A stretch of 64,000 nucleotides of DNA, from contig CAILNX010000022.1 of the NCBI GenBank assembly GCA_903835685.1, forward strand, positions 1 to 64,000, read 5' to 3'. Both the position numbers and the translations under genes were made by a program. Origin of the DNA: an uncultured delta proteobacterium. GTDB taxonomy: Bacteria > Desulfobacterota > Desulfovibrionia > Desulfovibrionales > Desulfovibrionaceae. Positions 1-64,000 of the stretch are shown here, one piece after another (within the stretch, counting starts at the first letter, position 1; each line of letters opens with the position of its first letter). The notes below the pieces were generated by a model. That model made no database searches. It worked only from the letters and a program-made list of their open reading frames with translations, and was not told the origin of the DNA.

Positions 1-69
1 CACCCGGCACAACCTCCCCATAAACGGGTGTCCAGAGGGCGAAGCCCTTTGGCCCCCGGAGGGGCTCAC
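1..69 (+). repeat. REP-like repeat, copy 1 (inverted relative to 1659-1727)
   Basis: This copy contains the hairpin-forming core GAGGGCGAAGCCCTTTGG. Its reverse complement reappears with only a few differences at about 1659-1727, so the two copies flank mltG and ruvX in opposite orientation. No coding potential was seen before the mltG stop. Dispersed GC-rich palindromes of this kind are common between genes in Desulfovibrionales (general knowledge). Confidence 0.6.
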
Positions 70-118
70 CCACCCCGGACCACGAACCACCCAAGCCTTG
101 CCCGGCATCCCAGGGCGG

Positions 119-1249
119 TCAGTACGAGCGGTAGGTGTCGCGGTTGCGTTGGCGCTGAAAGCGGGTGACGGCTGCGTTGTGGTCGTCGAGATTGCGGGAG
201 AAGAAGTGGGTGCCGTCGCCCTTGGCCACGAAGTAGAGATAGGGGTGGACCTCGGGCTGGGCGGCGGCCTTGAGGGAGGCCAGGCCCGGGGAGCAGATGG
301 GGCCAGGCGGCAGGCCCGGGCGCTGGTAGGTGTTGTAGGGGTTGGACTTGTCGTCCAGGTGCGCGCGGCGGAGGTTGCCGTCAAAGGCCGGACCCAGGCC
401 GTAGATGGTGGCCGGGTCGGTTTGCAGGAGCATGTTGATGCGCAGGCGGTTGGCAAAGACCCCGGCCACTGGGCCGCGTTCGGTGGCGTTGCCGGTCTCT
501 TTTTCCACGATGGAGCCCAGGATGACCACCCGGCGCAGTTCAGCCGGGTCGGGCGGGCCGCCGGGCTTGAATTCGGGCCAGACCTCCCGGGCCTTGCGGT
601 TGAAGTTGGCCAGCATGGCCTCGACCACGCTGGTGGCGTTGTGCACCTGGGAGCGCACGAAGGCGTAGGTGTCCGGGAAGAGGAAGCCCTCGGCGCTGTC
701 CGAGGGGATGAAGTGGCGGGAGAGCAGGACCGGGTCGGCCATGGCCGTGGCGAAGTCGGAGGCCGAGCAGAGCCGGGCCTCGGCCGCCAGACGGGCCACC
801 TCCCACCAGGGCAGGCCCTCGCGCACGAAGAACTGCACCCGGGTGCCGTAGGTGGTGGTGATGATTTCCAGCACGCGTTCGGGCAGGAGGGCGGTGGAGA
901 GGTCGAACTCGCCCGCGCGCACGGCCGCCCCCTTGCCCTTGGCCTGGGCCAGTTTCACGAAGCGGCGGGAGTCGGTGACGATCCCGGCCTCGCGCAGGTC
1001 CAGGGCCACCTTGGCCAGGCCCGCGCCGGGCAGGATGACCAGGGTGGCGTTGCGCCCGACAGCCTCGGGAGGCAGGTTCAGGAAGCGCCAGTCCAGGTAG
1101 CGGATGGCTCCATAGGTTCCGCCAGCGGCCAGAGAGGCCAGGACCAGGACCCAGATCAGGAATTTCAGGAGCCTTGCGCCGCGCGCAGGTAGCTTTCCAG
1201 GATCTTCACCGCTGCCTGGCTGTCCAAGGCTGCCTTTCGTTTCTTCCAT
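119..1249 (-). CDS. mltG: Endolytic murein transglycosylase MltG (YceG)
   Basis: MltG is an inner-membrane lytic transglycosylase that cuts nascent peptidoglycan strands and so sets their length. The 376-residue protein has one N-terminal membrane anchor (about residues 28-48), then the periplasmic YceG domain. The family's catalytic glutamate lies in ILGSIVEKETG, and the downstream signatures FANRLRINMLLQTDPATIYG and YNTY are intact. The start overlaps the end of ruvX by 85 bp because no later ATG precedes the anchor, so the true start could be a weaker codon nearer residue 20. It is probably cotranscribed with ruvX. Confidence 0.95.
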   Translation of the reverse strand: MEETKGSLGQPGSGEDPGKLPARGARLLKFLIWVLVLASLAAGGTYGAIRYLDWRFLNLPPEAVGRNATLVILPGAGLAKVALDLREAGIVTDSRRFVKLAQAKGKGAAVRAGEFDLSTALLPERVLEIITTTYGTRVQFFVREGLPWWEVARLAAEARLCSASDFATAMADPVLLSRHFIPSDSAEGFLFPDTYAFVRSQVHNATSVVEAMLANFNRKAREVWPEFKPGGPPDPAELRRVVILGSIVEKETGNATERGPVAGVFANRLRINMLLQTDPATIYGLGPAFDGNLRRAHLDDKSNPYNTYQRPGLPPGPICSPGLASLKAAAQPEVHPYLYFVAKGDGTHFFSRNLDDHNAAVTRFQRQRNRDTYRSY

Positions 1250-1581
1250 CCCATTCCCGTTTCTTTGAGTTCGGATTCAGCCGCGGCCGAGGACAGCCGC
1301 TCGTCGAACAGGACCACAGGCGCGGAAAGCCTGCGGCCCAGGCGCTCGGCGAAGTTCCGGGCCTGCCGGGTGGTCAGGGTGTCGTGGCCCTCCAGGTCCA
1401 GGGGCAGGCCCACCACCACGCGCTCCACGCCCTCGGCCTCGGCCACGGCCTTGATGCGCGCGAACAGGTCCTCGGCCCTGGTCCAGGCGATGGTCTCCAC
1501 CGGCCAGCACAAGATGCCCCCGGGGTCGCACAGGGCCAGGCCCACGCGCTTTTGCCCATAGTCCACGCCGAGCACTTTCAT
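1165..1581 (-). CDS. ruvX: Putative pre-16S rRNA nuclease / Holliday junction resolvase-like YqgF
   Basis: RuvX/YqgF is an RNase H-fold nuclease implicated in 16S rRNA 5' processing. The 138-residue protein starts with the diagnostic MKVLGVDYGQKRVGLA, which carries the first catalytic Asp. It continues with VVVGLPLDLEG, FDERLSS and a C-terminal DSQAAVKILESYL holding the last acidic residue. I chose the ATG at 1579-1581 because the upstream in-frame extension (MLRPRFAGKARG) is not conserved in the family. It overlaps mltG, which suggests translational coupling. Confidence 0.92.
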   Translation of the reverse strand: MKVLGVDYGQKRVGLALCDPGGILCWPVETIAWTRAEDLFARIKAVAEAEGVERVVVGLPLDLEGHDTLTTRQARNFAERLGRRLSAPVVLFDERLSSAAAESELKETGMGWKKRKAALDSQAAVKILESYLRAAQGS

Positions 1582-1658
1582 GCCCCGGGCTTTACCCGCA
1601 AACCGGGGGCGGAGCAAGGGCGGGTGGCGGCCCTGCCCTGCGCTCCGCGCCCGGGCGC

Positions 1659-1727
1659 GTGAGCCCCTCCGGGGGCCAAAGGGCTTCGCCCTCTGGACTC
1701 CCGTTTAGGGGGAGACGGTGCCGGACA
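1659..1727 (-). repeat. REP-like repeat, copy 2 (inverted)
   Basis: This is the reverse complement of the repeat at 1-69, with the same GGGCTTCGCCC hairpin core. A related but shorter hairpin (CCAAGGGGCGCGCCCCTTGG) follows at about 1752-1771. Together with the 144-bp leader repeat they fill the gene-free stretch from 1582 to 2040. Confidence 0.6.
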
Positions 1728-1813
1728 CAACCTCCCCTGAAAAGGGGTTCCAAGGGGCGCGCCCCTTGGCCGCCGGAGGCACACCACGCCCCGGCCATCG
1801 AAACAGCCTGACT

Positions 1814-1957
1814 CCCCCCCATTTTCTGCTTGACAACGCCTTTGATGACCCGGCGCTTTTATGGTCACAACTACCGGTGATCGAGGGGTGGGTACCCTGG
1901 CTGTACCCTAGCTCTACCCTATCCCAGGGGTGCTCTGGCGTGAGGGTCATTTTTTCC
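1814..1957 (+). repeat. 144-bp effector leader repeat, copy A
   Basis: This block matches 3613-3756 at all but about seven positions, without gaps. Each copy lies a similar distance upstream of one of the two MDYWL genes (about 84 bp here, about 142 bp for copy B). Inside are three TACCCT hexamers at 1893, 1904 and 1915, spaced exactly 11 bp apart, i.e. on about one DNA face. That suggests a protein-binding array. A TTGACA hexamer sits near 1829 but no convincing -10 follows it. The block has no coding potential; its regulatory role is inferred. Confidence 0.8.
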
Positions 1958-2040
1958 ATCCTACCAAAATATACATCGAGCGGCATACGGCGAGGCCTGC
2001 GTATTTCCAAAAAACACGAGACAACCCTCAGGAGCGCGAC

Positions 2041-2961
2041 ATGGACTATTGGCTGCAAGGATCAAACAGCGGAAACGACGAGGACACGACCCAGGGTACC
2101 GGCCAGGACACGGGCCTGGGCGGCAATGGCCTCATGGACTGGGGCGGGCCTGCGGATACGTTGCCCCCCAAACCCGCAAGAGAGAAGACCCTGGGCGAGT
2201 GGCTCTACCCGGACATGAAGCCCACCCAGGGGTATGGCGGGCCAGGCGACGCCGGGGACGGCGAAGGCTCTGGCCTTGGGTCCGGCAACAAGCGGCGCCG
2301 CGTATCCGCCGCCGGGTTCGACATCGACACCGGGGAGTATGTCGGCCCGGATCGCTACACCCCCATCGGCTTCAACCCGGACACCGGCGAGCCCATCATG
2401 CCCGGGCAGGACCCGGCCCCGGGCAACGAGCCCGAGCCCCTGTACATCCCCCAGGTACTGAAAGACAAACACCCAGCCGCCCGGGTGCTCTGGGCCGTGC
2501 AGACCGGGCAGCTTCCGTACCTGAAAGGCCTGCCCGCCATTGACGAGAACGGGGGGCTGCATCCGGCCTATGCCCGGGCCGTAGGGGGTGGAGAAGAGAC
2601 TTCTGTCTCAGAATATTCCACGCCCTCCCCGCTGAAGAACGCGCAAGACTTCTTCGGGGGTTGCGGTGATTTCGTCCGCAACTATAATGACATGCGAGAG
2701 GCAAACACCATAGGAGCGGATAAATACTTCCATTGCAAAGCCAACTGCGAGGCGACTCAAAGAGGGCCGGGCGGTCGAGCGGCTTCCATCTTGCTCGGTG
2801 AAGGGCGCGAGTATGTGGATGAATACATCAAGGGGGACTCTCGGGAAGAGTGCGACGCCGACCGCGCAGCGAACAGACTCGGCCGGGAGGGCGATCCAGA
2901 TCTGACCTGTGAGGATATTTGCTCCCCTGTACGCCCACCTGCGCTGGATGAAAAGTATTGA
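2041..2961 (+). CDS. Modular effector-like protein with MDYWL/GEWLYP N-terminus and Rhs-toxin-like C-terminal domain
   Basis: The 306-residue protein has no signal peptide. Residues 1-60 (MDYWLQG...PAREKTLGEWLYPDMK) match the start of the gene at 3899 almost motif for motif. Residues 60-130 are a Gly/Pro-rich linker. The last 90 residues carry GADKYFHCKANCEA, a six-Cys segment and CSPVRP. From memory, a similar domain occurs at the C-terminus of some Rhs-family polymorphic toxins; its activity is unknown to me. I chose the ATG at 2041 because it has GGAG upstream and aligns with the paralogue. The next gene is a candidate immunity partner. The toxin role is inferred. Confidence 0.65.
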   Translation: MDYWLQGSNSGNDEDTTQGTGQDTGLGGNGLMDWGGPADTLPPKPAREKTLGEWLYPDMKPTQGYGGPGDAGDGEGSGLGSGNKRRRVSAAGFDIDTGEYVGPDRYTPIGFNPDTGEPIMPGQDPAPGNEPEPLYIPQVLKDKHPAARVLWAVQTGQLPYLKGLPAIDENGGLHPAYARAVGGGEETSVSEYSTPSPLKNAQDFFGGCGDFVRNYNDMREANTIGADKYFHCKANCEATQRGPGGRAASILLGEGREYVDEYIKGDSREECDADRAANRLGREGDPDLTCEDICSPVRPPALDEKY

Positions 2962-3005
2962 CCTATATAAACTAACATGATATCGACTGAAAGCGAGGAG
3001 CGCAC

Positions 3006-3521
3006 ATGAAGAAGAAAACCGGTCTTGCTTTGCTCGTCCTGGCCGCAGTTCTGATCGCCCTGGCCGTGACAACTCACAAACGCCTGGACATCCGGGAGTC
3101 GCAGTACCCCACCATGGCTCAGGCTCGGGAGGACCAGGCGATTCAGCACGGCTGGCTGCCCGAGTTCCTGCCGCCCTCGGCCACGGATATCCGCGAAAGG
3201 CACGACCTGGACACCAACGCCGTGATCCTGCGCTTTCATTTTCCCGTGAATGAGACCGGATTCTGGAATGGGGCCTGTCAGCCCGTGGACCTGGATCAGG
3301 CTGGGCGGCCAGATTTGCGGCCGGATGGGCAGCCGGATGGGCGGCTGACCGCCTCGGCCTCCTGGTGGCCCCAGGACCTGTTTCCGGAACCAGGGGCCAG
3401 CCCGGCCTATGACTTCCTGGCCTGCCCAGCTTCCCCCGGCACGGGTCCCCCGCGCCTTCTCCTGGCCATCGACCCCCGGGCCTCCCTGGCCCTGGCCTGG
3501 TCAGCGGCCAAACGGCCCTGA
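3006..3521 (+). CDS. Membrane-anchored YbbD-like protein, candidate immunity partner
   Basis: The 171-residue protein has one N-terminal signal-anchor (residues 5-22, KTGLALLVLAAVLIALAV) and a presumably periplasmic domain. The motif GWLPEFLPPSATDIRERHD followed by LDTN is, as I recall, typical of small YbbD-like proteins encoded beside Rhs toxin genes. The gene starts 44 bp after the effector-like gene at 2041 behind GCGAGGAGCGCAC and ends at a strong terminator. This is the position expected of an immunity gene. The C-terminal third is Pro-rich. Periplasmic immunity is inferred. Confidence 0.6.
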   Translation: MKKKTGLALLVLAAVLIALAVTTHKRLDIRESQYPTMAQAREDQAIQHGWLPEFLPPSATDIRERHDLDTNAVILRFHFPVNETGFWNGACQPVDLDQAGRPDLRPDGQPDGRLTASASWWPQDLFPEPGASPAYDFLACPASPGTGPPRLLLAIDPRASLALAWSAAKRP

Positions 3522-3545
3522 CCTCAACCAAGAAATGACCCCACC

Positions 3546-3579
3546 GGCGGCCAGAGACCCCTCTGGCCGCCTTTTTTTT
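3546..3579 (+). terminator. Rho-independent terminator
   Basis: A GGCGGCCAGAG/CTCTGGCCGCC stem is followed by eight T residues. It ends the 2041-3521 pair. Confidence 0.9.
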
Positions 3580-3612
3580 GCCCGGCCCATGCCCACAACT
3601 TTTTTCCCTCTA

Positions 3613-3756
3613 CCCCCCCATTTTCTGCTTGACAACGCCTTCGATAACCCGGCGCTTTCATGGTCACAACTACCGGTGATCGAGGGGTGGGTACCCTGGC
3701 TGTACCCTGTCTCTACCCTATCCCAGGGGTGCTCCAGCGTGAGGGTCATTTTTTCC
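3613..3756 (+). repeat. 144-bp effector leader repeat, copy B
   Basis: This is the second copy of the block at 1814-1957, about 95% identical, with TACCCT hexamers at 3692, 3703 and 3714. Between it and the ATG at 3899 the sequence diverges, apart from a shared GGCATrCGG element and a conserved ribosome-binding region. With the terminator before it, it fills the gap 3522-3898. Confidence 0.8.
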
Positions 3757-3898
3757 TCTCCATAGTGGTCGCAAGTCGAAAGGTTGCCCGGACCACGGGC
3801 CCGGCCCTCGCGCCGCGCGGGCCGAGAATATTCGGCATGCGGTATGTGGCACGGTATTTTTATTGTCAAAAGCGCGAAAAAGTCTTAAGGAGAAAGCC

Positions 3899-4990
3899 AT
3901 GGACTACTGGCTGGACGGACCCAACAACGGAAGCGACGAGGACATGACCCAGGATACTCCCCGGGGCACGGGCCAGGACAAGGCCCAGGGCAGCGGCGGG
4001 ACCTTTGGACAGGATGACGGCGGGCTTATTGACTGGGGCTGGCCGGACCAGACCCCGCCCATCAAGGCTCCCCGGGAGAAGACCCTGGGCGAGTGGCTCT
4101 ATCCGAACATGAAGCAGAGCTTCCTGCGGGACCAGCCCGACGAGGGCGGCGGGTGTTTCGGCACGGGCGGCCGGGAGAGGACCCCGGACCAGCCGCCCTA
4201 CCGGAACATGAAACACTGGAACTCTGAGGGGAGCGGACGGGTCATGGAGTTGTCGGCGCAGTCCGCCTCCGAGGATACGCCCCAGACCCAGGCCGAGCCC
4301 CAGGCCCAGGACTGGACCCCGCCGAACTGGACGCCCCTGGATGTGGACATGCCGCCGAGCCGGTCCCTGTCCCTGCCCACCTCGGACGGGGGCTTGGCCC
4401 CGCGCGCTTGGTCGAACGACGAGGGCGGCGGTGGGGCCACGGACCCCGCGAATCAGGACGGCGGCTTCGACTTCGGGAAGTTCTTCGGCCCGGCCGAGGC
4501 CGAGGCGGGGCAGCAAAAGGAATATCAGTACCCGGTCAACGGCACGGAGGACGAACAGGTGGATCACTTAGCCCGGGTGCTGTACCAGGAAACCGCCGGG
4601 ATGCGGCCACGAGGCATGTATCCGACGAGCGGCCACAACGACCGCACCGAATGGGACTACCAATCCTTTCAGGACTTGCAGGACGCGCGCAAACAGATGG
4701 CCGTGGTGGCCATGCGCAACCCCAAGGTGGGGAAGTTGGAGGGAGAGCCGAGCGACCGGCTCATATGGGAGGAATGCCAGGCGGCAGCCAGGGAGGGCAG
4801 GGCCATGGCCCAGGACGTACCCGGGAACGTGAGCAATTATTACATGGTTCAGCGGGGCATGGAGCCTAAAAACCAGCCCAGATGGAGCTATGACAACACG
4901 CTGGCCCAGGAATTTGGCCCCTTCTGGAGTGGACCCAGAGGGGGAATCCCCGAAGGCGATAATGCTTTCATCCGAATTCACAAACATTAG
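3899..4990 (+). CDS. Modular effector-like protein, MDYWL/GEWLYP N-terminus, putative cell-wall hydrolase C-terminus
   Basis: The 363-residue protein has no signal peptide. Residues 1-75 repeat the pattern of the 2041 gene: MDYWLDGPNNG, DED, TQ, GQD, DWG and REKTLGEWLYPNMK. A long low-complexity Gln/Pro/Gly linker follows to about residue 215. The C-terminal 150 residues begin EQVDHLARVLYQETAG and later contain QMAVVAMRN. The spacing is loosely like SleB/CwlJ-type hydrolases, where the Glu would be catalytic, but I rate that assignment weak. I chose the ATG at 3899 because it has AAGGAG and aligns with the paralogue. Two duplicated exported proteins follow. An antibacterial effector role is inferred. 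Confidence 0.6.
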   Translation: MDYWLDGPNNGSDEDMTQDTPRGTGQDKAQGSGGTFGQDDGGLIDWGWPDQTPPIKAPREKTLGEWLYPNMKQSFLRDQPDEGGGCFGTGGRERTPDQPPYRNMKHWNSEGSGRVMELSAQSASEDTPQTQAEPQAQDWTPPNWTPLDVDMPPSRSLSLPTSDGGLAPRAWSNDEGGGGATDPANQDGGFDFGKFFGPAEAEAGQQKEYQYPVNGTEDEQVDHLARVLYQETAGMRPRGMYPTSGHNDRTEWDYQSFQDLQDARKQMAVVAMRNPKVGKLEGEPSDRLIWEECQAAAREGRAMAQDVPGNVSNYYMVQRGMEPKNQPRWSYDNTLAQEFGPFWSGPRGGIPEGDNAFIRIHKH

Positions 4991-5005
4991 GGATGGAGGG
5001 GTGGC

Positions 5006-5599
5006 ATGAAACGATCACGGGCAACGCTCTTCATATTGTTTTGGTTCTGCTTCCTCTCATTGCCTACCCTGGCCTGCGAGGATGACTTTCTGACCAGAAT
5101 GCGAGTCCAGCACCTCGGGCTGTTGTGCGATCTGGGGGACTCGACGTATGTCTTTGAGGAACTGGCCAAAACCCCCGAAAAAGCCCTTTGCGCCTTGGTG
5201 AGGCAACTCAAGCCCACGGCGGAAAGGATCGTCCGGGTCCAGGAGTGGGACAATAAGCTCCAGGCTACGAACCAGGTCTGGCGCATGCGCGCCCTGCGGT
5301 TTTTGACCTGCGGAATGGTGGAGTTCTCCGCCTTCACCCGGATGAGGCCGCAAAAAGAGGCCAAGGAGTCCGAGCAGTATTGGCGGTTTGCCGGGGGGGC
5401 GGACGCTGTGGGGAAAAAGCCGGGGGAGATGGTGGAGGTCTGGTTCTCTCACACCCGGATGTCCACGGCGACCGACTACCTCGCGCCCGTCGAGGCCCAG
5501 AAGGACATCATCCGCCAGTGGCGCGAATGGCTGGTCAAAAACGGCACCAATGCGGGTTGCAGGCCCAACGCCACGGATTACAACCAGTGGTGGTTCTAG
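5006..5599 (+). CDS. Exported Cys-rich protein, candidate immunity (copy 1)
   Basis: The 197-residue protein has a signal peptide ending TLA before CEDDF. It is a clear paralogue of the protein at 5724: both contain EDDF, LC..GDS, ELAK.PEKA.CAL, NQVWR.RALRFLTCG and a nearly identical C-terminus with DIIRQWREWLVKNGTNAGC and PNATDYNQW. Several Cys residues are conserved, as expected for a disulfide-bonded periplasmic fold. It starts 15 bp after the putative cell-wall hydrolase gene. I recognise no named family. Periplasmic immunity against that hydrolase is inferred from position, export and duplication. Confidence 0.55.
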   Translation: MKRSRATLFILFWFCFLSLPTLACEDDFLTRMRVQHLGLLCDLGDSTYVFEELAKTPEKALCALVRQLKPTAERIVRVQEWDNKLQATNQVWRMRALRFLTCGMVEFSAFTRMRPQKEAKESEQYWRFAGGADAVGKKPGEMVEVWFSHTRMSTATDYLAPVEAQKDIIRQWREWLVKNGTNAGCRPNATDYNQWWF

Positions 5600-5634
5600 C
5601 CATCTGGACCTGAAACGAACCGAAGATTGCAACA

Positions 5635-5672
5635 CCCCGGCCGGGCGGGACGTTCGGCCCGGCCGGGGTTCT
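5635..5672 (+). terminator. GC-rich hairpin, possible terminator or attenuator
   Basis: A 12-bp CCCCGGCCGGGC/GCCCGGCCGGGG stem with a short TTCTCT tail lies between the two duplicated exported-protein genes. The weak T-tract suggests partial termination, which would lower expression of the second copy. Confidence 0.5.
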
Positions 5673-5723
5673 CTAGGAACAAGGGCTATGGCCCGGCCAG
5701 AGCGCCGATGAAGGAGCAGGGAC

Positions 5724-6311
5724 ATGAAAAGTCTGGGCGTGACCATATGGATTTTCTTTCTGGCCTGCTCCCTTGTCGGAGCGGCCCAAGTCTGCGAGGA
5801 CGACTTCTCCACTCGGGACAAAGTTAGATATATTGCGATCCTGTGCCAGGCTGGAGACTCTGAGTGGCTCTTCGCCGAACTGGCCAAACAACCAGAAAAA
5901 GCTATTTGCGCCCTGGTGAAGCAACTCAACGCAACAGAAGTGAAGGAGATTGGGCGCGGGGAATGGCGGAAGAAGACCGAGGCCAAGAACCAGGTCTGGC
6001 GCATCCGCGCACTGCGTTTTCTGACCTGCGGCCAGGATTTCACCGCCACAATCCCCTACAGGCCGGACAAGAAAAAGGACCCCGAGGACTATTGGTACTG
6101 GGTGTCCGGCGAGGGGACCTGGACCAGCAAGCCGGGCGATCCGGTCGAGGCCAGGTTCTTCCACACCTGGATGTCCCGGGACATCGACTACATAGCCCCC
6201 GTCGAGGCCCAGAGAGACATCATCCGCCAGTGGCGGGAATGGCTGGTCAAAAACGGCACCAACGCGGGATGTGCGCCCAATGCCACGGATTACAACCAAT
6301 GGTACTTCTAG
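5724..6311 (+). CDS. Exported Cys-rich protein, candidate immunity (copy 2)
   Basis: The 195-residue protein is a tandem paralogue of the gene at 5006. Its signal peptide (MKSLGVTIWIFFLACSLVGAAQV) precedes CEDDF. The C-terminal 45 residues are almost identical between copies while the middle diverges, as expected when copies track different variants of one partner. The stop shares CTAG with the stop of the convergent MetE-like gene, so the two genes overlap by 4 bp. The function is inferred only from context. Confidence 0.55.
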   Translation: MKSLGVTIWIFFLACSLVGAAQVCEDDFSTRDKVRYIAILCQAGDSEWLFAELAKQPEKAICALVKQLNATEVKEIGRGEWRKKTEAKNQVWRIRALRFLTCGQDFTATIPYRPDKKKDPEDYWYWVSGEGTWTSKPGDPVEARFFHTWMSRDIDYIAPVEAQRDIIRQWREWLVKNGTNAGCAPNATDYNQWYF

Positions 6312-7468
6312 GCGTACTTCTCCCGCAACATCCGCGCGGCCTGGGCGATGCTTGTGATCTTGGCCGTGGCGATCTCCTCCACGTTCACGCAGCGGTTGGC
6401 GAAGCAGCCGAACCCGCAGTCGGTGTTCAGGAAGAGCTGGTCCGGGCGATAGTAGACCAGGGCCTTTTCCACCTGGGCCACGATCTCCTCCGGGGTCTCG
6501 ACTTCGACCGTGCGGGGATTGACCACGCCCAGGCCGAGTTCCTGGCCGCTTAAGGCCTTGCCCACCACGGCCACGTCCCCGGCCCGCTCGGTGGCGTACT
6601 CCAGCACGAACTGGTCCACGTGCATGCGGGTGAGCGCGGGCAAAAGCGGGGCGTAGTCCCCGCGCAGGAGCACGTCCTCGCGGGTGCTCCAGTTGCCCCG
6701 GCAGATGTGGATGCCGATGCGCGGCTTGCGCTTGGTGGGCAGGTCCTTGATGACCCGGTTGATGAGTTCGGCGGCAAAGAGCAGTTCAGCACCCGCGTCC
6801 CGGCGGGTGGCCAGGGTGGCTCACATGAAGGTTCGGCGGCCGCACTCCTGGCTCATGACGATCTCGGTGAGCACCGGCTCGTCGAATTGCACGAACTCGC
6901 ACCCGGCCTCGGCCAGATCGATCAACTCCTCGCGCAGGATGCGCACCACGTCGTCGGCCATGGATTTGTGGTTGCGGTAGGCCTTCTTGGTGTAACTGGT
7001 GACGTACATGGACCGGGAGAGCAGGTAGGGGCCGGGCAGGGTCATCTTCACCGGCTTGTCCGTGAGGGACTTCACGAAATGGAAGTCGTCCAGGGCCAGG
7101 GGCTCGCGCCGGGACAGCCGTCCCACGCAAGTCGGGTTGCGGATGGCCGAGGCGGGCACGTCCAGGGTGGTCAGCATTTCCTCGAACCCGGACTTGTCCT
7201 CCACCTCGTCGAGCATTTCGGCCAGGGACATGAGCTTGGTCCCGGCCACCTTTTCGGTGATGAAGGAATAGAAGTTGTCCCTCCGGTGCTCCCCGTCCAC
7301 CAGCAGGTCCAGCCCGGCCTCCTCCTGGATGCGCACGGTGCGGCGCACCTCCTCGTCGGCCACAAGGTCGAACTCGGGCCGGGTCATCTGCCCGAGGCGG
7401 CGGTCGCGCAGGGCTCTCAGCATGGTCTTGGACCGGGGCCAACTGCCCACCTGGGTCGTGGTAAACAT
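6308..7468 (-). CDS. Core-MetE-like methionine synthase (COG0620 type), predicted selenoprotein
   Basis: One reading frame of 387 codons is interrupted only by TGA at 6821-6823 (codon 216). Both sides are clearly one protein: MFTTTQVGSWPRS at the N-terminus, then FDEPVLTEI before the TGA and IHICRGN, VLEYA and NTDCGFGC after it. The four residues expected to bind catalytic zinc in MetE (His and Cys of HIC, Glu, the late Cys) are all present. It lacks the MetE N-terminal half, so it resembles the folate-independent core-MetE group, which takes methyl groups from other donors. Reading TGA as selenocysteine gives 386 residues. It starts 2 bp after the TusA-OsmC gene. Confidence 0.75.
6790..6809 (-). 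promoter_or_regulatory. Candidate bacterial SECIS hairpin (MetE-like gene)
   Basis: The stem starts exactly 11 nt after the TGA. It is a perfect 7-bp CACCCGC/GCGGGUG helix with the six-base loop CGGGAC, which contains the GG expected in the apical loop. The spacing matches the 11-nt gap before the upper stem in E. coli fdhF. It has no bulged U, unlike the classical element. Confidence 0.6.
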
Positions 7469-7470
7469 GG

Positions 7471-8220
7471 TTACACCACCGCGAATTTTAAGGTGAGTTC
7501 CGTGGCCTTGGCCAGGGTGGCGGCCAGCGGCGAGGCGGCCACGGTCTTTTCCCAGACCTCCTTGGCCCGGGCCTCGTCGTCCAGGGTGGAGGCGAAGCAC
7601 TTGACCTCAATGGCCGCGAACGAGGGGTCGCCCTGCTCCAGGCCCATCTGGGCCAGGACGTTCACCAGCCGTCCCCGGGCGGTGATCTCCACATCGTCCA
7701 TGGCCAGTCCGGCCCGGGCGCAGCTGGTGGCAAAGGCCGTGCACAGATCGGCCGAGAGCGCGCCGAGCAGGTATTCCACGGCGCTGGGGTGGCGGTCCTT
7801 TTCTTCGAAGCTGGCGCTCTGGCCCACGTCAAAGGAGAAGTTGCGGCAGTACACCGTGCTTTTCAGCGAGCCCGAGGACCGGGTGCGCAGCCGCCACTCG
7901 TAGCCCTTGGCCCGCTCCTTGTCCTTGGCCAACTCCTGATTCTCGGCAACAGCGGCAGGTCCTTGCCCCCGGCGCACGAAATAACGGGTGACGCGGCTTC
8001 CCTGGCCCGGCAGGCTGCCCAGGAATTCGTGCCCGGCCATGCGGCACCAGGGCGGCAGGTCGTCGGCCACGGTCGGTTCGCTGGAGCGCATCTCCAGCAC
8101 CCCGCCCGCCGGGGTCTTCATCATGTGTTCGCGGATGAGCAGGACCAAGCCGGACCCGCAGTCCAGGTCGCCGCCGTCCAGGACCTGGTCCGGGGTCAGG
8201 TCCGCAAGATCAAGGGACAC
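7471..8220 (-). CDS. TusA-like / OsmC-like fusion protein
   Basis: The 249-residue protein has two domains. Residues 15-75 are TusA/SirA-like (DGGDLDCGSGLVLLIREHM, then PPWCRMAGHEF), with the Cys at the position of the sulfur-carrier cysteine. Residues 100-245 are OsmC-like, with PSAVEYLLGALSADLCTAFAT and paired reactive Cys candidates. Such proteins handle persulfides or peroxides (family knowledge). The GTG start lies 3 bp past the DsrE stop without a clear ribosome site, so translational coupling is likely. Context suggests it passes sulfur or selenium, or protects thiols, next to the MetE-like enzyme. Confidence 0.75.
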   Translation of the reverse strand: MSLDLADLTPDQVLDGGDLDCGSGLVLLIREHMMKTPAGGVLEMRSSEPTVADDLPPWCRMAGHEFLGSLPGQGSRVTRYFVRRGQGPAAVAENQELAKDKERAKGYEWRLRTRSSGSLKSTVYCRNFSFDVGQSASFEEKDRHPSAVEYLLGALSADLCTAFATSCARAGLAMDDVEITARGRLVNVLAQMGLEQGDPSFAAIEVKCFASTLDDEARAKEVWEKTVAASPLAATLAKATELTLKFAVV

Positions 8221-8223
8221 GAA

Positions 8224-8589
8224 TTAATACGCCACGCAGGGAGAGCCGTTGGACAGCCATTCCACCAGGGCCGCGCCGCCGGCCGGGGTGGCCCCTTCGA
8301 TCAAGTCCGTCTCGGAGAGCCCGCGCTTCTTCAGGCAGGGGGTGCACACGTAGATCTTGCCGCCAGCGGCCACGTACTTGCCGATCAGCTCTTTCAAGGG
8401 GGCAAAGGGAGCGCCCTCGTTGATCTTTTCCGCCTCGCCCTTGATGGCGCAGTACACCCCGTCGGTGCTCAGGAAAACCATGGTCTCTTTCTCGCTCCCG
8501 AGCGCGGCGTTGGCCACCACGAAGCCCAGGGTGGCCTTGTCTCCGTCGGTGCGGCAGTGGGTGATGGTCACGCAGAAGGTCTTGGACAT
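8224..8589 (-). CDS. DsrE-family sulfur-relay protein
   Basis: The 121-residue cytoplasmic protein begins MSKTFCVTITHC. It shows a DsrE/TusD-like fold pattern: FVVANAALGSEKETMVFLSTDGVY and later GGKIYVCTPCLKKRGL, whose CTPC is the likely persulfide-carrying site. I chose the ATG at 8587-8589 because AAGGAG stands 7 bp upstream; the longer in-frame start is not needed. It lies between two TusA-like genes in one operon, as expected for a sulfur-transfer relay. Confidence 0.8.
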   Translation of the reverse strand: MSKTFCVTITHCRTDGDKATLGFVVANAALGSEKETMVFLSTDGVYCAIKGEAEKINEGAPFAPLKELIGKYVAAGGKIYVCTPCLKKRGLSETDLIEGATPAGGAALVEWLSNGSPCVAY

Positions 8590-8593
8590 GGGG

Positions 8594-8875
8594 TCACTCC
8601 TTGGCGAGCTGAGGTTTGTAGACAATGAGATAGAAGGGATGGGCCGCTTCCAGCATGGGGTTCTCGGTCATGCGGCACCAGGCCGCGAACTCCACGGGCG
8701 CGGCCGAATCCCTGGAGATGACCAGGATGCGGCTGCCCGGGGGCATGGGTTTCAAGTAGGTGTACAGATTGATGATCACCCGGCCGCAGGTCTCTTCCCC
8801 GCCGTCGAACTCGTCGTCGAATTCCCAATGGTCGGGCCAATGGTCATGAGAGGTGTCGCGCAAGGGCTGGGACAT
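8594..8875 (-). CDS. TusA/SirA-like sulfur-carrier protein
   Basis: The 93-residue protein has LYTYLKPMPPGSRILVISRDSAAPVEFAAWCRMTENPML, the pattern of the TusA/SirA fold. The family's usual early CPxP cysteine motif is not obvious; GEETCGRVI may supply the thiol. The ATG at 8873-8875 follows AGGGGAAATCCGGC and is preferred to an upstream in-frame ATG at 8938. It is the first gene of the minus-strand operon and is preceded by a large palindrome. Confidence 0.65.
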   Translation of the reverse strand: MSQPLRDTSHDHWPDHWEFDDEFDGGEETCGRVIINLYTYLKPMPPGSRILVISRDSAAPVEFAAWCRMTENPMLEAAHPFYLIVYKPQLAKE

Positions 8876-8961
8876 GCCGGATTTCCCCTGAAATTTGAGA
8901 GATTCCCAGTGGATAGGGCCAGGCTGGCCGGATGTCAAAACGATAGATGCGATACGTTTGT

Positions 8962-8994
8962 GGGCATTGTATCAATAAAATTGATACAATGCCC
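8962..8994. promoter_or_regulatory. Palindromic operator candidate upstream of the sulfur/MetE operon
   Basis: The arms GGGCATTGTATCAA and TTGATACAATGCCC (14 bp) surround TAAAA. The palindrome lies between divergent genes, 87 bp before the TusA-like start and 75 bp before the APH-like start. It has no T-tract on either strand that would make it a normal terminator. A methionine- or SAH-responsive repressor is one possible ligand, but I cannot assign it. Confidence 0.55.
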
Positions 8995-9068
8995 CGGGCC
9001 ACGAAAGCGCCCGGCGTTGCCTTTTCACCCGGGCATGCTACAACATCTCCAAAGAAGGGGAGGCGGCC

Positions 9069-10145
9069 ATGATCGAACTGACGGCCCAGGAGGTGGAGCG
9101 GTATCTGCGCCGGGTGCATGGCCCGGAGACGAAACTCCTGTCCGTGGGGGGCATCGGGGGAGGCCAGGGCATCAAGGGGTTCGGGTACGGCAAGCCGCTG
9201 CTGGTGCGCTTCGTCAAGGACGGGACCGAGCACGAGGCCGTGCTTTCGGTCATGCGCGGCGACAAGTACGGGCACCAGTTCTACTGGGACCGGGCGGCCA
9301 TCCTGCTCTTCCAGTACGAGACCAGCGGGCTGCTGGAGGGGCACGTCAAGGCCCTGGGCGTGGGGTATGTCAATGCCGAGGACCGGCTCATCCCCCTGGA
9401 CCGGCCCCAGGAGTTCTTCCTGGTCACGGAAAAGGCCGAGGGCCATGACTATTATCAGGATCTGGCCCGCATCCGGGGCGGGGATTTTAAGGCCCAGGAC
9501 GCGGACCTGGCCCGGGACCTGGCCCTCTGGCTGGCGCGGGTCCACAGTCTGAAGCACGCGGACCCGGACCTGTATTTCCGCTCCATCCGCAACATCATCG
9601 GGAAAAGCGAGTGCATCATGGGCCTCATCGACGAGGCCTATCCGCACCCCTACCCGGAGTTCAGCGAGGCCCGGTTCCAGGCCCTGGAGACGGCCGTCAT
9701 CGGCTGGCGCTGGAAGCTCAAGGGATACGCCCACCGGCTTTCGGCCAGCCACGGGGATTTCCACCCCTGGAACGTGCTGGTGGATTCGACCGGGGGGTTC
9801 CGGGTCCTGGACCGCAGCCGGGGCCAGTGGGGGGACGCGGCCGACGATGTGTCCACCATGGCCATCAATTATGTGCTGTTCGCCCTGCTGGATAATTCCC
9901 GCCTGACCGGGCCGTTCGAGACCCTGTACCGCACCTTTGTGGAGACCTATCTGGCCGAGACCGGGGACCGGGAAATCCTGGCGGTCATGCCGCTGTTTTT
10001 GGCCTTCCGGGGCCTGGTCATCGCCTCGCCCGAGTGGTACCCGAACCATCCGCCGGAGGTGCGCCAGGGGTTGTTGCGCCTGGTGGAGAACGTGCTGTCC
10101 GGGGATGTTTTTGATTGGGAGCGGGTGAATAGGTATATGGAGTAG
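9069..10145 (+). CDS. Aminoglycoside phosphotransferase-fold kinase (APH/choline kinase family)
   Basis: The 358-residue protein has the APH catalytic loop SHGDFHPWNVLVD, with the catalytic Asp and metal-binding Asn, followed by FRVLDRSRGQWGD as the DxD/DFG-like segment. The substrate is unknown; relatives phosphorylate small alcohols or sugars as well as drugs. A P-loop kinase follows 116 bp downstream, so a two-kinase metabolic module is possible. Nothing indicates a resistance gene. Confidence 0.75.
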   Translation: MIELTAQEVERYLRRVHGPETKLLSVGGIGGGQGIKGFGYGKPLLVRFVKDGTEHEAVLSVMRGDKYGHQFYWDRAAILLFQYETSGLLEGHVKALGVGYVNAEDRLIPLDRPQEFFLVTEKAEGHDYYQDLARIRGGDFKAQDADLARDLALWLARVHSLKHADPDLYFRSIRNIIGKSECIMGLIDEAYPHPYPEFSEARFQALETAVIGWRWKLKGYAHRLSASHGDFHPWNVLVDSTGGFRVLDRSRGQWGDAADDVSTMAINYVLFALLDNSRLTGPFETLYRTFVETYLAETGDREILAVMPLFLAFRGLVIASPEWYPNHPPEVRQGLLRLVENVLSGDVFDWERVNRYME

Positions 10146-10191
10146 GGGACGTCTCGGGAATGGAAGCACCGCTCACGAGTGCGTAAGAATG

Positions 10192-10220
10192 AGAATTTAT
10201 TATTTTAAATTCTTGGTTTT
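10192..10220 (+). terminator. AT-rich hairpin terminator
   Basis: An AGAATTTA/TAAATTCT stem is followed by TGGTTTTC. It lies after the APH-like gene and just before the P-loop kinase gene. Confidence 0.5.
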
Positions 10221-10261
10221 CTCGTCCGAGGCGGTGTGTCGGCCAGGCGCGAGGAGCACCC

Positions 10262-10867
10262 ATGGCCCCAAATGATTCCAAGCTTCGGCCCCCAGGCTTT
10301 GTCCTGTGGTTCACCGGCCTGCCGGGCAGCGGCAAGAGCACCCTGGCCCGGCTGGTGGCCGAGGGCCTGACCCGGCAGGGCCGGGACGCGGTGCATCTGG
10401 AAATGGACGCCCGGCGCAAGGCCTGGTTTCCCGCGCCGACCTATTCGGATGCGGAGCGGGAGGAGGCCTACGCCCGCCTGATCGCCGAGGCCTCGGACCT
10501 GGCCGCCCAGGGCCAGGCGGTCTGCCTGGACGCCACGGGCCATCGACGGGCCTGGCGGGAGGCGGCCCGGGCGCGCATCCCCTGTTTCGCCGAAATCTAC
10601 CTGCGCGCGGACATTGCCACGGCAGCAGCCCGCGAAGCCGCTCGGCCCGAGGGCCAAGTCATGGCCGGGCTCTACGCCCAGGCCCTGACCCGGCGCGAGA
10701 CCGGCCGGGAGGTCCCGGGCCTGGGGCCGGTGCCGGGCGTGGACGAGCCCTATGAGGAGAACCCCACGGCCGAGTGCGTGCTGGACGCGGTCCTCACCCC
10801 GGAAGCGGCCCGGGACCGGGTGCTGGGGTGGCTGGCGAGGTGGCTGGCCGGTCGTTCTCCGGGCTAG
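10262..10867 (+). CDS. Adenylylsulfate-kinase-like P-loop kinase
   Basis: The 201-residue protein has an excellent Walker A (FTGLPGSGKSTLARLVAEGL) and the CysC-like order of motifs. After these come HLEMDARRKAWF in place of LDGDNVRHGL, then YSDAEREEAYARL. The usual APS-binding motifs are altered and the C-terminus differs from CysC. It may therefore be an AAA_33-type kinase acting on another substrate rather than a true APS kinase. The ATG follows GCGAGGAGCACCC. Confidence 0.7.
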   Translation: MAPNDSKLRPPGFVLWFTGLPGSGKSTLARLVAEGLTRQGRDAVHLEMDARRKAWFPAPTYSDAEREEAYARLIAEASDLAAQGQAVCLDATGHRRAWREAARARIPCFAEIYLRADIATAAAREAARPEGQVMAGLYAQALTRRETGREVPGLGPVPGVDEPYEENPTAECVLDAVLTPEAARDRVLGWLARWLAGRSPG

Positions 10868-10964
10868 TCGCCGATACGAGACTTGATTCGTCCGCTGAAT
10901 TGCTGTATAGCGCCTGCTCAACAGACCCCATGTTCCACAGCGAACCATCAGCCAAGGGGGGCGG

Positions 10965-11717
10965 GTGAGCGAGAGCGGCGACAGATCCAAGTTGTACGAA
11001 AAGGCCCTGGCCTACATCCGGGGCCTGGGCGAGGCCTCCTCGTTTAGCCCCTATATCCAGCGGGTGGGCGCGGACAAATCCACCTTTTACAAGGTGCTCT
11101 CGGGCAAGCAGACCAATGCCGAGAATTTCCTGGTCTGGCTGGAGCGCCTGGGCGTGGGCTTGAGCTTTCCCGAGGACTCGCCCGAGGCCTCCCGGCCCGT
11201 GGTCTTTGGCCGGGCCACCCAGGTCTCCACCCTGGACGGGGCCCCGCCCCCGGCCGAGGAGGACTACATCGCCGTGCCGCTGGCCGCCGGACCCGTGGCC
11301 GCCGGGCGGGGCATGATCCCGGCCGAGGAGGTGCGCTCCTGGGTCCTGGTCTGGAAACACCACGACTCCGTGCGCTTCCGCCGCAACCTGATCGCGGTGG
11401 AGATCGCCCGGGGCATGACCTCCATGGTCCCCACCCTGCACCCCCAGGACATCTGCCTGGTGGACCGCGACGATTTCCACACCAAGTTCGACCCGCCCGG
11501 GAATATCTTCCTGGTGCGCGAGCCCGACGACTCCGTGGCGGTCAAGCGCGTGGTGCTCAAAGTCCGGGGCGGGGAGACCCACGTCACCTTCTATTCGGAC
11601 AACGTCACCGAGCATCCGCCCCAGGTCTATTCCCTGGCGGCCGACTACGGCGGGGACATCGCCAAGGCCATCGTCGGCCGGGTGGTCTGGGCCTGGTCGG
11701 ACATGAGCCGGAAATAG
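10965..11717 (+). CDS. Phage-repressor-like transcription regulator, S24/LexA-type
   Basis: The 250-residue protein has an N-terminal helix-turn-helix (KSTFYKVLSGKQTNAENFLVWLERL). The C-terminal S24 peptidase-like domain has the nucleophile region ARGMTSMVPTLHPQD and the lysine segment VAVKRVVLK. Both catalytic residues, Ser and Lys, appear present, so autocleavage on stress is possible. The GTG start has AAGGGGGG upstream. No phage genes are adjacent. Confidence 0.85.
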   Translation: MSESGDRSKLYEKALAYIRGLGEASSFSPYIQRVGADKSTFYKVLSGKQTNAENFLVWLERLGVGLSFPEDSPEASRPVVFGRATQVSTLDGAPPPAEEDYIAVPLAAGPVAAGRGMIPAEEVRSWVLVWKHHDSVRFRRNLIAVEIARGMTSMVPTLHPQDICLVDRDDFHTKFDPPGNIFLVREPDDSVAVKRVVLKVRGGETHVTFYSDNVTEHPPQVYSLAADYGGDIAKAIVGRVVWAWSDMSRK

Positions 11718-11736
11718 ACCGCACTCCCGCATAGCC

Positions 11737-12480
11737 ATGAAAAGACTGCTCCCCCTGCTTCTGGCCCTCTGGTGCGCCCTGGTTCCGGCCCAGGCCAAGG
11801 CCCTGACCATCCTCACCGAGGAGGACGCGCCTTACAATTTCACCCGGGACGGCGTGCTGGCCGGGCTTTCCGTGGAGATCGTCCATGAGGTCATGCGCCG
11901 CCTGAAGGTGTCCATCCCCATCCAGGTCATGCCCTGGGCCAGGGCCTATCATCTGGGCCAGACCCATCCGGACGTGCTCCTGTTCACCCTGGCCCGGACC
12001 CCGGAGCGGGAGGAGTTCTTCTCCTGGCTCGGCCCCATCACCACCAACAAATGGGTGTTCTTCGCCCGGCGCGGCTCCGGGATCACCATCACCTCCCTGG
12101 ACGACACCCGCAAGCTCAGAAGCATCGGGGTGTACCGCCAGGACGTGCGCCACGTTTTCCTGCGGGACCAGGGCTTCACCAACCTGGACGTGGCCGTGGA
12201 CACCATCCAGACCTTGAAGCAGCTTTTTGCCGGGCGCGTGGATGCCCTGCTCTTGAACGACGAGGGCATGGCCTCGCACCTGGCCGTGGTCAACCGGACC
12301 ATGGCCGACGTGGAGGCCCTGTACACGGTGAAGACCGTGGATCTGTACGCGGGATTTTCCCGGGGCACGGACCCGGCCACCGTGGCCCAGTGGACCCGGG
12401 TCTTTGGCGACCTGGAGAGGGAAGGGTTCGTGGCCGCCCGCAGAAAGGCCTGGCATTCCGGGAGCCCGGACCAGAAATGA
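11737..12480 (+). CDS. Periplasmic solute-binding protein family 3
   Basis: The 247-residue protein has a signal peptide (MKRLLPLLLALWCALVPAQAKA), then LTILTEEDAPYNFTRDGVLAGLSVEIVHEVM, the start of SBP_bac_3 domains. It is an orphan, with no ABC permease nearby, so the ligand is unknown. Orphan members of this type in Desulfovibrionales often act as receptors or in electron-transfer settings. It converges with the rhomboid gene. Confidence 0.85.
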   Translation: MKRLLPLLLALWCALVPAQAKALTILTEEDAPYNFTRDGVLAGLSVEIVHEVMRRLKVSIPIQVMPWARAYHLGQTHPDVLLFTLARTPEREEFFSWLGPITTNKWVFFARRGSGITITSLDDTRKLRSIGVYRQDVRHVFLRDQGFTNLDVAVDTIQTLKQLFAGRVDALLLNDEGMASHLAVVNRTMADVEALYTVKTVDLYAGFSRGTDPATVAQWTRVFGDLEREGFVAARRKAWHSGSPDQK

Positions 12481-12517
12481 GCGGATGCGGGGGCTTTCCC
12501 CGCGTTTCTCCGCGCCC

Positions 12518-13669
12518 TTATCCCCGAACCAGGGCCGCCCACCAGCACAGGGCCGGGAAGAGCCAGGCCGCCGCGTAGAACACCCGGTCCAGGGCCGCTG
12601 ACAGCGGCCCGGCCCGCTGGAGGCAGGCCCCGGCCAGCCAGCCCAGACCGATCCCGGCCAGAAATCCGAACAGGTGCGCGCCCAGGTCCACCCGGCCCCC
12701 GAACTCCGCACTCTCATCCCCCACGCCGAGCAGGGCCACCAGCCCCAGTCCGGCCGCCACGGGCACGAGCATCCCGGCCAGGCGCGGCCCCAGGGTGTGC
12801 ACCCGCTTTTGGGCCAGGGCCAAGGCCCCGAGCACCCCGGCCGCGCCGAACACGGCCGTGGAGAACCCGATGGACCCGTGCGCCGGTCCCATGGCCCAGG
12901 CGTTCAGCAGATTCCCGAAGAACCCGGCGGCCACGGTGAGGAAAAGTCCCAGCCCGGCCCCCACCCGGGGCCAGAGCACCAGGGCAAAGGCCCCGCCCAC
13001 CACGGCGTTGGACAGGGCATGGGCCGGGTCCGCGTGCAGGGTCAGCGCGGTCCCGGCCCGCCACCACTCCCCGGCCAGAATCTTCCCGGCGTCGCCTGCG
13101 CCCAGGTTCAGCCACACGTGCGGATAGAGCCCCACGGCTGGCAGGGGCTTCAAAATGAGCAGGTAGAACAGCAGCAGCCCAAAATACGGGGCCAGCACCG
13201 CCCAGCGGTGGCCCGGGGCCGCTGCATGGCCCGCATCCGGCTCGTCCAGGCGCACATGATCCGGGTTCTCGGCCAGATAGGCGCACAGCTCGTCCACGGC
13301 CCAGGCCGCGTACCGGCCCGGCACCTTGACCTCGTAGCCCGGACCCATGCGCGGATCGGTGCGCTCCACCCGCACCGGGACCCTTCGCGCGTGCAGCACC
13401 AGCCCCCAGTCCAGGGCCGTCTCGTACCCGAGCCCGTTGTTTCCGGCCCCGGCGGCCCTGCCGAGGCCTTCGATCTCTCCGGCTCCCCTGGCCCCCTCTT
13501 CGGACAGCCGGGCCAGCACCAGGCGGGTCACCCCGGTCCAGCGCGGAAAGAGCACCAGTCGCCCGGGCGAAAACCGGGGCCGGGGCACCGGGATTGGCCG
13601 GGACGGCTGGCCTGGGCTCAAGGGTCGGGCCGGGCCGTTCGGCGGAGAGGAAAGGGGGGCGTCGTCCAT
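12518..13669 (-). CDS. Rhomboid-family intramembrane serine protease with N-terminal cytosolic domain
   Basis: The 383-residue protein has a soluble N-terminal region of about 190 residues. A six- to seven-helix rhomboid core follows, with HADPAHALSNAVVGG, the active-site IGFSTAVFGAAGVL (GxS serine) and the histidine helix GAHLFGFLAG. The catalytic dyad is intact. The ATG at 13667-13669 follows AGAAGG; a longer in-frame start through an AT-rich stretch is rejected. The substrate is unknown. Between it and cstA (13670-13915) lie an AT-rich promoter-like stretch near 13755-13790 and the cstA terminator. Confidence 0.85.
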   Translation of the reverse strand: MDDAPLSSPPNGPARPLSPGQPSRPIPVPRPRFSPGRLVLFPRWTGVTRLVLARLSEEGARGAGEIEGLGRAAGAGNNGLGYETALDWGLVLHARRVPVRVERTDPRMGPGYEVKVPGRYAAWAVDELCAYLAENPDHVRLDEPDAGHAAAPGHRWAVLAPYFGLLLFYLLILKPLPAVGLYPHVWLNLGAGDAGKILAGEWWRAGTALTLHADPAHALSNAVVGGAFALVLWPRVGAGLGLFLTVAAGFFGNLLNAWAMGPAHGSIGFSTAVFGAAGVLGALALAQKRVHTLGPRLAGMLVPVAAGLGLVALLGVGDESAEFGGRVDLGAHLFGFLAGIGLGWLAGACLQRAGPLSAALDRVFYAAAWLFPALCWWAALVRG

Positions 13670-13862
13670 GTCCGGGCCTTCTAGCACCCAAGCGGGCCGT
13701 CCGTCGATGGCGTGGCCGGCCTCGGGCCGCGTCCAGCAAGGACGCCTGCGGCGAAGATAAAGAAAAAGAATAATATTTTCTTTGTATTGCAAGCGCCGTC
13801 AGATGGGCGAAATGCGAAAACGGGACAGAAGGCAGGCGGAAGGTCAACCAGGTGCGCTGGCC

Positions 13863-13891
13863 AAAAAAAGGCGGCCCCGAAGGGCCGCCTT
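13863..13891 (-). terminator. Terminator of cstA
   Basis: On the minus strand, an AGGCGGCCC/GGGCCGCCT stem is followed by seven T residues. Confidence 0.9.
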
Positions 13892-13915
13892 GGGTTTGAG
13901 TCCGCGGGTTTGGGG

Positions 13916-15727
13916 TTACTCGGGCACGTCCAGGACCACGGTCTCGCCGTAGGAGTCCTCCACCGTGGTCTTGATGCCCAGGAGTTCCTTCCAGCGCAGG
14001 AACGCGCCGATGAACACGATGACCATGAGCACGGCCACCACGATGGCCAGGGTGGCCAGGAGGTACTTCTGGTTGGGCAGGTAGTTGTTGAGCACGCTCT
14101 GATACCCGGCGGTCAGGGTGATGACGGCCAGGGCGACGCCCGGCACGGCCGTGATCCAGGCGTACTTGGCCTTGTTCATGCGGATGAGCATGGTGGTGCC
14201 CACGATGAGCCCGCAGGAGGCCAGGAGTTGGTTGGACATGCCGAACAGGGGCCAGATGGTGGTGATGTCCCCGGTGTAGACCAGATATCCCCAGCAGGAG
14301 GTGAAGATGGCGCTGGTGATCAGGATGCCCGGCCACCACCGCTTCTCGTTGAACTTGGGGATCACGTGCCCGATCATTTCCTGGAGGAAGAAGCGGCCCA
14401 CGCGGGTTCCGGTGTCCACGGCGGTCAGGATGAACACGGCCTCGAACATGATGGCGAAGTGGTACCAGTAGGCCATCAGGTGCTTCATGAAGGGGATGGA
14501 GGAGAAGATGTAGGCCATGCCCACGGCGAGCGACACGGCCCCGCCCGGACGGCCCTGGATCTTCTCGCCCACTTCGGCGGCCAGGGCGTTCAGGTTCACG
14601 GTCTCCATGCCCAGCTTGGCGAAGACCGCCGGGGCGGTGTTGATGGCGAAGTAGTCGGCCGGGACCAGCACGCAGGCGGCGGTCAGGGCCATGATGGCCA
14701 CCACGCCTTCCACCAGCATGGCCCCGAAGCCGACAAAGAGCACGTCGCGCTCGTTGCCGATCATCTTGGGCGTGGTGCCCGTGGCGATGATGGCGTGGAA
14801 CCCGGACACGGCCCCGCAGGCGATGGTGATGAACAGGAAGGGGAAGGCCGCGCCCGGGATGATCGGGCCGCCGCCGGACACGTACTTGGTCACGGCCTCC
14901 ATCTGGAAGTCCGGCCGGACCACGAAGATGCCCGCCACCAGCATGACGATGGTGCCCACCTTCAAATAGGTGGACAGGTAATCGCGGGGGCAGAGCAGCA
15001 GCCACACCGGGAGCACCGAGGCCACGAACCCGTAAACCGGGATGGTCAGGGCGATGGTGGGCCGGTCCATGGAGAAGATCTTGGACCAGAAGGGGTCGGC
15101 GGCCACGTACGGGCCGATCAGGACCGCTCCGACCAGGAGCACCAGGCCGATCAAGCTGGCCCCGGCCACGTCGTTGTGTCGCCACACGTGCAGATAGATG
15201 CCCATGAGGATGGCGATGGGCATGGTGGCGAACACGGTGAAGGTGCCCCAGGCGCTGTCGTGCATGGCGTTGACCACGGCGATGGACAGCCCGGCGAGCG
15301 TCAGGATGAGGATGAAGAGCACGGCCCAGGAGGCCACGTGCCCGGTGGCCGTGCCGATCTCCAGCTCGGCGATGCGGCCCAGGCTGCGGCCCTTGTGCCG
15401 CACCGAGGCGAACAGCACCACCATGTCGTGCACGGCCCCGGCCATCACGCAGCCCACGATGATCCACAGGGCCCCGGGCGCATACCCGAACTGGGCGGCC
15501 AGCACCGGCCCGAGAAGCGGCCCGGCTGCGGCGATGGCCGCGAAATGGTGGCCGAAGAGCACGAATTTGTTGGTTTCCACGTAGTCCACGCCGTCAGCCA
15601 TTTTCACCGCCGGGGTGAGCCGGTCCATCTTCAGGTTCAGGACCTTGTTGGCGATGAAAATACCGTAGAATCGGTAGGCTATGGCGAAGATGCACAAGGT
15701 TGCAAACACCAGTGTCAACGAGTTCAT
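13916..15727 (-). CDS. cstA: Carbon starvation protein CstA / pyruvate-peptide transporter
   Basis: The 603-residue polytopic inner-membrane protein matches CstA/BtsT along its length, with about 16 hydrophobic helices. Diagnostic stretches include GVDYVETNKFVLFGHHFAAI and GPLLGPVLAAQFGY near the N-terminus, and SGFHAIIATGTTPKM in the middle. The family takes up pyruvate or peptides. An AAGGAGG site lies 7-8 bp before the ATG. It appears to be monocistronic. Confidence 0.95.
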   Translation of the reverse strand: MNSLTLVFATLCIFAIAYRFYGIFIANKVLNLKMDRLTPAVKMADGVDYVETNKFVLFGHHFAAIAAAGPLLGPVLAAQFGYAPGALWIIVGCVMAGAVHDMVVLFASVRHKGRSLGRIAELEIGTATGHVASWAVLFILILTLAGLSIAVVNAMHDSAWGTFTVFATMPIAILMGIYLHVWRHNDVAGASLIGLVLLVGAVLIGPYVAADPFWSKIFSMDRPTIALTIPVYGFVASVLPVWLLLCPRDYLSTYLKVGTIVMLVAGIFVVRPDFQMEAVTKYVSGGGPIIPGAAFPFLFITIACGAVSGFHAIIATGTTPKMIGNERDVLFVGFGAMLVEGVVAIMALTAACVLVPADYFAINTAPAVFAKLGMETVNLNALAAEVGEKIQGRPGGAVSLAVGMAYIFSSIPFMKHLMAYWYHFAIMFEAVFILTAVDTGTRVGRFFLQEMIGHVIPKFNEKRWWPGILITSAIFTSCWGYLVYTGDITTIWPLFGMSNQLLASCGLIVGTTMLIRMNKAKYAWITAVPGVALAVITLTAGYQSVLNNYLPNQKYLLATLAIVVAVLMVIVFIGAFLRWKELLGIKTTVEDSYGETVVLDVPE

Positions 15728-15885
15728 TCCGTCCCTCCTTGCCGCATGGGGGGTGGCCCGGTGTCACCCACTTCTTTTATGTGAAAAATAGAACATGATT
15801 CAAAGCAATGCAAGGGTTTGAGAGGAAAGGCGGAATCTTTTTCACAAAAAAGTGTGACTGCCCGCTTTGGGCAGGCCTGGCAAGG

Positions 15886-15914
15886 AAAAAGCGCCCGGCA
15901 GAGGTCCCGGGCGC
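15886..15914 (-). terminator. Rho-independent terminator of the small exported protein gene
   Basis: On the minus strand a GCGCCCGG/CCGGGCGC stem is followed by TTTTT. Confidence 0.85.
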
Positions 15915-15958
15915 TGTGGGTCAGGCGGGCGGCCGGGCGCGAAAGGCCCGGCCCGGAC

Positions 15959-16267
15959 CTACCATTTCTGTCCGCGGGTGCGGGTCTCGCCCGTGCCGAA
16001 GTTCTGGTACGTGCCGGTGTTGCGGTCGTATTGCCAGGAATTGCCCCGGGAGTCCGTGCCCTGGGTCACGCCGCCCCGGTTGTAGGTGGTGTCCCACTGG
16101 GCTCCGGTGTTCAGGTTCGAGCCCTGGACCTGGTGCCCGCCGTACCCGTTCTGGGTGGAGTACTGGTTGCCGTTGGTGGACAGGCCTGGAGAGCCGTATC
16201 GCTGCCCGGCCAGGACCGGGGCGGCCAGCAGGCTGACAAGCACGAGAGCCAGAAGGAAGGTGCGCAT
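15959..16267 (-). CDS. Small exported Gly/Asn/Gln-rich protein
   Basis: The 102-residue protein has a strong signal peptide (MRTFLLALVLVSLLAAPVLA). The mature part is repetitive and aromatic-polar (NGNQYSTQNGYGG, DTTYNRGG, NSWQYDRNTGTYQNFG) without Cys. I recognise no family; it is presumably a secreted or surface-associated structural peptide. The ATG has AAGGAG 7 bp upstream, and a terminator follows. Confidence 0.75.
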   Translation of the reverse strand: MRTFLLALVLVSLLAAPVLAGQRYGSPGLSTNGNQYSTQNGYGGHQVQGSNLNTGAQWDTTYNRGGVTQGTDSRGNSWQYDRNTGTYQNFGTGETRTRGQKW

Positions 16268-16499
16268 GGGACAGCTCCTTGGTGAAAGGTTTTTTTGTCC
16301 CTGTAGCATGTTCAATGTGAAAAACAATATGTAATGCATGAAAAAATGATGAAAACGAATTGTTTATTGGTGTGAATTCGTCGATACGATATACATGAAA
16401 ACAGTGAGGTGCTCACGCCGGTGCGGCTGCGGCCACGCCGGAGGCACAAGCCCCTCCGGGCATCGAAAAAGCCCCTTGGGCCGCGCCAGAGCCAGGTCG

Positions 16500-16700
16500 G
16501 CCGAGGCCTGTTATCAGGCATGTGGTATGTGTTTGGGCATTTTTCTTGCCAGCAACCGGAAACAGACGTACGGATAAAACACAGGGACGATTGGCTGGGA
16601 ATACCTGCCCGGGTACATTGACTGGTCGGTCTGGGCCAAGGCCGAAAGCTGGGGCAAGGGCCGCAAGGCCGCCCAGGCCGACCTGGCCCCCGATGGCCTT
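16500..16700 (+). other. Degenerate 5' region of the M23 effector-like gene
   Basis: Bases 16515-16550 resemble the leader just before the 3899 gene (GGCATGyGGTATGTG then an A/T-rich stretch). At 16585 GGACGATTGGCTGG mirrors the ATGGACTACTGGCTGG start of the paralogue, but AGG replaces ATG and one extra G shifts the frame. From 16578 a frame open into the peptidase reads WEYLPGYIDWSVWAKAESWGKG with no ATG, GTG or TTG until 16701. GGGCATTTTTCTTGCC at 16535-16550 has sigma-54-like GG-N10-GC spacing. The rest of the gap back to 16268 shows nothing coding. Confidence 0.5.
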
Positions 16701-17393
16701 GTGGCCCTCGACGCCCAAGACCCGGCAACCCGGAACCAGGGGGTCGAAACCCCGCCCGAGGCCAACACGGAAACCACCACCCTGCCCGAAGAGGACACGA
16801 CCGAACCGCCTGCCGATCAGATCGGGGGCGGGGATGAGGACAAGCAGGTGGGCCAGATCGGCACAGGCCAAGGGCTCGGTGGTGGCGGGGTTGAGGGCGG
16901 GGCTATCGGGGGGATGCCCTCGGGCCAAGCCAAAACCAATCCGCCCGCCGTCCTGCCCAAGTCTCCCCTTGGCACGGACTATAGGATAACGAGCCCGTAC
17001 AAGGAGAAGAGAAAAGATGGCTCGGAACATGGTGGCGTCGATATAAAACGCAATGATCGCGAGGCTGATCCAATCGTACGCGCAGCTGGTGGCGGCACAG
17101 TGGTCGATGTGAGCGCAAACAATGGAAAGAAATCTGGTGATTACATTACCATACAAACAGATGACGGGTATACGGAAAAATATTACCATACGAATGGCGT
17201 TGTTTATGGCCTAGAACGTGGTGACAAAATTACTGAAGGCCAAACTATTGGAGAATATAATAAATCTGGAGATGCCTCAGGACCACATCTGCATTTTGAG
17301 GTCGAGCATGACGGCCAAAAAATCGATCCCATGGAATACTTGAAACAATTGGAACTCAAGCACGGGAACAGCGGGCAGAACATCAAACCATAG
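16701..17393 (+). CDS. M23-family peptidoglycan endopeptidase, possibly a truncated effector
   Basis: From the first standard start (GTG at 16701) the protein has 230 residues and no signal peptide. Residues 1-85 are an acidic, Gly/Pro-rich linker like those of the two MDYWL genes. Residues 95-215 are a LytM/M23 domain with the zinc and catalytic residues of HGGVDIK, YYHTN and PHLHFEV. The reading frame continues upstream of the GTG without a start, so the 5' end is probably damaged. The linker DNA is GC-rich and the peptidase DNA markedly richer in A/T, as if joined by recombination. An exported FGE-like protein follows. Confidence 0.7.
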   Translation: MALDAQDPATRNQGVETPPEANTETTTLPEEDTTEPPADQIGGGDEDKQVGQIGTGQGLGGGGVEGGAIGGMPSGQAKTNPPAVLPKSPLGTDYRITSPYKEKRKDGSEHGGVDIKRNDREADPIVRAAGGGTVVDVSANNGKKSGDYITIQTDDGYTEKYYHTNGVVYGLERGDKITEGQTIGEYNKSGDASGPHLHFEVEHDGQKIDPMEYLKQLELKHGNSGQNIKP

Positions 17394-17425
17394 CGCAAGA
17401 CGATTCTATCACTGGGGGATAAGAT

Positions 17426-18292
17426 ATGGGGAGTTTCAGACTGGTATTCCTGATGGTATGCATCTCGATCCCCGTCCTGGCCCATGCTCTGCCCATGGAA
17501 TATACCCCGGACCCGGAGCCGGGCACGACCTGGACCGAACCGACCACGGGCATGGAGTTCGTGTGGATTCCGGCTGGGTGCTTCATCATGGGCTCGAACA
17601 GCACCCAGGCGCCTTATGATGAGAAACCCGCCCACAAGGTCTGCCTGGACGGATTCTGGATGGGCCGATTCGAGGTAACCAACGCAGAATACCGGAAGTT
17701 CAAGCCGCCCCACGACAGCGGGAGGCTTCTGGGGCTGTCTTTAAACGGCGACCGGCAGCCGGTCGTCAACGCCACCTGGATCGACGCCCGGTTGTTCGCC
17801 AATTGGCTTTCAAAGAACAACGGATCGTTTTTTGAACTGCCCACCGAGGCCCAGTGGGAATATGCGGCCTTGGCCGGTGCCGGTGCCGAGACCTATTACG
17901 GCGAGACCTATTACGGAAAGGAATCACCGTGTCTTCATGGGAACTTCCGAGACCAGTCCTATGACAGGAGAAAACCGACCAGGGGCACCCTGGACTGCGA
18001 CGACGGTCATGCCGTGACCGCCCCGGTGGGAAACTATCGGCCCAATCCCTTCGGACTATATGACATGCTGGGCAATGCCCTGGAAATGTGCCTGGACGCT
18101 GGCCATGCGGGAGCCTACCGAACTCATGCCCGCCGCAACCCCCTGGACGTGGCCTTGGACGGTGATGGGCGCGTGGCTCGCGGAGGTTGTTATGTGTGCG
18201 GCATGAGTCACCCGGACGGCAAAACTCGCTTGGGCGTGACCATTGATGTCGCCAGCCCGGATGCGGGCTTCCGTTTGGTGCGGGAGAAATAA
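17426..18292 (+). CDS. Exported formylglycine-generating-enzyme-like (SUMF1 fold) protein
   Basis: The 288-residue protein has a signal peptide (MGSFRLVFLMVCISIPVLAHA) and an FGE/SUMF1 domain: FVWIPAGCFIMGS, DGFWMGRFEVTNAEYRKF, LPTEAQWEYAA, NPFGLYDMLGNALEM and DAGFRLVREK. No sulfatase is nearby. It lies 32 bp downstream of the M23 gene. As I recall, FGE-like proteins accompany some secreted bacterial effectors as immunity proteins. That role is a plausible reading here but unproven; it could also be a stand-alone structural or modifying protein. Confidence 0.75.
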   Translation: MGSFRLVFLMVCISIPVLAHALPMEYTPDPEPGTTWTEPTTGMEFVWIPAGCFIMGSNSTQAPYDEKPAHKVCLDGFWMGRFEVTNAEYRKFKPPHDSGRLLGLSLNGDRQPVVNATWIDARLFANWLSKNNGSFFELPTEAQWEYAALAGAGAETYYGETYYGKESPCLHGNFRDQSYDRRKPTRGTLDCDDGHAVTAPVGNYRPNPFGLYDMLGNALEMCLDAGHAGAYRTHARRNPLDVALDGDGRVARGGCYVCGMSHPDGKTRLGVTIDVASPDAGFRLVREK

Positions 18293-18350
18293 GGATTTGG
18301 CCCGGAGCCGGGGACGCGCGAAGCGTAGACGCGTTCCCGGCCCTGGCCAT

Positions 18351-18393
18351 AAAAAAAGCCGGGAGGCCGGTCTTTCAACCAGCCTCCCGGCCT
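18351..18393 (-). terminator. Terminator of the dapA operon
   Basis: On the minus strand a GCCGGGAGGC/GCCTCCCGGC stem is followed by seven T residues. Confidence 0.85.
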
Positions 18394-18420
18394 TGAGTGA
18401 GCGGGGTGTGGGGAAGGGCC

Positions 18421-19296
18421 TTAGATCAGCCCGGCCTCGGACAGGGCGGCCTTGAGCCTTACCAGGTTGTCCGGGGTCAGCGGGACCAGCGGCAGGCGCA
18501 ACTCGGGTCCCATGCGACCCATGAGGTGCAGGGAGGTCTTGACCGGGATGGGGTTGGTCTCCAGGAACATGGCCCGGTTGAGCGGCTGCATCTCGAAATG
18601 CAGGCGCTTGGCCTCTTCCTGCTCGCCCGCGAAAAAGGCCTGGCACAACAGGCTCATCTTGTCCGGCAGGATGTTGGAGACCACGGAGATGACCCCGTGC
18701 CCGCCGATGGCCAGGGTGGGCAGGACCGTGAAGTCGTCCCCGCTCATGAGCTTGAACCCCGAGGGGCACTGCTCCAGGATGTCCGAGATCTGGATCAGGT
18801 TGGCCGTGGCCTCCTTGACCCCCTTGACCTCGGGAATCTCCTTGGCGATGCGCGCCAGCGTGGCGGGCAGGACGTTGGTCCCGGTGCGGCTCGGCACGTT
18901 GTACACGATCATGGGCAGGGGGCAGGCCTTGGCAATGGCCTTGAAATGCTCGATGAGCCCATCGGGCGTGGGCTTGTTATAATAGGGGGTGATCTGGAGC
19001 ACGGCGTCGGCCCCGGCCTTCTTGGCCAGGATGGTCAGCTCCACGGCCTCCCGGGTGTTGTTGGAGCCTGCCCCGGCCAGGACCGGGACCCGGCCCTTGG
19101 ACTGCTCCACGCAGATCTTGATCACCTGGCCCTGTTCCACATGCTCCAGGGTGGCGGCTTCGCCCGTGGTCCCGCAGGGAACCAGGCCGTTTATGCCCTG
19201 TTCGATCTGCCATTCGATGAGTTGCCGGTAGGCCTCCTCGTCCACGGTCCCGTTCATGAACGGGGTGACGAGGGCGGTGAATGCGCCCTGGAACAT
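18421..19296 (-). CDS. dapA: 4-hydroxy-tetrahydrodipicolinate synthase
   Basis: DapA condenses pyruvate with aspartate semialdehyde in lysine/diaminopimelate synthesis. The 291-residue protein is full length. It has the pyruvate-binding GTTGEAATL, the catalytic Tyr in YNVPSRTGTN, and Lys in the GVKEATANLIQ segment that forms the Schiff base. The start is 18 bp after the stop of the UshA-like gene with a GGGGAGA site. It is probably the last gene of an operon with hup and the UshA-like gene. Confidence 0.95.
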   Translation of the reverse strand: MFQGAFTALVTPFMNGTVDEEAYRQLIEWQIEQGINGLVPCGTTGEAATLEHVEQGQVIKICVEQSKGRVPVLAGAGSNNTREAVELTILAKKAGADAVLQITPYYNKPTPDGLIEHFKAIAKACPLPMIVYNVPSRTGTNVLPATLARIAKEIPEVKGVKEATANLIQISDILEQCPSGFKLMSGDDFTVLPTLAIGGHGVISVVSNILPDKMSLLCQAFFAGEQEEAKRLHFEMQPLNRAMFLETNPIPVKTSLHLMGRMGPELRLPLVPLTPDNLVRLKAALSEAGLI

Positions 19297-19314
19297 ATGC
19301 TCTCCCCTTGAAGG

Positions 19315-20229
19315 CTATGGGTTGATGCCCGCGAGGCGGTCGTTGACCCCGGGGTCCGAGGGCTTGGAATCGTCCAGGCCCTGATTGTCCATCTCGAAAC
19401 CGTCCTTGGGCCAGGTGAAATCCCGCCTCTGGCCCGGCCAGGCCTTGACCGTCACGGTCTGCACGGTCTTGCCCCGGGTATAGCCCCGGAGCCAGAGGAC
19501 CTTGCCCCCGGCCGCGGTCTGGTCCGTGCCCGGCCCGGGTCCGGCCCCGAGCAGGATGTCCACGGCCGCCGGGAACCGGGTCACATAGGCGCTCTCGGCC
19601 AGATAGCCCCAGGGGCTTATGCCGATCACCAGCCCGCACTGCTGGCGCAGGCTCTCGGCCCGGTCGGCCAGGGCCGAGACCACGCCCGCCGTGGGAGCTT
19701 CCTGTCCTTGCGGCAGGGGCGGCAGGACGAGCACCCCCACCTTGCGGCCGTCGGCCAGGGGCAGGACCCGCTCGGTCAGCTCCCGGGCCACCAGGAAATT
19801 CGGCGGCCAGGCCGTCGTGCGCGCCGTCAGGCTGTCCGCCTCCCCTGGGGAGAGCACCCCCAGGTCATAGCCCAGGCCGAAGAGGACCGAGGCGAAAATC
19901 TCCAGGCTCTTGGGGCTGGAAAAGGCGTTGTCCGTGGCGTTTAAGTTCGGCCCTCCCGAAGCGTGGAACTCGCCGGGTCCGGCCAGGAAAAGCAGGGGCC
20001 GGGTGCGGTCAGCCCTCAAGGATGCGAAAAGGGCGGCCCTCCGGGCCAGCCCGCCAATGGTGTGCGCGCCTCAACTGGGACAGGGCTTGTACTCCCCCTG
20101 GGTCTCGGCCGTGTAGGCGACCAACAGGGGGGGCAGGGGAGTCTCGGCCCGGGCTGGCGCGCACCAAAGCAAGAACCCGGCCGTGGCCAGGGCCAGGGCC
20201 GGGAGAAAAAACCGCGGCGGCTGGCGCAT
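19315..20229 (-). CDS. UshA-like exported protein, predicted selenoprotein
   Basis: The frame from the ATG at 20227-20229 is open to 19315 except for TGA at 20071-20073 (codon 53). Before it are a signal peptide (MRQPPRFFLPALALATAGFL...APARA) and LLVAYTAETQGEYKPCPS. After it comes GAHTIGGLARRAALF. CPS-TGA-G fits a CPSCG motif with the second Cys replaced by selenocysteine. From memory, NCBI recognises a family named UshA-like (seleno)protein. The product would have 304 residues. Its start overlaps the stop of the HU-type gene by 1 nt. The biochemical role is unknown to me. Confidence 0.8.
20031..20052 (-). promoter_or_regulatory. Candidate bacterial SECIS hairpin (UshA-like gene)
   Basis: The element begins 18 nt after the TGA. 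GGGC and GCCC, then GGCCC and GGGCC, form a nine-pair stem with a single bulged U and a GGA loop 29-31 nt from the TGA. A bulged U and an apical GG are hallmarks of bacterial SECIS elements. Confidence 0.6.
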
Positions 20230-20504
20230 CAGGTGTTCAGGAAATCTTTCAACTCTTTTCCGGGACGGAAGAAGGGCAGTTTCTTGGGGCTGACCTTGAC
20301 CACGTCCCCGGTCTTGGGGTTGCGGCCCTGGTAGCCCTTGTAATCCTTGATCTTGAAGGAGCCGAATCCCCGAATCTCCACCCGGTCGCCGCGTACCAGG
20401 GCTTCCTTGATGGAGTCGATGAAGGCCCCGACGATGACCGAGGCCTCGTCCACGTGAAGATTCTTCAGTTCGGACAAGGTCTTGATGAGTTCGCTCTTAT
20501 TCAT
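20229..20504 (-). CDS. HU/IHF-family DNA-binding protein
   Basis: The 91-residue histone-like protein begins MNKSELIKTLSE. It has the beta-arm consensus VEIRGFGSFKIKDYKGYQGRNPKTGDVVKVSPKKLPFFRPGKELKDFLN, including the DNA-intercalating Pro in RNPKTG. The acidic insertion HVDEASVIVGAFIDSIKEAL and the length are closer to the IHF-beta-like proteins of deltaproteobacteria than to E. coli HU. GGGGGAAG precedes the ATG at 20502-20504. Confidence 0.92.
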   Translation of the reverse strand: MNKSELIKTLSELKNLHVDEASVIVGAFIDSIKEALVRGDRVEIRGFGSFKIKDYKGYQGRNPKTGDVVKVSPKKLPFFRPGKELKDFLNT

Positions 20505-20622
20505 GCTTCCCCCTTTTTCGGGCTGGAGTCCAGGAGAGGGGCCGAAAGCCCTCGCCCGCCCCGAGGCCACATCTGACCGTGGGCCAAGTATTCCGAAAAA
20601 AAGCGTTTTCTGTCAAGCCCCT

Positions 20623-21444
20623 TTAGCCCTTGAAAGCAGGGAAATTCGAGAGTGGGGAGGATGCGGACAGAAATGCCTGATTTTCTTCACGATATTTTAT
20701 GAGAATCTGGGACAGGGCCAGGATGTCCCGGGCCGCGCCGGAGCGCGGGGCGTTCTTCATGAGCGGGGTCTGCTTGCGCACCGAGTCGGGCACGGCCTTG
20801 TCGTGGCGCACCGAGCCCATGTACACCGGGTCGATGTCCAGAAATTTCCGGCAGGCCGCAGCCAGGCGGGTGAAGGTGGCCTTGGCCTCGGCCGTGCTGG
20901 CCGCGTCGTTGACCAGCACGTGGAACTCCTCCACATGGTGCTTGTTCACCAGGACCTTCATGAGCGCGTAGCCGTCGGTGAGCGAGGTGGGCTCGGGCGT
21001 GACCACCACCAGGCGCAGATGGGCCATGGAGGCGAACGAGAGCACCGTGGGGCTGATGCCCGCGCCCAGGTCCAGGATGAGGTAGGAGTAGCGGCCGAGC
21101 AGGTCCTTGAGCTTTCGAAACAGCTCCTCGCGCTGCTCCTCGTCCATCTCCACCAGTTCGGGCACGCCCGAGGCGGCCGGGAGCAGGTCCAGGCCGTTCT
21201 TTTCCAGGACCGTGACCACGTCCAGGGGGGAGACCTCCGGGGTGAGCAGGTCCTGGAGGTTCTTTTCCGGGGAGATGCCCAGCATGACGTCCAAGTTGGC
21301 CAGCCCTAAGTCGCAGTCCATGAGCATGGCCGACTGGTTCTGGGCGTACAGGGCGTAGCCCAGGTTCAAGGCGATATTGGACTTGCCCACGCCGCCTTTG
21401 CCGGAGAGCACGGCCAGGGACAGGGTCTTGTTCGGATTGCTCAT
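20623..21444 (-). CDS. MinD/ParA-family ATPase, FlhG-like
   Basis: The 273-residue protein has the deviant Walker A LSGKGGVGKSNIALNLG, the second motif DCDLGLANLDVMLGI and YLILDLGAGISPTVLSF. This is characteristic of FlhG/YlxH proteins that control flagellar number and position. FlhF is not in the window, so the role is inferred from sequence. It is followed by no obvious terminator and preceded, 2 bp away, by the GGDEF-like gene. Confidence 0.85.
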   Translation of the reverse strand: MSNPNKTLSLAVLSGKGGVGKSNIALNLGYALYAQNQSAMLMDCDLGLANLDVMLGISPEKNLQDLLTPEVSPLDVVTVLEKNGLDLLPAASGVPELVEMDEEQREELFRKLKDLLGRYSYLILDLGAGISPTVLSFASMAHLRLVVVTPEPTSLTDGYALMKVLVNKHHVEEFHVLVNDAASTAEAKATFTRLAAACRKFLDIDPVYMGSVRHDKAVPDSVRKQTPLMKNAPRSGAARDILALSQILIKYREENQAFLSASSPLSNFPAFKG

Positions 21445-21446
21445 GC

Positions 21447-22310
21447 CTATCCCTTTTTGAACAGAAACTGTTTTTCGCTGGCCAGGACCAGGGTTTCCCG
21501 GGAGCCGAAGTCCATGTCCGGCGAACTCACGGCCTCCACGCGTCCGGACTCCCCGCCTCGAGCCCGGGTCAGGGCCTCGTCAGCCAGGGCCATGAGGCGG
21601 TCCAGTTCGCATTCGCTTTTGCCCCGGTAGCTGGTCAGGCCCACGTAGCAGGAAATTCCGGCCTCCCGGGCCGAGGCCCCGTCCCCCCCGGGCAGGGACA
21701 ACTCGTGCACGGCCGAGGCCAGGCGCTCCAGGATGCGCCGGGCCTTGGTCGGACCCAGGCCCGAAAATATCAGGGCGAAGCGGCCGTGCCCCAGGTAGGC
21801 GGCCAGGTCGTAGCGCCGCTTCAGGGTATGGATGATCCCGGCCACGGCCTGGAGCAGCACGGCCCCGTCCTCGCCCTGGGTCAGGGCCTCGCCCTCCAGG
21901 TCCACCAGGGCCAGGCTCACCGGCGCTTCGGCCCGGCGCGAGCGCTCCATCTCCAGGTCCAGGCCGTGCTCAAAGGAGTGCCGGTTGTCCAGGCCCGTGA
22001 CCGGGTCGTGGGGGTCGGCGTAGGACAGGGCGTCCAGCCGGTACTGGATGTCCGAAAGATGGGGGTAGGCCTCGGGGCCAAGGGGCAGGGTCAGCCAGTT
22101 CCGCAGGTCGTGGCGCTGGGCCAGGGAGCGCCAGGTGGCCAGATCCAGGCCCCGGCAGAGCCGGAACACGGCCAGGGCCGCACCCGAGTCCCGGGGGGAG
22201 GAAGGATCCCCGTCCGCCTTGGCGTACACGTCCCCGCGCAGGGACAACAGTTCGGTGAGCATGGCCTCCAGGTCGGGCGCGGTCTGCTCAGAGTTCTTTT
22301 TTTTCGGCAT
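21447..22310 (-). CDS. Degenerate GGDEF-domain protein
   Basis: The 287-residue cytoplasmic protein has the entry motif of GGDEF domains (DPVTGLDNRHSFEHGLDLEMERSRR). The active-site GG(D/E)EF is replaced by GHGRF, so diguanylate cyclase activity is unlikely. The N-terminal 90 residues are unrecognised. It may bind nucleotides or partners, perhaps the neighbouring FlhG-like ATPase, given the 2-bp spacing. The start (ATG at 22308) overlaps the prfB end by 23 bp. Confidence 0.8.
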   Translation of the reverse strand: MPKKKNSEQTAPDLEAMLTELLSLRGDVYAKADGDPSSPRDSGAALAVFRLCRGLDLATWRSLAQRHDLRNWLTLPLGPEAYPHLSDIQYRLDALSYADPHDPVTGLDNRHSFEHGLDLEMERSRRAEAPVSLALVDLEGEALTQGEDGAVLLQAVAGIIHTLKRRYDLAAYLGHGRFALIFSGLGPTKARRILERLASAVHELSLPGGDGASAREAGISCYVGLTSYRGKSECELDRLMALADEALTRARGGESGRVEAVSSPDMDFGSRETLVLASEKQFLFKKG

Positions 22311-23407
22311 GGGCGAAGAGGAGGTATCCTCGGATGAAATCGTCCAAATCGCCGTCCAGCACGGCGTCCACATTCCCGGAATCCGTCGACGAGCGATGGT
22401 CCTTGATCAGCCGGTAGGGCTGAAGCACGTAGGACCTGATCTGGCTGCCCCAGGCGATGGCGTCCTTGGTCGAGTAGTCGGCCTTCTTGCTGGCCTCGCG
22501 CTTCTTGACCTCCAGGTCGAAGAGCCGGGCCTTTAAGATCTTGAAGGCCTGCTCCTTGTTCTTGAGCTGGGACTTCTCGTTCTGGCACTGCACCACCAGG
22601 TTGGTCTCCAGGTGGGTGATGCGCACGGCCGAGTTGGTCTTGTTCACGTGCTGGCCGCCCGGACCCGAGGCCCGGAACACGTCGATGCGCACGTCCTCGT
22701 CGCGCACGGTGATGTCGATCTCCTCCTCGGCGTCGGGCCAGACGTCCACCGAGGCGAAGGAGGTGTGCCGACGTCCCGAGGCGTCAAAGGGGGAGATGCG
22801 CACCAGGCGGTGGATGCCCGACTCCCCCTTCAAAAAACCATAGGCATACGGCCCGGCGATGCGGATGGTGACACTTTTGAGTCCCGCCCCTTCGCCGGGA
22901 AGATAGTCCATGATCTCCAGAACATAGGCCTTGCGCTCGGCCCAGCGGCGGTACATGCGCAAAAGCATCTCGGCCCAGTCCTGGGCTTCGAGTCCGCCCG
23001 CGCCCGGGTGCACCACCATGATGGCCGAGTTCTTGTCCTCGGGCTCGGACAAAAGGGTGGACATCTCGGTGTCTTTCAGCCGGGAGCGCAGGATCTCCAG
23101 GTGCTCGTCCAGGGCCTCCAAGGCCTCGGGGCTGGGGTCGTCCTGGGCCAGGGCCAGCCACTCGTCCACCTCGCCCTTGGCCTCAAAAAGCCCGTCGAAC
23201 AGGGTGTTGCGATTCACCAGGCGGCTTTTCTCGCGCATGAGCGGGGTCATGTCCTCGGGCCGGTCCCAGACCCCGGGCTTGGCCATCTCTTTCTCGATCT
23301 CGGCCAGGCGGACCTTCACGCCATCCGAGTCAAAGTCGCCCCCAAAGGCTGGAGAAACTCTCGATCAGGTCGCCCGACAGGGCTTTGAGTTCTGATAATT
23401 GCAGCAT
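22288..23407 (-). CDS. prfB: Peptide chain release factor 2, with programmed +1 frameshift
   Basis: RF2 releases peptides at UGA and UAA. Translation starts at the ATG at 23405-23407 ([10 protein letters not shown]) and reaches CTT TGA at 23330-23335. Upstream of this is the Shine-Dalgarno-like TTGGGGGCGA that stimulates shifting. After the +1 shift CTTTGAC reads L-D and the frame runs to 22288, giving 372 residues. The GGQ motif lies in [19 protein letters not shown]2 shortage promotes the shift, an autoregulatory loop known in many bacteria. In an organism using UGA for selenocysteine, RF2 level also matters for recoding. Confidence 0.95.
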
Positions 23408-23474
23408 GGTCTGTTCGTGGCTCCGAAAAAAGCGTTGGAAGCGGGAAGGACTGTACACCGCGTCGGGGCGGTTG

Positions 23475-23840
23475 TCATGTGTTTGATGGGGTGGGCCGCG
23501 TGGGGCGCTCCTGGGACTTGATGTAGGCCCGCAGGGCGGCGTTGATCCGGGTCTGGTAGCCCCGGCCGCCGTGGGAGCGGAACCAGGCCAGCACGTCCCG
23601 GTCCAGGCGCAGGGAGACCTTTTCCTTGGACTCCCGCAGGAAATCCTCCAGCCGCATGGGCCTGGCCCCGGGGATCAGATCCTCGGGCAGGGGGAGGTTG
23701 TCCGTGTCGTTCTCGGCGTTGGCCGTCAACTCCGCATCGTCCATGCCCGCCACCCGGCCCCAGTCCGTGCCCGAAGGCATGCGCCGGACTTCCTCGGCGG
23801 TCATGGCTGCACCTGGCTTGAATTTATGTGTCAAAACCAT
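23475..23840 (-). CDS. brnA: BrnA-family antitoxin
   Basis: The 121-residue protein starts MVLTHKFKPGAAMTAEEV. It ends in a ribbon-helix-helix-like region (EKVSLRLDRDVLAWFRSHGGRGYQTRINAALRAYIKSQ), the BrnA DNA-binding signature. It overlaps brnT by 17 bp. It neutralises BrnT and normally represses their promoter (family knowledge). The ATG at 23838-23840 was chosen for agreement with the family start. Confidence 0.9.
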   Translation of the reverse strand: MVLTHKFKPGAAMTAEEVRRMPSGTDWGRVAGMDDAELTANAENDTDNLPLPEDLIPGARPMRLEDFLRESKEKVSLRLDRDVLAWFRSHGGRGYQTRINAALRAYIKSQERPTRPTPSNT

Positions 23841-24105
23841 ATCTTCTCCTCTCCCGGGCATTGGCCCGGCGCACGGAAATGATCCGGAACACCTCGCCGC
23901 GCAGGGTGAAAGCCACCACCAGTACCTGGCCCTGCCCCTGTTCATGACATTGGCCCACGGCCAGGCAGCGCTTCTCCCCGTAGTCCCGCCGCAGGTCTTC
24001 GGCCAGCCAGGGCGAACCGCACAGCACTTCCACGGCGTCGGGAAAATCGATCCCGTGCTTAGCCAGGTTCGCCCGGCGCTTGGTTTCGTCCCACTGGAAG
24101 AGCAT
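23824..24105 (-). CDS. brnT: BrnT-family ribonuclease toxin
   Basis: The 93-residue protein begins MLFQWDETKRRANLAKHGIDF, the typical BrnT start. It has GEVFRIISVRRANARERRRY at the C-terminus, carrying the catalytic Arg residues of the RelE-like fold. Starting at 24105 rather than 24123 puts the ATG 5 nt after a -10 box, implying a leaderless mRNA. Its partner brnA is coupled downstream. Confidence 0.9.
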   Translation of the reverse strand: MLFQWDETKRRANLAKHGIDFPDAVEVLCGSPWLAEDLRRDYGEKRCLAVGQCHEQGQGQVLVVAFTLRGEVFRIISVRRANARERRRYGFDT

Positions 24106-24139
24106 GACAAAATGTATGGACAAAATGTGGGTCTGTCAA
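24106..24139 (-). promoter_or_regulatory. brnTA promoter with tandem operator repeats
   Basis: TTGACA (24134-24139) and TACATT (24111-24116) are separated by 17 bp. Two direct repeats ACATTTTGTC (24119-24128 and 24106-24115) sit 13 bp apart over the spacer and the -10. They are a likely BrnA operator. The -10 ends 5 nt before the brnT ATG. Confidence 0.75.
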
Positions 24140-24186
24140 GGGCGGGGGAATTTGGAAGGGGGGAGACGATGAGGCAGAAGGGAGAA

Positions 24187-24208
24187 AGAGAGATTTATTT
24201 CGCTCTCT
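24187..24208 (-). terminator. Possible terminator at the end of lnt
   Basis: On the minus strand AGAGAG and CTCTCT pair across a 10-nt AT-rich loop, followed by TTCTCCCTTCT. The hairpin overlaps the lnt stop codon. Confidence 0.4.
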
Positions 24209-25703
24209 TGATCCGTGTCCAAACCCGCCACCCCAGCCCCGCGAATCCGCCCAGGTAGAGCCAGGGCCAGAAGGCGAAGGTCTGGTGGAAGGGGGTCATG
24301 GCGGTCAGGGCCGTGGCCTGGCCGGTCAGGGCGGCGTCCGTAAAGAGATTGGTGCGGGCCGTGACCTGGCCCGTGGGCGCGATGAGGGCCGAGATGCCGG
24401 TGTTGGTGCCCCGGGCCACGAAGCGGCCCTGCTCCACGGCCCGCAGGACCGTGAGGCCCAAATGCTGGCCCGGGGCCGAGGAGCGGCCGAACCAGGCGTC
24501 GTTGCTGATGGACACCAGCAGAGTGGCCCCGGCCGCCACCCGGGCCTGGGCCAGTTCCGGGAAGATGCCTTCGTAGCAGATGAGCACGCCCAGGGCCAAG
24601 GGTCCCAGGCGCAGGGGGTTCACCCGGGTGCCTGGCGCGAACTCGCCCACGCCCTCCACCAGCTTGTTCAGCGGCAGCCAGGGGAACCATTCCTGGAGCG
24701 GCACGTACTCGCCAAAGGGCACCAGGTGCTCCTTGTCGTACCAGTCCGCGGGCTTGCCGGTCTCGTCCAGGAGCCAGGCCCGGTTGTGCAGGGAGGTGGA
24801 GTTGCGGGTGAAATCATGGCGATAGGCCGGGGACCCGAAGAGCAGCCCGGCCCGGGCCGTGCGGGCCAGGAGCGAAATCTTGGCCGTGAGCGGGCTGGAC
24901 TCCTGGAAATAGAAGGGCAGGGCGGTCTCGGGCCAGATGATCAGGTCCAGCGGCCCCTGGTCCAGGGCCGTTTGGGTCAGGGCCAGGTACTTGTCCACCG
25001 TGCCGTCCTGATAGGCCTTGTCCCATTTGAGGCTCTGGTCGATGTTGCCCTGGATCAGGGCCAGGTTCTGGACCGGGCCGGGAAATTCCCGGGTCAGGCC
25101 CCACCAGCCGCAGGCCGCAAGGGTCAGGACGATGCCGCAGGCCAGGACGCGCATGTCCTTGCGGTTGACCCCGCGCACGATGCACACGGCCAGGGCCGCG
25201 TACACCCCGGACAGGCCGTAGGCCCCGATGATCGCCGCGCCCTGGATGGCCCCGGGCCAGGGGGCCAAGGCCGAGGACAGGGTCAGCCAGGGGAACCCGG
25301 TGAAGAGCACGTTCTGGGCCAGTTCCTGCACGGTCCAGGCCAGCCCGGCGAAGAGCACCAGGAGCGGCCCGTCCAGGACCCGGGCGGCCTGGCGCAGGGA
25401 CCAGGCGAAGGAGGCGTAGTACAGGGCCATGATGGCGGCCATGAGCATGGGGCAGGGCGCGGCCAGAATCCAGGGCAGGCCCCCGAAATCGTGGGGGGGC
25501 AGGGACACCCAGTACAGGCAGGCGGTCACGGCCGTGAGCGAGGCGAGGTAGGCCGTGCGGAAGCAGGCCCGGCCCGAGATGGAGCGGAAGGCCAGGACCG
25601 CGAGCGCGGCCGGAAAGGCCAGGATCAGGGGCGGAAACTGAAGGATCGGGTTGAAATGCCCGAAAAAGGCCCCGACCACGGCCAGCAGGCCATACCAAAT
25701 CAC
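24195..25703 (-). CDS. lnt: Apolipoprotein N-acyltransferase
   Basis: Lnt adds the third acyl chain to lipoproteins in the inner membrane. The 502-residue protein has N-terminal transmembrane helices (to about residue 200), then a nitrilase-like domain. The catalytic residues are visible: Glu in IIWPETALPFYF, Lys in YDKEHLVPFGEYVP and Cys in LGVLICYEGIFPEL. The C-terminal helix follows WPWLYLGGFAGLGW. The ATG overlaps the TGA of the CBS-domain gene, as in many bacteria where a corC-like gene precedes lnt. Confidence 0.95.
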   Translation of the reverse strand: MIWYGLLAVVGAFFGHFNPILQFPPLILAFPAALAVLAFRSISGRACFRTAYLASLTAVTACLYWVSLPPHDFGGLPWILAAPCPMLMAAIMALYYASFAWSLRQAARVLDGPLLVLFAGLAWTVQELAQNVLFTGFPWLTLSSALAPWPGAIQGAAIIGAYGLSGVYAALAVCIVRGVNRKDMRVLACGIVLTLAACGWWGLTREFPGPVQNLALIQGNIDQSLKWDKAYQDGTVDKYLALTQTALDQGPLDLIIWPETALPFYFQESSPLTAKISLLARTARAGLLFGSPAYRHDFTRNSTSLHNRAWLLDETGKPADWYDKEHLVPFGEYVPLQEWFPWLPLNKLVEGVGEFAPGTRVNPLRLGPLALGVLICYEGIFPELAQARVAAGATLLVSISNDAWFGRSSAPGQHLGLTVLRAVEQGRFVARGTNTGISALIAPTGQVTARTNLFTDAALTGQATALTAMTPFHQTFAFWPWLYLGGFAGLGWRVWTRIKRAK

Positions 25704-26563
25704 GCCGGTTGCCCGTCCCGCCCGGCCATGGAGCCCGAATACCCGCCCGAGGCCCCGGTGTGCGGCTCAATGAGCACCCAGTTCACGTGCTTGACATTGG
25801 CCTCGGTCACGGTGAAGCGGGAGCCGCCGATGTCGAAGAATTCGCCCTGGCGGGGGATGCGCCCGGCCAGCGCGGCCAGATAGCCGCCCAGGGTCTCCAC
25901 CTGCTCGGAATCAATGGGCAGGCCGGTGCGCTCGGCGATGTCCTCCAGGGAGGCCCGGCCCGAGGCCTTGATGGTCCCGTCGTCCAAGTCGGTGATCTCG
26001 TCGATGGTCTCCGGGTCGTACTCGTCCCGGATGTCGCCCACGATCTCCTCCAGCACGTCCTCCAGGGTGACCAGCCCGGCCGTGCCCCCGTACTCGTCCA
26101 GCACGATGGCCAGGTGGGTCTTCTTGCTTTTGAGCTCGCTCAAGACGTTGCGGATGGGGGTGTATTCGGACACGAAATAGGGGGGGCGCATGAGGGTGTC
26201 CACCCGGGCCTCCATGTCTCCGCCGCGCAGGAGCGGGGCCAGGATGTCCTTGGCGTGGACCACGCCCACGATGGAGTCGCGGTTGCCCCGGTACAGGGGG
26301 ATGCGGGAGTGCCCGCTTTTCACGAAAAGCTCGCCCAGCTCGCCCAAGGGGGTGTCCACCTCCTCGCACACGATGTCCGTGCGCGGGATCATGATCTTGC
26401 CCACGGTGCGCTCGCCCAGGTCCAGGACATTCAGGAGCATGGACATGTCCTCGCCCCCGATCTCGCCCTCGTCCTTGGCGTCCTGGATGCGGTCCTCCAG
26501 GTCGTTTTTCTTGAAAAAATGCCGGAACAGGGACCGCAGTCGTCCCTCGGGGCCATCGTCCAA
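25700..26563 (-). CDS. CorC/HlyC-like CBS-domain protein
   Basis: The 287-residue cytoplasmic protein has two CBS domains (IMIPRTDIVCEEV...; LMRPPYFVSEYTPIRNVLSELK with AIVLDEYGGTAGLVTLEDVLEEIVGDI) and a C-terminal CorC/transporter-associated domain (GRIPRQGEFFDIGGSRFTV). It is probably involved in Mg/Co homeostasis or membrane maintenance. It begins with TTG behind GGAGGACCTTT and ends overlapping lnt. The 191 bp upstream hold nothing I can identify. Confidence 0.88.
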   Translation of the reverse strand: MDDGPEGRLRSLFRHFFKKNDLEDRIQDAKDEGEIGGEDMSMLLNVLDLGERTVGKIMIPRTDIVCEEVDTPLGELGELFVKSGHSRIPLYRGNRDSIVGVVHAKDILAPLLRGGDMEARVDTLMRPPYFVSEYTPIRNVLSELKSKKTHLAIVLDEYGGTAGLVTLEDVLEEIVGDIRDEYDPETIDEITDLDDGTIKASGRASLEDIAERTGLPIDSEQVETLGGYLAALAGRIPRQGEFFDIGGSRFTVTEANVKHVNWVLIEPHTGASGGYSGSMAGRDGQPA

Positions 26564-26754
26564 AAGGTCCTCCCTGGTTTATGTGCCGAACTACGCAACA
26601 AAGGAACCGGCCCTGCGCCCTCGGCGCGCGGTCGTTTCCGCTGTTTCGGCCGACCTATCCAGCCGAAAAAATGTGCCTTGAGCGTTATAGGGCCGAATCC
26701 CGGACCCGTCAAGCGACGATAGGGTGACGGGCCGGGGCGATTCCGGGTGCGGGC

Positions 26755-27522
26755 CTAGTGCCCGACAATGGTGCGCATGCGGTCCAGGACCTGGGCAAAG
26801 GGCTCCACGTCCACGTTCACGATGCCGGAGAACGGGGTTTTTAGGTCCAGGATGATGACCACGGCGGCCATGAACAGGCCGACCACGATGCACTCGTTCA
26901 TGAGCTGGTGCCCGGGCCAGTCGATGCGGGTGTGCCAGAACTTGGCCAGCATGAGCAGATAGCCGAAATAGATGATGAACACCACCGAGGGGTGGAGGTT
27001 CTCGGACAGCTTCACCGAGCGGGTCAGGCGCTGCTTGCTGATCTCGGAGAGCTCGGAGAGGAGCGCGCGGTGCAGGGCCTCTTCGGTTCGGTCCATGGGC
27101 GTGGCGTGCAGGGTCAGCCGCCAGACCGTGTCCAGGCTCTGCTGGGCGCCCGGGCTCATGTGCCCCTCGGCCATGGCCGGAAACTCCAGGTCTCGGATGT
27201 TCTTGGCGTATTCCTGGATGGCGAAGGGCAGCTCGGGACTTAAGTGCAGGCCCAGGGACAGGCGGTAGGCCAGGAGCACGGACTCGGCCTCGCGGTTGGT
27301 GGCGTCCTTGGAGGCGTAGAAGGTGTTCAGGAGCGAGACCAGGGCCATGCCCAAAAATACCGCGTACAGGGTGTTGAACAGGGCGTAGTTGGTGTTCAGG
27401 ATGGCCACCCGGTCCTTGTCAAAGGGCACGGGCAGGCGCTTGCACCACAGGTAGATCAGGAAGGGGCCGATGAGGAAGACCAGGGTCAGGACCAGGTCGG
27501 ACCAGAAATTCGAGCTGAACAT
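26755..27522 (-). CDS. DUF4239-like (bestrophin-like) membrane protein
   Basis: The 255-residue protein has four hydrophobic helices, two at each end. A central soluble helical region (residues 70-190) carries ESVLLAYRLSLGL. This order matches DUF4239 proteins, sometimes called bestrophin-like; their function is unknown. The ATG at 27520-27522 follows AAAGGA, and the 57-residue in-frame extension upstream is rejected. Confidence 0.7.
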   Translation of the reverse strand: MFSSNFWSDLVLTLVFLIGPFLIYLWCKRLPVPFDKDRVAILNTNYALFNTLYAVFLGMALVSLLNTFYASKDATNREAESVLLAYRLSLGLHLSPELPFAIQEYAKNIRDLEFPAMAEGHMSPGAQQSLDTVWRLTLHATPMDRTEEALHRALLSELSEISKQRLTRSVKLSENLHPSVVFIIYFGYLLMLAKFWHTRIDWPGHQLMNECIVVGLFMAAVVIILDLKTPFSGIVNVDVEPFAQVLDRMRTIVGH

Positions 27523-27712
27523 GGGCGTGTCCTTTGAAAGCGGGCAGTCGGCTCCTTCGATATCAGCAGTCCGCTTCCGGGGCAAGGGAGCGCGCAGGCC
27601 CCGGGAAGAATTCTCATTGACCGGTTCGTGGGCCTCCTGTACCGAGGGGGACGCGTCATTTCCGGTCGTCCTCCATGGGCTCGGCCTTTGCAATCATGCG
27701 TCGGAGACCGCC

Positions 27713-27910
27713 ATGTCCCACGATTTTCGCACCTACATCCGGGATGTCCTGCCCTGGGTGGCCTGGACCTCTCTGGCCTGGACCCTGGTGGTGTTGGCGG
27801 TCATCGGCCTGGAGGGCGGCTTCTCCGAGGCCGTGGCCGGGGACTGGGGCGTGAGCCTGTGGCTGCCCTCGGCCCTGGGCGCGGTCTGCTGGCTGGCCAC
27901 CCGCATCTAG
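27713..27910 (+). CDS. Small two-helix membrane protein
   Basis: The 65-residue protein begins MSHDFRTYIRDVLPWVAW. It has two hydrophobic segments (LAWTLVVLAVIGLEG and LWLPSALGAVCWLA). I recognise no family. The preceding reading frame is open further upstream but lacks coding character there, so this ATG is the best start. Confidence 0.55.
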   Translation: MSHDFRTYIRDVLPWVAWTSLAWTLVVLAVIGLEGGFSEAVAGDWGVSLWLPSALGAVCWLATRI

Positions 27911-28115
27911 CCCCTGTCCGCACGATCAGCCCCAACGGAAAGAGAAGAAAAACCACCCCCCTCCCCTCTGTCCTTTCTCCTGATCCGTCTTATAGTGTGA
28001 GTACCCCCTTACGTGGTCGGCCATTGCCTTGGCCGGGCCGCGACGTGGGCCGTGATGGATTCGACCGGCCCAAGGGGGTGGTGGAACAAACAAAACACAA
28101 ACAGGAGTTACGGTC

Positions 28116-28355
28116 ATGATCGGCAAGCAGACTTACCACAACGCGCTATTGGACGCGTTTCCGGAGATAATCAGGGACGCGGATTTGGCCGAGCAGATAA
28201 CCAACGTGGTTTTCTCGGTGCCTGTCAGGGCTCTGGAGAACGGCGATTCGGCCGTGCTTCCCGGGCTGGGGGCCATCGGCATTGATCGGTCCAGGGGGGC
28301 CAACTGCTTGAGCTACAACGCCGAGGAGTCCCTCATCAAGTGTCTCCTCCAGTAA
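28116..28355 (+). CDS. Small HU-like protein of unknown function
   Basis: The 79-residue protein is behind ACAGGAGTTACGGTC. The segment ALENGDSAVLPGLGAIGIDRSRGA loosely follows the HU pattern (AL..GD.V.L.GFG.F....R.GR), but the DNA-binding arm is very short and lacks the R-N-P tip. It may be a divergent or decayed nucleoid protein. Small conserved-looking ORFs lie on both sides. Confidence 0.6.
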   Translation: MIGKQTYHNALLDAFPEIIRDADLAEQITNVVFSVPVRALENGDSAVLPGLGAIGIDRSRGANCLSYNAEESLIKCLLQ

Positions 28356-28518
28356 CCCGGCCAAGAGAAGTCGGCCCGGTCTCCTGAACCCTCCGACGGA
28401 GAGCGGTCAGAGCGCCGGGCCGATTCGTTTCCGGGGAAGACGCGAGAGGGTTCCGGCAATCCCGGGCAAGGGTGAAAGCGGTCCTGATTCGGGGACACAT
28501 CGACGGAAGGAGGACACC

Positions 28519-28788
28519 ATGTCTCACCATGGATCAAGCGAAGTGAGAACTTCGCCATTTCTGAGCAATCTCCTGAGCGTCAAGTGCAAGTGCGGGGAGA
28601 AGTTCACTATCAATCTGGATGATCCGGATCTGAAGGAACACATCCTGTCGCGTTGCTGCAACGAGGAAGCCCCGGTGAAGAAGTTGCGCAAGACCATCGA
28701 GGCTTATGAAAAGTATCTGGAAAAGAGGGCGGAGCTGATCGGCCTGGGATGGGACGTGGATTTGCCCATCGATCCCTGCCGCCAGTAG
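28519..28788 (+). CDS. Small cytosolic protein of unknown function
   Basis: The 89-residue protein has a strong ribosome site (GGAAGGAGGACACC). A C.C pair (VKCKCGEKF) and CC plus a final C could bind metal, zinc-ribbon-like, while the middle is helical (KKLRKTIEAYEKYLEKRAELI). I do not recognise the family. A terminator follows. Confidence 0.65.
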   Translation: MSHHGSSEVRTSPFLSNLLSVKCKCGEKFTINLDDPDLKEHILSRCCNEEAPVKKLRKTIEAYEKYLEKRAELIGLGWDVDLPIDPCRQ

Positions 28789-28801
28789 ACCTTTTTTCAG
28801 T

Positions 28802-28838
28802 GCGGCCTCACTGCCTTTGGAGTGAGGCCGCTCCCTTT
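28802..28838. terminator. Terminator between convergent genes
   Basis: A GCGGCCTCAC/GTGAGGCCGC stem is followed by TCCCTTTT on the plus strand. It can also serve the minus strand less well. Confidence 0.75.
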
Positions 28839-28844
28839 TGTCCC

Positions 28845-30281
28845 CTAGAACACCCGCTCCCCTTCCAACTCGCACCCGGCCGGGACCACCACCTGGCGGC
28901 CCGGGGCGTTGATCAGGCGCACCTCTCCGGTCAGCTTCACCCCGGCCTCGAAGCGCACGTCGCCCTCGACCGTGAAGGAGGTGCACTCGATCATGCTCGG
29001 GGCTCCGTCCGGGAAGCGGTCGGTGAAATCGTCCATCTTCTTGAAATACTTGGGGTCCAGCGTCACCTTGGGCAGGCTGCCCGAGCGTGCGGGCACGGGC
29101 ACGATGGTCTCGTCCGGGGTGCGCTCGTAGCAGTCGGACATGACCGTGAGCAGGTCGTTGGTGGTCTTCACCGGCGCGAACCTGGCCCGGGGCACGCGCA
29201 CGGCGGCCGCGTTCTGGAAATTGGACACGGCCGAGCCCATGGCCGTCTCGATCTGGAACACGTTGGGCGAGTCCGAGTCGCGCGGGTCCAGGGTCTTGGG
29301 ATTGATGATGATGTCCAGGGGCATCATGTGGTGCTCCACGAACACCCGCTCGAACACGCGCAGGTCCAGCCAGATGGAGTTGGTGTTGAAATAGCGGTGG
29401 CGGCTGGTGTCGCCAAAGGACTCCAGGTCGGCCTCCGGGCACTGGGCCACCTCGCGCAGGACCAGGCGGCCGTCGGAAAGACGCCGGGCCAGATGCCCGC
29501 CCTTGCGGTCCAGACTGCTGCGGTCGGCCACCTCCATGATGAAGGGCAGCTCCTCCAGGGCCATGAGCCCCAGGATGCGCTCGTCCATGACCGCGCCCAG
29601 GTTGTCCGAGTTGGAGATGAAGGCGTAGTGGTAGCCGTTGGCCAAAAGCCTTTTGAGGATCTTGGAGGTGACCAGGGCGGTGTAGATGTCCCCGTGCCCG
29701 GGCGGGTTCCACTCCAGTTCGGGATTGGTCGGCCATTCGGCCGGGGAGAAGTCCTTGACCAGGACCTTGGGGTAGCGGTGCTGGAGAAAGGCCAGGGGCA
29801 CCTCGGTCTCGCCGTTGTCGAAATCCCCCAGTTGCAGCATGGTTTCCTGGTGGGTCTTGAAGCTGTTCATGAGCAACAAGGGCAGTTCCACCTTGAACTT
29901 GTCCCGCAGCCGCCGGGTCTGGTTCAGGATGATGTCCAGAAAGGACAGGCCGTCCTTGACCGTGATGAAGCTCTTGGCCTTTTCCAGGCCCATGCTGGTG
30001 CCCAGGCCCCCGTTGAGCTTGATGAACACGGCCTGGCTCATGGCGTCGTGCCCGGCCCGGGTGTAGTCCTCCAGGGCGTCGTAGTCGCGCACGTCGCTGG
30101 GTCCCAAGGGCGCGATCTCGGCCTCGGCCAGCTTGCCCTGCGCGCCCAGGAGCAGCCGGGCGTAGTAGCTCTTGAACACGTTGACCACGATGGGCGGCAT
30201 GCCCAGGGCCTCCATTTTCAGGGCGAAGGGCTTGAACTTGGCGGCAATGGCGGCGTCGTCGTAGACTATGGGCTTGGGCAT
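28845..30281 (-). CDS. UTP-glucose-1-phosphate uridylyltransferase (eukaryote-like UGPase family)
   Basis: The 478-residue enzyme makes UDP-glucose for glycan synthesis. It is of the larger UDPGP type rather than GalU. The nucleotide-binding loop is IKLNGGLGTSMGLEKAKSFI. It continues with LLLMNSFKTHQET, NPPGHGDIYTAL, NSDNLGA and the sugar-site motif RYFNTNSIWL. The gene is single and preceded on the same strand by the SemiSWEET gene. Confidence 0.9.
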   Translation of the reverse strand: MPKPIVYDDAAIAAKFKPFALKMEALGMPPIVVNVFKSYYARLLLGAQGKLAEAEIAPLGPSDVRDYDALEDYTRAGHDAMSQAVFIKLNGGLGTSMGLEKAKSFITVKDGLSFLDIILNQTRRLRDKFKVELPLLLMNSFKTHQETMLQLGDFDNGETEVPLAFLQHRYPKVLVKDFSPAEWPTNPELEWNPPGHGDIYTALVTSKILKRLLANGYHYAFISNSDNLGAVMDERILGLMALEELPFIMEVADRSSLDRKGGHLARRLSDGRLVLREVAQCPEADLESFGDTSRHRYFNTNSIWLDLRVFERVFVEHHMMPLDIIINPKTLDPRDSDSPNVFQIETAMGSAVSNFQNAAAVRVPRARFAPVKTTNDLLTVMSDCYERTPDETIVPVPARSGSLPKVTLDPKYFKKMDDFTDRFPDGAPSMIECTSFTVEGDVRFEAGVKLTGEVRLINAPGRQVVVPAGCELEGERVF

Positions 30282-30393
30282 GGTCGTCCTCTCTCCAGGG
30301 GTGTGTGGGCCAGTATTGCGATTACCAGAAATGTCTCAGGGGGACAAGCCCCGGACGGGCCCCATCCGGGTCTGTTTGGGCCGGACAGAGCGC

Positions 30394-30669
30394 CTATTTG
30401 CTGCCCGGGCCGTCGAAGCGCAGCTTCATGACCAGCACGGCCAGGGCCAGGACAAAGGAGAGCAGGTTGAAGAGCACCACCGGGACCGAGGCGATGAAAA
30501 ACCCGTACACGGCCCACAGCCCGACCCCGATGACCATGAGCAGGCACATGGACAGGGAGATGTCCCGGGCCGAGCGGCTGCGCCAGGTGTGCAGCACCTG
30601 GGGGGCCAGGGCCAGGGTGGTGCAGCACCCGGCGGCAAAGCCGATGGATTCGATGAGGAAATCGGTCAT
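30394..30669 (-). CDS. SemiSWEET-type sugar transporter
   Basis: The 91-residue protein has three transmembrane helices, the size of bacterial SemiSWEETs that dimerise to move sugars. It has the PQ-loop signature [21 protein letters not shown]. It lies upstream of the UGPase gene on the same strand with a 112-bp gap. The sugar substrate cannot be told from sequence. Confidence 0.9.
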   Translation of the reverse strand: MTDFLIESIGFAAGCCTTLALAPQVLHTWRSRSARDISLSMCLLMVIGVGLWAVYGFFIASVPVVLFNLLSFVLALAVLVMKLRFDGPGSK

Positions 30670-30875
30670 GTCATTCCTGGGGCCGGTCGCGCATCCCGCG
30701 CCGGACCTTGATTTCAGGCCGTGGATGGCCTAGTGTGCTGTTGAAAGGGCATTTGGACCCCGATATTTGCAAAAAATCAAGGGAAATCCGCCTGCATGAG
30801 CCCGGACCCGTCCCCCCCGCCCCCTGCATCGTCCCCTGACGCCGTTGTGCTCACCGAAGGCGGCGCACCATCCTT

Positions 30876-32393
30876 ATGAAACAGGTTCTCGTGGCCGGAA
30901 CCCGTAGCGGGTGCGGCAAGACCTCAATGGCCCTGGGGCTCATGGCCGCGCTCACGCGCCGGGGCTGTGTGGTCGCGCCGTTCAAGTCCGGCCCGGACTT
31001 CATCGACCCGGCCTTTCACGCCCTGGCCTGCGGGCGAACCTCGGCCAACCTGGACCCCTGGATGTGCGGGGAAGAAGCCGTGCGCGGGATTTTCGCCCGG
31101 GGCGTGCACGAGGCGGCCGGATATCCGGCGGAAAGGGCCGCGTCCCGGCCCCTGATCGTTGTGGTGGAAGGGGCCATGGGCCTGTTCGACGGATACGCCG
31201 GGGATTCGGACCTGGGCTCGGCCGCGCATCTGGCCCGGATTCTGGCCCTGCCCGTGCTCCTGGTGGCGGACGTGGCCTCCCAGGCCCGCTCGGCCCTGGC
31301 CTCGGTCTCGGGATTCTACCAGATGGCCCCGGACCTCAAATTCGCGGGCCTGGCGCTCAACCGGGTGGCTGGCGAGTCCCATGCCCAGCTTTTGCGCCAG
31401 GCCTTTGCCGGACGGCCGGACCTGAAGGTCCTGGGCTGTCTCCCGCGCCAGGAGGTCCTGGCCACGCCCTCCCGGCACCTGGGCCTGGTCATGCCCGGGG
31501 AGGATGCGGGCCTGCGCGAGCGCCTGGGGCTTTTGGCCGACTGGGTGGAAACGGCCGTGGATTTGGACGGGCTGCTGGCCTGGCTGCCGGATGTGCCTGT
31601 TCCTGACTGGCCGACCCAAGAAGAAGAGAAGAAAAAAAATAATAAAAGTGCTGGGTTCGTTGACGATCCGGCCGATGGACAGGTTGGTCGGCAGGCCGGT
31701 CAGTTGGCCAGTCAGCATGCCCTTCGGCAGACCGATCAGCACCTTGGTCAGGAGGCCATTCCTGGCCCGGGCCGCCTCATTGCCGTGGCCCGGGACGAGG
31801 CCTTCTGCTTTCTCTATCCCGAGAACCTGCGCCTGCTCGAAGCGGCCGGGGCGCGGCTGGCCTTTTTCTCCCCCCTGACCGATCCGGCCCTGCCCGAGGG
31901 CGCCGAGGCCCTGTATTTGCCCGGCGGCTATCCCGAACTGCACGCGGCCACGCTGGCGGCCAACGCCTCCCTGCGTGCGGAAATACGCGACCGCTGCCTG
32001 GCCGGACTCCCGGCCTGGGGCGAATGCGGAGGGTTCATGTATCTGTGCGCGGCCATTCAGGATTCGGCCGGGGCCAGCCATCCCATGTGCGGGGTCTTCG
32101 ACTGCGCGGCGGTCCTGAGTGAGCGCCTGGCCTCTCTGGGCTACCGGGAGGCCGAGATCCTGGTCCCCTCACCCTTGGGACCGGCCGGAACCATGGCCCG
32201 AGGCCACGAGTTCCACTACTGCCGCCTGACCGGGGACCCTGGCCCCGAGGCCCGGCCCGGCCTGCGCACGACCTCCCGCACCGGCCCCAACCCCGAGCCC
32301 CAGGGCTTTGTCCGGGCCAACACCCTGGGCTCCTGGCTGCACCTGCACCTGGCCTCCAATCCGGCTGTGGCCCGGGCCTTGGCCGGGGTCTGA
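30876..32393 (+). CDS. cbiA: Cobyrinate a,c-diamide synthase
   Basis: CbiA amidates cobyrinate in anaerobic cobalamin synthesis. The 505-residue protein has an N-terminal P-loop (VAGTRSGCGKTSMALG) and FKSGPDFIDPAFH. Its C-terminal class I glutamine amidotransferase domain has PGGYPEL, the nucleophile in WGECGGFMYL and the late His in HEFHY. Between domains, at residues 248-292, is an unusual insert of EEEKKKNNK and Gln-rich repeats. The DNA there has an A8 run. No cobalamin riboswitch was recognised upstream. Confidence 0.93.
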   Translation: MKQVLVAGTRSGCGKTSMALGLMAALTRRGCVVAPFKSGPDFIDPAFHALACGRTSANLDPWMCGEEAVRGIFARGVHEAAGYPAERAASRPLIVVVEGAMGLFDGYAGDSDLGSAAHLARILALPVLLVADVASQARSALASVSGFYQMAPDLKFAGLALNRVAGESHAQLLRQAFAGRPDLKVLGCLPRQEVLATPSRHLGLVMPGEDAGLRERLGLLADWVETAVDLDGLLAWLPDVPVPDWPTQEEEKKKNNKSAGFVDDPADGQVGRQAGQLASQHALRQTDQHLGQEAIPGPGRLIAVARDEAFCFLYPENLRLLEAAGARLAFFSPLTDPALPEGAEALYLPGGYPELHAATLAANASLRAEIRDRCLAGLPAWGECGGFMYLCAAIQDSAGASHPMCGVFDCAAVLSERLASLGYREAEILVPSPLGPAGTMARGHEFHYCRLTGDPGPEARPGLRTTSRTGPNPEPQGFVRANTLGSWLHLHLASNPAVARALAGV

Positions 32394-32418
32394 TAGGCCC
32401 CGGGCTCCGGAGGACCCC

Positions 32419-33516
32419 ATGCGCCGACGCGATTTCCTGAAACTGGCCGCTGCCGGGCTCACGCTCTCGGCCTGCCGAACTGGTGGAGGAACGGGCGGTG
32501 CGACTGGCGGGGCTATGGGTCCCGGCCCTGACTCGGCCCCTGGCCCGCGCGTCCTGGACGGGATTGCGGTCATCGACATCCACGCCCACCCGGACTGTTC
32601 GGACGGCGACGGCGTGGCCAAGGTGGCGGACCTGGTCCCAGGGGGCCTAAGCGCGGCCTGCTTCGCCGTGGTGGGCGACTCGCAGTGGAGCCACGGCCGA
32701 CCCTCGGATCTGACCGTGCACCCGGTCGAGCGCCCGTATGCCCTGCGCCAGATCAAGGCCTGGCTGGACGGACCCCTGGCCCAGGGCCGGGCCGCCCTGG
32801 TGCGCACGGCCGCTGACCTGCCGGGGGCGGGGGCCACGGTCCCCGGGGCCATCCTGGCCATCGAGGGCGGCGATCCCCTGGAGGGCCGGGCCGACCGGGT
32901 GGACGAGTTTTACGGCCTGGGCGTGCGGCTGATCACCCTGATCCACTACCGCAACAACGAGATCGGGGACACCATGCGGCCCAACCCCAAGGGCCGTGAC
33001 TCCGGCCCCTTCCGGGGGGGGCTTTCGCCCGAAGGCCGGGAGATCATCACCCGCATGGAGGCCCTGGGCATGGTGGTGGACGTGGCCCACGCCAGCGCCG
33101 CCACCCTGGCCGACATCCTGGCCGTGGCCACCAAGCCGGTCATCGACTCCCACACCGGACCCTGCCACCGGGGCAGTCCGGGCCTGTGCGGCCGCCTGCG
33201 CACCCCGGAAGAGATGCGTTCGGTGGTGGCGGCCGGGGGCGTGGTCTGCTCCTGGGCCTATGCCCGGCCCTTGTCGGCCGGGGGCTTCGCCGAATGGGCC
33301 GGGGACATCATGGAGATGAAGGACTGGCTGGGCGCGGAGGGCGTCGGCCTGGGCACGGACACCGGCGGCCACCTGAACTACGTGAGCGGGTACCGGGGCT
33401 GGCGGGACCTGGACCAGTTGGCCCAGGCCCTCGTGGCCGCGGGCATGACCCGGGAGGAACTGGCCGGGTTTTTCGGCGGCAATGTCCGGCGGGTTTTGGG
33501 GCAGTGTTTGGGGTGA
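32419..33516 (+). CDS. Exported lipoprotein dipeptidase, M19 family
   Basis: The 365-residue protein starts MRRRDFLKLAAAGLTLSAC. It therefore has a Tat twin-arginine motif and a lipobox Cys at about residue 19. The renal-dipeptidase domain carries the metal ligands IDIHAHPD, AIEGGDPL (bridging Glu), DVAHAS, IDSHTGP and GLGTDTGG. It probably hydrolyses dipeptides or D-amino-acid-containing dipeptides in the periplasm. The ATG follows GGAGGACCCC. Confidence 0.88.
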   Translation: MRRRDFLKLAAAGLTLSACRTGGGTGGATGGAMGPGPDSAPGPRVLDGIAVIDIHAHPDCSDGDGVAKVADLVPGGLSAACFAVVGDSQWSHGRPSDLTVHPVERPYALRQIKAWLDGPLAQGRAALVRTAADLPGAGATVPGAILAIEGGDPLEGRADRVDEFYGLGVRLITLIHYRNNEIGDTMRPNPKGRDSGPFRGGLSPEGREIITRMEALGMVVDVAHASAATLADILAVATKPVIDSHTGPCHRGSPGLCGRLRTPEEMRSVVAAGGVVCSWAYARPLSAGGFAEWAGDIMEMKDWLGAEGVGLGTDTGGHLNYVSGYRGWRDLDQLAQALVAAGMTREELAGFFGGNVRRVLGQCLG

Positions 33517-33564
33517 GGGGTGGCGGCCGCCAGGGGACGCTTCCGGGCGGAAGGCCGCAACGCA

Positions 33565-33587
33565 AAAGGCATCTCCGCCTTTGTTTT
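33565..33587 (+). terminator. Weak terminator after the dipeptidase gene
   Basis: An AAAGGC/GCCTTT hairpin is followed by GTTTT. The composition shifts sharply to A/T just after it. Confidence 0.45.
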
Positions 33588-33628
33588 GAAAATATAAAAA
33601 TTTTTAATACAAGCTATTAACAAAGTCG

Positions 33629-35329
33629 TTAGTTGCAATACACAAAAACTTTTCTGCCATTTGTAAAGCTTGACCCTGTAATGGCGAGAAGCTTTCCATT
33701 ATTGCTAAAAGCGATTGACTGGACTTGTCCAACACTAATGTCTAATTTAGTTTCAGAAATGATCTCTCCAAACCGGAGATCGATAAACACAATAGATGGC
33801 TGACTGGTGCCAACGGCTACAATTTCTGATATTGGTGAAATTGTAGCACAACATATGTCATTTGATCCGGGTTCATTTCCATCGCGCTCAATCTCAATAA
33901 GTGAATGTGGATTTGAAATTTTATCTCCAACTGATACATCATGGATCAATGTAAACGATGTGGCGTCCCAAATTAAAATATGGCCTTGTGAATGCGTTGT
34001 TACCGCATATTTCCCATCGATGCTAAATTGTATATCATATGTATAATTGTATTTAATGTCGCAGTTTTTAATTGGCTTATATGATTGTATGTTGTATAGT
34101 AGTAGTTTGCTACCATTGTGAGAAAAGGCAAGTATTGATGGTAGTTTTGGATGAAACCTGCATGCATATATAGGAGTTTTGTGGTGCGATATAAATTTAG
34201 TCTTTATTGTTTTTGTAGTGTCAAAAATACAAATACGACCATTATTAGTTGAGGCTGCGACAAAATTATTGTCACCGGAAATTGATATGCTAAAAATTTT
34301 AAATTTGTTGGTGTTTAGTTCCGTAATCGTAGGTACTGATGAAAAAGTATATGTTTTAACTACACCATGGCTATTTACCGCGCACAGCAATGTGCCATCT
34401 GCGCTTATGTCTATGGATTCAATATCACACTTTTCGTCGCAGAATGATATATCGTATTGTCCGCCGTTTGAAATAACAAATGCTGTAAAAATATTAGAGT
34501 CCCCGCAGGCAAAAAGAAGGTTATCGTCGTGGGAGAATTTCAATTTATAAATAAATTGCGAGTGAAAGTCGAAGTTACGGGTATGATTAATTAGTGTCTG
34601 ATAATTGTCAAAAGAAAATGATCTTCTTAGCGAGGATTGATCCCACGGGATTTGTTTGTAATCACTCCGTTTTATAACATCTTCACGAACTAATTGCATT
34701 AGTTTGTTGATCGTGATGTTATATTTCGGAATAAATTTTAATAGTGCATCTGTAAAAAGGCCGTGTTCAGATTGGGAGGAAGAGTCAAATGCAGTCTGGC
34801 CGGGGGCCGTGGAAAATGCTATAAATGTATCTGCATATGCATCGATTTTCGCATATTTGTCGGGAATAGTGATCCCATTACCAGCGGAACGTCCGGAAAC
34901 ATCTTTTAATAAGAATTGAGTAGGATCTGTTCTGCAGCAATCAAGAAATATTAAATTTGCGTTATTTTGCGCTAGCTTAAGTTTTTCTAGTATTGTGTTT
35001 AGAGATAGCGCTATGTAGCTAAAGTTATCATGATTATCGTTGTCAATCGGTAATAAATAATTTTTTGCGTTAATTTCACAGCCATGCCCTGCAAAATAAA
35101 ACAATATTTCTGCATCTTTGTCTTTTATTAGTGAAATAAAACTATCTAGAGATGAGTGCATTTTTTCAGAGTTAAGATTCAATTGAACGGTAACTGCGAA
35201 TCCTTTATAGGATAAAAGTTCACATATTGCATTGGCGTCACTACAGGCATTGTTCAGCGGTTGTGACGCGTATGTATCATTGCCAATAACAAGCGCATAT
35301 CTAGGTCTAAGCTTATTTTTCACCTGCAT
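33629..35329 (-). CDS. Caspase-like peptidase (C14) fused to WD40 repeats
   Basis: The 566-residue protein has an N-terminal caspase/metacaspase domain (residues 1-230). It begins YALVIGNDTY and carries the catalytic His in FYFAGHGCE and Cys in LIFLDCCRTDP. Residues 260-566 are WD40-like repeats with SIDISADGTLLCAV, DIQFSIDGKYAVTTH and SIAFSNNGKLLAI. The DNA is strongly A/T-rich in a GC-rich genome, as is the 90-bp flank on each side, so recent transfer is likely. Stand-alone caspase-WD40 proteins occur among bacterial conflict and cell-death systems. A defence role is inferred. A GTG at 35323 is an alternative start. Confidence 0.88.
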   Translation of the reverse strand: MQVKNKLRPRYALVIGNDTYASQPLNNACSDANAICELLSYKGFAVTVQLNLNSEKMHSSLDSFISLIKDKDAEILFYFAGHGCEINAKNYLLPIDNDNHDNFSYIALSLNTILEKLKLAQNNANLIFLDCCRTDPTQFLLKDVSGRSAGNGITIPDKYAKIDAYADTFIAFSTAPGQTAFDSSSQSEHGLFTDALLKFIPKYNITINKLMQLVREDVIKRSDYKQIPWDQSSLRRSFSFDNYQTLINHTRNFDFHSQFIYKLKFSHDDNLLFACGDSNIFTAFVISNGGQYDISFCDEKCDIESIDISADGTLLCAVNSHGVVKTYTFSSVPTITELNTNKFKIFSISISGDNNFVAASTNNGRICIFDTTKTIKTKFISHHKTPIYACRFHPKLPSILAFSHNGSKLLLYNIQSYKPIKNCDIKYNYTYDIQFSIDGKYAVTTHSQGHILIWDATSFTLIHDVSVGDKISNPHSLIEIERDGNEPGSNDICCATISPISEIVAVGTSQPSIVFIDLRFGEIISETKLDISVGQVQSIAFSNNGKLLAITGSSFTNGRKVFVYCN

Positions 35330-35423
35330 CCCTCGTCAAAATTGTAGACATCATATTGCACAATACTCTTTTAAATGGATATTGCAAGTCGTTGGATTAT
35401 TATGGGAGATATTGAGCGGTCCC

Positions 35424-36083
35424 TCACTCCCCGGCCTTGGCTCGGGCCGCGAGTCCCGCCCCCATTTCAAAGGCCTTGCGGCAGTCCTGGGGAAAGACCT
35501 CCTTGCGGCGCTTGGCCTTGGCCGCCGGGTCCCAGCAGGTGCTCACATACTTGGAATAGTCCTTGAATTGCAGGGTGTCGGTGCTGAGCAGCATCGCGCA
35601 GTTCCCGAAGATGCGGGTCATGACCCCTTGGGTGGCGGCCGTACTCCGGTCCTGGCCGTAGTCGGCCAGATGGGGCTCGGGCACGTTCATGGTGTAGATG
35701 AGGCCCGTGGCCAATTTGCCCGGGAAGATGGAGCGAAAGCCCGGGGTGTAGGTCAGATAGGGGAAGAGCAGCCGCTCCAGAAAGGAGCGCATCTGCCCGG
35801 ATTCGGTGTAGAAATACAGGGGCGAGCCCAGGATCAGGACATCGGCCGTGGCCACCCGCTTGAGAATGGGGGCCAGCCCGTCGCGCACGGCGCAATGGCC
35901 GTAGCTTTTGCCCCCGATCTTCTTGCAGGCGAAGCAACTGATGCACCCGGTGTACTGATGGTCGTAGAGATGGACCAGTTCGGTCCTGGCCCCGGCCGAG
36001 GCCGCGCCGTCCAGGGCCTTTTGCAGCAGGGTGGCCGTGTTCCACTTCTTGCGCGGGCTGCCGTTGATGGCGATGGCCTGCAT
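35424..36083 (-). CDS. Flavodoxin-fold NAD(P)H-dependent oxidoreductase / iron-sulfur flavoprotein
   Basis: The 219-residue protein begins MQAIAINGSPRKKWNTATLL, the phosphate-binding loop for FMN. It then has YTGCISCFACKKIGGKSYGHC with the four-Cys pattern of iron-sulfur flavoproteins and ILGSPLYFYTESGQMRSFLERL. It is probably a soluble electron-transfer or quinone-reducing enzyme in anaerobic metabolism. It is monocistronic; its 5' side faces the XRE regulator. Confidence 0.88.
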   Translation of the reverse strand: MQAIAINGSPRKKWNTATLLQKALDGAASAGARTELVHLYDHQYTGCISCFACKKIGGKSYGHCAVRDGLAPILKRVATADVLILGSPLYFYTESGQMRSFLERLLFPYLTYTPGFRSIFPGKLATGLIYTMNVPEPHLADYGQDRSTAATQGVMTRIFGNCAMLLSTDTLQFKDYSKYVSTCWDPAAKAKRRKEVFPQDCRKAFEMGAGLAARAKAGE

Positions 36084-36171
36084 GGGGTTCCTCCTGGTTC
36101 GGGGTGGTGAGAGGCAGCATACCCGGCCTGGCCGGGGTTCGGCAAGGGTGCGGCCCTTGAAGAAACACCCG

Positions 36172-36200
36172 TTGACAGGTAGCCAATAAATGGCTATTCA
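36172..36200 (+). promoter_or_regulatory. Promoter with internal palindrome for the XRE regulator
   Basis: TTGACA (36172) and TATTCA (36195) are 17 bp apart. The palindrome TAGCCA-ATAAA-TGGCTA (36180-36196) fills the spacer. This is an expected place for autorepression by the downstream regulator. Confidence 0.6.
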
Positions 36201-36266
36201 TCCCCCCATGTGGACAGTGGGATTTTCCGCCAAGGCGGCCCGGCAGGTTCCTGGAGGTCATCTCTA

Positions 36267-36617
36267 TTGAAACTCACGAGGAAGCCCCGTACTGACGGGA
36301 GCGTTGAGCTTTCGGTCACGGTTCCCCAGGGCCAGGCCGATGCGGTCCAGGCAGCCTTTGACCGGCTCCTGGCCCAGCTTGGGGAGAGTGGCGAAGAGAC
36401 GTATACCGTTGAAATGGTCCTGCCGGACATGACCCCGGGCAAGGTCCTGCGGGGCGCTCGCGGCTTGTCGGACCTGACCCAGGCCCAGCTTGCGGATACG
36501 CTCGGCATTCACAAGTCCAACCTGTCCGAGATGGAGCGGGACAAGCGGCCCATCGGCAAGGACATGGCCCGGCGGCTCGGCAAGGCCCTGGGCATGGACT
36601 ACAAGGTGTTTCTGTAG
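36267..36617 (+). CDS. XRE-family helix-turn-helix regulator
   Basis: From a TTG start with GGAGGT 8 bp upstream the protein has 116 residues. The C-terminal HTH is LTQAQLADTLGIHKSNLSEMERDKRPIGKDMARRLGKALGMD. The N-terminal half (FDRLLAQLGESGEETYTVEMVLPDMTPG) is unrecognised. It resembles orphan HigA-type antitoxins, but no toxin gene is adjacent. A longer frame from GTG at 36210 would start before the ribosome site and within the transcribed leader; it is less likely. Confidence 0.75.
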   Translation: MKLTRKPRTDGSVELSVTVPQGQADAVQAAFDRLLAQLGESGEETYTVEMVLPDMTPGKVLRGARGLSDLTQAQLADTLGIHKSNLSEMERDKRPIGKDMARRLGKALGMDYKVFL

Positions 36618-36637
36618 AAAGGGAGCTTCCCGGCCGG

Positions 36638-37720
36638 TCACTCCCCGGGCAGCTCGTACATCCGTATCCCGCCCGAGGGGTCGATGAGCAGCATCCGGGG
36701 GCCGTCGGGCGTGGGAAGGACGCGGGCGTGCAGGGGCCAGACCGCGTCCAGGGGACGGGTGGAGAGGGGGCGAAAGTCCGCGTCCAGTACGCTTAGGCGC
36801 GTGGGCAGGGCGTCCACGTAGGCCGTGTGCAGGCAGAGCCAGTGGCCGCCGGGCAGGGGCTCCAGGCAGGCCGGGGAGATGAGGTCCGGGTGCTGGACCG
36901 CCTGCATGGTCTTGGCCGTTGGATTCACCCGGAACACCGTGTCCAGGTCGCTCACCGGGATGACCAGTTCTTGGCCGCCTGTCACTGGATCAGGGGCCGG
37001 ATCAGGGGTCAGGTCATAGGTCAATCTCAGAAAGAAATGGGCGAACTCGTCCATGAGCCGGAAATCTTCCAGATCATAGGTCAGCAGCCGGGACGTGGCG
37101 TGGCTGAGCACGTACAGGCGGCCGTTCGCCGTGGTGAGCCGCATGGCCAGGCGGGCGCGGCCGTTTTCCGGCCGGTGCAGGGGAAGGCGGGCCAGGATGT
37201 GTCCGGCCCTGCTGCTGGTCAGGTCGAGCACGGTGAGCGAGGTGGCGTGGCTGCCCTCGGCCGGGGCGGTCAGGGCCAGGAGGCGCTCCCCGTCCGGATG
37301 GGCGCAGAGGTCCAGGACATAGAGGTTCTCGGCCAGGACGCGCAGGTCCCGGGAACGGGGGTCCCAGGCCAGGATGCGGGGCGGGATGCGCGGCGGCGCG
37401 GAGCCCGCGCCCGGGGCCGGACGGCCCAGGTCGGCCAGGAGGACCAGGCCCGAGTCAAGGACGATGAGGCGCGAGGGCCGGATGAGGCCCTCCTTGCGGC
37501 GGGTGATCGGGACCGGGATTCGGCCCCGGGCCTGGTCCGCGCGCAAGGGACCCAGGAGGTCCCCGGCCCGCCAGCCCAGGTCGGCCAGGGTCCAGGTCTG
37601 GGACCCCGGGAGCAGGCGGCCGCCTTTGGGGCGCAGGTCCGGGGACAGGGCCAGGTGGGCGGCCAGGCGCGCCCCGTGCAGGGGACTTAAACGGTCCTGG
37701 GCCAGTGCTTTCAGCCGCAT
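36638..37720 (-). CDS. Protein of unknown function, beta-propeller-like
   Basis: The 360-residue cytoplasmic protein has no signal peptide. Repeating blade-like segments such as RLIVLDSGLVLLADLG, NLYVLDLCAHPDGERLLALTAP and LPGGHWLCLHTAYVDAL suggest a WD40/YVTN-type propeller. I recognise no family. The ATG at 37718-37720 follows AAAGGAGTGCTC, so the earlier in-frame ATG is rejected. The neighbouring MCP is divergent, 211 bp away. Confidence 0.6.
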   Translation of the reverse strand: MRLKALAQDRLSPLHGARLAAHLALSPDLRPKGGRLLPGSQTWTLADLGWRAGDLLGPLRADQARGRIPVPITRRKEGLIRPSRLIVLDSGLVLLADLGRPAPGAGSAPPRIPPRILAWDPRSRDLRVLAENLYVLDLCAHPDGERLLALTAPAEGSHATSLTVLDLTSSRAGHILARLPLHRPENGRARLAMRLTTANGRLYVLSHATSRLLTYDLEDFRLMDEFAHFFLRLTYDLTPDPAPDPVTGGQELVIPVSDLDTVFRVNPTAKTMQAVQHPDLISPACLEPLPGGHWLCLHTAYVDALPTRLSVLDADFRPLSTRPLDAVWPLHARVLPTPDGPRMLLIDPSGGIRMYELPGE

Positions 37721-37931
37721 GAGCACTCCTTTCCTCATCCGTACAAGATGGTACGGGGAAAGGCTAGGGGGCGGGTCGGGTCAGGCCCGAAAAGCGGGGG
37801 CAAGGCCCCCTGTGCACTCATATTTCCTCTTCTATTTCTTGCAATGACCCCTCGGCTGTGCTAGAGGAAGATACTGCGGCTCTTTCTCCTTGGCGGAAGG
37901 GAGCGAAACACATCGACCGGGAGGATTCTCC

Positions 37932-40109
37932 ATGCGCCTGACCATGTCCAAAAAACTCTCCCTGGGATTTGGTGCGGTCATGTCCATGCTGCTGATCGTG
38001 GCTGGGCTTGGTCTGGGAGCCATGATGAGCTCCGACTCCTCGTTCCGCGAGTTCCAGACCATGTTCACCACCAGCAGCCGCCTGGGGGCCATGTCCTCCC
38101 ACGTGCTGCTCATGCGCGTGGCCGTGGCCCGGTTCCTGTCCACCTTCAGCGAAAAGGACGTGGCCCGCTATCAGGACGAGAACAAACAGGCCATGGGCAT
38201 CCTGGACGAGTCCGAGAAGATGGCCGTGGGCCCCGAGGAGAAACGCGGCCTGGCCGAACTCCGGGCCAATATCCGCAAATACGACGAGGCCTTCCAACTG
38301 GTGTCCAAGAAGCGCCTGGAAGGGGTCAAGATCCTGGACGAGAACGTGCACGGCCGGGGCTCGGTCCTGCGCAAGCTGCTTTCGGACATGATGGAGACCG
38401 GCCTGCGCGAGGGCGAGTCACGCGCGGCCGCCCTGGCTGGCGCGGCCCAGGAACACCTGCTCCTGGCCCGGTTCTGGGCCGAGCGCTTCTCGGCCGCGCC
38501 CGAGGCGGCCAAGGCCAAGCGGGTGACCGAGGAGTTGGAGCGGTTCGCCGAGGGTCTGGCCGTGCTGGAAAAAGAGCTGTTCAAGGGCGAGGCTTCGGCC
38601 GCCCGGGTGGGCGCGGCCGCGGCCCCGTCATCACCATCAGTATCGGGCGAGGGGGCCAAAGGACGCCTGCGCAAGCTCCTGACCGATCTGGCCGAGCAGC
38701 GCCGGGGGTACAAGGACTCCTTTGACCAGGCCGCCACCCTGGTCCTGGAATCGGACAAGGCCTGGACCGAGGTCCTGCTCCCGGTGGGGCCGGTCATCGG
38801 CAAGAGCATCGTGGACGCCGAACAGGCCCTGACCGCGCGCATCGAGGCCCTGGGCCGCCAGGTGGAGAGCGACAACCGCCGCCTGGGCTGGGCCGTGGCC
38901 GCCGTGGGCCTGTTCGCCCTGATCTCCGGCGTGCTCATCGCCTACTTCATCTCCAAGAACATCCTGGGGCTTCTGGGCAAGGACCCGGGCGAACTGGCCG
39001 AACTGGCCCGGCGCATCTCCGTGGGCGACACCCGGGCCACCTTTGACATGACCGGGATCAAGCCCGACAGCGTGTACGCGGCCATGAAGGACATGGCCGA
39101 GGCCGAGATCGAGGTGGCCACCCTGGCCGAGCAGTTGGCCAAGGGCGACCTGCGGGCCAAGGTCAAGCCCCGCTCGGCCGAGGATCAGCTCATGCTCTCC
39201 CTGGAGGACATGGTGCGCAACATCACGGCCGTGGTGACCAACATCCAGACCGGGGCCGAACAGGTGGCCGCTGGCAGCGAGGAGCTCTCGGCCACGGCCC
39301 AGAACCTGTCCCAGGGCACCAGCCAGCAGGCCGCCTCCATCGAGGAGTCCTCGGCCTCCATGGAGGAGATGAGCTCCAACATCGCCCAGAACGCGGACAA
39401 CTCCCGCCAGACCGAGGCCATCGCGGTCAAGGCCGCGTCGGACGCCGAGCGCACGGGCGCGGCCGTGTCCCTGACCGTGGACGCCATGAAGCAGATATCG
39501 GAAAAGATCACGGTCATCGAGGAGATCGCGCGGCAAACCAACCTCCTGGCCCTGAACGCGGCCATCGAGGCGGCCCGGGCCGGGGAGCACGGCCGGGGAT
39601 TTGCCGTGGTGGCCTCGGAGGTCAGAAAGCTGGCCGAACAGAGCCAGGAGGCGGCCCAGGAGATCACCGAACTGGCCCAGGGCAGCGTGTCCGCGGCCAT
39701 CAACGCCGGGGACATGCTCACCCGGCTGGTCCCGGACATCAAGCGCACGGCCGATCTGGTCCAGGAAATCTCGGCCGCCAGCCGGGAGCAGAGCCAGGGC
39801 GCGGAACAGGTGAACAAGGCCATCCAGCAGATGAGCCAGGTGGTGCAGATGAACGCGGCCTCGGCCGAGGAGCTGGCCTCCACCTCCGAGGAGCTCTCGG
39901 CCCAGGCCGAGGAGCTGCAGAAGGCCCTGAACTACTTCCAGACCGATGATTCCTTCCTGGCCACGGCCCAGCGCTCGGCCAAGGTCCTGCGGTCCCCCCG
40001 GCCCACGGCCAAGGCCAAGAGGCCCCTGCCCGCGGGCGAGGCCCGCAAGAAGTCCCTGGCCCTGGACATGAGCGCCGAGGACGAGGACGAGGAATTCGAA
40101 CGGATGTAA
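37932..40109 (+). CDS. Methyl-accepting chemotaxis protein
   Basis: The 725-residue receptor has a first membrane helix (residues 12-34) and a long periplasmic helical sensor. The second helix is at about 320-340 ([18 protein letters not shown]), then HAMP and the signalling domain. The hairpin tip [40 protein letters not shown] is canonical. The C-terminus ends in an acidic tail with no NWETF-like CheR tether. An insert [15 protein letters not shown] lies in the sensor domain. The ATG follows GGGAGGATTCTCC. Confidence 0.93.
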
Positions 40110-40116
40110 GCCTTAC

Positions 40117-40143
40117 GGCCGCCCCGAAGGGGTGGCCCCTTTC
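40117..40143 (+). terminator. Terminator of the MCP gene
   Basis: A GGCCGCCCC/GGGGTGGCC stem with a GAA loop is followed by CCTTTCC. Confidence 0.65.
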
Positions 40144-40176
40144 CTTCGCCCGGCCAAAGGGCTACAGGTTCTGCGT

Positions 40177-40253
40177 GCGCCCGTAGCTCAGATGGATAGA
40201 GCGTCGGCCTTCGAAGCCGCCGGTCGGGGGTTCGAACCCCTCCGGGCGCACCA
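40177..40253 (+). tRNA. tRNA-Arg (anticodon TCG)
   Basis: A full cloverleaf is present: acceptor GCGCCCG/CGGGCGC, D arm GCTC...GAGC, anticodon loop CTTCGAA (TCG) and T arm GGGGGTTCGAACCCCT, with an encoded CCA at 40251-40253. Confidence 0.97.
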
Positions 40254-40261
40254 GAAAATTC

Positions 40262-40297
40262 AATGGGTTGCTGTCGAAAGGCGGCAACCCATTTTCT
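40262..40297 (+). terminator. Terminator after tRNA-Arg, then a 10-bp tandem repeat
   Basis: An AATGGGTTGC/GCAACCCATT stem is followed by TTCTGTCTC. Just after it, GCTCCCCTAT occurs twice in tandem (about 40304-40324) and runs into the stop region of the kinase gene. Confidence 0.7.
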
Positions 40298-40340
40298 GTC
40301 TCTGCTCCCCTATTGCTCCCCTATGGATATCTTGGTGGGG

Positions 40341-42143
40341 CTACCCGGCGAGGCGGGCCAGTTGGTCCCGTAAGCGATCCGGGTCCACGGGCTTGGCCAG
40401 GTAGGCGTCCATGCCCGCGTCCAGGAACTCCTCCCGGTCTCCGGGCATGGCGTGGGCGGTCAGGGCCACGATGGGCGTGTGCGCGTAGGGCTGGCCCGAG
40501 GACCGGATCAGACGGGTGGTCTCCATGCCGTCCATGCCGGGCATCTGGATGTCCATGATCACCGCGTCGAAGCTCTCCCGGGAAAGGGCGGCCAGGGCCG
40601 ACTCCCCGTCGCCCACGCACGTTGGGATATGCCCCAGCCGCTCCAGGGTGCGGGCCAGCCCGACCTGGTTGATGCGCTCGTCCTCCACCACCAGCAGGCG
40701 CAGGGAGCGGGCCGGGGCCACCTCGGTCTGAAGCAGAACTTCGGCCTGGGCCTCGGGCAGGACCGCCAGGTCCAGGGTGAAGGTCAGGCTGGTGCCCACG
40801 CCGAGTGCGCTCTGGGCCACCAGCTCCCCGCCCATGGCCCGCACCAGGCGGCTGGCGATGCCCAGCCCCAGGCCGGTCCCGTGGTATTTGCGGGCGTAGG
40901 TGCTGTCCACCTGGGTGAAGGGCTCGAAGATGGAGTGCAGCTTGTCCTCCGGAATGCCGATGCCGGTGTCGGACACGGTGAACTGGACCCTGGCCCGGTC
41001 CTCCTTCAGAGCCGGGGCCAGGACGGCCTTCAGGGTGGCGGTCCCGTGGGTCGTGAACTTCACCGCGTTCTCCATCAGGTTGGCCAGGGCCTGGACCAGG
41101 CGTTCGCCGTCCCCGGACAGGACCAAGGGAACGGCCGGATCGGTCTCGATCAGGATGTCCAGGCCCTTGGCCTTGGCCTCGGCAGCCTGAGAGGCGGCCA
41201 CCTTCTGGAACACCTCGGCCAGGACAAAGGGGGTCTCCCGGATTTCCAGGGTTCCGGTCTCGATCTTGGCGAAGTCCAGGATCTGGTTGATGACCCCCAG
41301 CAGGGTGTTGGCCGAGAACCGGGCCATTTCCAGGTACTGGGCGTTCTCGGGGTCGAGTCGGTCCTGGTCCATGAGGGTGAGCATGCCGATGACCCCGGAA
41401 AGCGGGGTGCGGGTCTCGTGGCTCATGGTGGCCAAAAATTCGCTCTTGGTCCGGCTGGCCTCCTCGGCGGCCTCCTTGCCCGCAATCAGGGCCTCCTGGG
41501 CCATCTTGCGTTCGCCGATGTCCCGGACCAGGACCAGGATGCGGTCCTGGCCGTCGAGCGCGGCCTGGCGCATGGCCACCTCGCACCAGAATTCCTGGCC
41601 CTCGCGGTTCCGGCAGAGCCATTCGAAAACCTGGGGTCCCTCGTCCCGGGCCTTGCGCATCCAGTCCAGGGCCTGGTCCTGGGTGTAGGGGGCCTGGCCC
41701 GTGCTCAAGTCCTGGACCGTGAGATTTAAGGCCTCGGCCCGGTCGTAGCCGTACAGGGTCAGCATGCGCGCGTTCACGTCCAGGATGGCCCCGGTCTGCG
41801 CGTCGTGGATGAAGACCGCGTCGTTGATGGAGTCGAAGATGGTCCGGAAGCGGGCCTCGCTGTCGGACAGGCGGCACTGCTGCCGGGTGCGGTTCTGCTC
41901 GTGCCTCTGGATCAGGGCGTGCAGCAGCAGGGAGGTGATCAGGACGAAGAACCAGCCCTTCACGGTGTTGATATACGTGGGCAGGGCCAACAGATCCACC
42001 AGACGGTCGGAGAAGAGAATCCACAGGGAGCTGAATCCCGCGTAGAAGAAGACGATGGAGGTCGGATTCCTGGACTTCAAGACGCACCTCGAATCCCTGC
42101 GGTTGTCCCGTGACCCCGGTGGTCCCGGCGGCTGGACGGACAC
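40341..42143 (-). CDS. Hybrid sensor histidine kinase with receiver
   Basis: The 600-residue protein has two membrane helices (about residues 28-45 and 62-78) and a PAS domain ([18 protein letters not shown]). It continues with HisKA ([20 protein letters not shown]), HATPase_c ([34 protein letters not shown]) and a C-terminal receiver ([14 protein letters not shown] with the phosphoacceptor Asp in [13 protein letters not shown]). All catalytic boxes are intact. It starts at GTG. Its HPt and output partners are not in the window. Confidence 0.92.
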
Positions 42144-42289
42144 CTGGGCGGATACCTCTCCTCATCTTATGACACGGCAGGGGAAGTCTGTCCATGATCA
42201 ATACGGAAAAAGGACCGGGCCGGGCTTGGGGCCTATCGGCCTGAGCGGCGTCCGTGGCCGGTTTCCAGAAGCCAGGCTGGGGGGGTATT

Positions 42290-44131
<1,842 letters not shown>

Positions 44132-44381
44132 GCACTTCGCGCCCGGGGGCAAGGCCCCTTCGGTTCCTTTCCCTGGCCAGTGGCCAGACTTGGAACGATC
44201 AGTCCCTGATCCCGGGAGGTTTCGGGGTCGGGTGAGTGCTTGCTCAATAGTTGTGAAAACCCTATTGCCAGGAAATGGATTATCGGTTTTAACACGGGTA
44301 GGAAAACGAACCGGCCGGAGCGGCTGGCCGTAAGGGGCCAGGTCAGACTCAGGCCAAGCCAGGCCGCTTCAGGAGGTGGAC

Positions 44382-46976
44382 ATGGGCGTCGGGTGGGGAC
44401 GGAGAAAAGCCTGGCCGGGCCTGCTGGTGGCCCTGGCCGCCGTGGCGGGGGCCGTGGTCCTGCGCCTGCCCATGTGGGACAGCTTCGGCCCCCGCGCCCC
44501 CTTTGTGACCTTCTACCCGGCCGTGATCCTGGCCGCGCTCTTCGGCGGGGTCTTCTCCGGGCTGGTGTCCACGGCCCTTTTGTCCCTGGTGGCCGCCCTC
44601 TGGGTCCTGGCCCCGGGGGGACTCCTGGCCATGGACTCCGCGAGCCTGGTCGCCCTGGGCATGTTCCTGTTCAGCGGCACGCTCATCTCCTGCATCATCG
44701 AGGCCCTGCACCAGGCCTCCACCCGGGCCTTGAAGGCCGAGTCCGAGGCCGCCCTGGCCGCCGAGCGCGGCCTGACCACCCAGGCCATGGACCGCCTGGC
44801 CGCCCTGGTGGAGAACTCGTACGACGCCATCGTGGGCAAGACCATGGAGGGGGTCATCACCAGCTGGAACTCCGGGGCCGAGAGCATCTACGGATACAGC
44901 GCGGCCGAGGCCGTGGGCCAATCGGCCTCCATGCTCTGCCCGGCGGGATGTTCCGACGAGGTCCCGGAAATCCTGGCCCGCATCAGGGCCGGGGAGCGGG
45001 TGAAGAATTTCGAGACCACGCGCCAGCGCAAGGACGGGTCCAGCATCCAGGTGTCCATGACCATGTCCGCCGTGCGCGGGCCGGACGGGAGTCTGACCGG
45101 GGTCTTGGTGGTCTCCCGGGACATCACCGAGCGCAAGCGGGCCGAGGCCGCCCTGCGTGAGAGCGAAACCTTTTTGCGCACCATCATCGAGTGCAGCCCG
45201 GACTGCGTCAAGGTGCTGAACAGCCAGGGCGAGCTGACCTTCATCAGCCAGGGCGGCCTGCGCCTCCTGGATTTGGAGGACGCCTCGGGGGTCCTGGGCC
45301 GGGCCTATGCCGATTTCTGGCGGGGCACCGCGCTGGTCCTGCTCCAGGAGGCCATGGAAGAGGCCCGGGCCGGAAGCCAGGGCCGGTTCCAGGGCTACTG
45401 CCCCACGGCCCGGGGCCGGACCCGCTGGTGGGACGTGTCCATCTCCCCCTTGCTCAGCGCCCGGGGCGAGATCGACCGCTTCCTGGTGATCTCCCGGGAC
45501 GACACGGTGCGCAAGGAGACCCAGGAGGCCCTGCTGGCCGAGCGGGACCGGCTTTTCACCATCCTGAACACCACCCAGGACCTCATGTTCCTGAAGGACC
45601 GGGATTTCCGCTATCTGGCGGCCAACGCGGCCCACGAGGCCCTTCTGGGCATGCGGCCCGAGGACATGCTCGGCCGCACGGATTTCGAGATCATGCCCGA
45701 GAACCAGGCCCGGCTCTGCCGGGAGTCCGACGAGGCCGCCCTGCGCGACGGCTCGGTCCAGGGCGAGGAGCAGTGGGGGGAGCGCTGGTTCCGGGTGAGC
45801 AAGAAGCGGGTGCAGAACGCCTGGGGAGAGGCCCAGGGCGTGGCCGCGCTGATCACGGACATCACCCCGGGCCGCCGGGCCTTCGAGGCCCTGCGCGAGA
45901 GCGAGGAGCGCTTCCGTAGGCTGGTGGAGAACGCGCCCGACGCCATCTTCGTGCAGACCGGGGGGGCCTTCGCCTATGTCAACCCGGCCTGGCTGAAGCT
46001 GTACGGGGCGCGCGGCCCCGAGGAGGTCCTGGGCCAGCCCGTGTTCTCCCGCCTGCACCCGGACTTCCACGCCAAAGTCCAGGAACGGGTCCGGCGCGTC
46101 AATGAGGGCACCCCCCAACCGCCCAAGGAGGAGCGCCACCTGCGCCTGGACGGCAGCGTCCTGGACGCCGAGGTCTCGGCCATGCCCCTGGTCTACAACG
46201 GCCAGCAAGGGGCCCTGGTCTTTGTGCGCAACATCGCGGCCCGCAAACAGGCCCAGGCCCTGCACGAGGACCTGGAGCGCATGGCCCGCCACGACTTGAA
46301 AGCCCCCTTGAACGGGATCATCAACCTGCCCCTGGTCATGCTCGACGAAGGGGGGCTCTCGTCCGAGCAGGCCGAATGCGCCGAGCTCATCCACCGGGCC
46401 GGGCTGCGCATGCTGGATCAGATCAATCTTTCCCTGAACACCTTCCAGATCGAGCAGGGCGTCTATATTTTCAACCCGGAGCCCGTGGACCTCTTGCGCG
46501 AGGTGCGTTTGATCGCGGAGGAGCTTTCGGTCCAGATCAAGGCCAAGCGCCTGGTCCTGGAATGCTTCCTGGGCCAGACTCCGGCCGGGGTCACCGACTC
46601 CTTCGTGGCCCTGGGCGAGCAGTTGCTCATGCGCTGCCTGCTGGAGAACCTGTTGGTCAACGCCGTGGAGGCCTCGCCTTCGAGAAGCACCGTGCGGGTG
46701 GTTTTTACCCAAGGCCAGGACCTTCTGGTCCGGGTGGAGAATGAGGGAGAGGTGGACCAGAGCATCCGGGACCGCTTCTTCGAGCGTTACGTGACCCACG
46801 GCAAGCAGGGCGGCACGGGCCTGGGCACCTATTCGGCCCGGCTCATGGCCAAGGTCCAGGGCGGGGACCTGCTCCTGGACACCTCCCGGCCCGGGTTCAC
46901 CACCCTCACGGTGCTCCTGCCCCGGACCCGGCCGCAAACCCCCCAGGCCGAGGCCGGGACTCTGGTCACGGACTGA
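44382..46976 (+). CDS. Multi-PAS membrane sensor histidine kinase
   Basis: The 864-residue protein has an N-terminal four-helix membrane region similar to the DUF4118/KdpD-type sensor (FVTFYPAVILAALFGGVFSGLVSTALLS, split here by spacing in the model). Four PAS domains follow, with ALVENSYDAIVGK and LVENAPDAIFVQ. The H-box is MARHDLKAPLNGI, of the RHDLK type. The ATPase boxes are LLENLLVNAVEASP and GGTGLGTYSARLM. No receiver is present. AGGAGG lies 5 bp before the ATG at 44382. The next kinase gene starts 1 bp after its stop. Confidence 0.9.
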   Translation: MGVGWGRRKAWPGLLVALAAVAGAVVLRLPMWDSFGPRAPFVTFYPAVILAALFGGVFSGLVSTALLSLVAALWVLAPGGLLAMDSASLVALGMFLFSGTLISCIIEALHQASTRALKAESEAALAAERGLTTQAMDRLAALVENSYDAIVGKTMEGVITSWNSGAESIYGYSAAEAVGQSASMLCPAGCSDEVPEILARIRAGERVKNFETTRQRKDGSSIQVSMTMSAVRGPDGSLTGVLVVSRDITERKRAEAALRESETFLRTIIECSPDCVKVLNSQGELTFISQGGLRLLDLEDASGVLGRAYADFWRGTALVLLQEAMEEARAGSQGRFQGYCPTARGRTRWWDVSISPLLSARGEIDRFLVISRDDTVRKETQEALLAERDRLFTILNTTQDLMFLKDRDFRYLAANAAHEALLGMRPEDMLGRTDFEIMPENQARLCRESDEAALRDGSVQGEEQWGERWFRVSKKRVQNAWGEAQGVAALITDITPGRRAFEALRESEERFRRLVENAPDAIFVQTGGAFAYVNPAWLKLYGARGPEEVLGQPVFSRLHPDFHAKVQERVRRVNEGTPQPPKEERHLRLDGSVLDAEVSAMPLVYNGQQGALVFVRNIAARKQAQALHEDLERMARHDLKAPLNGIINLPLVMLDEGGLSSEQAECAELIHRAGLRMLDQINLSLNTFQIEQGVYIFNPEPVDLLREVRLIAEELSVQIKAKRLVLECFLGQTPAGVTDSFVALGEQLLMRCLLENLLVNAVEASPSRSTVRVVFTQGQDLLVRVENEGEVDQSIRDRFFERYVTHGKQGGTGLGTYSARLMAKVQGGDLLLDTSRPGFTTLTVLLPRTRPQTPQAEAGTLVTD

Positions 46977-46977
46977 A

Positions 46978-49236
46978 ATGACCTTATCCTCTTCAATGAT
47001 GGAAGAAAAAAAGAAACCCGGACTGGGCCGGTCCTGGCCGCGCGCCTTCACCTCGCACTGGGTGATCTTGAGTCTGGTCCTGGCCACCCTGGGATCGAGC
47101 GTGGGCTACAACCTCTTCCGGAACCACCGGGAGGCCCTGGAACAGGAGGAGGCCCGCCTGGCCGCCCAGGCCCGGGTCATCGAGGAGAACCTGGGCCATC
47201 TGCTCGGCAGCACGGACAAGGCCTTGCGGGAGGTCGCGGCCTCCCTGTCCAGGGACCTCGGGAGCGAGAGCGGCCCCGCCCGACTCAGCGAGGAAATCGG
47301 GATCATCGCCGGGAGCATGCCGGGCGTCAGCGTGGTCCAGGCCACCGACGCCCAGGGGACCATCCTCTTCAGCAGCCAGGCGCAGCTTCAGGGGCAGTCC
47401 CTGGCCTTCCGCGATTATTTTCAGCGGGCCAAGGGAATGAACAATCCGTCCCGGGTGTACCTCTCGCCGCCGCTCAAAAGCATCCGGGGCACCTGGAGCA
47501 TGGTCCTGCACCGCAGCCTGCGCGGCCCGGGCGGGGATTTCGCCGGGGTGGTGGTGGCCGGGCTGGACTCCGGGTATTTCCAGACCCTGCTGGCCTCGGT
47601 GAACTACGCCCCGGACATGCGCACCGCCCTGGTGCACGGAGGCGGCCTGCTCTTTCTCGTGGACCCGGCCCGGGAGGGGGTCCAGGGAACGGACCTGTCC
47701 CAGCCCGGGTCCTTCTTCGCCCGGCACCTGGCCACGGGCCAAAGGGCCAGCGTGCTCACCGGCCGGACCAGGACCACGAGTGAAGTGCGCATGATGGCCC
47801 AGCGCACCATCCGGCCTGTCGGCCTGTCCCTGGACGTCCCCCTGGTGGCGGCCGTGAGCCGGGATCTTTCGGCCATCACCGCGCCCTGGCGGGCCAACGC
47901 CCTGGGCCAGGGACTGCTTTTCGGCCTGGCCGTCCTGGCCGCCTCGGCCGCCCTGTTCTCCTTCCAGCGCCGCCAGCGCGCCTCCCTGGATCAGGCCGCC
48001 CTGGCCCAGACCCGGCTGCACGAGAGCGAGGTTCTGTTCCGGACCCTGTTCGAGCGCTCCTCCGAGGCCCTGCTGCTCCTGGCCGACGGCCGGTTCGTGG
48101 ATTGCAACGAGGCCTCCCTGGCCATGCTGGGCCTGCTGGACAAGTCCCAGCTTTTGGGCCGCAGCCCGGCGGAGTTCTCCCCGGAATACCAGCCCGACGG
48201 CCGCCGCTCCGAGGAAAAGGCCGAAGACCTGATCGCCCAGACCGAGGAGGGCGGGACCCACCATTTCGAGTGGACCCATCTGCGGGCCAGCGGCGAGCCC
48301 TTTATCGCCGAGGTGGGCCTGTCCCGCATCAGGCTGGGCGGGCGGCTCATGCTCCACGTGGCCTGGCGGGACATCACCCGGCGCGCGGAACAGGAGCGGA
48401 TCGTGCGCGAGGCCCGGGATCTCTTGGAGATCACCGTGGCCAAACGCACCGAGGAGCTGTCGGGCACCGTGGCCGCCCTGCGGGAGGCCCGCGACCAGGC
48501 CGAATCCGCCGGGCGGATGAAGATCGCCTTTCTGGCCGGGGTGAGCCACGAGCTGCGCACCCCTCTGAACCCGGTGCTCGGCATGCTCCAGTTGCTCCTG
48601 GACCAGAGCCCCCGGCCGGACCAGATGGAGTTCCTGCAGGGCGCCCTGTCCGGGGCCGAGCGGCTGCTCTCCATGGTCAACGATCTGATCGAGCTGACCG
48701 GCCTGGAGGACGTGAAGGCCGCGACAGCCCCCATCGGCCTGGACGGGGTCCTGGACTTGTTCCGCCGGGAGATCGGGGCCAAGGCCCGGGCCAAGGGCCT
48801 GGACCTGACCACGACCCTGGCCCCGGACTCCCCGGACATCATCACCACGGACCTGAATCTTTTGCGCCGGATGCTCCTGAACCTGGGCGACAACGCCGTG
48901 AAGTTCACCATCCGGGGCAGCGTGGGCCTTACGGTGTCCGTGTCCCGGACCGGGGCGGGGAGGGGCCTGGCCTGCTTCGCCGTGTCCGACACCGGAATCG
49001 GCCTGGCCCCGGACAAGGTCGAGGCCGTGGCCGCGGGCCTGACCCAGGGGGAGACCGGCCTGGCCCGCCAGTACGGCGGCCTGGGCCTGGGCCTGGCCAC
49101 GGTGCGCAAATGCCTGGACATCCTGGAGGGGACCCTGGAAGTGGAAAGCACCCCGGGCCAGGGCTCCATCTTCCGCCTCTGGCTGCCCGTGCATTTCTGC
49201 AGCCGGGAGGACTTGAGCGCCTGCCTGTTGGGGTAG
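46978..49236 (+). CDS. Cache-PAS sensor histidine kinase
   Basis: The 752-residue protein has two membrane helices flanking a periplasmic Cache-like sensor (residues 50-305, with DSGYFQTLLASVN and FFARHLATGQ). A PAS domain (LFRTLFERSSEALLLLADGRF), HisKA (FLAGVSHELRTPLNPVLGML) and HATPase_c (RMLLNLGDNAVKFT, DTGIGLAPDKV, GGLGLGLATV) follow. No receiver. It is translationally coupled to the gene at 44382, so two different sensors are made together. Confidence 0.9.
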   Translation: MTLSSSMMEEKKKPGLGRSWPRAFTSHWVILSLVLATLGSSVGYNLFRNHREALEQEEARLAAQARVIEENLGHLLGSTDKALREVAASLSRDLGSESGPARLSEEIGIIAGSMPGVSVVQATDAQGTILFSSQAQLQGQSLAFRDYFQRAKGMNNPSRVYLSPPLKSIRGTWSMVLHRSLRGPGGDFAGVVVAGLDSGYFQTLLASVNYAPDMRTALVHGGGLLFLVDPAREGVQGTDLSQPGSFFARHLATGQRASVLTGRTRTTSEVRMMAQRTIRPVGLSLDVPLVAAVSRDLSAITAPWRANALGQGLLFGLAVLAASAALFSFQRRQRASLDQAALAQTRLHESEVLFRTLFERSSEALLLLADGRFVDCNEASLAMLGLLDKSQLLGRSPAEFSPEYQPDGRRSEEKAEDLIAQTEEGGTHHFEWTHLRASGEPFIAEVGLSRIRLGGRLMLHVAWRDITRRAEQERIVREARDLLEITVAKRTEELSGTVAALREARDQAESAGRMKIAFLAGVSHELRTPLNPVLGMLQLLLDQSPRPDQMEFLQGALSGAERLLSMVNDLIELTGLEDVKAATAPIGLDGVLDLFRREIGAKARAKGLDLTTTLAPDSPDIITTDLNLLRRMLLNLGDNAVKFTIRGSVGLTVSVSRTGAGRGLACFAVSDTGIGLAPDKVEAVAAGLTQGETGLARQYGGLGLGLATVRKCLDILEGTLEVESTPGQGSIFRLWLPVHFCSREDLSACLLG

Positions 49237-49270
49237 TGTCGAGTACGCGAAACAAGACAGGCCAAGAATG

Positions 49271-49299
49271 AAGAATAAGAATAATTATTTCTTATTCTT
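49271..49299. terminator. Bidirectional AT-rich terminator between convergent kinase genes
   Basis: An AAGAATAAGAA/TTCTTATTCTT perfect 11-bp stem with a 7-nt loop. A- and T-runs on both sides serve both strands. Confidence 0.7.
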
Positions 49300-49325
49300 G
49301 CGCGCTTGTGGGGGTCAATCGAGGG

Positions 49326-51869
49326 TCAGCGGACCGGCGGGTCCAGGGGCAGACGCACCGTGACCGTGGTCCCGGACTGCTCCGAGGTGTCCATGGCGAT
49401 CCGGCCGCCCATGGTCCGGGTCATGATGGCCGCGCTGTAGGTGCCCAGGCCCGTGCCCCCGACCTTGTCGCAGGTGGCGTACTTCTCGAAGAAGCAGTCC
49501 CGCACCTGGACCGGAACCGGGTGGGGGTTGGTGATGGCCAGGACCAGATGGCCGTCCGCCACGGACAGGTCCACGTCCACGAACTCGTCCGGGGCGTTGG
49601 CCTCCAGGGCGTTGCGCACAAGGTTCATGACCACGATGTCCAGGAGCAGGGGGTCGGTCGTCAGGGTCAGGCCCTGCTCCCGGCCCGCCGGGACCTGTTC
49701 GCGGATGCGCACCAGGCCGGGGTCCCGGCCCATGCCCAGAGCCAGCATGTCCGCGTTTTCCCTGGCCATCAGAACCGGGTCGCAGTCCTTGGGAGTCATC
49801 CGGTAGGTCCCGGTCTCGATCTTGTGCATCTCCAGCGAACTGTTGATCTGGCTGAGCATCTTGCGGCTGGCCGTGGTCATCAGGCGGAGCATGGTGCGCT
49901 GGTCCGGGGTCAGGTTGTCGGCCGCCAGGAGCAGGACGGGGATGTTGATCAGCCCGGACAGGGGGGATTTCAAGTCGTGGCGGATGATGCGCTCCACGTC
50001 CTCCTTGATCCGCTCCAACTGCCGCAGTTCGGTGATGTCGTGGATGGAGGCCATGACCAGGGTTTTGGCCTGGTACTGGATGGGGCTGGTGTAAACGTCC
50101 ACATCCCGGATTTCCCCGTTGGCCAGCCGGTGCCCGAAGCGGTAATGATTCTTTTCCGAACGGGAGGCCTTGGCCAGTTCCGGCAGGGCCTCTTCCTTGC
50201 CCAGGGCGTTGTTCAAGTCATAGATGAACATGCCCCGAAGCTGCTCGTACCCATACCCGTAGAAGGCCACGGCCGCCGGGTTGGCGTCCACGATGGCCCC
50301 GTCATTCGGGTCGATGATGAGCTTCACGGACTCCAGGCTGGTGAAAAAGGCCCGGTAGCGCTCCTCGCTCTCCCGCAGGTCCGCTTCGGCCTGCTTGCGC
50401 CAGGTGATGTCCCGGGCCGAGGCGTACAAATACACCCGGCCGTCCAGGGCCAGGCCCCGGGCATTGATCTCCACGTCCAGGACCTGCCCGTCCCGATGCC
50501 GGTGCCGGGTCTCGAAGACTTTGGGGGAGCGGATGAGCGCTTCGATGGTCGGGGTCAGTTCCCGGGGCTGAAACTGGATGTCCCAGTCGGCCACGTTTAA
50601 GGCCGCCGCCTCCTTCATGGTGTACCCGAGCATCCGGGCAAAGGACGGGCTGCACAGGAGCACATTTCCGCCCGTATCCAGGATGTGGATGCCGTCCGTG
50701 GCGTTCTCCAGCAGGGCCTGAAGCCGGGCGGATTCGGCCTTCAGGCTGCGCTCGGCCTGGTCCCGGGCCTGGCGGTCCCGGGCCAGAGATTCGGCCATGG
50801 CCGCAAAGGCCCCTTGCAGGGCCAGGACCTCCCGGCACCCGGTCAGGCCTCCGGTGGCCGGGAGCGGCTGGCCCTTGGCCACCAGGGCGGTCTCCCGCTC
50901 CAGGGTCTCCAGGCCCGAGGCCACCAGTTGGTTGGACAGAAAACCGCCGATGGCCAGGGCCAGGGCGGTGAGCATAAGGATCAGGACCAGGAGGCGGCCG
51001 TAGACCGGCCAGACCTGTTCGGCCCAGGCCGGGGTGGGAATCCCGACCAGGACGCCCATATACCCGCTCTCCCCGTGTTCGGTCCAGAATTTGATGAAGG
51101 CGTAGGTAATGCTCTGGCCGGTCTTGTCCGGGATGGTGAAGGTCCCGGCGTTGTTCGCGCTTCCGGCGATGTTCGCCCAGGCCCGGATCGTCCGGCCCAC
51201 CGGGGAGGCCTCCTGCCGGGGAAAGCGCAGAAGCCGGTCGCCCTGGTCGTTGTAGAGCAGAAAACGGGCGCCTGTGGGGGCGTTCAAGTCAGCGAAATAC
51301 CGGTCGTATTCATCGAGGCGCAGGCCCATGAGGAGCACCCCGGCCACCTGGCCGTCCGGGTCCTTGACCGGCGCGACAAAGGGCAGCACGGTCAGGCCCG
51401 AGGCCCGGCCCACGGTAGTACGGGCCACGATGAACCGGGCCCCCTGCATGACCGCCCGGAACGAAGCCCGGTCGCTGTAATTGATGGAGGCGTTGCTGGT
51501 CGCCGAGGAAGCCCGCAGATACCCGTCCGGTCCTGCCAGAGTCAGGGAGGCGTATTGCGGGTTGGCAACCATGAGGCCCTGGAACTGCTCCTGAAGCGAG
51601 GCCGGGTCGCGGTCGGCCAGGCCGGGCTGGCTGGCCAGGGTCTCCAGCAGGGTCCGGGCGTGCAGGATCACATCCTCGTGCTTGCCCCCGAAGTTGCGGG
51701 CCAGCTCCATGGCCTGGGCCGATACCGCGTCCTGCTCGGCCTTGAACTGCTCTCGGCCCAGGAAGAGCACGGCCACCAGCAGGGGGACCATGGCGCACAG
51801 GGTGGCCAGGCAGGCCAGGGAGCGCATGGAGCAGCGGGCGACAAAGCGGTTCAAAGGCCGAAGGGACAT
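49326..51869 (-). CDS. dCache-PAS sensor histidine kinase (RHDLK type)
   Basis: The 847-residue protein has membrane helices near residues 15-35 and 305-325. They flank a periplasmic double-Cache sensor (ETLASQPGLADRDPASLQEQF, LMVANPQYASLTLAGPDGYL). Two PAS domains follow (LLENATDGIHILD; FFTSLESVKLIID), an H-box IIRHDLKSPLSGLIN and ATPase boxes VMNLVRNALEANAP and GGTGLGTYSAAIM. Its sensor closely resembles that of the gene starting at 61958. No receiver is present. I chose the ATG at 51867-51869 rather than an earlier one through non-conserved sequence. Confidence 0.9.
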   Translation of the reverse strand: MSLRPLNRFVARCSMRSLACLATLCAMVPLLVAVLFLGREQFKAEQDAVSAQAMELARNFGGKHEDVILHARTLLETLASQPGLADRDPASLQEQFQGLMVANPQYASLTLAGPDGYLRASSATSNASINYSDRASFRAVMQGARFIVARTTVGRASGLTVLPFVAPVKDPDGQVAGVLLMGLRLDEYDRYFADLNAPTGARFLLYNDQGDRLLRFPRQEASPVGRTIRAWANIAGSANNAGTFTIPDKTGQSITYAFIKFWTEHGESGYMGVLVGIPTPAWAEQVWPVYGRLLVLILMLTALALAIGGFLSNQLVASGLETLERETALVAKGQPLPATGGLTGCREVLALQGAFAAMAESLARDRQARDQAERSLKAESARLQALLENATDGIHILDTGGNVLLCSPSFARMLGYTMKEAAALNVADWDIQFQPRELTPTIEALIRSPKVFETRHRHRDGQVLDVEINARGLALDGRVYLYASARDITWRKQAEADLRESEERYRAFFTSLESVKLIIDPNDGAIVDANPAAVAFYGYGYEQLRGMFIYDLNNALGKEEALPELAKASRSEKNHYRFGHRLANGEIRDVDVYTSPIQYQAKTLVMASIHDITELRQLERIKEDVERIIRHDLKSPLSGLINIPVLLLAADNLTPDQRTMLRLMTTASRKMLSQINSSLEMHKIETGTYRMTPKDCDPVLMARENADMLALGMGRDPGLVRIREQVPAGREQGLTLTTDPLLLDIVVMNLVRNALEANAPDEFVDVDLSVADGHLVLAITNPHPVPVQVRDCFFEKYATCDKVGGTGLGTYSAAIMTRTMGGRIAMDTSEQSGTTVTVRLPLDPPVR

Positions 51870-51909
51870 GAATAAATCCTCGATAGACGTGCGCGTGCGG
51901 CAGCGGAAT

Positions 51910-54558
51910 CTACTCTCCGATATGCGCGCCAATGGCCGACATGAGCTGGGCGATGTCCACGGGCTTGGCCAGATAGTCGTTGCAGCCAGCCGCCAGATAG
52001 GTTTCTTGATCGCCTTTCATGGCGTGGGCTGTCAAGGCGATAATGGGTACGTCCCGCTTGGACTCTCCGGCCTGCCCGGCCCGGATGCGGCTGGTGGCCT
52101 CCATGCCGTCCATGACCGGCATCTGCATGTCCATGAGCACGGCGTCGATGTCCTCCCTGGCCAGGACCTCCAGGGCCTCCTTGCCGTTCCGGGCGGTGAA
52201 GACCACCTGCTTCTGCCTCTCCAGAATGCGGCTGGTGCCAAAGAGGTTGATCTGTTCGTCCTCGACCAGGAGGATGCGGGCCTGAAAGGGGCAGGCGGGC
52301 GAGGGGGACTTCCGGGCTTCCGGGAGCGGGGCCTGGTCCGCCTGGACCAGGGGGACCTCGATGGCCACGGTGGTGCCCTGGCCCGGCGTACTGCTCAAGG
52401 AGATGCTCCCACCCATGAGCTTGGCCATGCGTTCGGCCAGGCCCAGGCCCAGGCCCGTGCCCCCGTACCGGCGGGTGAAGGACCCGTCGGCCTGGGTGAA
52501 GGGCTCGAAAATGCGGGCCAACTGGTCCGGGGCGATGCCGATGCCGGTGTCGGCCACCGTGAAGCGCAGGGTCCGGCCTAAAGGGTCCGGGTCCACGGTC
52601 AGGGTGATGCCGCCGGTGTCCGTAAACTTGACCGCGTTGCCCAGGAGATTGAAGAGCACCTGGCGCAGGCGGATGTCGTCCCCGAGCAGGATGTCGGGCA
52701 GGCTCTCATCCACCCGGCAGTCCACGTAGAGCTCCTTCTGGGCCGCCTGGGGGGCGAAGATGGCCTGGATGGTGGAGACCAGGTCGCGGATGGAGTACGC
52801 GGTTTCGAACAGCTCGAATTTCCCGGCCTCGATCTTGGAGAGGTCCAGGATGTCGTTTAAGATGGTCAGGAGGTTGCGGCCGGATTGGGCGGCCAGGACC
52901 ACCAGTTCGCGCTGGGCCGGTTTGAGCTGGTCGTGCTCCAGAACCTGGAGCAGGCCCAGGACCCCGTTCAAGGGGGTCCGGATCTCGTGGCTCATGTTGG
53001 CCAGGAACTGCGATTTGACCTTGTTTCCCAGCTCGGCCCGGTCCTTGGCCTCCAGCAGGGCCTCCTGGGCCTTTTTCCGGTCGGTGATGTCCCGGTTGCT
53101 GGCCCTGCGGCCCAGGGAGACCCCGTCGGGCCGGAAGATGGGCAGGCAGTGGTGGCTGATCCACACGATGTGCCCGTCTCGGCGCCTGATCCTGAAATCC
53201 AGTTCGCAGACCCCGATGTGCTCGAAATCCACCTCGTGCACGTGGCCGTTGAAAATCCCCTGGTCCTCCGGGAGGATGATGCTCCGGATGAGTTCGGGAT
53301 CGTCCTTGAACTGCTGGACGGTGTATCCGGTGATGGCCAGGCAGGACGGGGACATCCAGACCAGGCGGCCGTCCGGGGCGCGCCAGTATTCCCAGTCGTA
53401 GGTGTGGTCGGCCACGGTGCGGAGTTTTTCCTCGCTCAAGGCCAGGGCGGCCGTGGCCTCCTGGCGCTCGGCCTCCCGGCCCCGGATGGACGTGCGCATC
53501 TCCTCAAAGGCCTTGGCCAGGAGCCCGGTCTCCCCGTCCTCTCCCGAGATGGACAGGGGCGGCGGATCGTCGCCCTGGCCAAAGGCCTTGGCCGCCTGGG
53601 CCAGGGTCTCCAGGTCCCGGGCGATGGCCGTCCCGCCCAGGACCCAGGTGGCGGCCAGGGCCAGGAGCACGGCCAGGGCCAGGGAGCCCAGGTTCCAGAT
53701 CAGGTTCGCGCGGGCCTCGGCAAAGATGGTCTCCTTGGGAATTCCGGTGAACATGTACATGTAGGGCTCGGCCGCCGGATCAAGGCGCAATTGGGCGTAG
53801 GCCACCATGCGGATGGTCCCGTCGGAATTGACCTGCTCCAGGAAGCCGCCGCCCTTGCCGCTGGCCGCCGAGGCGAAATTTTTGGTCTGGACCGGCGCGC
53901 CCACGGGGCTGGACTGGTCGTCCGCCGGATAGCGGTACAGCCGCGCGCCCTGGCGGTCGGCAATGCCGAAGTAGGAGCCCTGCGGCAGTTTGACGTCCTC
54001 GAACAGGCGGCCGTAGTGCTCCAGCTTGATGCTGATGGTGAGCACCCCGCAGAGATGGCCCGAATCGTCGTACACGGGCTGGGCAAAGGGGAAGATGGGG
54101 ACCGGGGTGACCCGGCCCACCGTGTATTCGCCCAGGGTGAATTCGCCGTTGGCCATGGCCGCCTGGATAAAGGTCCGGTCGGCATAATTGGCCGGGACCA
54201 GGGGCAGGCCCGAGGAAATGGCGTCCCCGCGCAGGTTCAGGAGCAGGAGGCTGCCGTAGATCGGATTGGCTTTCAGCACCGAGGCCAGGATGGTGGTGCT
54301 GGCCGGGATGTCCTGTTGCCGTATGGCCGGCATCAGGGCCAGGGTGTGCAGGATGGTCCGGGTCGCGGAGGTGACCCCGACCTGGACCTCGCTGAAGTTC
54401 TTGACGGTCAGCCGGGCCTCTTTTTCGGCCCCGTCCAGGGAGCGCCTGGTCTGGGCCACTCCGTTGAAGAGAATGATCAGCAGGGCGGGCAGGGAGGCGG
54501 TCAGGACCAGGAACAACAGTTTCTTTCGGATGGTCCCGCGAAAAAGGTCCCTCAGCAT
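51910..54558 (-). CDS. Hybrid dCache-PAS sensor histidine kinase with receiver
   Basis: The 882-residue protein has a periplasmic double-Cache sensor (residues 45-270, with LALMPAIRQQDIPAST and NPIYGSLLLLNLRGD) and HAMP. A PAS/PAC region follows (YDWEYWRAPDGRLVWMSPSC, nearly the same as in the kinase at 57079). HisKA ([20 protein letters not shown]), HATPase_c (LFNLLGNAVKFTD, DTGIGIAPDQL, GTGLGLGLAE) and a receiver (ILLVEDEQINLFG, VLMDMQMPVMDG) complete it. It lies 40 bp upstream of the previous kinase on the same strand, so they may be cotranscribed. Confidence 0.9.
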   Translation of the reverse strand: MLRDLFRGTIRKKLLFLVLTASLPALLIILFNGVAQTRRSLDGAEKEARLTVKNFSEVQVGVTSATRTILHTLALMPAIRQQDIPASTTILASVLKANPIYGSLLLLNLRGDAISSGLPLVPANYADRTFIQAAMANGEFTLGEYTVGRVTPVPIFPFAQPVYDDSGHLCGVLTISIKLEHYGRLFEDVKLPQGSYFGIADRQGARLYRYPADDQSSPVGAPVQTKNFASAASGKGGGFLEQVNSDGTIRMVAYAQLRLDPAAEPYMYMFTGIPKETIFAEARANLIWNLGSLALAVLLALAATWVLGGTAIARDLETLAQAAKAFGQGDDPPPLSISGEDGETGLLAKAFEEMRTSIRGREAERQEATAALALSEEKLRTVADHTYDWEYWRAPDGRLVWMSPSCLAITGYTVQQFKDDPELIRSIILPEDQGIFNGHVHEVDFEHIGVCELDFRIRRRDGHIVWISHHCLPIFRPDGVSLGRRASNRDITDRKKAQEALLEAKDRAELGNKVKSQFLANMSHEIRTPLNGVLGLLQVLEHDQLKPAQRELVVLAAQSGRNLLTILNDILDLSKIEAGKFELFETAYSIRDLVSTIQAIFAPQAAQKELYVDCRVDESLPDILLGDDIRLRQVLFNLLGNAVKFTDTGGITLTVDPDPLGRTLRFTVADTGIGIAPDQLARIFEPFTQADGSFTRRYGGTGLGLGLAERMAKLMGGSISLSSTPGQGTTVAIEVPLVQADQAPLPEARKSPSPACPFQARILLVEDEQINLFGTSRILERQKQVVFTARNGKEALEVLAREDIDAVLMDMQMPVMDGMEATSRIRAGQAGESKRDVPIIALTAHAMKGDQETYLAAGCNDYLAKPVDIAQLMSAIGAHIGE

Positions 54559-54794
54559 GTTCTTTTCCTCATGGGGGAAATGATAATACGGCCGTCCCTG
54601 ATGTGAAGTCCTCGGTCAAGAGTATTTGCCTGTCATCGGAGAGAAGAGTCAATAAATTTATTGATCGCGGGCGGCTGCCTCGGTCCCGCCCCTGGGGTTG
54701 CCATTCCCCTTGACTCGGGCCATAACCAAAAAAATGGGGGCGGGCGAGGACCCTTGGGGAGGATTTTCCGGCAACCTGAACAGCGGGTGGGGCT

Positions 54795-57056
54795 ATGGGC
54801 CTTGGGAACATATGGGGTGCGCGCCACCTGACCGTGCGCTTCCGGCTGGCCGGCCTGGTGCTGGCCTGTCTGCTGCCCGTGGCCGTGGCCATGGGCGTGC
54901 TGGTGGCCACCACCTATCAGGAAAAACGGGAGCTGATCTCCCGGCACATGCTGGAGACCGCGCGCACCTTAACCCTGGTCGTGGACCGGGAGATGGACGG
55001 GGCCCTGTCCACCTTGAAGGCCCTGGCCACCTCGCCCTCCCTGGCCCAGGGCGATTTCGTCGAATTCCGCGCCCAGGCCCGGGATATCCTGGCCGACTAT
55101 CCGGACGCGGACATCATCCTGGCCGACGCCACGGGCCAGCAACTGGTCAATACCTATCTGCCCCTGGGTTCCCCCCTTCCCCGGCGCAATGTCCCGGATC
55201 GGGTCCGCCGCCTCTTCTCCACGGGCAAGCCGAGCGTCAGCGGGCTGTTCAAGGGCGCGGTCACCGGGCGGTTGCTGGTCAGCCTGGACGTCCCGGTGCG
55301 GCGCGACGGCCGGGTGGTCCAGGACCTGGCCATGACCCTGCCGGTGGACCACCTGGTGGAGGCCCTCTCCCTGCCCAAGCTCCCGCCCGAATGGGTGGCC
55401 ACCATCCTGGACGACAGCAACGCCGTGGTGGCCCGGACCCAGAACCAGGAACAGTTCGTCGGCAGGCAGGCGGAGATGCCCGTTCTGGCGCAGCACCTGA
55501 AGCTGGCCCCGGAAGGGGAGCTGGAGGCCATGGGCCTGGCCGGGGTTCCGATTTTCGCGAGCTACAGCCAGTCCGCGGCCTCGGGCTGGACCGTGGCCTT
55601 GAGCGTGCCCAAGGCCCTGATCATGCGGGACCTCTGGCAGTGGCTGTCCTGGACCCTGGGGGGCACGGTCCTCCTGGCCGTCCTGGGCGTGGGCGTGGCC
55701 CTGCTCCTGGGGAACAAGATCGCGGTCTCGATCCAGGCCCTGATCGCCCCGGCCCTGGCCCTGGGCCGGGGGGAGCCGGTGCGGGTCGGCCACCTGGGGC
55801 TCAGGGAGACCAACGAGGTGGCCGAGGCCCTGGTCAAGGCATCCAGTCTCCTCCAGCAGCGCTCGGCCGAGGCCCGGGGCAAGGAGGAGGCCGAGGCCGC
55901 CAACCAGGCCAAATCCGAATTTCTGGCCAACATGAGCCATGAAATCCGCACCCCCATGAACGGGGTGCTGGGCATGCTCCAACTCCTCCTGCTCACCCCC
56001 CTGGACGAGGAGCAGAAGGAGCACGTGGACCTGGCCTTGAAAAGCGGCCTGAATCTCCTGGGCCTGATCAACGACATCCTGGACTTCTCCAAGGTCGAGG
56101 CGGGCAAGGTGGAGCTGGCCGAGGCCCCGGTGGTCCTGTCCGAGTTGTGCCGCTCCATTCCCAGCATCTTCCGGGAGCAGGTCACCAGCAAGGGCCTGTC
56201 CCTGTCCCTGGACGTCGCGCCGGAGGTCCCGGAGGTCATCATCGCGGACGCCGGGCGTATCCGGCAGGTGCTTTTCAATCTGATCGGCAACGCCATGAAG
56301 TTCACCGAGCGCGGCGGGGTCACGCTGCACATCGCCCCGGGCGGGAGGGTCGGGGCGGATCGCATGCGGCTCTGCTTCACGGTCTCGGACACCGGCATCG
56401 GCATCCCGGCCGAGCGCATCGCCGACCTCTTCAACCCCTTCACCCAGGTCGACGGCTCCCTGACCCGCAAGCACCAGGGCACGGGCCTGGGCCTGTCCAT
56501 CGTGAAGCGGCTGGTCGAACTCATGGGCGGCACGGTGGGCATCGAGAGCCGGGTGGGGGAGGGCACCAGCGTGCGCTGCGAGATCCTGGTCGGCCTGCCC
56601 CCGGGCCAATCCCTGGACCAGGCCTCTCCTTCGGCCCAGGCCGACGCGCCCAAATTCCTCTGGACCGGGCTCAAGTTCCTCCTGGTCGAGGACGAGGCCG
56701 TGAACCAGAACATCGCCCGGACCCTGCTGAAAAAATTCGGGGCCGAGGTGGTCTGCGCGGGCAACGGGGCCGAGGCCATCGCGGCCCTGGCCAAGGAGCC
56801 TTTCGATTGCGTGCTCATGGACGTGCAGATGCCGGTGCTGGACGGGGTCGCGGCCACCCGGCGCATCCGGGCCGGAGCGGCCGGGTCGGACCGGGAGGAT
56901 GTCCCCATCGTGGCCCTGACCGCCCACGCCATGGCCGGAGACCGGGAGATATTCCTGGACGCCGGGATGGACGACTACATCGCCAAGCCCATTGTCTTCG
57001 CGGCCCTGCAGGAGACCGTGGCCCGGGCCATGGCCCGGCGGGCCAGGGGCCTGTGA
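54795..57056 (+). CDS. Hybrid Cache-HAMP sensor histidine kinase with receiver
   Basis: The 753-residue protein has a first helix at residues 16-38 ([20 protein letters not shown]). A periplasmic sensor with [17 protein letters not shown] and a second helix at about 283-303 follow. HAMP-like linker, HisKA ([20 protein letters not shown]), HATPase_c ([34 protein letters not shown]) and receiver ([26 protein letters not shown]) are intact. No PAS domain. It diverges from the 51910 gene; the 236-bp gap between them is presumably a shared promoter region, with an AT-rich stretch near 54640. Confidence 0.9.
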
Positions 57057-57078
57057 GGGGCTGGCCAGGGGCTGTGCC

Positions 57079-60000
57079 GTGGGAAGAATCACTCTCGTAA
57101 AAATGTGCGCCGTGGCCGTGTGCCTGACCGGCCTGCTCGTCCTGGTCGGATGGACCTTCGACCTGGGCGTCTTGAAGAGCATCCTGCCCCAGTGGGTGAC
57201 CATGAAGCTGCTGACGGCCCTGGCCTTCATCCTCAGCGGGATGAGTCTTTGGGTCATCGCCAAGCGCGCCCAGGGCGAGACCCTGCTCTCCCAGGTCCTT
57301 CTCCCGATCCTCTCGGTGACCATCGTCCTGATCATGGCCACTCTCCTGTTCAGCGCCCTGATGAGCGCGCCCTTGGGGATCGAGGACCTGGGGGTCAAGG
57401 AGCGGCACTTCACCAAGTCGGTCAAATCGGGCCTGCCCTCCCTGGGCACCATGATCGCCTTCATTCTCTTCGCCTGGGCCGGGATGGCCACGGCCTTCTC
57501 CACCCGGAAGGTGGAAAAGCGGGTGAAGACCCTGGGCTGGATGGTGGGCGGCCTGGGTGGGGTCGGGGTCCTGGGCTACCTCCTGAACGCGGACCTGCTC
57601 TATTATTACCTTCCGGGCGTAAGCGGGGCCATGGCCGTGCACACCGCCGCGCTCTTCGTCCTCTTGGGGGCCGGGCTGATCCTGGCCGCCCGTCCCCTGG
57701 GCCTTGGGGCCGCTGCGTCCGTCTCCAGGGTGGAGGTCAAGATCGGATACGGGCTCTCCCTGTCCCTGGTGGCCCTGCTGGTCATCGGCACGGTCTCCCT
57801 GCTCAACAACTCCAAGGTGGTGGTGGCCACCGGGGTGCTCGAGTCCAGTCTGTACGGACGGTACGCCTTAAGTCGCCTGGACTATCAGCTTAAAGACGCC
57901 GAGGCCAATCAGCGGGGATTTCTGGTCACCGGCGACGACAGCTTCCTGACCTCCTACCGCGACCTGCTCCCGGCCATTTTTTCGACCAGCCGGGAACTCC
58001 AGGCCTGGGCCGCGGACGACCCCAATATCTCGAAAAAGGCCGAGGCCCTGGCCGCCCTGGTCGCGCAACGCATCGACCGCCTCGATGCAGGGATCGGCCT
58101 GCGCCAGACCCAGGGGCTGGAGGTGGCCTCCAGGTATCTGCAAACCGGCCAGGGGAGGCTGATCGTCGAGGCCATCCGGCAGGCCAAGGAGGCCCTGGAC
58201 CAGGAAGAACGGCTCCGGTCCGAACAGCACGAGCAGGTGACGGCCGAGGCGGTGCGCACCTCCAACGCCGTGCTGTTTTTGGGGGTGTCCCTGGCCTTCA
58301 TCCTGGTCACCCTGGCCGGGTACTGGGACATCGGCGAGCGCCACAGGTCCGAACGCCAGGCCAGGGAGGGCGAGGAGAAGTTCCGCACCATCGCCGACTA
58401 CACCTATGACTGGGAGTACTGGCGGGCGCCGGACGGAGGCATGCTCTGGGTCTCCCCGGCTTGCGAGCGGCTCACCGGCTACAGCGCCAGGGAGTTTCAG
58501 GACGACCCGGGGCTTTTCCAGAAGATCGTGCTTCCCGAGGACGCCCCCCTTTTGCACGACCACCTGGAGAGCGTGGAGAACGCCCCGTCGAAATCCGGCG
58601 ACATGGAGCTGCGGATCGTGAAAAGGTCCGGGGAGATCGTCTGGGTCCAGCACGACTGCGTGAGCATCTCCGCCCCTGACGGAACGAACCTCGGCCAGCG
58701 GGCCTGCAACCGGGACATCACCGCGCGCAAGCTCTCGGAAATGGCCCTGGCGGCCAGCGAGGAAAAATTCTCCAAGGCCTTTTTCAACGTCCCGGTGCTG
58801 TTCACCTTGAGCCGGTTGGATGACGGCCGGTATCTGGAGGTCAACGACCATTTCGTGCAGGTCTCGGGATTCAGCCGGGAAGAGGTCCTGGGCCGGACCT
58901 CCATCGAGCTGGGCTGGCTCTTGCCCGAGGAGCGGGACCGGCTGCTCAAGCGGTTGCGGGAGCAGGGCCATGTCGTGGGCATGGAGCTTCGGGTCTGGGC
59001 CAAGGACGGCCGGCCCGTGGACTGCCTGTACCACGGGGAGATCATCGAGACCCGGGAGGGACGGCAACTGCTGTCCCTGGCCCTGGACATCTCGGAGCGC
59101 AAGAGGATGGAGGAGTCCCTGAAGGCCGCCAAGGAGGCGGCCGAGGCCGCCAGCCGGGCCAAGTCGGAGTTCCTGGCCAACATGAGCCACGAAATCCGCA
59201 CGCCCTTAAACGGCATCCTGGGCATGCTGCAAATCATCAAGCAGAGCGCCCTGGCCCCGGACCTGGCCGAGTACCTGTCCCTGGCCGCGCAGTCGGGCCA
59301 GCGCCTGACCCGGCTGCTCTCGGACATCCTGGATTTGTCCAGCATCGAGGCCGAAAAGGTGGCCATCGTGGAGCGAGTGTTCTCCCCGGCCGCAGTCCTG
59401 AAAAGCGTGCAGGATATCTTTCTGGCCCTCGGCCGGGAGAAGGGCCTGCCCCTGCGCGCCGCGCTCGACCCGGCCACCCCGCGATACCTGGTGGGCGACG
59501 AGCTGCGCCTCACCCAGATCCTGACCAACCTGGTCGGGAACGCCTTCAAGTACACGGTCCAGGGGGAGGTGTCCGTGGACCTGGCCGTTCAGCCCGGCCC
59601 GAGGGCTCCCGGCTGCCGCCTGCTCCTGACCGTGCGCGACACGGGCATCGGCATCCCGGCGGACAAGATCGAGGCCATTTTCGAGTCCTTCACCCAGGCG
59701 GACAGCTCCAAGACCAGAAGCCACCAGGGCGCCGGGCTGGGGCTCTCCATTGTGAAACGCCTGGTGGAGCTCATGGGCGGCGGCATCACGGTGGACAGCA
59801 TGGTGGGTCGGGGCACGACCTTCTTCTGCACGGTCGGGTGCCGCCTGCCCGAGGCCGGGGAACTGGCCCCTTCCCCGGCCAAGGACCCGGCCAAGGACCC
59901 GGCCTCGGTCTCCGGCCTGACCATCCTTTTGGCCGAGGACGACGCCATGAACCAGATGTCCACCAAGCGGCTGCTGGAGTACGGAGGTCACGCCATCCTG

Positions 60001-60291
60001 GCCGTGTCCGACGGGCAGGAGGCCCTGGAGGCCCTGGCCCGCCGCGACTTCGACCTGATCCTCATGGACATCCAGATGCCGAACATGGACGGCCTGGAGG
60101 CCACCAGGCGGATCAGGGCCTCGGGCGGGCGCCACGTGCCCATCGTGGCCATGACCGCCTACGCCATGGTCGGGGACCGGGAGCGCTTTCTGGAGGCCGG
60201 GATGGACGACTACATCGCCAAGCCCGTGGACCTCGACGAGTTGAACCAGGTCCTGGCCCGGGTCATGGCCAGCCGGGCCAAGGGCTTGTAA
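57079..60291 (+). CDS. Large hybrid sensor kinase: membrane sensor, CHASE3, PAS, receiver
   Basis: The 1070-residue protein has six or seven N-terminal helices (residues 5-220), like an integral membrane sensor. A CHASE3-type region flanked by helices follows (residues 240-430, with LKDAEANQRGFLVTGD). Then come two PAS domains, HisKA ([20 protein letters not shown]), HATPase_c ([34 protein letters not shown]) and receiver (ILLAEDDAMNQMS, ILMDIQMPNMDG). The GTG start has AGGGG 8 bp upstream and lies 23 bp after the previous kinase. The earlier in-frame ATG would overlap that gene. Confidence 0.88.
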   Translation: MGRITLVKMCAVAVCLTGLLVLVGWTFDLGVLKSILPQWVTMKLLTALAFILSGMSLWVIAKRAQGETLLSQVLLPILSVTIVLIMATLLFSALMSAPLGIEDLGVKERHFTKSVKSGLPSLGTMIAFILFAWAGMATAFSTRKVEKRVKTLGWMVGGLGGVGVLGYLLNADLLYYYLPGVSGAMAVHTAALFVLLGAGLILAARPLGLGAAASVSRVEVKIGYGLSLSLVALLVIGTVSLLNNSKVVVATGVLESSLYGRYALSRLDYQLKDAEANQRGFLVTGDDSFLTSYRDLLPAIFSTSRELQAWAADDPNISKKAEALAALVAQRIDRLDAGIGLRQTQGLEVASRYLQTGQGRLIVEAIRQAKEALDQEERLRSEQHEQVTAEAVRTSNAVLFLGVSLAFILVTLAGYWDIGERHRSERQAREGEEKFRTIADYTYDWEYWRAPDGGMLWVSPACERLTGYSAREFQDDPGLFQKIVLPEDAPLLHDHLESVENAPSKSGDMELRIVKRSGEIVWVQHDCVSISAPDGTNLGQRACNRDITARKLSEMALAASEEKFSKAFFNVPVLFTLSRLDDGRYLEVNDHFVQVSGFSREEVLGRTSIELGWLLPEERDRLLKRLREQGHVVGMELRVWAKDGRPVDCLYHGEIIETREGRQLLSLALDISERKRMEESLKAAKEAAEAASRAKSEFLANMSHEIRTPLNGILGMLQIIKQSALAPDLAEYLSLAAQSGQRLTRLLSDILDLSSIEAEKVAIVERVFSPAAVLKSVQDIFLALGREKGLPLRAALDPATPRYLVGDELRLTQILTNLVGNAFKYTVQGEVSVDLAVQPGPRAPGCRLLLTVRDTGIGIPADKIEAIFESFTQADSSKTRSHQGAGLGLSIVKRLVELMGGGITVDSMVGRGTTFFCTVGCRLPEAGELAPSPAKDPAKDPASVSGLTILLAEDDAMNQMSTKRLLEYGGHAILAVSDGQEALEALARRDFDLILMDIQMPNMDGLEATRRIRASGGRHVPIVAMTAYAMVGDRERFLEAGMDDYIAKPVDLDELNQVLARVMASRAKGL

Positions 60292-60312
60292 TCGGAAAAA
60301 GGAGGGGGACAC

Positions 60313-61773
60313 GTGCGTCCATTGATTTATTTCTTGCTCTCCGGACTGGTGGTCGGCATTTATGGCGGGCGGGTTTGCCCGGTCATCCAGGCCGCGTCCG
60401 TGGTCCAGTGGGGATCGTTCCTGCTCCTGTGCTTCCTGGCCACCTGGGGCGCGCGCGCCCTGCTGCTGCCCCGGCTCGTGACCGGGGCTTCCGGGGACGT
60501 GCAGCCCCGGCGGGAGTTCAGCCTGGACTTCGGCCTGTACGTCCTGGCCGCCACGGCCACGGCCGCCTATGCCGTGCTCGGCCTGGGCTCGCCCGTGCCC
60601 AACGGGATCAAGGTCCTGGTCGGGGTCCTGGCCGTGGGCTTCTTCTTCTCCATCGAACTGGCCCTGAAACGCGAGCGCCAGGTGGTCATGGAGGCCCGGG
60701 AGAGCGGCCTGGACTGGCTGGTGGCCGGGCGCTATTTCCCGGTCACGCGCAAATTCGCCTTTGTGGCCGGGGCCTGCGTGCTCTTCACCGCCCTGGTCAT
60801 CGCCGGGGTGGTGGTCAAGCTGATCCACGAACATTTTCCCGAGGCTCAGGGGCCGGAGTTCTGGGCCAGGGCCATGTACTGGGTGGCCCTGGACATCGGG
60901 TTCGTGGTCCTGTGCCTGACCGCGCTGACCATGCTGGTCATCTCCTCCTTCGCCCAGAACCTGAGGCTGTTCTTCAGCTTCCAGACCGAGTCCCTGGAGG
61001 CCGTGGCCAACGGTGATCTCAAGGTGCGGGTGCCGGTGGTCAGCAACGACGAATTCGGCTTCATCGCGGGCCGCACCAATCTCATGATCCAGTCCCTGGA
61101 GCAGCGGACCTTGGATCTGGAGCGCACCCAGGACGCCACCATCGTGACCCTGGCTTCCCTGGCCGAGACCCGGGACAACGAAACCGGAGCGCACATCCTG
61201 CGCACCCAGCGCTATGTCCGGGTTCTGGCCGCGCATTTGAGCGCAAAGCCCGAGCACGCCGCGCTGCTCACCCCCGAGACCATCGAGCTGCTGTACAAAT
61301 CCGCCCCGCTGCACGACGTGGGCAAGGTCGGAGTGCCGGACGCCATCCTGCTCAAGCCCGGCCGCCACACCCCTGAGGAGTTCGAGATCATGAAGATGCA
61401 CGCGGTCTATGGCCGGGACTCGCTCAAGTCCGCGGAAAGCATGCTCGGGAGCAACTCCTTCCTGCGCCTGGCCCAGGAGATCGCCTACACCCACCACGAG
61501 AAATGGGACGGCAGCGGGTATCCCCAAGGGCTTTCGGGCCGGGACATCCCGTTGTCCGGGCGGCTCATGGCCCTGGCCGACGTGTACGACGCGCTCATCA
61601 GCAAGCGGGTGTACAAGCCCGCCTTTCCGCACGAAAAAGCCAAGGGGATCATCCTCGAAGGCCGGGGGACCCACTTCGACCCGGAGATCCTGGACACCTT
61701 TCTGGCCGTGGAGGACGAATTCCTGCACATCGCCTGGGAGTACGGGGACGCCGCCCAGCCCGAGGCGGAATAG
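60313..61773 (+). CDS. Membrane HD-GYP phosphodiesterase
   Basis: The 486-residue protein has about five hydrophobic segments in residues 1-210. A HAMP-like linker (NLRLFFSFQTESLEAVANGDLKVRV) and an HD-GYP domain follow: ETGAHILRTQRYVRVLAAHL, LHDVGKVGVPDAILLKPG, HAVYGRDSL and HHEKWDGSGYP. The metal and GYP residues are complete, so c-di-GMP hydrolysis is likely. It begins with GTG behind GGAGGGGG, 22 bp after a hybrid kinase. It is the only catalytic output protein in this signalling block. Confidence 0.92.
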   Translation: MRPLIYFLLSGLVVGIYGGRVCPVIQAASVVQWGSFLLLCFLATWGARALLLPRLVTGASGDVQPRREFSLDFGLYVLAATATAAYAVLGLGSPVPNGIKVLVGVLAVGFFFSIELALKRERQVVMEARESGLDWLVAGRYFPVTRKFAFVAGACVLFTALVIAGVVVKLIHEHFPEAQGPEFWARAMYWVALDIGFVVLCLTALTMLVISSFAQNLRLFFSFQTESLEAVANGDLKVRVPVVSNDEFGFIAGRTNLMIQSLEQRTLDLERTQDATIVTLASLAETRDNETGAHILRTQRYVRVLAAHLSAKPEHAALLTPETIELLYKSAPLHDVGKVGVPDAILLKPGRHTPEEFEIMKMHAVYGRDSLKSAESMLGSNSFLRLAQEIAYTHHEKWDGSGYPQGLSGRDIPLSGRLMALADVYDALISKRVYKPAFPHEKAKGIILEGRGTHFDPEILDTFLAVEDEFLHIAWEYGDAAQPEAE

Positions 61774-61957
61774 CCAGGGGAGCCGTCCCGGGTCTGACCC
61801 GGGCCCTGGGCTGCCCGGGGAGGTTGGCGCAGGGATTTTATCAGGTCCATGTATCGTTTTACTCATTGACTAATTTCGGCCGACAGGCAAAATCCGGGTA
61901 GCGTCCGCCCCTCCAACAGGGCGGACGCGGAGGACTCTAGCCAACAGGCGGCCCGAC

Positions 61958-64000
61958 ATGCAGAGTTTGAACTCCTTCATAGCCCGGCGCTCCATCCGGT
62001 TCCTGGTGGGCGTGATCGCCGTGAGCATCGCGGCCCCGCTTCTGGCCATGCTGCTCTTCATGGGACAGGAGCGGTTTCAGGCCAAGAAGGGCGAGATCTC
62101 GAACCAGACCATGGAGTTGGCCCGCCTGTTCAGCCTGAAGCAGGCGGATGTGGTCCTGCACGCCCGGACCTTGCTGGAGACCCTGGCCAGCCACCCGGGT
62201 CTGGTCGCCTCCGACCCGGCCCTGCTTCGCGCCCAGTTTCAGGGCCTCATGGCCGCGAACCCCCAATACGCCGTCCTGAATCTGGTGGGGCTGGACGGGA
62301 ACCTCCTGGCCTCCTCCTCGCCCGGGGACACCGCGTTCAACTTCAACGACCGGGAGCATTTCCGGGTCGCCTGGCTGGAAAACCGGTTCTGCATCGGCCA
62401 GCCCGTCATGGGCCGGGCCGCAGGGCAGATGGTGCTCCCCTTCGGCGCACCGGTCAGGGGCCTGGACGGCCAGGTGGCCGGGGTGTTCCTGCTGGGTCTG
62501 CGCCTGGAGGAATACGACACGTTTTTCGCCAGCCTGAACCTGCCCGAGGGCGGCCGCTTCCTGCTCATCAACGAGCAGGGCACCCGGCTGTTGCGCTACC
62601 CCCGGCGGGAGATATCCCCGCCGGGTCAGAAGATTGGGGCCGTGAGCTGGGAGTTCATCGGCAAGACCCCGCAGGACGCCGGGACTTTCGAGATGCCGGA
62701 CCAGACCGGCCAGCCCATGACCTACTCCTACATCCGGTTCTGGCCCGTGGGCCAAGACAGCGGCTCCATGGGCATCATCGTCGGGATTCCCACCCCGGAC
62801 TGGATCAGCCAGTTCTGGCCGGTCTACGGCCGCATCCTGCTCCTGATCCTGGTGGTGACCGCCCTGGCCCTGGGGGGCGGCGGATTTTTGTCCCACCGGG
62901 TGGTGGTCGCGGGCCTGGTGGCCCTGGAGCGCCGGGCGGCCCGGATCGCCGAGGGCGAGGTCGTTTCTGGGGCCGAGGGCCTGACCGGGTGCCGCGAGGT
63001 CCTGGCCCTGGGCCAGGCCTTTGCGGCCATGTCCGAGGCCCTGGCCCGGGACATCGCCGAACGCAAGCAGGTGGAGGCGGCCCTGCGCGAGAACGAGGGG
63101 AAGTACCGCACCCTGTTCGAGGCCATCCTGGACCCGGTCCTGGTGGCCGACGCCCAGACCGGGATTCTGGTGGAGTGCAACCGGTCGGCCCAGGAGTATT
63201 TCGGCCTGGCCCGGGAGGAATTCATCGGGCGGCATCAAAGCGCCCTGCACCCCCAGGGGATGGTTACGGAAGAGGGGATGACCCCGGATTTCAGACTGCA
63301 AACCGGCCAGCCGGGTTTGATCGAGGACGTGCCCATGCTGGCCGCCGGGGGAAAGACCCGGCTGGTCTCCATCCGGTGCAATATCTTCACTATCTCCGGC
63401 CGCAAGCTCCTGTTGGGCATTTTCCGGGACACCACCGAGCGCAGGGAGGCCCAGGAGGCCCTGGAGGCGGAAATTTCCCGCCGCCGGGTCCTCATGGACC
63501 TGAGCCTGGACGGCATCGCGGTCATCGGTCCCGAGTACAGGGTCCTGGAAGCCAACCGCCGCTTCGCCGAAATGCTGGGCTACACCCCTGAAGAGGTGCT
63601 GGGCCTGCATATCTGGGATTTCGACGACCTGATGAGCGAGGCGGAGATCCGGGCCAGGTTCCCGGATCTGGCCAAGGTCAAGGCGGTTTTCCAGACCCGG
63701 CACCGCCGCAAGGGCGGAACGGTCTATGACCTGGAGGTGAGCTCCAGCGGGGCGGTGGTGGGCGGCCAGGCCATGGTCTTCACCGTCAGCCGGGACATCA
63801 CCGAACGCATGCAGGCCCAGGAGGCCCTGGAAAAGGAGATATCCCGCCGTCGGCTGCTCATGGATCACAGCGTCGACGGAATCGTGGTCTACGACATGGA
63901 CTTCACGGTCGTGGAGGCCAACCGCCGCTTTGCTGAAATGCTGGGATACACCCCCAAGGAGGTGATCGGCCTCCATCCCTGGGATTGGAACGCGGAGAAG
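61958..64000 (+). CDS. dCache-PAS sensor protein, probably a histidine kinase (cut by window edge)
   Basis: Six hundred and eighty-one codons are present with no stop. Membrane helices are at residues 14-34 and about 290-310. The periplasmic double-Cache sensor (ETLASHPGLVASDPALLRAQF, LMAANPQYAVLNLVGLDG) is a close paralogue of the sensor at 49326. Then come HAMP-like sequence and at least three PAS domains; the last two are near duplicates (RRFAEMLGYTPEEVLGLHIWDF and RRFAEMLGYTPKEVIGLHPWDW). The catalytic half lies beyond the edge, so kinase identity is inferred from the paralogue. The ATG at 61958 lacks a strong ribosome site. Confidence 0.85.
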   Translation, partial: MQSLNSFIARRSIRFLVGVIAVSIAAPLLAMLLFMGQERFQAKKGEISNQTMELARLFSLKQADVVLHARTLLETLASHPGLVASDPALLRAQFQGLMAANPQYAVLNLVGLDGNLLASSSPGDTAFNFNDREHFRVAWLENRFCIGQPVMGRAAGQMVLPFGAPVRGLDGQVAGVFLLGLRLEEYDTFFASLNLPEGGRFLLINEQGTRLLRYPRREISPPGQKIGAVSWEFIGKTPQDAGTFEMPDQTGQPMTYSYIRFWPVGQDSGSMGIIVGIPTPDWISQFWPVYGRILLLILVVTALALGGGGFLSHRVVVAGLVALERRAARIAEGEVVSGAEGLTGCREVLALGQAFAAMSEALARDIAERKQVEAALRENEGKYRTLFEAILDPVLVADAQTGILVECNRSAQEYFGLAREEFIGRHQSALHPQGMVTEEGMTPDFRLQTGQPGLIEDVPMLAAGGKTRLVSIRCNIFTISGRKLLLGIFRDTTERREAQEALEAEISRRRVLMDLSLDGIAVIGPEYRVLEANRRFAEMLGYTPEEVLGLHIWDFDDLMSEAEIRARFPDLAKVKAVFQTRHRRKGGTVYDLEVSSSGAVVGGQAMVFTVSRDITERMQAQEALEKEISRRRLLMDHSVDGIVVYDMDFTVVEANRRFAEMLGYTPKEVIGLHPWDWNAEK

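Follow-up and report, generated by a model that had tools for sequence, protein, structure and literature searches.

Sulfur carriers of the TusA and DsrE types act as partners in YedF, a protein linked to selenium use, and in the YTD (YedE-TusA-DsrE) cluster, which is linked to sulfur disproportionation. Methionine synthases reduced to a single catalytic unit have also been described, and both the MesA-MesD enzymes (PMC7857596; MesD structure 3RPD) and the core-MetE of Dehalococcoides (PMC7005905) consist of one Meth_synt_2 barrel without a folate domain. In E. coli MetE, zinc is bound by H641, C643, E665 and C726, and homocysteine is held by S433, E484 and D599 (PMC7857596). Prokaryotic selenoproteins, of which 119 families have been tabulated, share an in-frame UGA with a bSECIS hairpin, cysteine-containing homologues and the presence of selenocysteine (Sec) machinery (PMC13188914). 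The locus described here has features in common with each of these systems and lies in a window of 64,000 nucleotides, i.e., the whole stretch of DNA analysed (GenBank assembly GCA_903835685.1, contig CAILNX010000022.1, positions 1 to 64,000), from an uncultured delta proteobacterium of the Desulfovibrionaceae. We identify its product as a selenoprotein of a distinct core-MetE subfamily that works with TusA partners, and we give this identification, detailed mechanism excluded, a probability of about 0.88.

The gene, hereafter SecMetE, occupies positions 7468 to 6308 of the minus strand and runs from ATG to TAG in a single frame of 387 codons, the sole break being a TGA at codon 216 (6821-6823, minus strand), which we take as selenocysteine. 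Read through, it yields a product of 386 aa with Sec at residue 216. The original prediction, made from the sequence alone, had recognised two halves in one frame parted only by this TGA, and that description stands, on the minus strand. The read-through protein lies well over the curated cut-off of PF01717 (Meth_synt_2, the catalytic domain of cobalamin-independent methionine synthase; E 1.3e-35), and the whole genome contains no other match to this model, the single one having one TGA within it. The assignment is further supported by homologues and by the fold match described below.

Homologues were sought in a set in which each bacterial and archaeal species is represented by one genome, yielding 49 related loci, 44 of which cover codon 216. 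The codon is TGA in all 44, which span many genera and two phyla (Desulfobacterota and three Bacteroidota); its context, RRTFM-U-ATLATR, is nearly invariant, and homology continues on both sides. A search of 59 relatives recovered nine complete or partial copies, that of the window counted, each with exactly one TGA, while a phylum sample of 395 genomes added one further Sec form and five Cys forms; a sixth Cys form is located on a Paracoccus plasmid. Carriers available in culture include Desulfopila aestuarii DSM 18488, Desulfobulbus alkaliphilus DSM 24258 and Fundidesulfovibrio agrisoli. Cysteine occupies the column of codon 216, within the motif TFMC or SFMC, in six of six more distant homologues (L097 and L099-L103). 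The expectation that an alignment of homologues might reveal Cys or TGA at this codon is thus fulfilled in every homologue that could be compared. In the tree, Sec forms make up one clade that includes the three Bacteroidota (support 97/98); the placement of long branches is uncertain. As a separate observation, one Desulfonatronum MAG (L043:2300-3004 and L059) has a TusA-like gene running straight into what is left of a MetE gene, from about residue 207 onward and with the TGA and the hairpin retained, reflecting either a deletion or an assembly join.

The published bSECIS model requires a stem of 4-16 bp and a loop of 3-9 nt, a UGA-to-loop distance of 16-37 nt, an MFE <= -7.5 kcal/mol and a G as the first or second nucleotide of the loop, with G or U after it in most cases (PMC13188914). 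All these constraints are met by the window hairpin (6790-6809, minus strand), which starts 11 nt after the TGA, pairs 6803-6809 with 6790-6796 in a perfect 7-bp stem, has a 6-nt loop, CGGGAC, opening with C-G-G 18 nt after the TGA, and reaches -14.3 kcal/mol. Both the hairpin that had been noticed at the outset, with its 7-bp stem, its GG in the loop and its 11-nt spacing, and the SECIS check proposed for it (against the constraints of PMC13188914) are therefore borne out. Shuffling this hairpin alone gives a z of only -0.96, which is not unusual, so that it is the comparative test that carries weight. Among 48 distinct sequences, third bases are constrained over codons +5 to +10, and the stem codons hardly vary in their silent bases (ACC for Thr in 47/48, CGC for Arg in 45/48, GCG for Ala in 30/32); the four- and six-fold codons that flank the stem vary freely. 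The loop arginine is always CGG, CGT or, once, AGG, which retains G followed by G or U. Covariation from C-G to U-A occurs at columns 18/37 in seven sequences, and a G-C to G-U wobble occurs at columns 23/32 in fifteen sequences, where Ala becomes Val. With synonymous codons reassigned from the same gene (500 runs), 191±6 of 336 stem pairs are formed (maximum 211), versus 301 of 336 observed. The hairpin is maintained by selection on synonymous sites. The three Bacteroidota have hairpins that are weaker or of another arrangement, L037 having a stem of only 5 bp and its loop G in a late position, and L038 and L039 having bulges. An Rfam scan of the SecMetE gene returned chance matches only, all under gathering scores.

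Of the 32 long ORFs in the window, 17 end in TGA, which makes it the commonest ordinary stop codon there, and one might suppose that codon 216 is a real stop, leaving two separate half-proteins or a decaying gene. This supposition has to contend with the presence of exactly TGA at each covering locus with the frame intact on both sides, with invariant zinc ligands encoded downstream, with Cys in the homologues and with a hairpin under selection, and we judge it extremely improbable. A suppressor or an altered code could also place a different residue at the TGA, or the TGA could be a sequencing error; no supporting evidence was found for this, independent assemblies agree on the TGA, and the use of TGA as a normal stop in the window implies that the genetic code has not been reassigned. 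Moreover, the genome has the full Sec machinery, encoding SelA, SelB, tRNA-Sec and SelD, so that the suggested search for selA, selB, selC and selD met with all four, and decoding as another residue or a sequencing error can be practically dismissed. Conservation rules out a pseudogene, a sequencing error and code reassignment as explanations of the TGA. Sec insertion at codon 216, for which no protein or selenium-labelling data exist, is a conclusion that we hold with very high confidence. Ribosomes would read the UGA as selenocysteine under the direction of SelB and of the hairpin, whose loop is the 18 nt downstream given above. The SelD frame of the same genome (G000:C43:153392-154312) has an in-frame TGA as well, and SelD is for this reason probably a selenoprotein too.

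The AlphaFold2 model of SecMetE (mean pLDDT 86, pTM 0.89, with a mean pLDDT of only 62 in block 211-220) matches the MetE and MesD structures along its whole length, 3rpd (MesD) giving Z 37.6 and rmsd 2.4 over 321 residues. Residues H254, C256, E290 and C351, together with S9, E60 and D196, correspond to the zinc and homocysteine residues of E. coli MetE and are invariant in 29 aligned members. The predicted zinc ligands are His254 (6707-6709), which forms an HxC with Cys256 (6701-6703) equivalent to H641/C643 (PMC7857596), Glu290 (6599-6601) and Cys351 (6416-6418), all on the minus strand. The original prediction had conserved motifs with the four ligands continuing on both sides of the TGA; the four are present, but all lie downstream and none upstream, where the homocysteine-binding S9, E60 and D196 are found. 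It had also placed Sec about 30 residues before the zinc HxC, a figure that must be corrected to 38 residues from Sec216 to the HxC histidine. Its designation as core-MetE-like is right for the fold and the active-site residues: the PF01717 score above cut-off, the barrel fold and the zinc HxC, E and C all satisfy membership, and among the core-MetE (Meth_synt_2) zinc barrels the Sec and Cys forms make up a subfamily of their own.

In the AlphaFold2 model, Sec216 falls in a loop after strand 192-196 (FVQFD, which holds D196) and before helix 225-240. Because this loop follows the DEP strand of the TIM barrel, Sec216 can be assigned to the catalytic side, an inference from the fold without a measured distance, which puts Sec beside the predicted active site. 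Four further cysteines, C114, C190, C209 and C355, are invariant in Sec forms alone. C209 (6842-6844, minus strand), seven residues before Sec in a C-x6-U arrangement and present in 24/24 Sec forms and 0/5 Cys forms, is a possible redox partner of Sec216, and C355 (6404-6406, minus strand) comes four residues after the zinc ligand Cys351. These cysteines suggest, without proof, that the gain of Sec may have been accompanied by a thiol or redox role.

SecMetE is the last gene of an operon, not remarked in the original prediction, whose order is TusA–DsrE–TusA::OsmC–SecMetE, all on the minus strand. The first gene encodes a TusA-like protein (8594-8875; Pfam TusA E 3e-4, below the curated cut-off) and the second a DsrE-family protein with a CxxC motif (8224-8589; Pfam DsrE E 1.4e-16), the start of each being an internal ATG of our choice; the third, directly upstream of SecMetE, encodes a TusA::OsmC fusion (7471-8220) in which OsmC is above the Pfam cut-off and TusA just below it. 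All three are conserved in position. The comparison of operons was made by tblastn with the window's own neighbours, ORF-neighbourhood clustering being confounded by shadow ORFs in GC-rich loci, and it revealed the three sulfur-carrier genes immediately upstream of SecMetE, with order and orientation unchanged, in 38 loci, the window included. No locus with sufficient flank lacks the operon, and this holds for Bacteroidota too. Among the Cys forms, the Paracoccus protein (L097) and L112 have open frames that join a TusA domain to the MetE-like enzyme, TusA is directly upstream of the MetE-like gene in L113, and an OsmC gene lies next door in L109-L111, with a rhodanese gene too in at least L109 and L111. 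Conserved gene order and fusion, the latter a Rosetta-stone inference, are strong evidence for a functional link between SecMetE and TusA, and a direct partnership of the two appears probable. Between DsrE and TusA::MetE in Paracoccus (L097:2505-4589) lie genes for two membrane or exported proteins that are uncharacterised and match nothing in Pfam or NCBIfam. Elsewhere in the window (1930-2961, 3863-4990, 5006-5599 and 5724-6311) there are two paralogous ORF pairs with similar intergenic DNA, in which the long ORFs have a common leader, DYWL...EKTLGEWLYP, and the small secreted proteins are alike along their length; these are possibly secreted effector/immunity-like arrays.

The original prediction pointed out that core-MetE proteins form folate-independent methionine synthases, and the selenoprotein could be a plain core enzyme of the Mes type, receiving its methyl group from a corrinoid protein with TusA, DsrE and OsmC as mere neighbours. 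The invariance of the four zinc ligands and of the S/E/D homocysteine residues is in keeping with this, as is a best fold match to the MesD structure, which was solved with selenomethionine. However, SecMetE meets none of the curated methionine-synthase models (NCBIfam, June 2026) at cut-off, the best equivalog scoring 181 bits versus a cut-off of 406, and our tree does not include MesA-D. Full MetE (TIGR01371) is not met either, with 107.9 bits versus 929.95 for a one-barrel protein of 386 aa that lacks the N-terminal folate-side domain. A MetH-type homocysteine methyltransferase is encoded in the genome, so that methionine production by SecMetE is not obligatory, and sulfur-carrier partners accompany the gene wherever the flank suffices, with TusA fused in two Cys forms. 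We know of no place for TusA, DsrE or OsmC in methionine synthesis. The methionine synthase function is thus not established, and an ordinary core enzyme seems to us unlikely, if worth keeping in mind.

A different proposal is that the operon serves selenium itself, through demethylation of methylated selenides or selenium delivery, with TusA and DsrE as selenium carriers in the manner of YedF. TusA and DsrE proteins of the YedF kind are linked to selenium (PMC5322559), and the related Mlp proteins of the UroD superfamily act on selenides (PMC10418091). The Paracoccus Cys form adjoins selA, with selB about 11 kb away on the same plasmid, and beside the operon of L112 lies a divergent gene for a selenium-associated LysR regulator that scores above its curated cut-off. 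Nevertheless, these selA and LysR neighbours each occur in one locus only, and the window operon contains no seleno-specific gene. With SelB in 176 of 198 sampled Desulfobacterota, co-occurrence is uninformative in that phylum and was rejected as a sign of selenium function. A dedicated selenium role consequently looks improbable on present evidence, without being negligible; together with the plain core methionine synthase it is the chief alternative to our reading. The LysR of L112 (6050-7078, minus strand) belongs to the selenium metabolism-associated family NF040786. On plasmid pFER4 of Paracoccus ferrooxidans (L122:21407-21976), two adjacent 'hypothetical' genes are probably one UGSC-type selenoprotein split at its TGA; selA, selB and the TusA::MetE (Cys) gene lie in the same plasmid region.

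For the main reading, an enzyme of the core-MetE subfamily that works with TusA, computation has established the operon and the TusA link, the subfamily with its fold and residues, and the conserved Sec codon together with its SECIS; zinc binding, substrate, Sec chemistry and reaction direction are inferred. Since all homocysteine and zinc residues are kept, the bound substrate is likely a homocysteine-like thiol, and thiol or alkyl transfer coupled to TusA-borne sulfur is the likely function, by inference only. In the mechanism that we propose, the zinc of the catalytic centre is expected to hold an amino-acid thiol resembling homocysteine, and the operon partners (TusA-like, DsrE and TusA::OsmC) would carry sulfane sulfur or another thiol-bound group. 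The loaded cysteine of TusA would dock at the mouth of the barrel, where Sec216, partnered by Cys209 or Cys355, might take over or release the chalcogen or methylthio group, and zinc would activate the amino-acid thiol so that an alkyl group or sulfur could be transferred. This specific sequence of TusA docking, Sec216 with a Cys partner and a zinc-activated thiol remains speculative and could well be wrong in its particulars. It is conceivable, and we suggest it only tentatively, that the locus represents an undescribed system in which a Sec/Cys zinc barrel acts directly on the cargo of a dedicated TusA, the transfer of an alkyl (methyl) group on an amino-acid thiol being coupled to a sulfane-sulfur or selenium relay via DsrE and OsmC.

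A Sec form of core-MetE was sought in the literature. Neither MetE nor Meth_synt_2 figures in the 2026 table of 119 prokaryotic selenoprotein families, which also counts those annotated in GenBank (PMC13188914); no Sec core-MetE is among the nine new families of deep-Sep or the families of Haft & Tolstoy 2025 as listed in a review. The literature search found no paper on such a protein; preprints, papers not covered and single GenBank annotations cannot be excluded. SecMetE, almost certainly Sec-containing, is accordingly a selenoprotein family that we have not found described. Annotation pipelines likely split its genes at the TGA because no curated model covers them. As SecMetE matches none of the selenoprotein families that we found in the literature and co-occurs with three sulfur-handling proteins in dozens of genomes, it points to unstudied sulfur or selenium chemistry, and the conserved operon provides a defined set of proteins for testing a new sulfur/selenium pathway in sulfate reducers and their relatives.

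Compared with the systems outlined above, SecMetE has in common with MesA-MesD and the Dehalococcoides core-MetE the single barrel, the zinc ligands and the homocysteine-binding residues. Unlike them, it has Sec or Cys at position 216 in RTFM[U/C], four extra cysteines in the Sec forms and a TusA/DsrE/OsmC operon, and it falls below all curated family cut-offs. The TusA and DsrE partners recall YedF and the YTD cluster, yet yedE does not adjoin and the fusion partner of TusA is OsmC or the MetE-like enzyme; YTD membership is not met, no yedE-like gene being found beside the window operon, where the next genes encode an APH-like kinase and a small secreted protein. The MtaA-like (Mlp) methyltransferases of type 1 MGCs resemble SecMetE in their barrel of the UroD/MetE superfamily, their sulfur/selenium methyl chemistry and their occurrence with Sec machinery; they belong to a different family in corrinoid-linked clusters and, in the part of that source available, are not described as containing Sec (PMC10418091). 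With the known prokaryotic selenoproteins, SecMetE shares the UGA with its bSECIS, the Cys homologues and the Sec machinery, but the characterised ones mostly have a thioredoxin-like fold, whereas SecMetE is a zinc TIM barrel (PMC13188914). It adds to the selenoproteins a family in the zinc-dependent MetE barrel fold class, missing from the 2026 inventory, and this new fold class for Sec implies that Sec may serve thiol/alkyl-transfer chemistry and not only thioredoxin-like redox sites.
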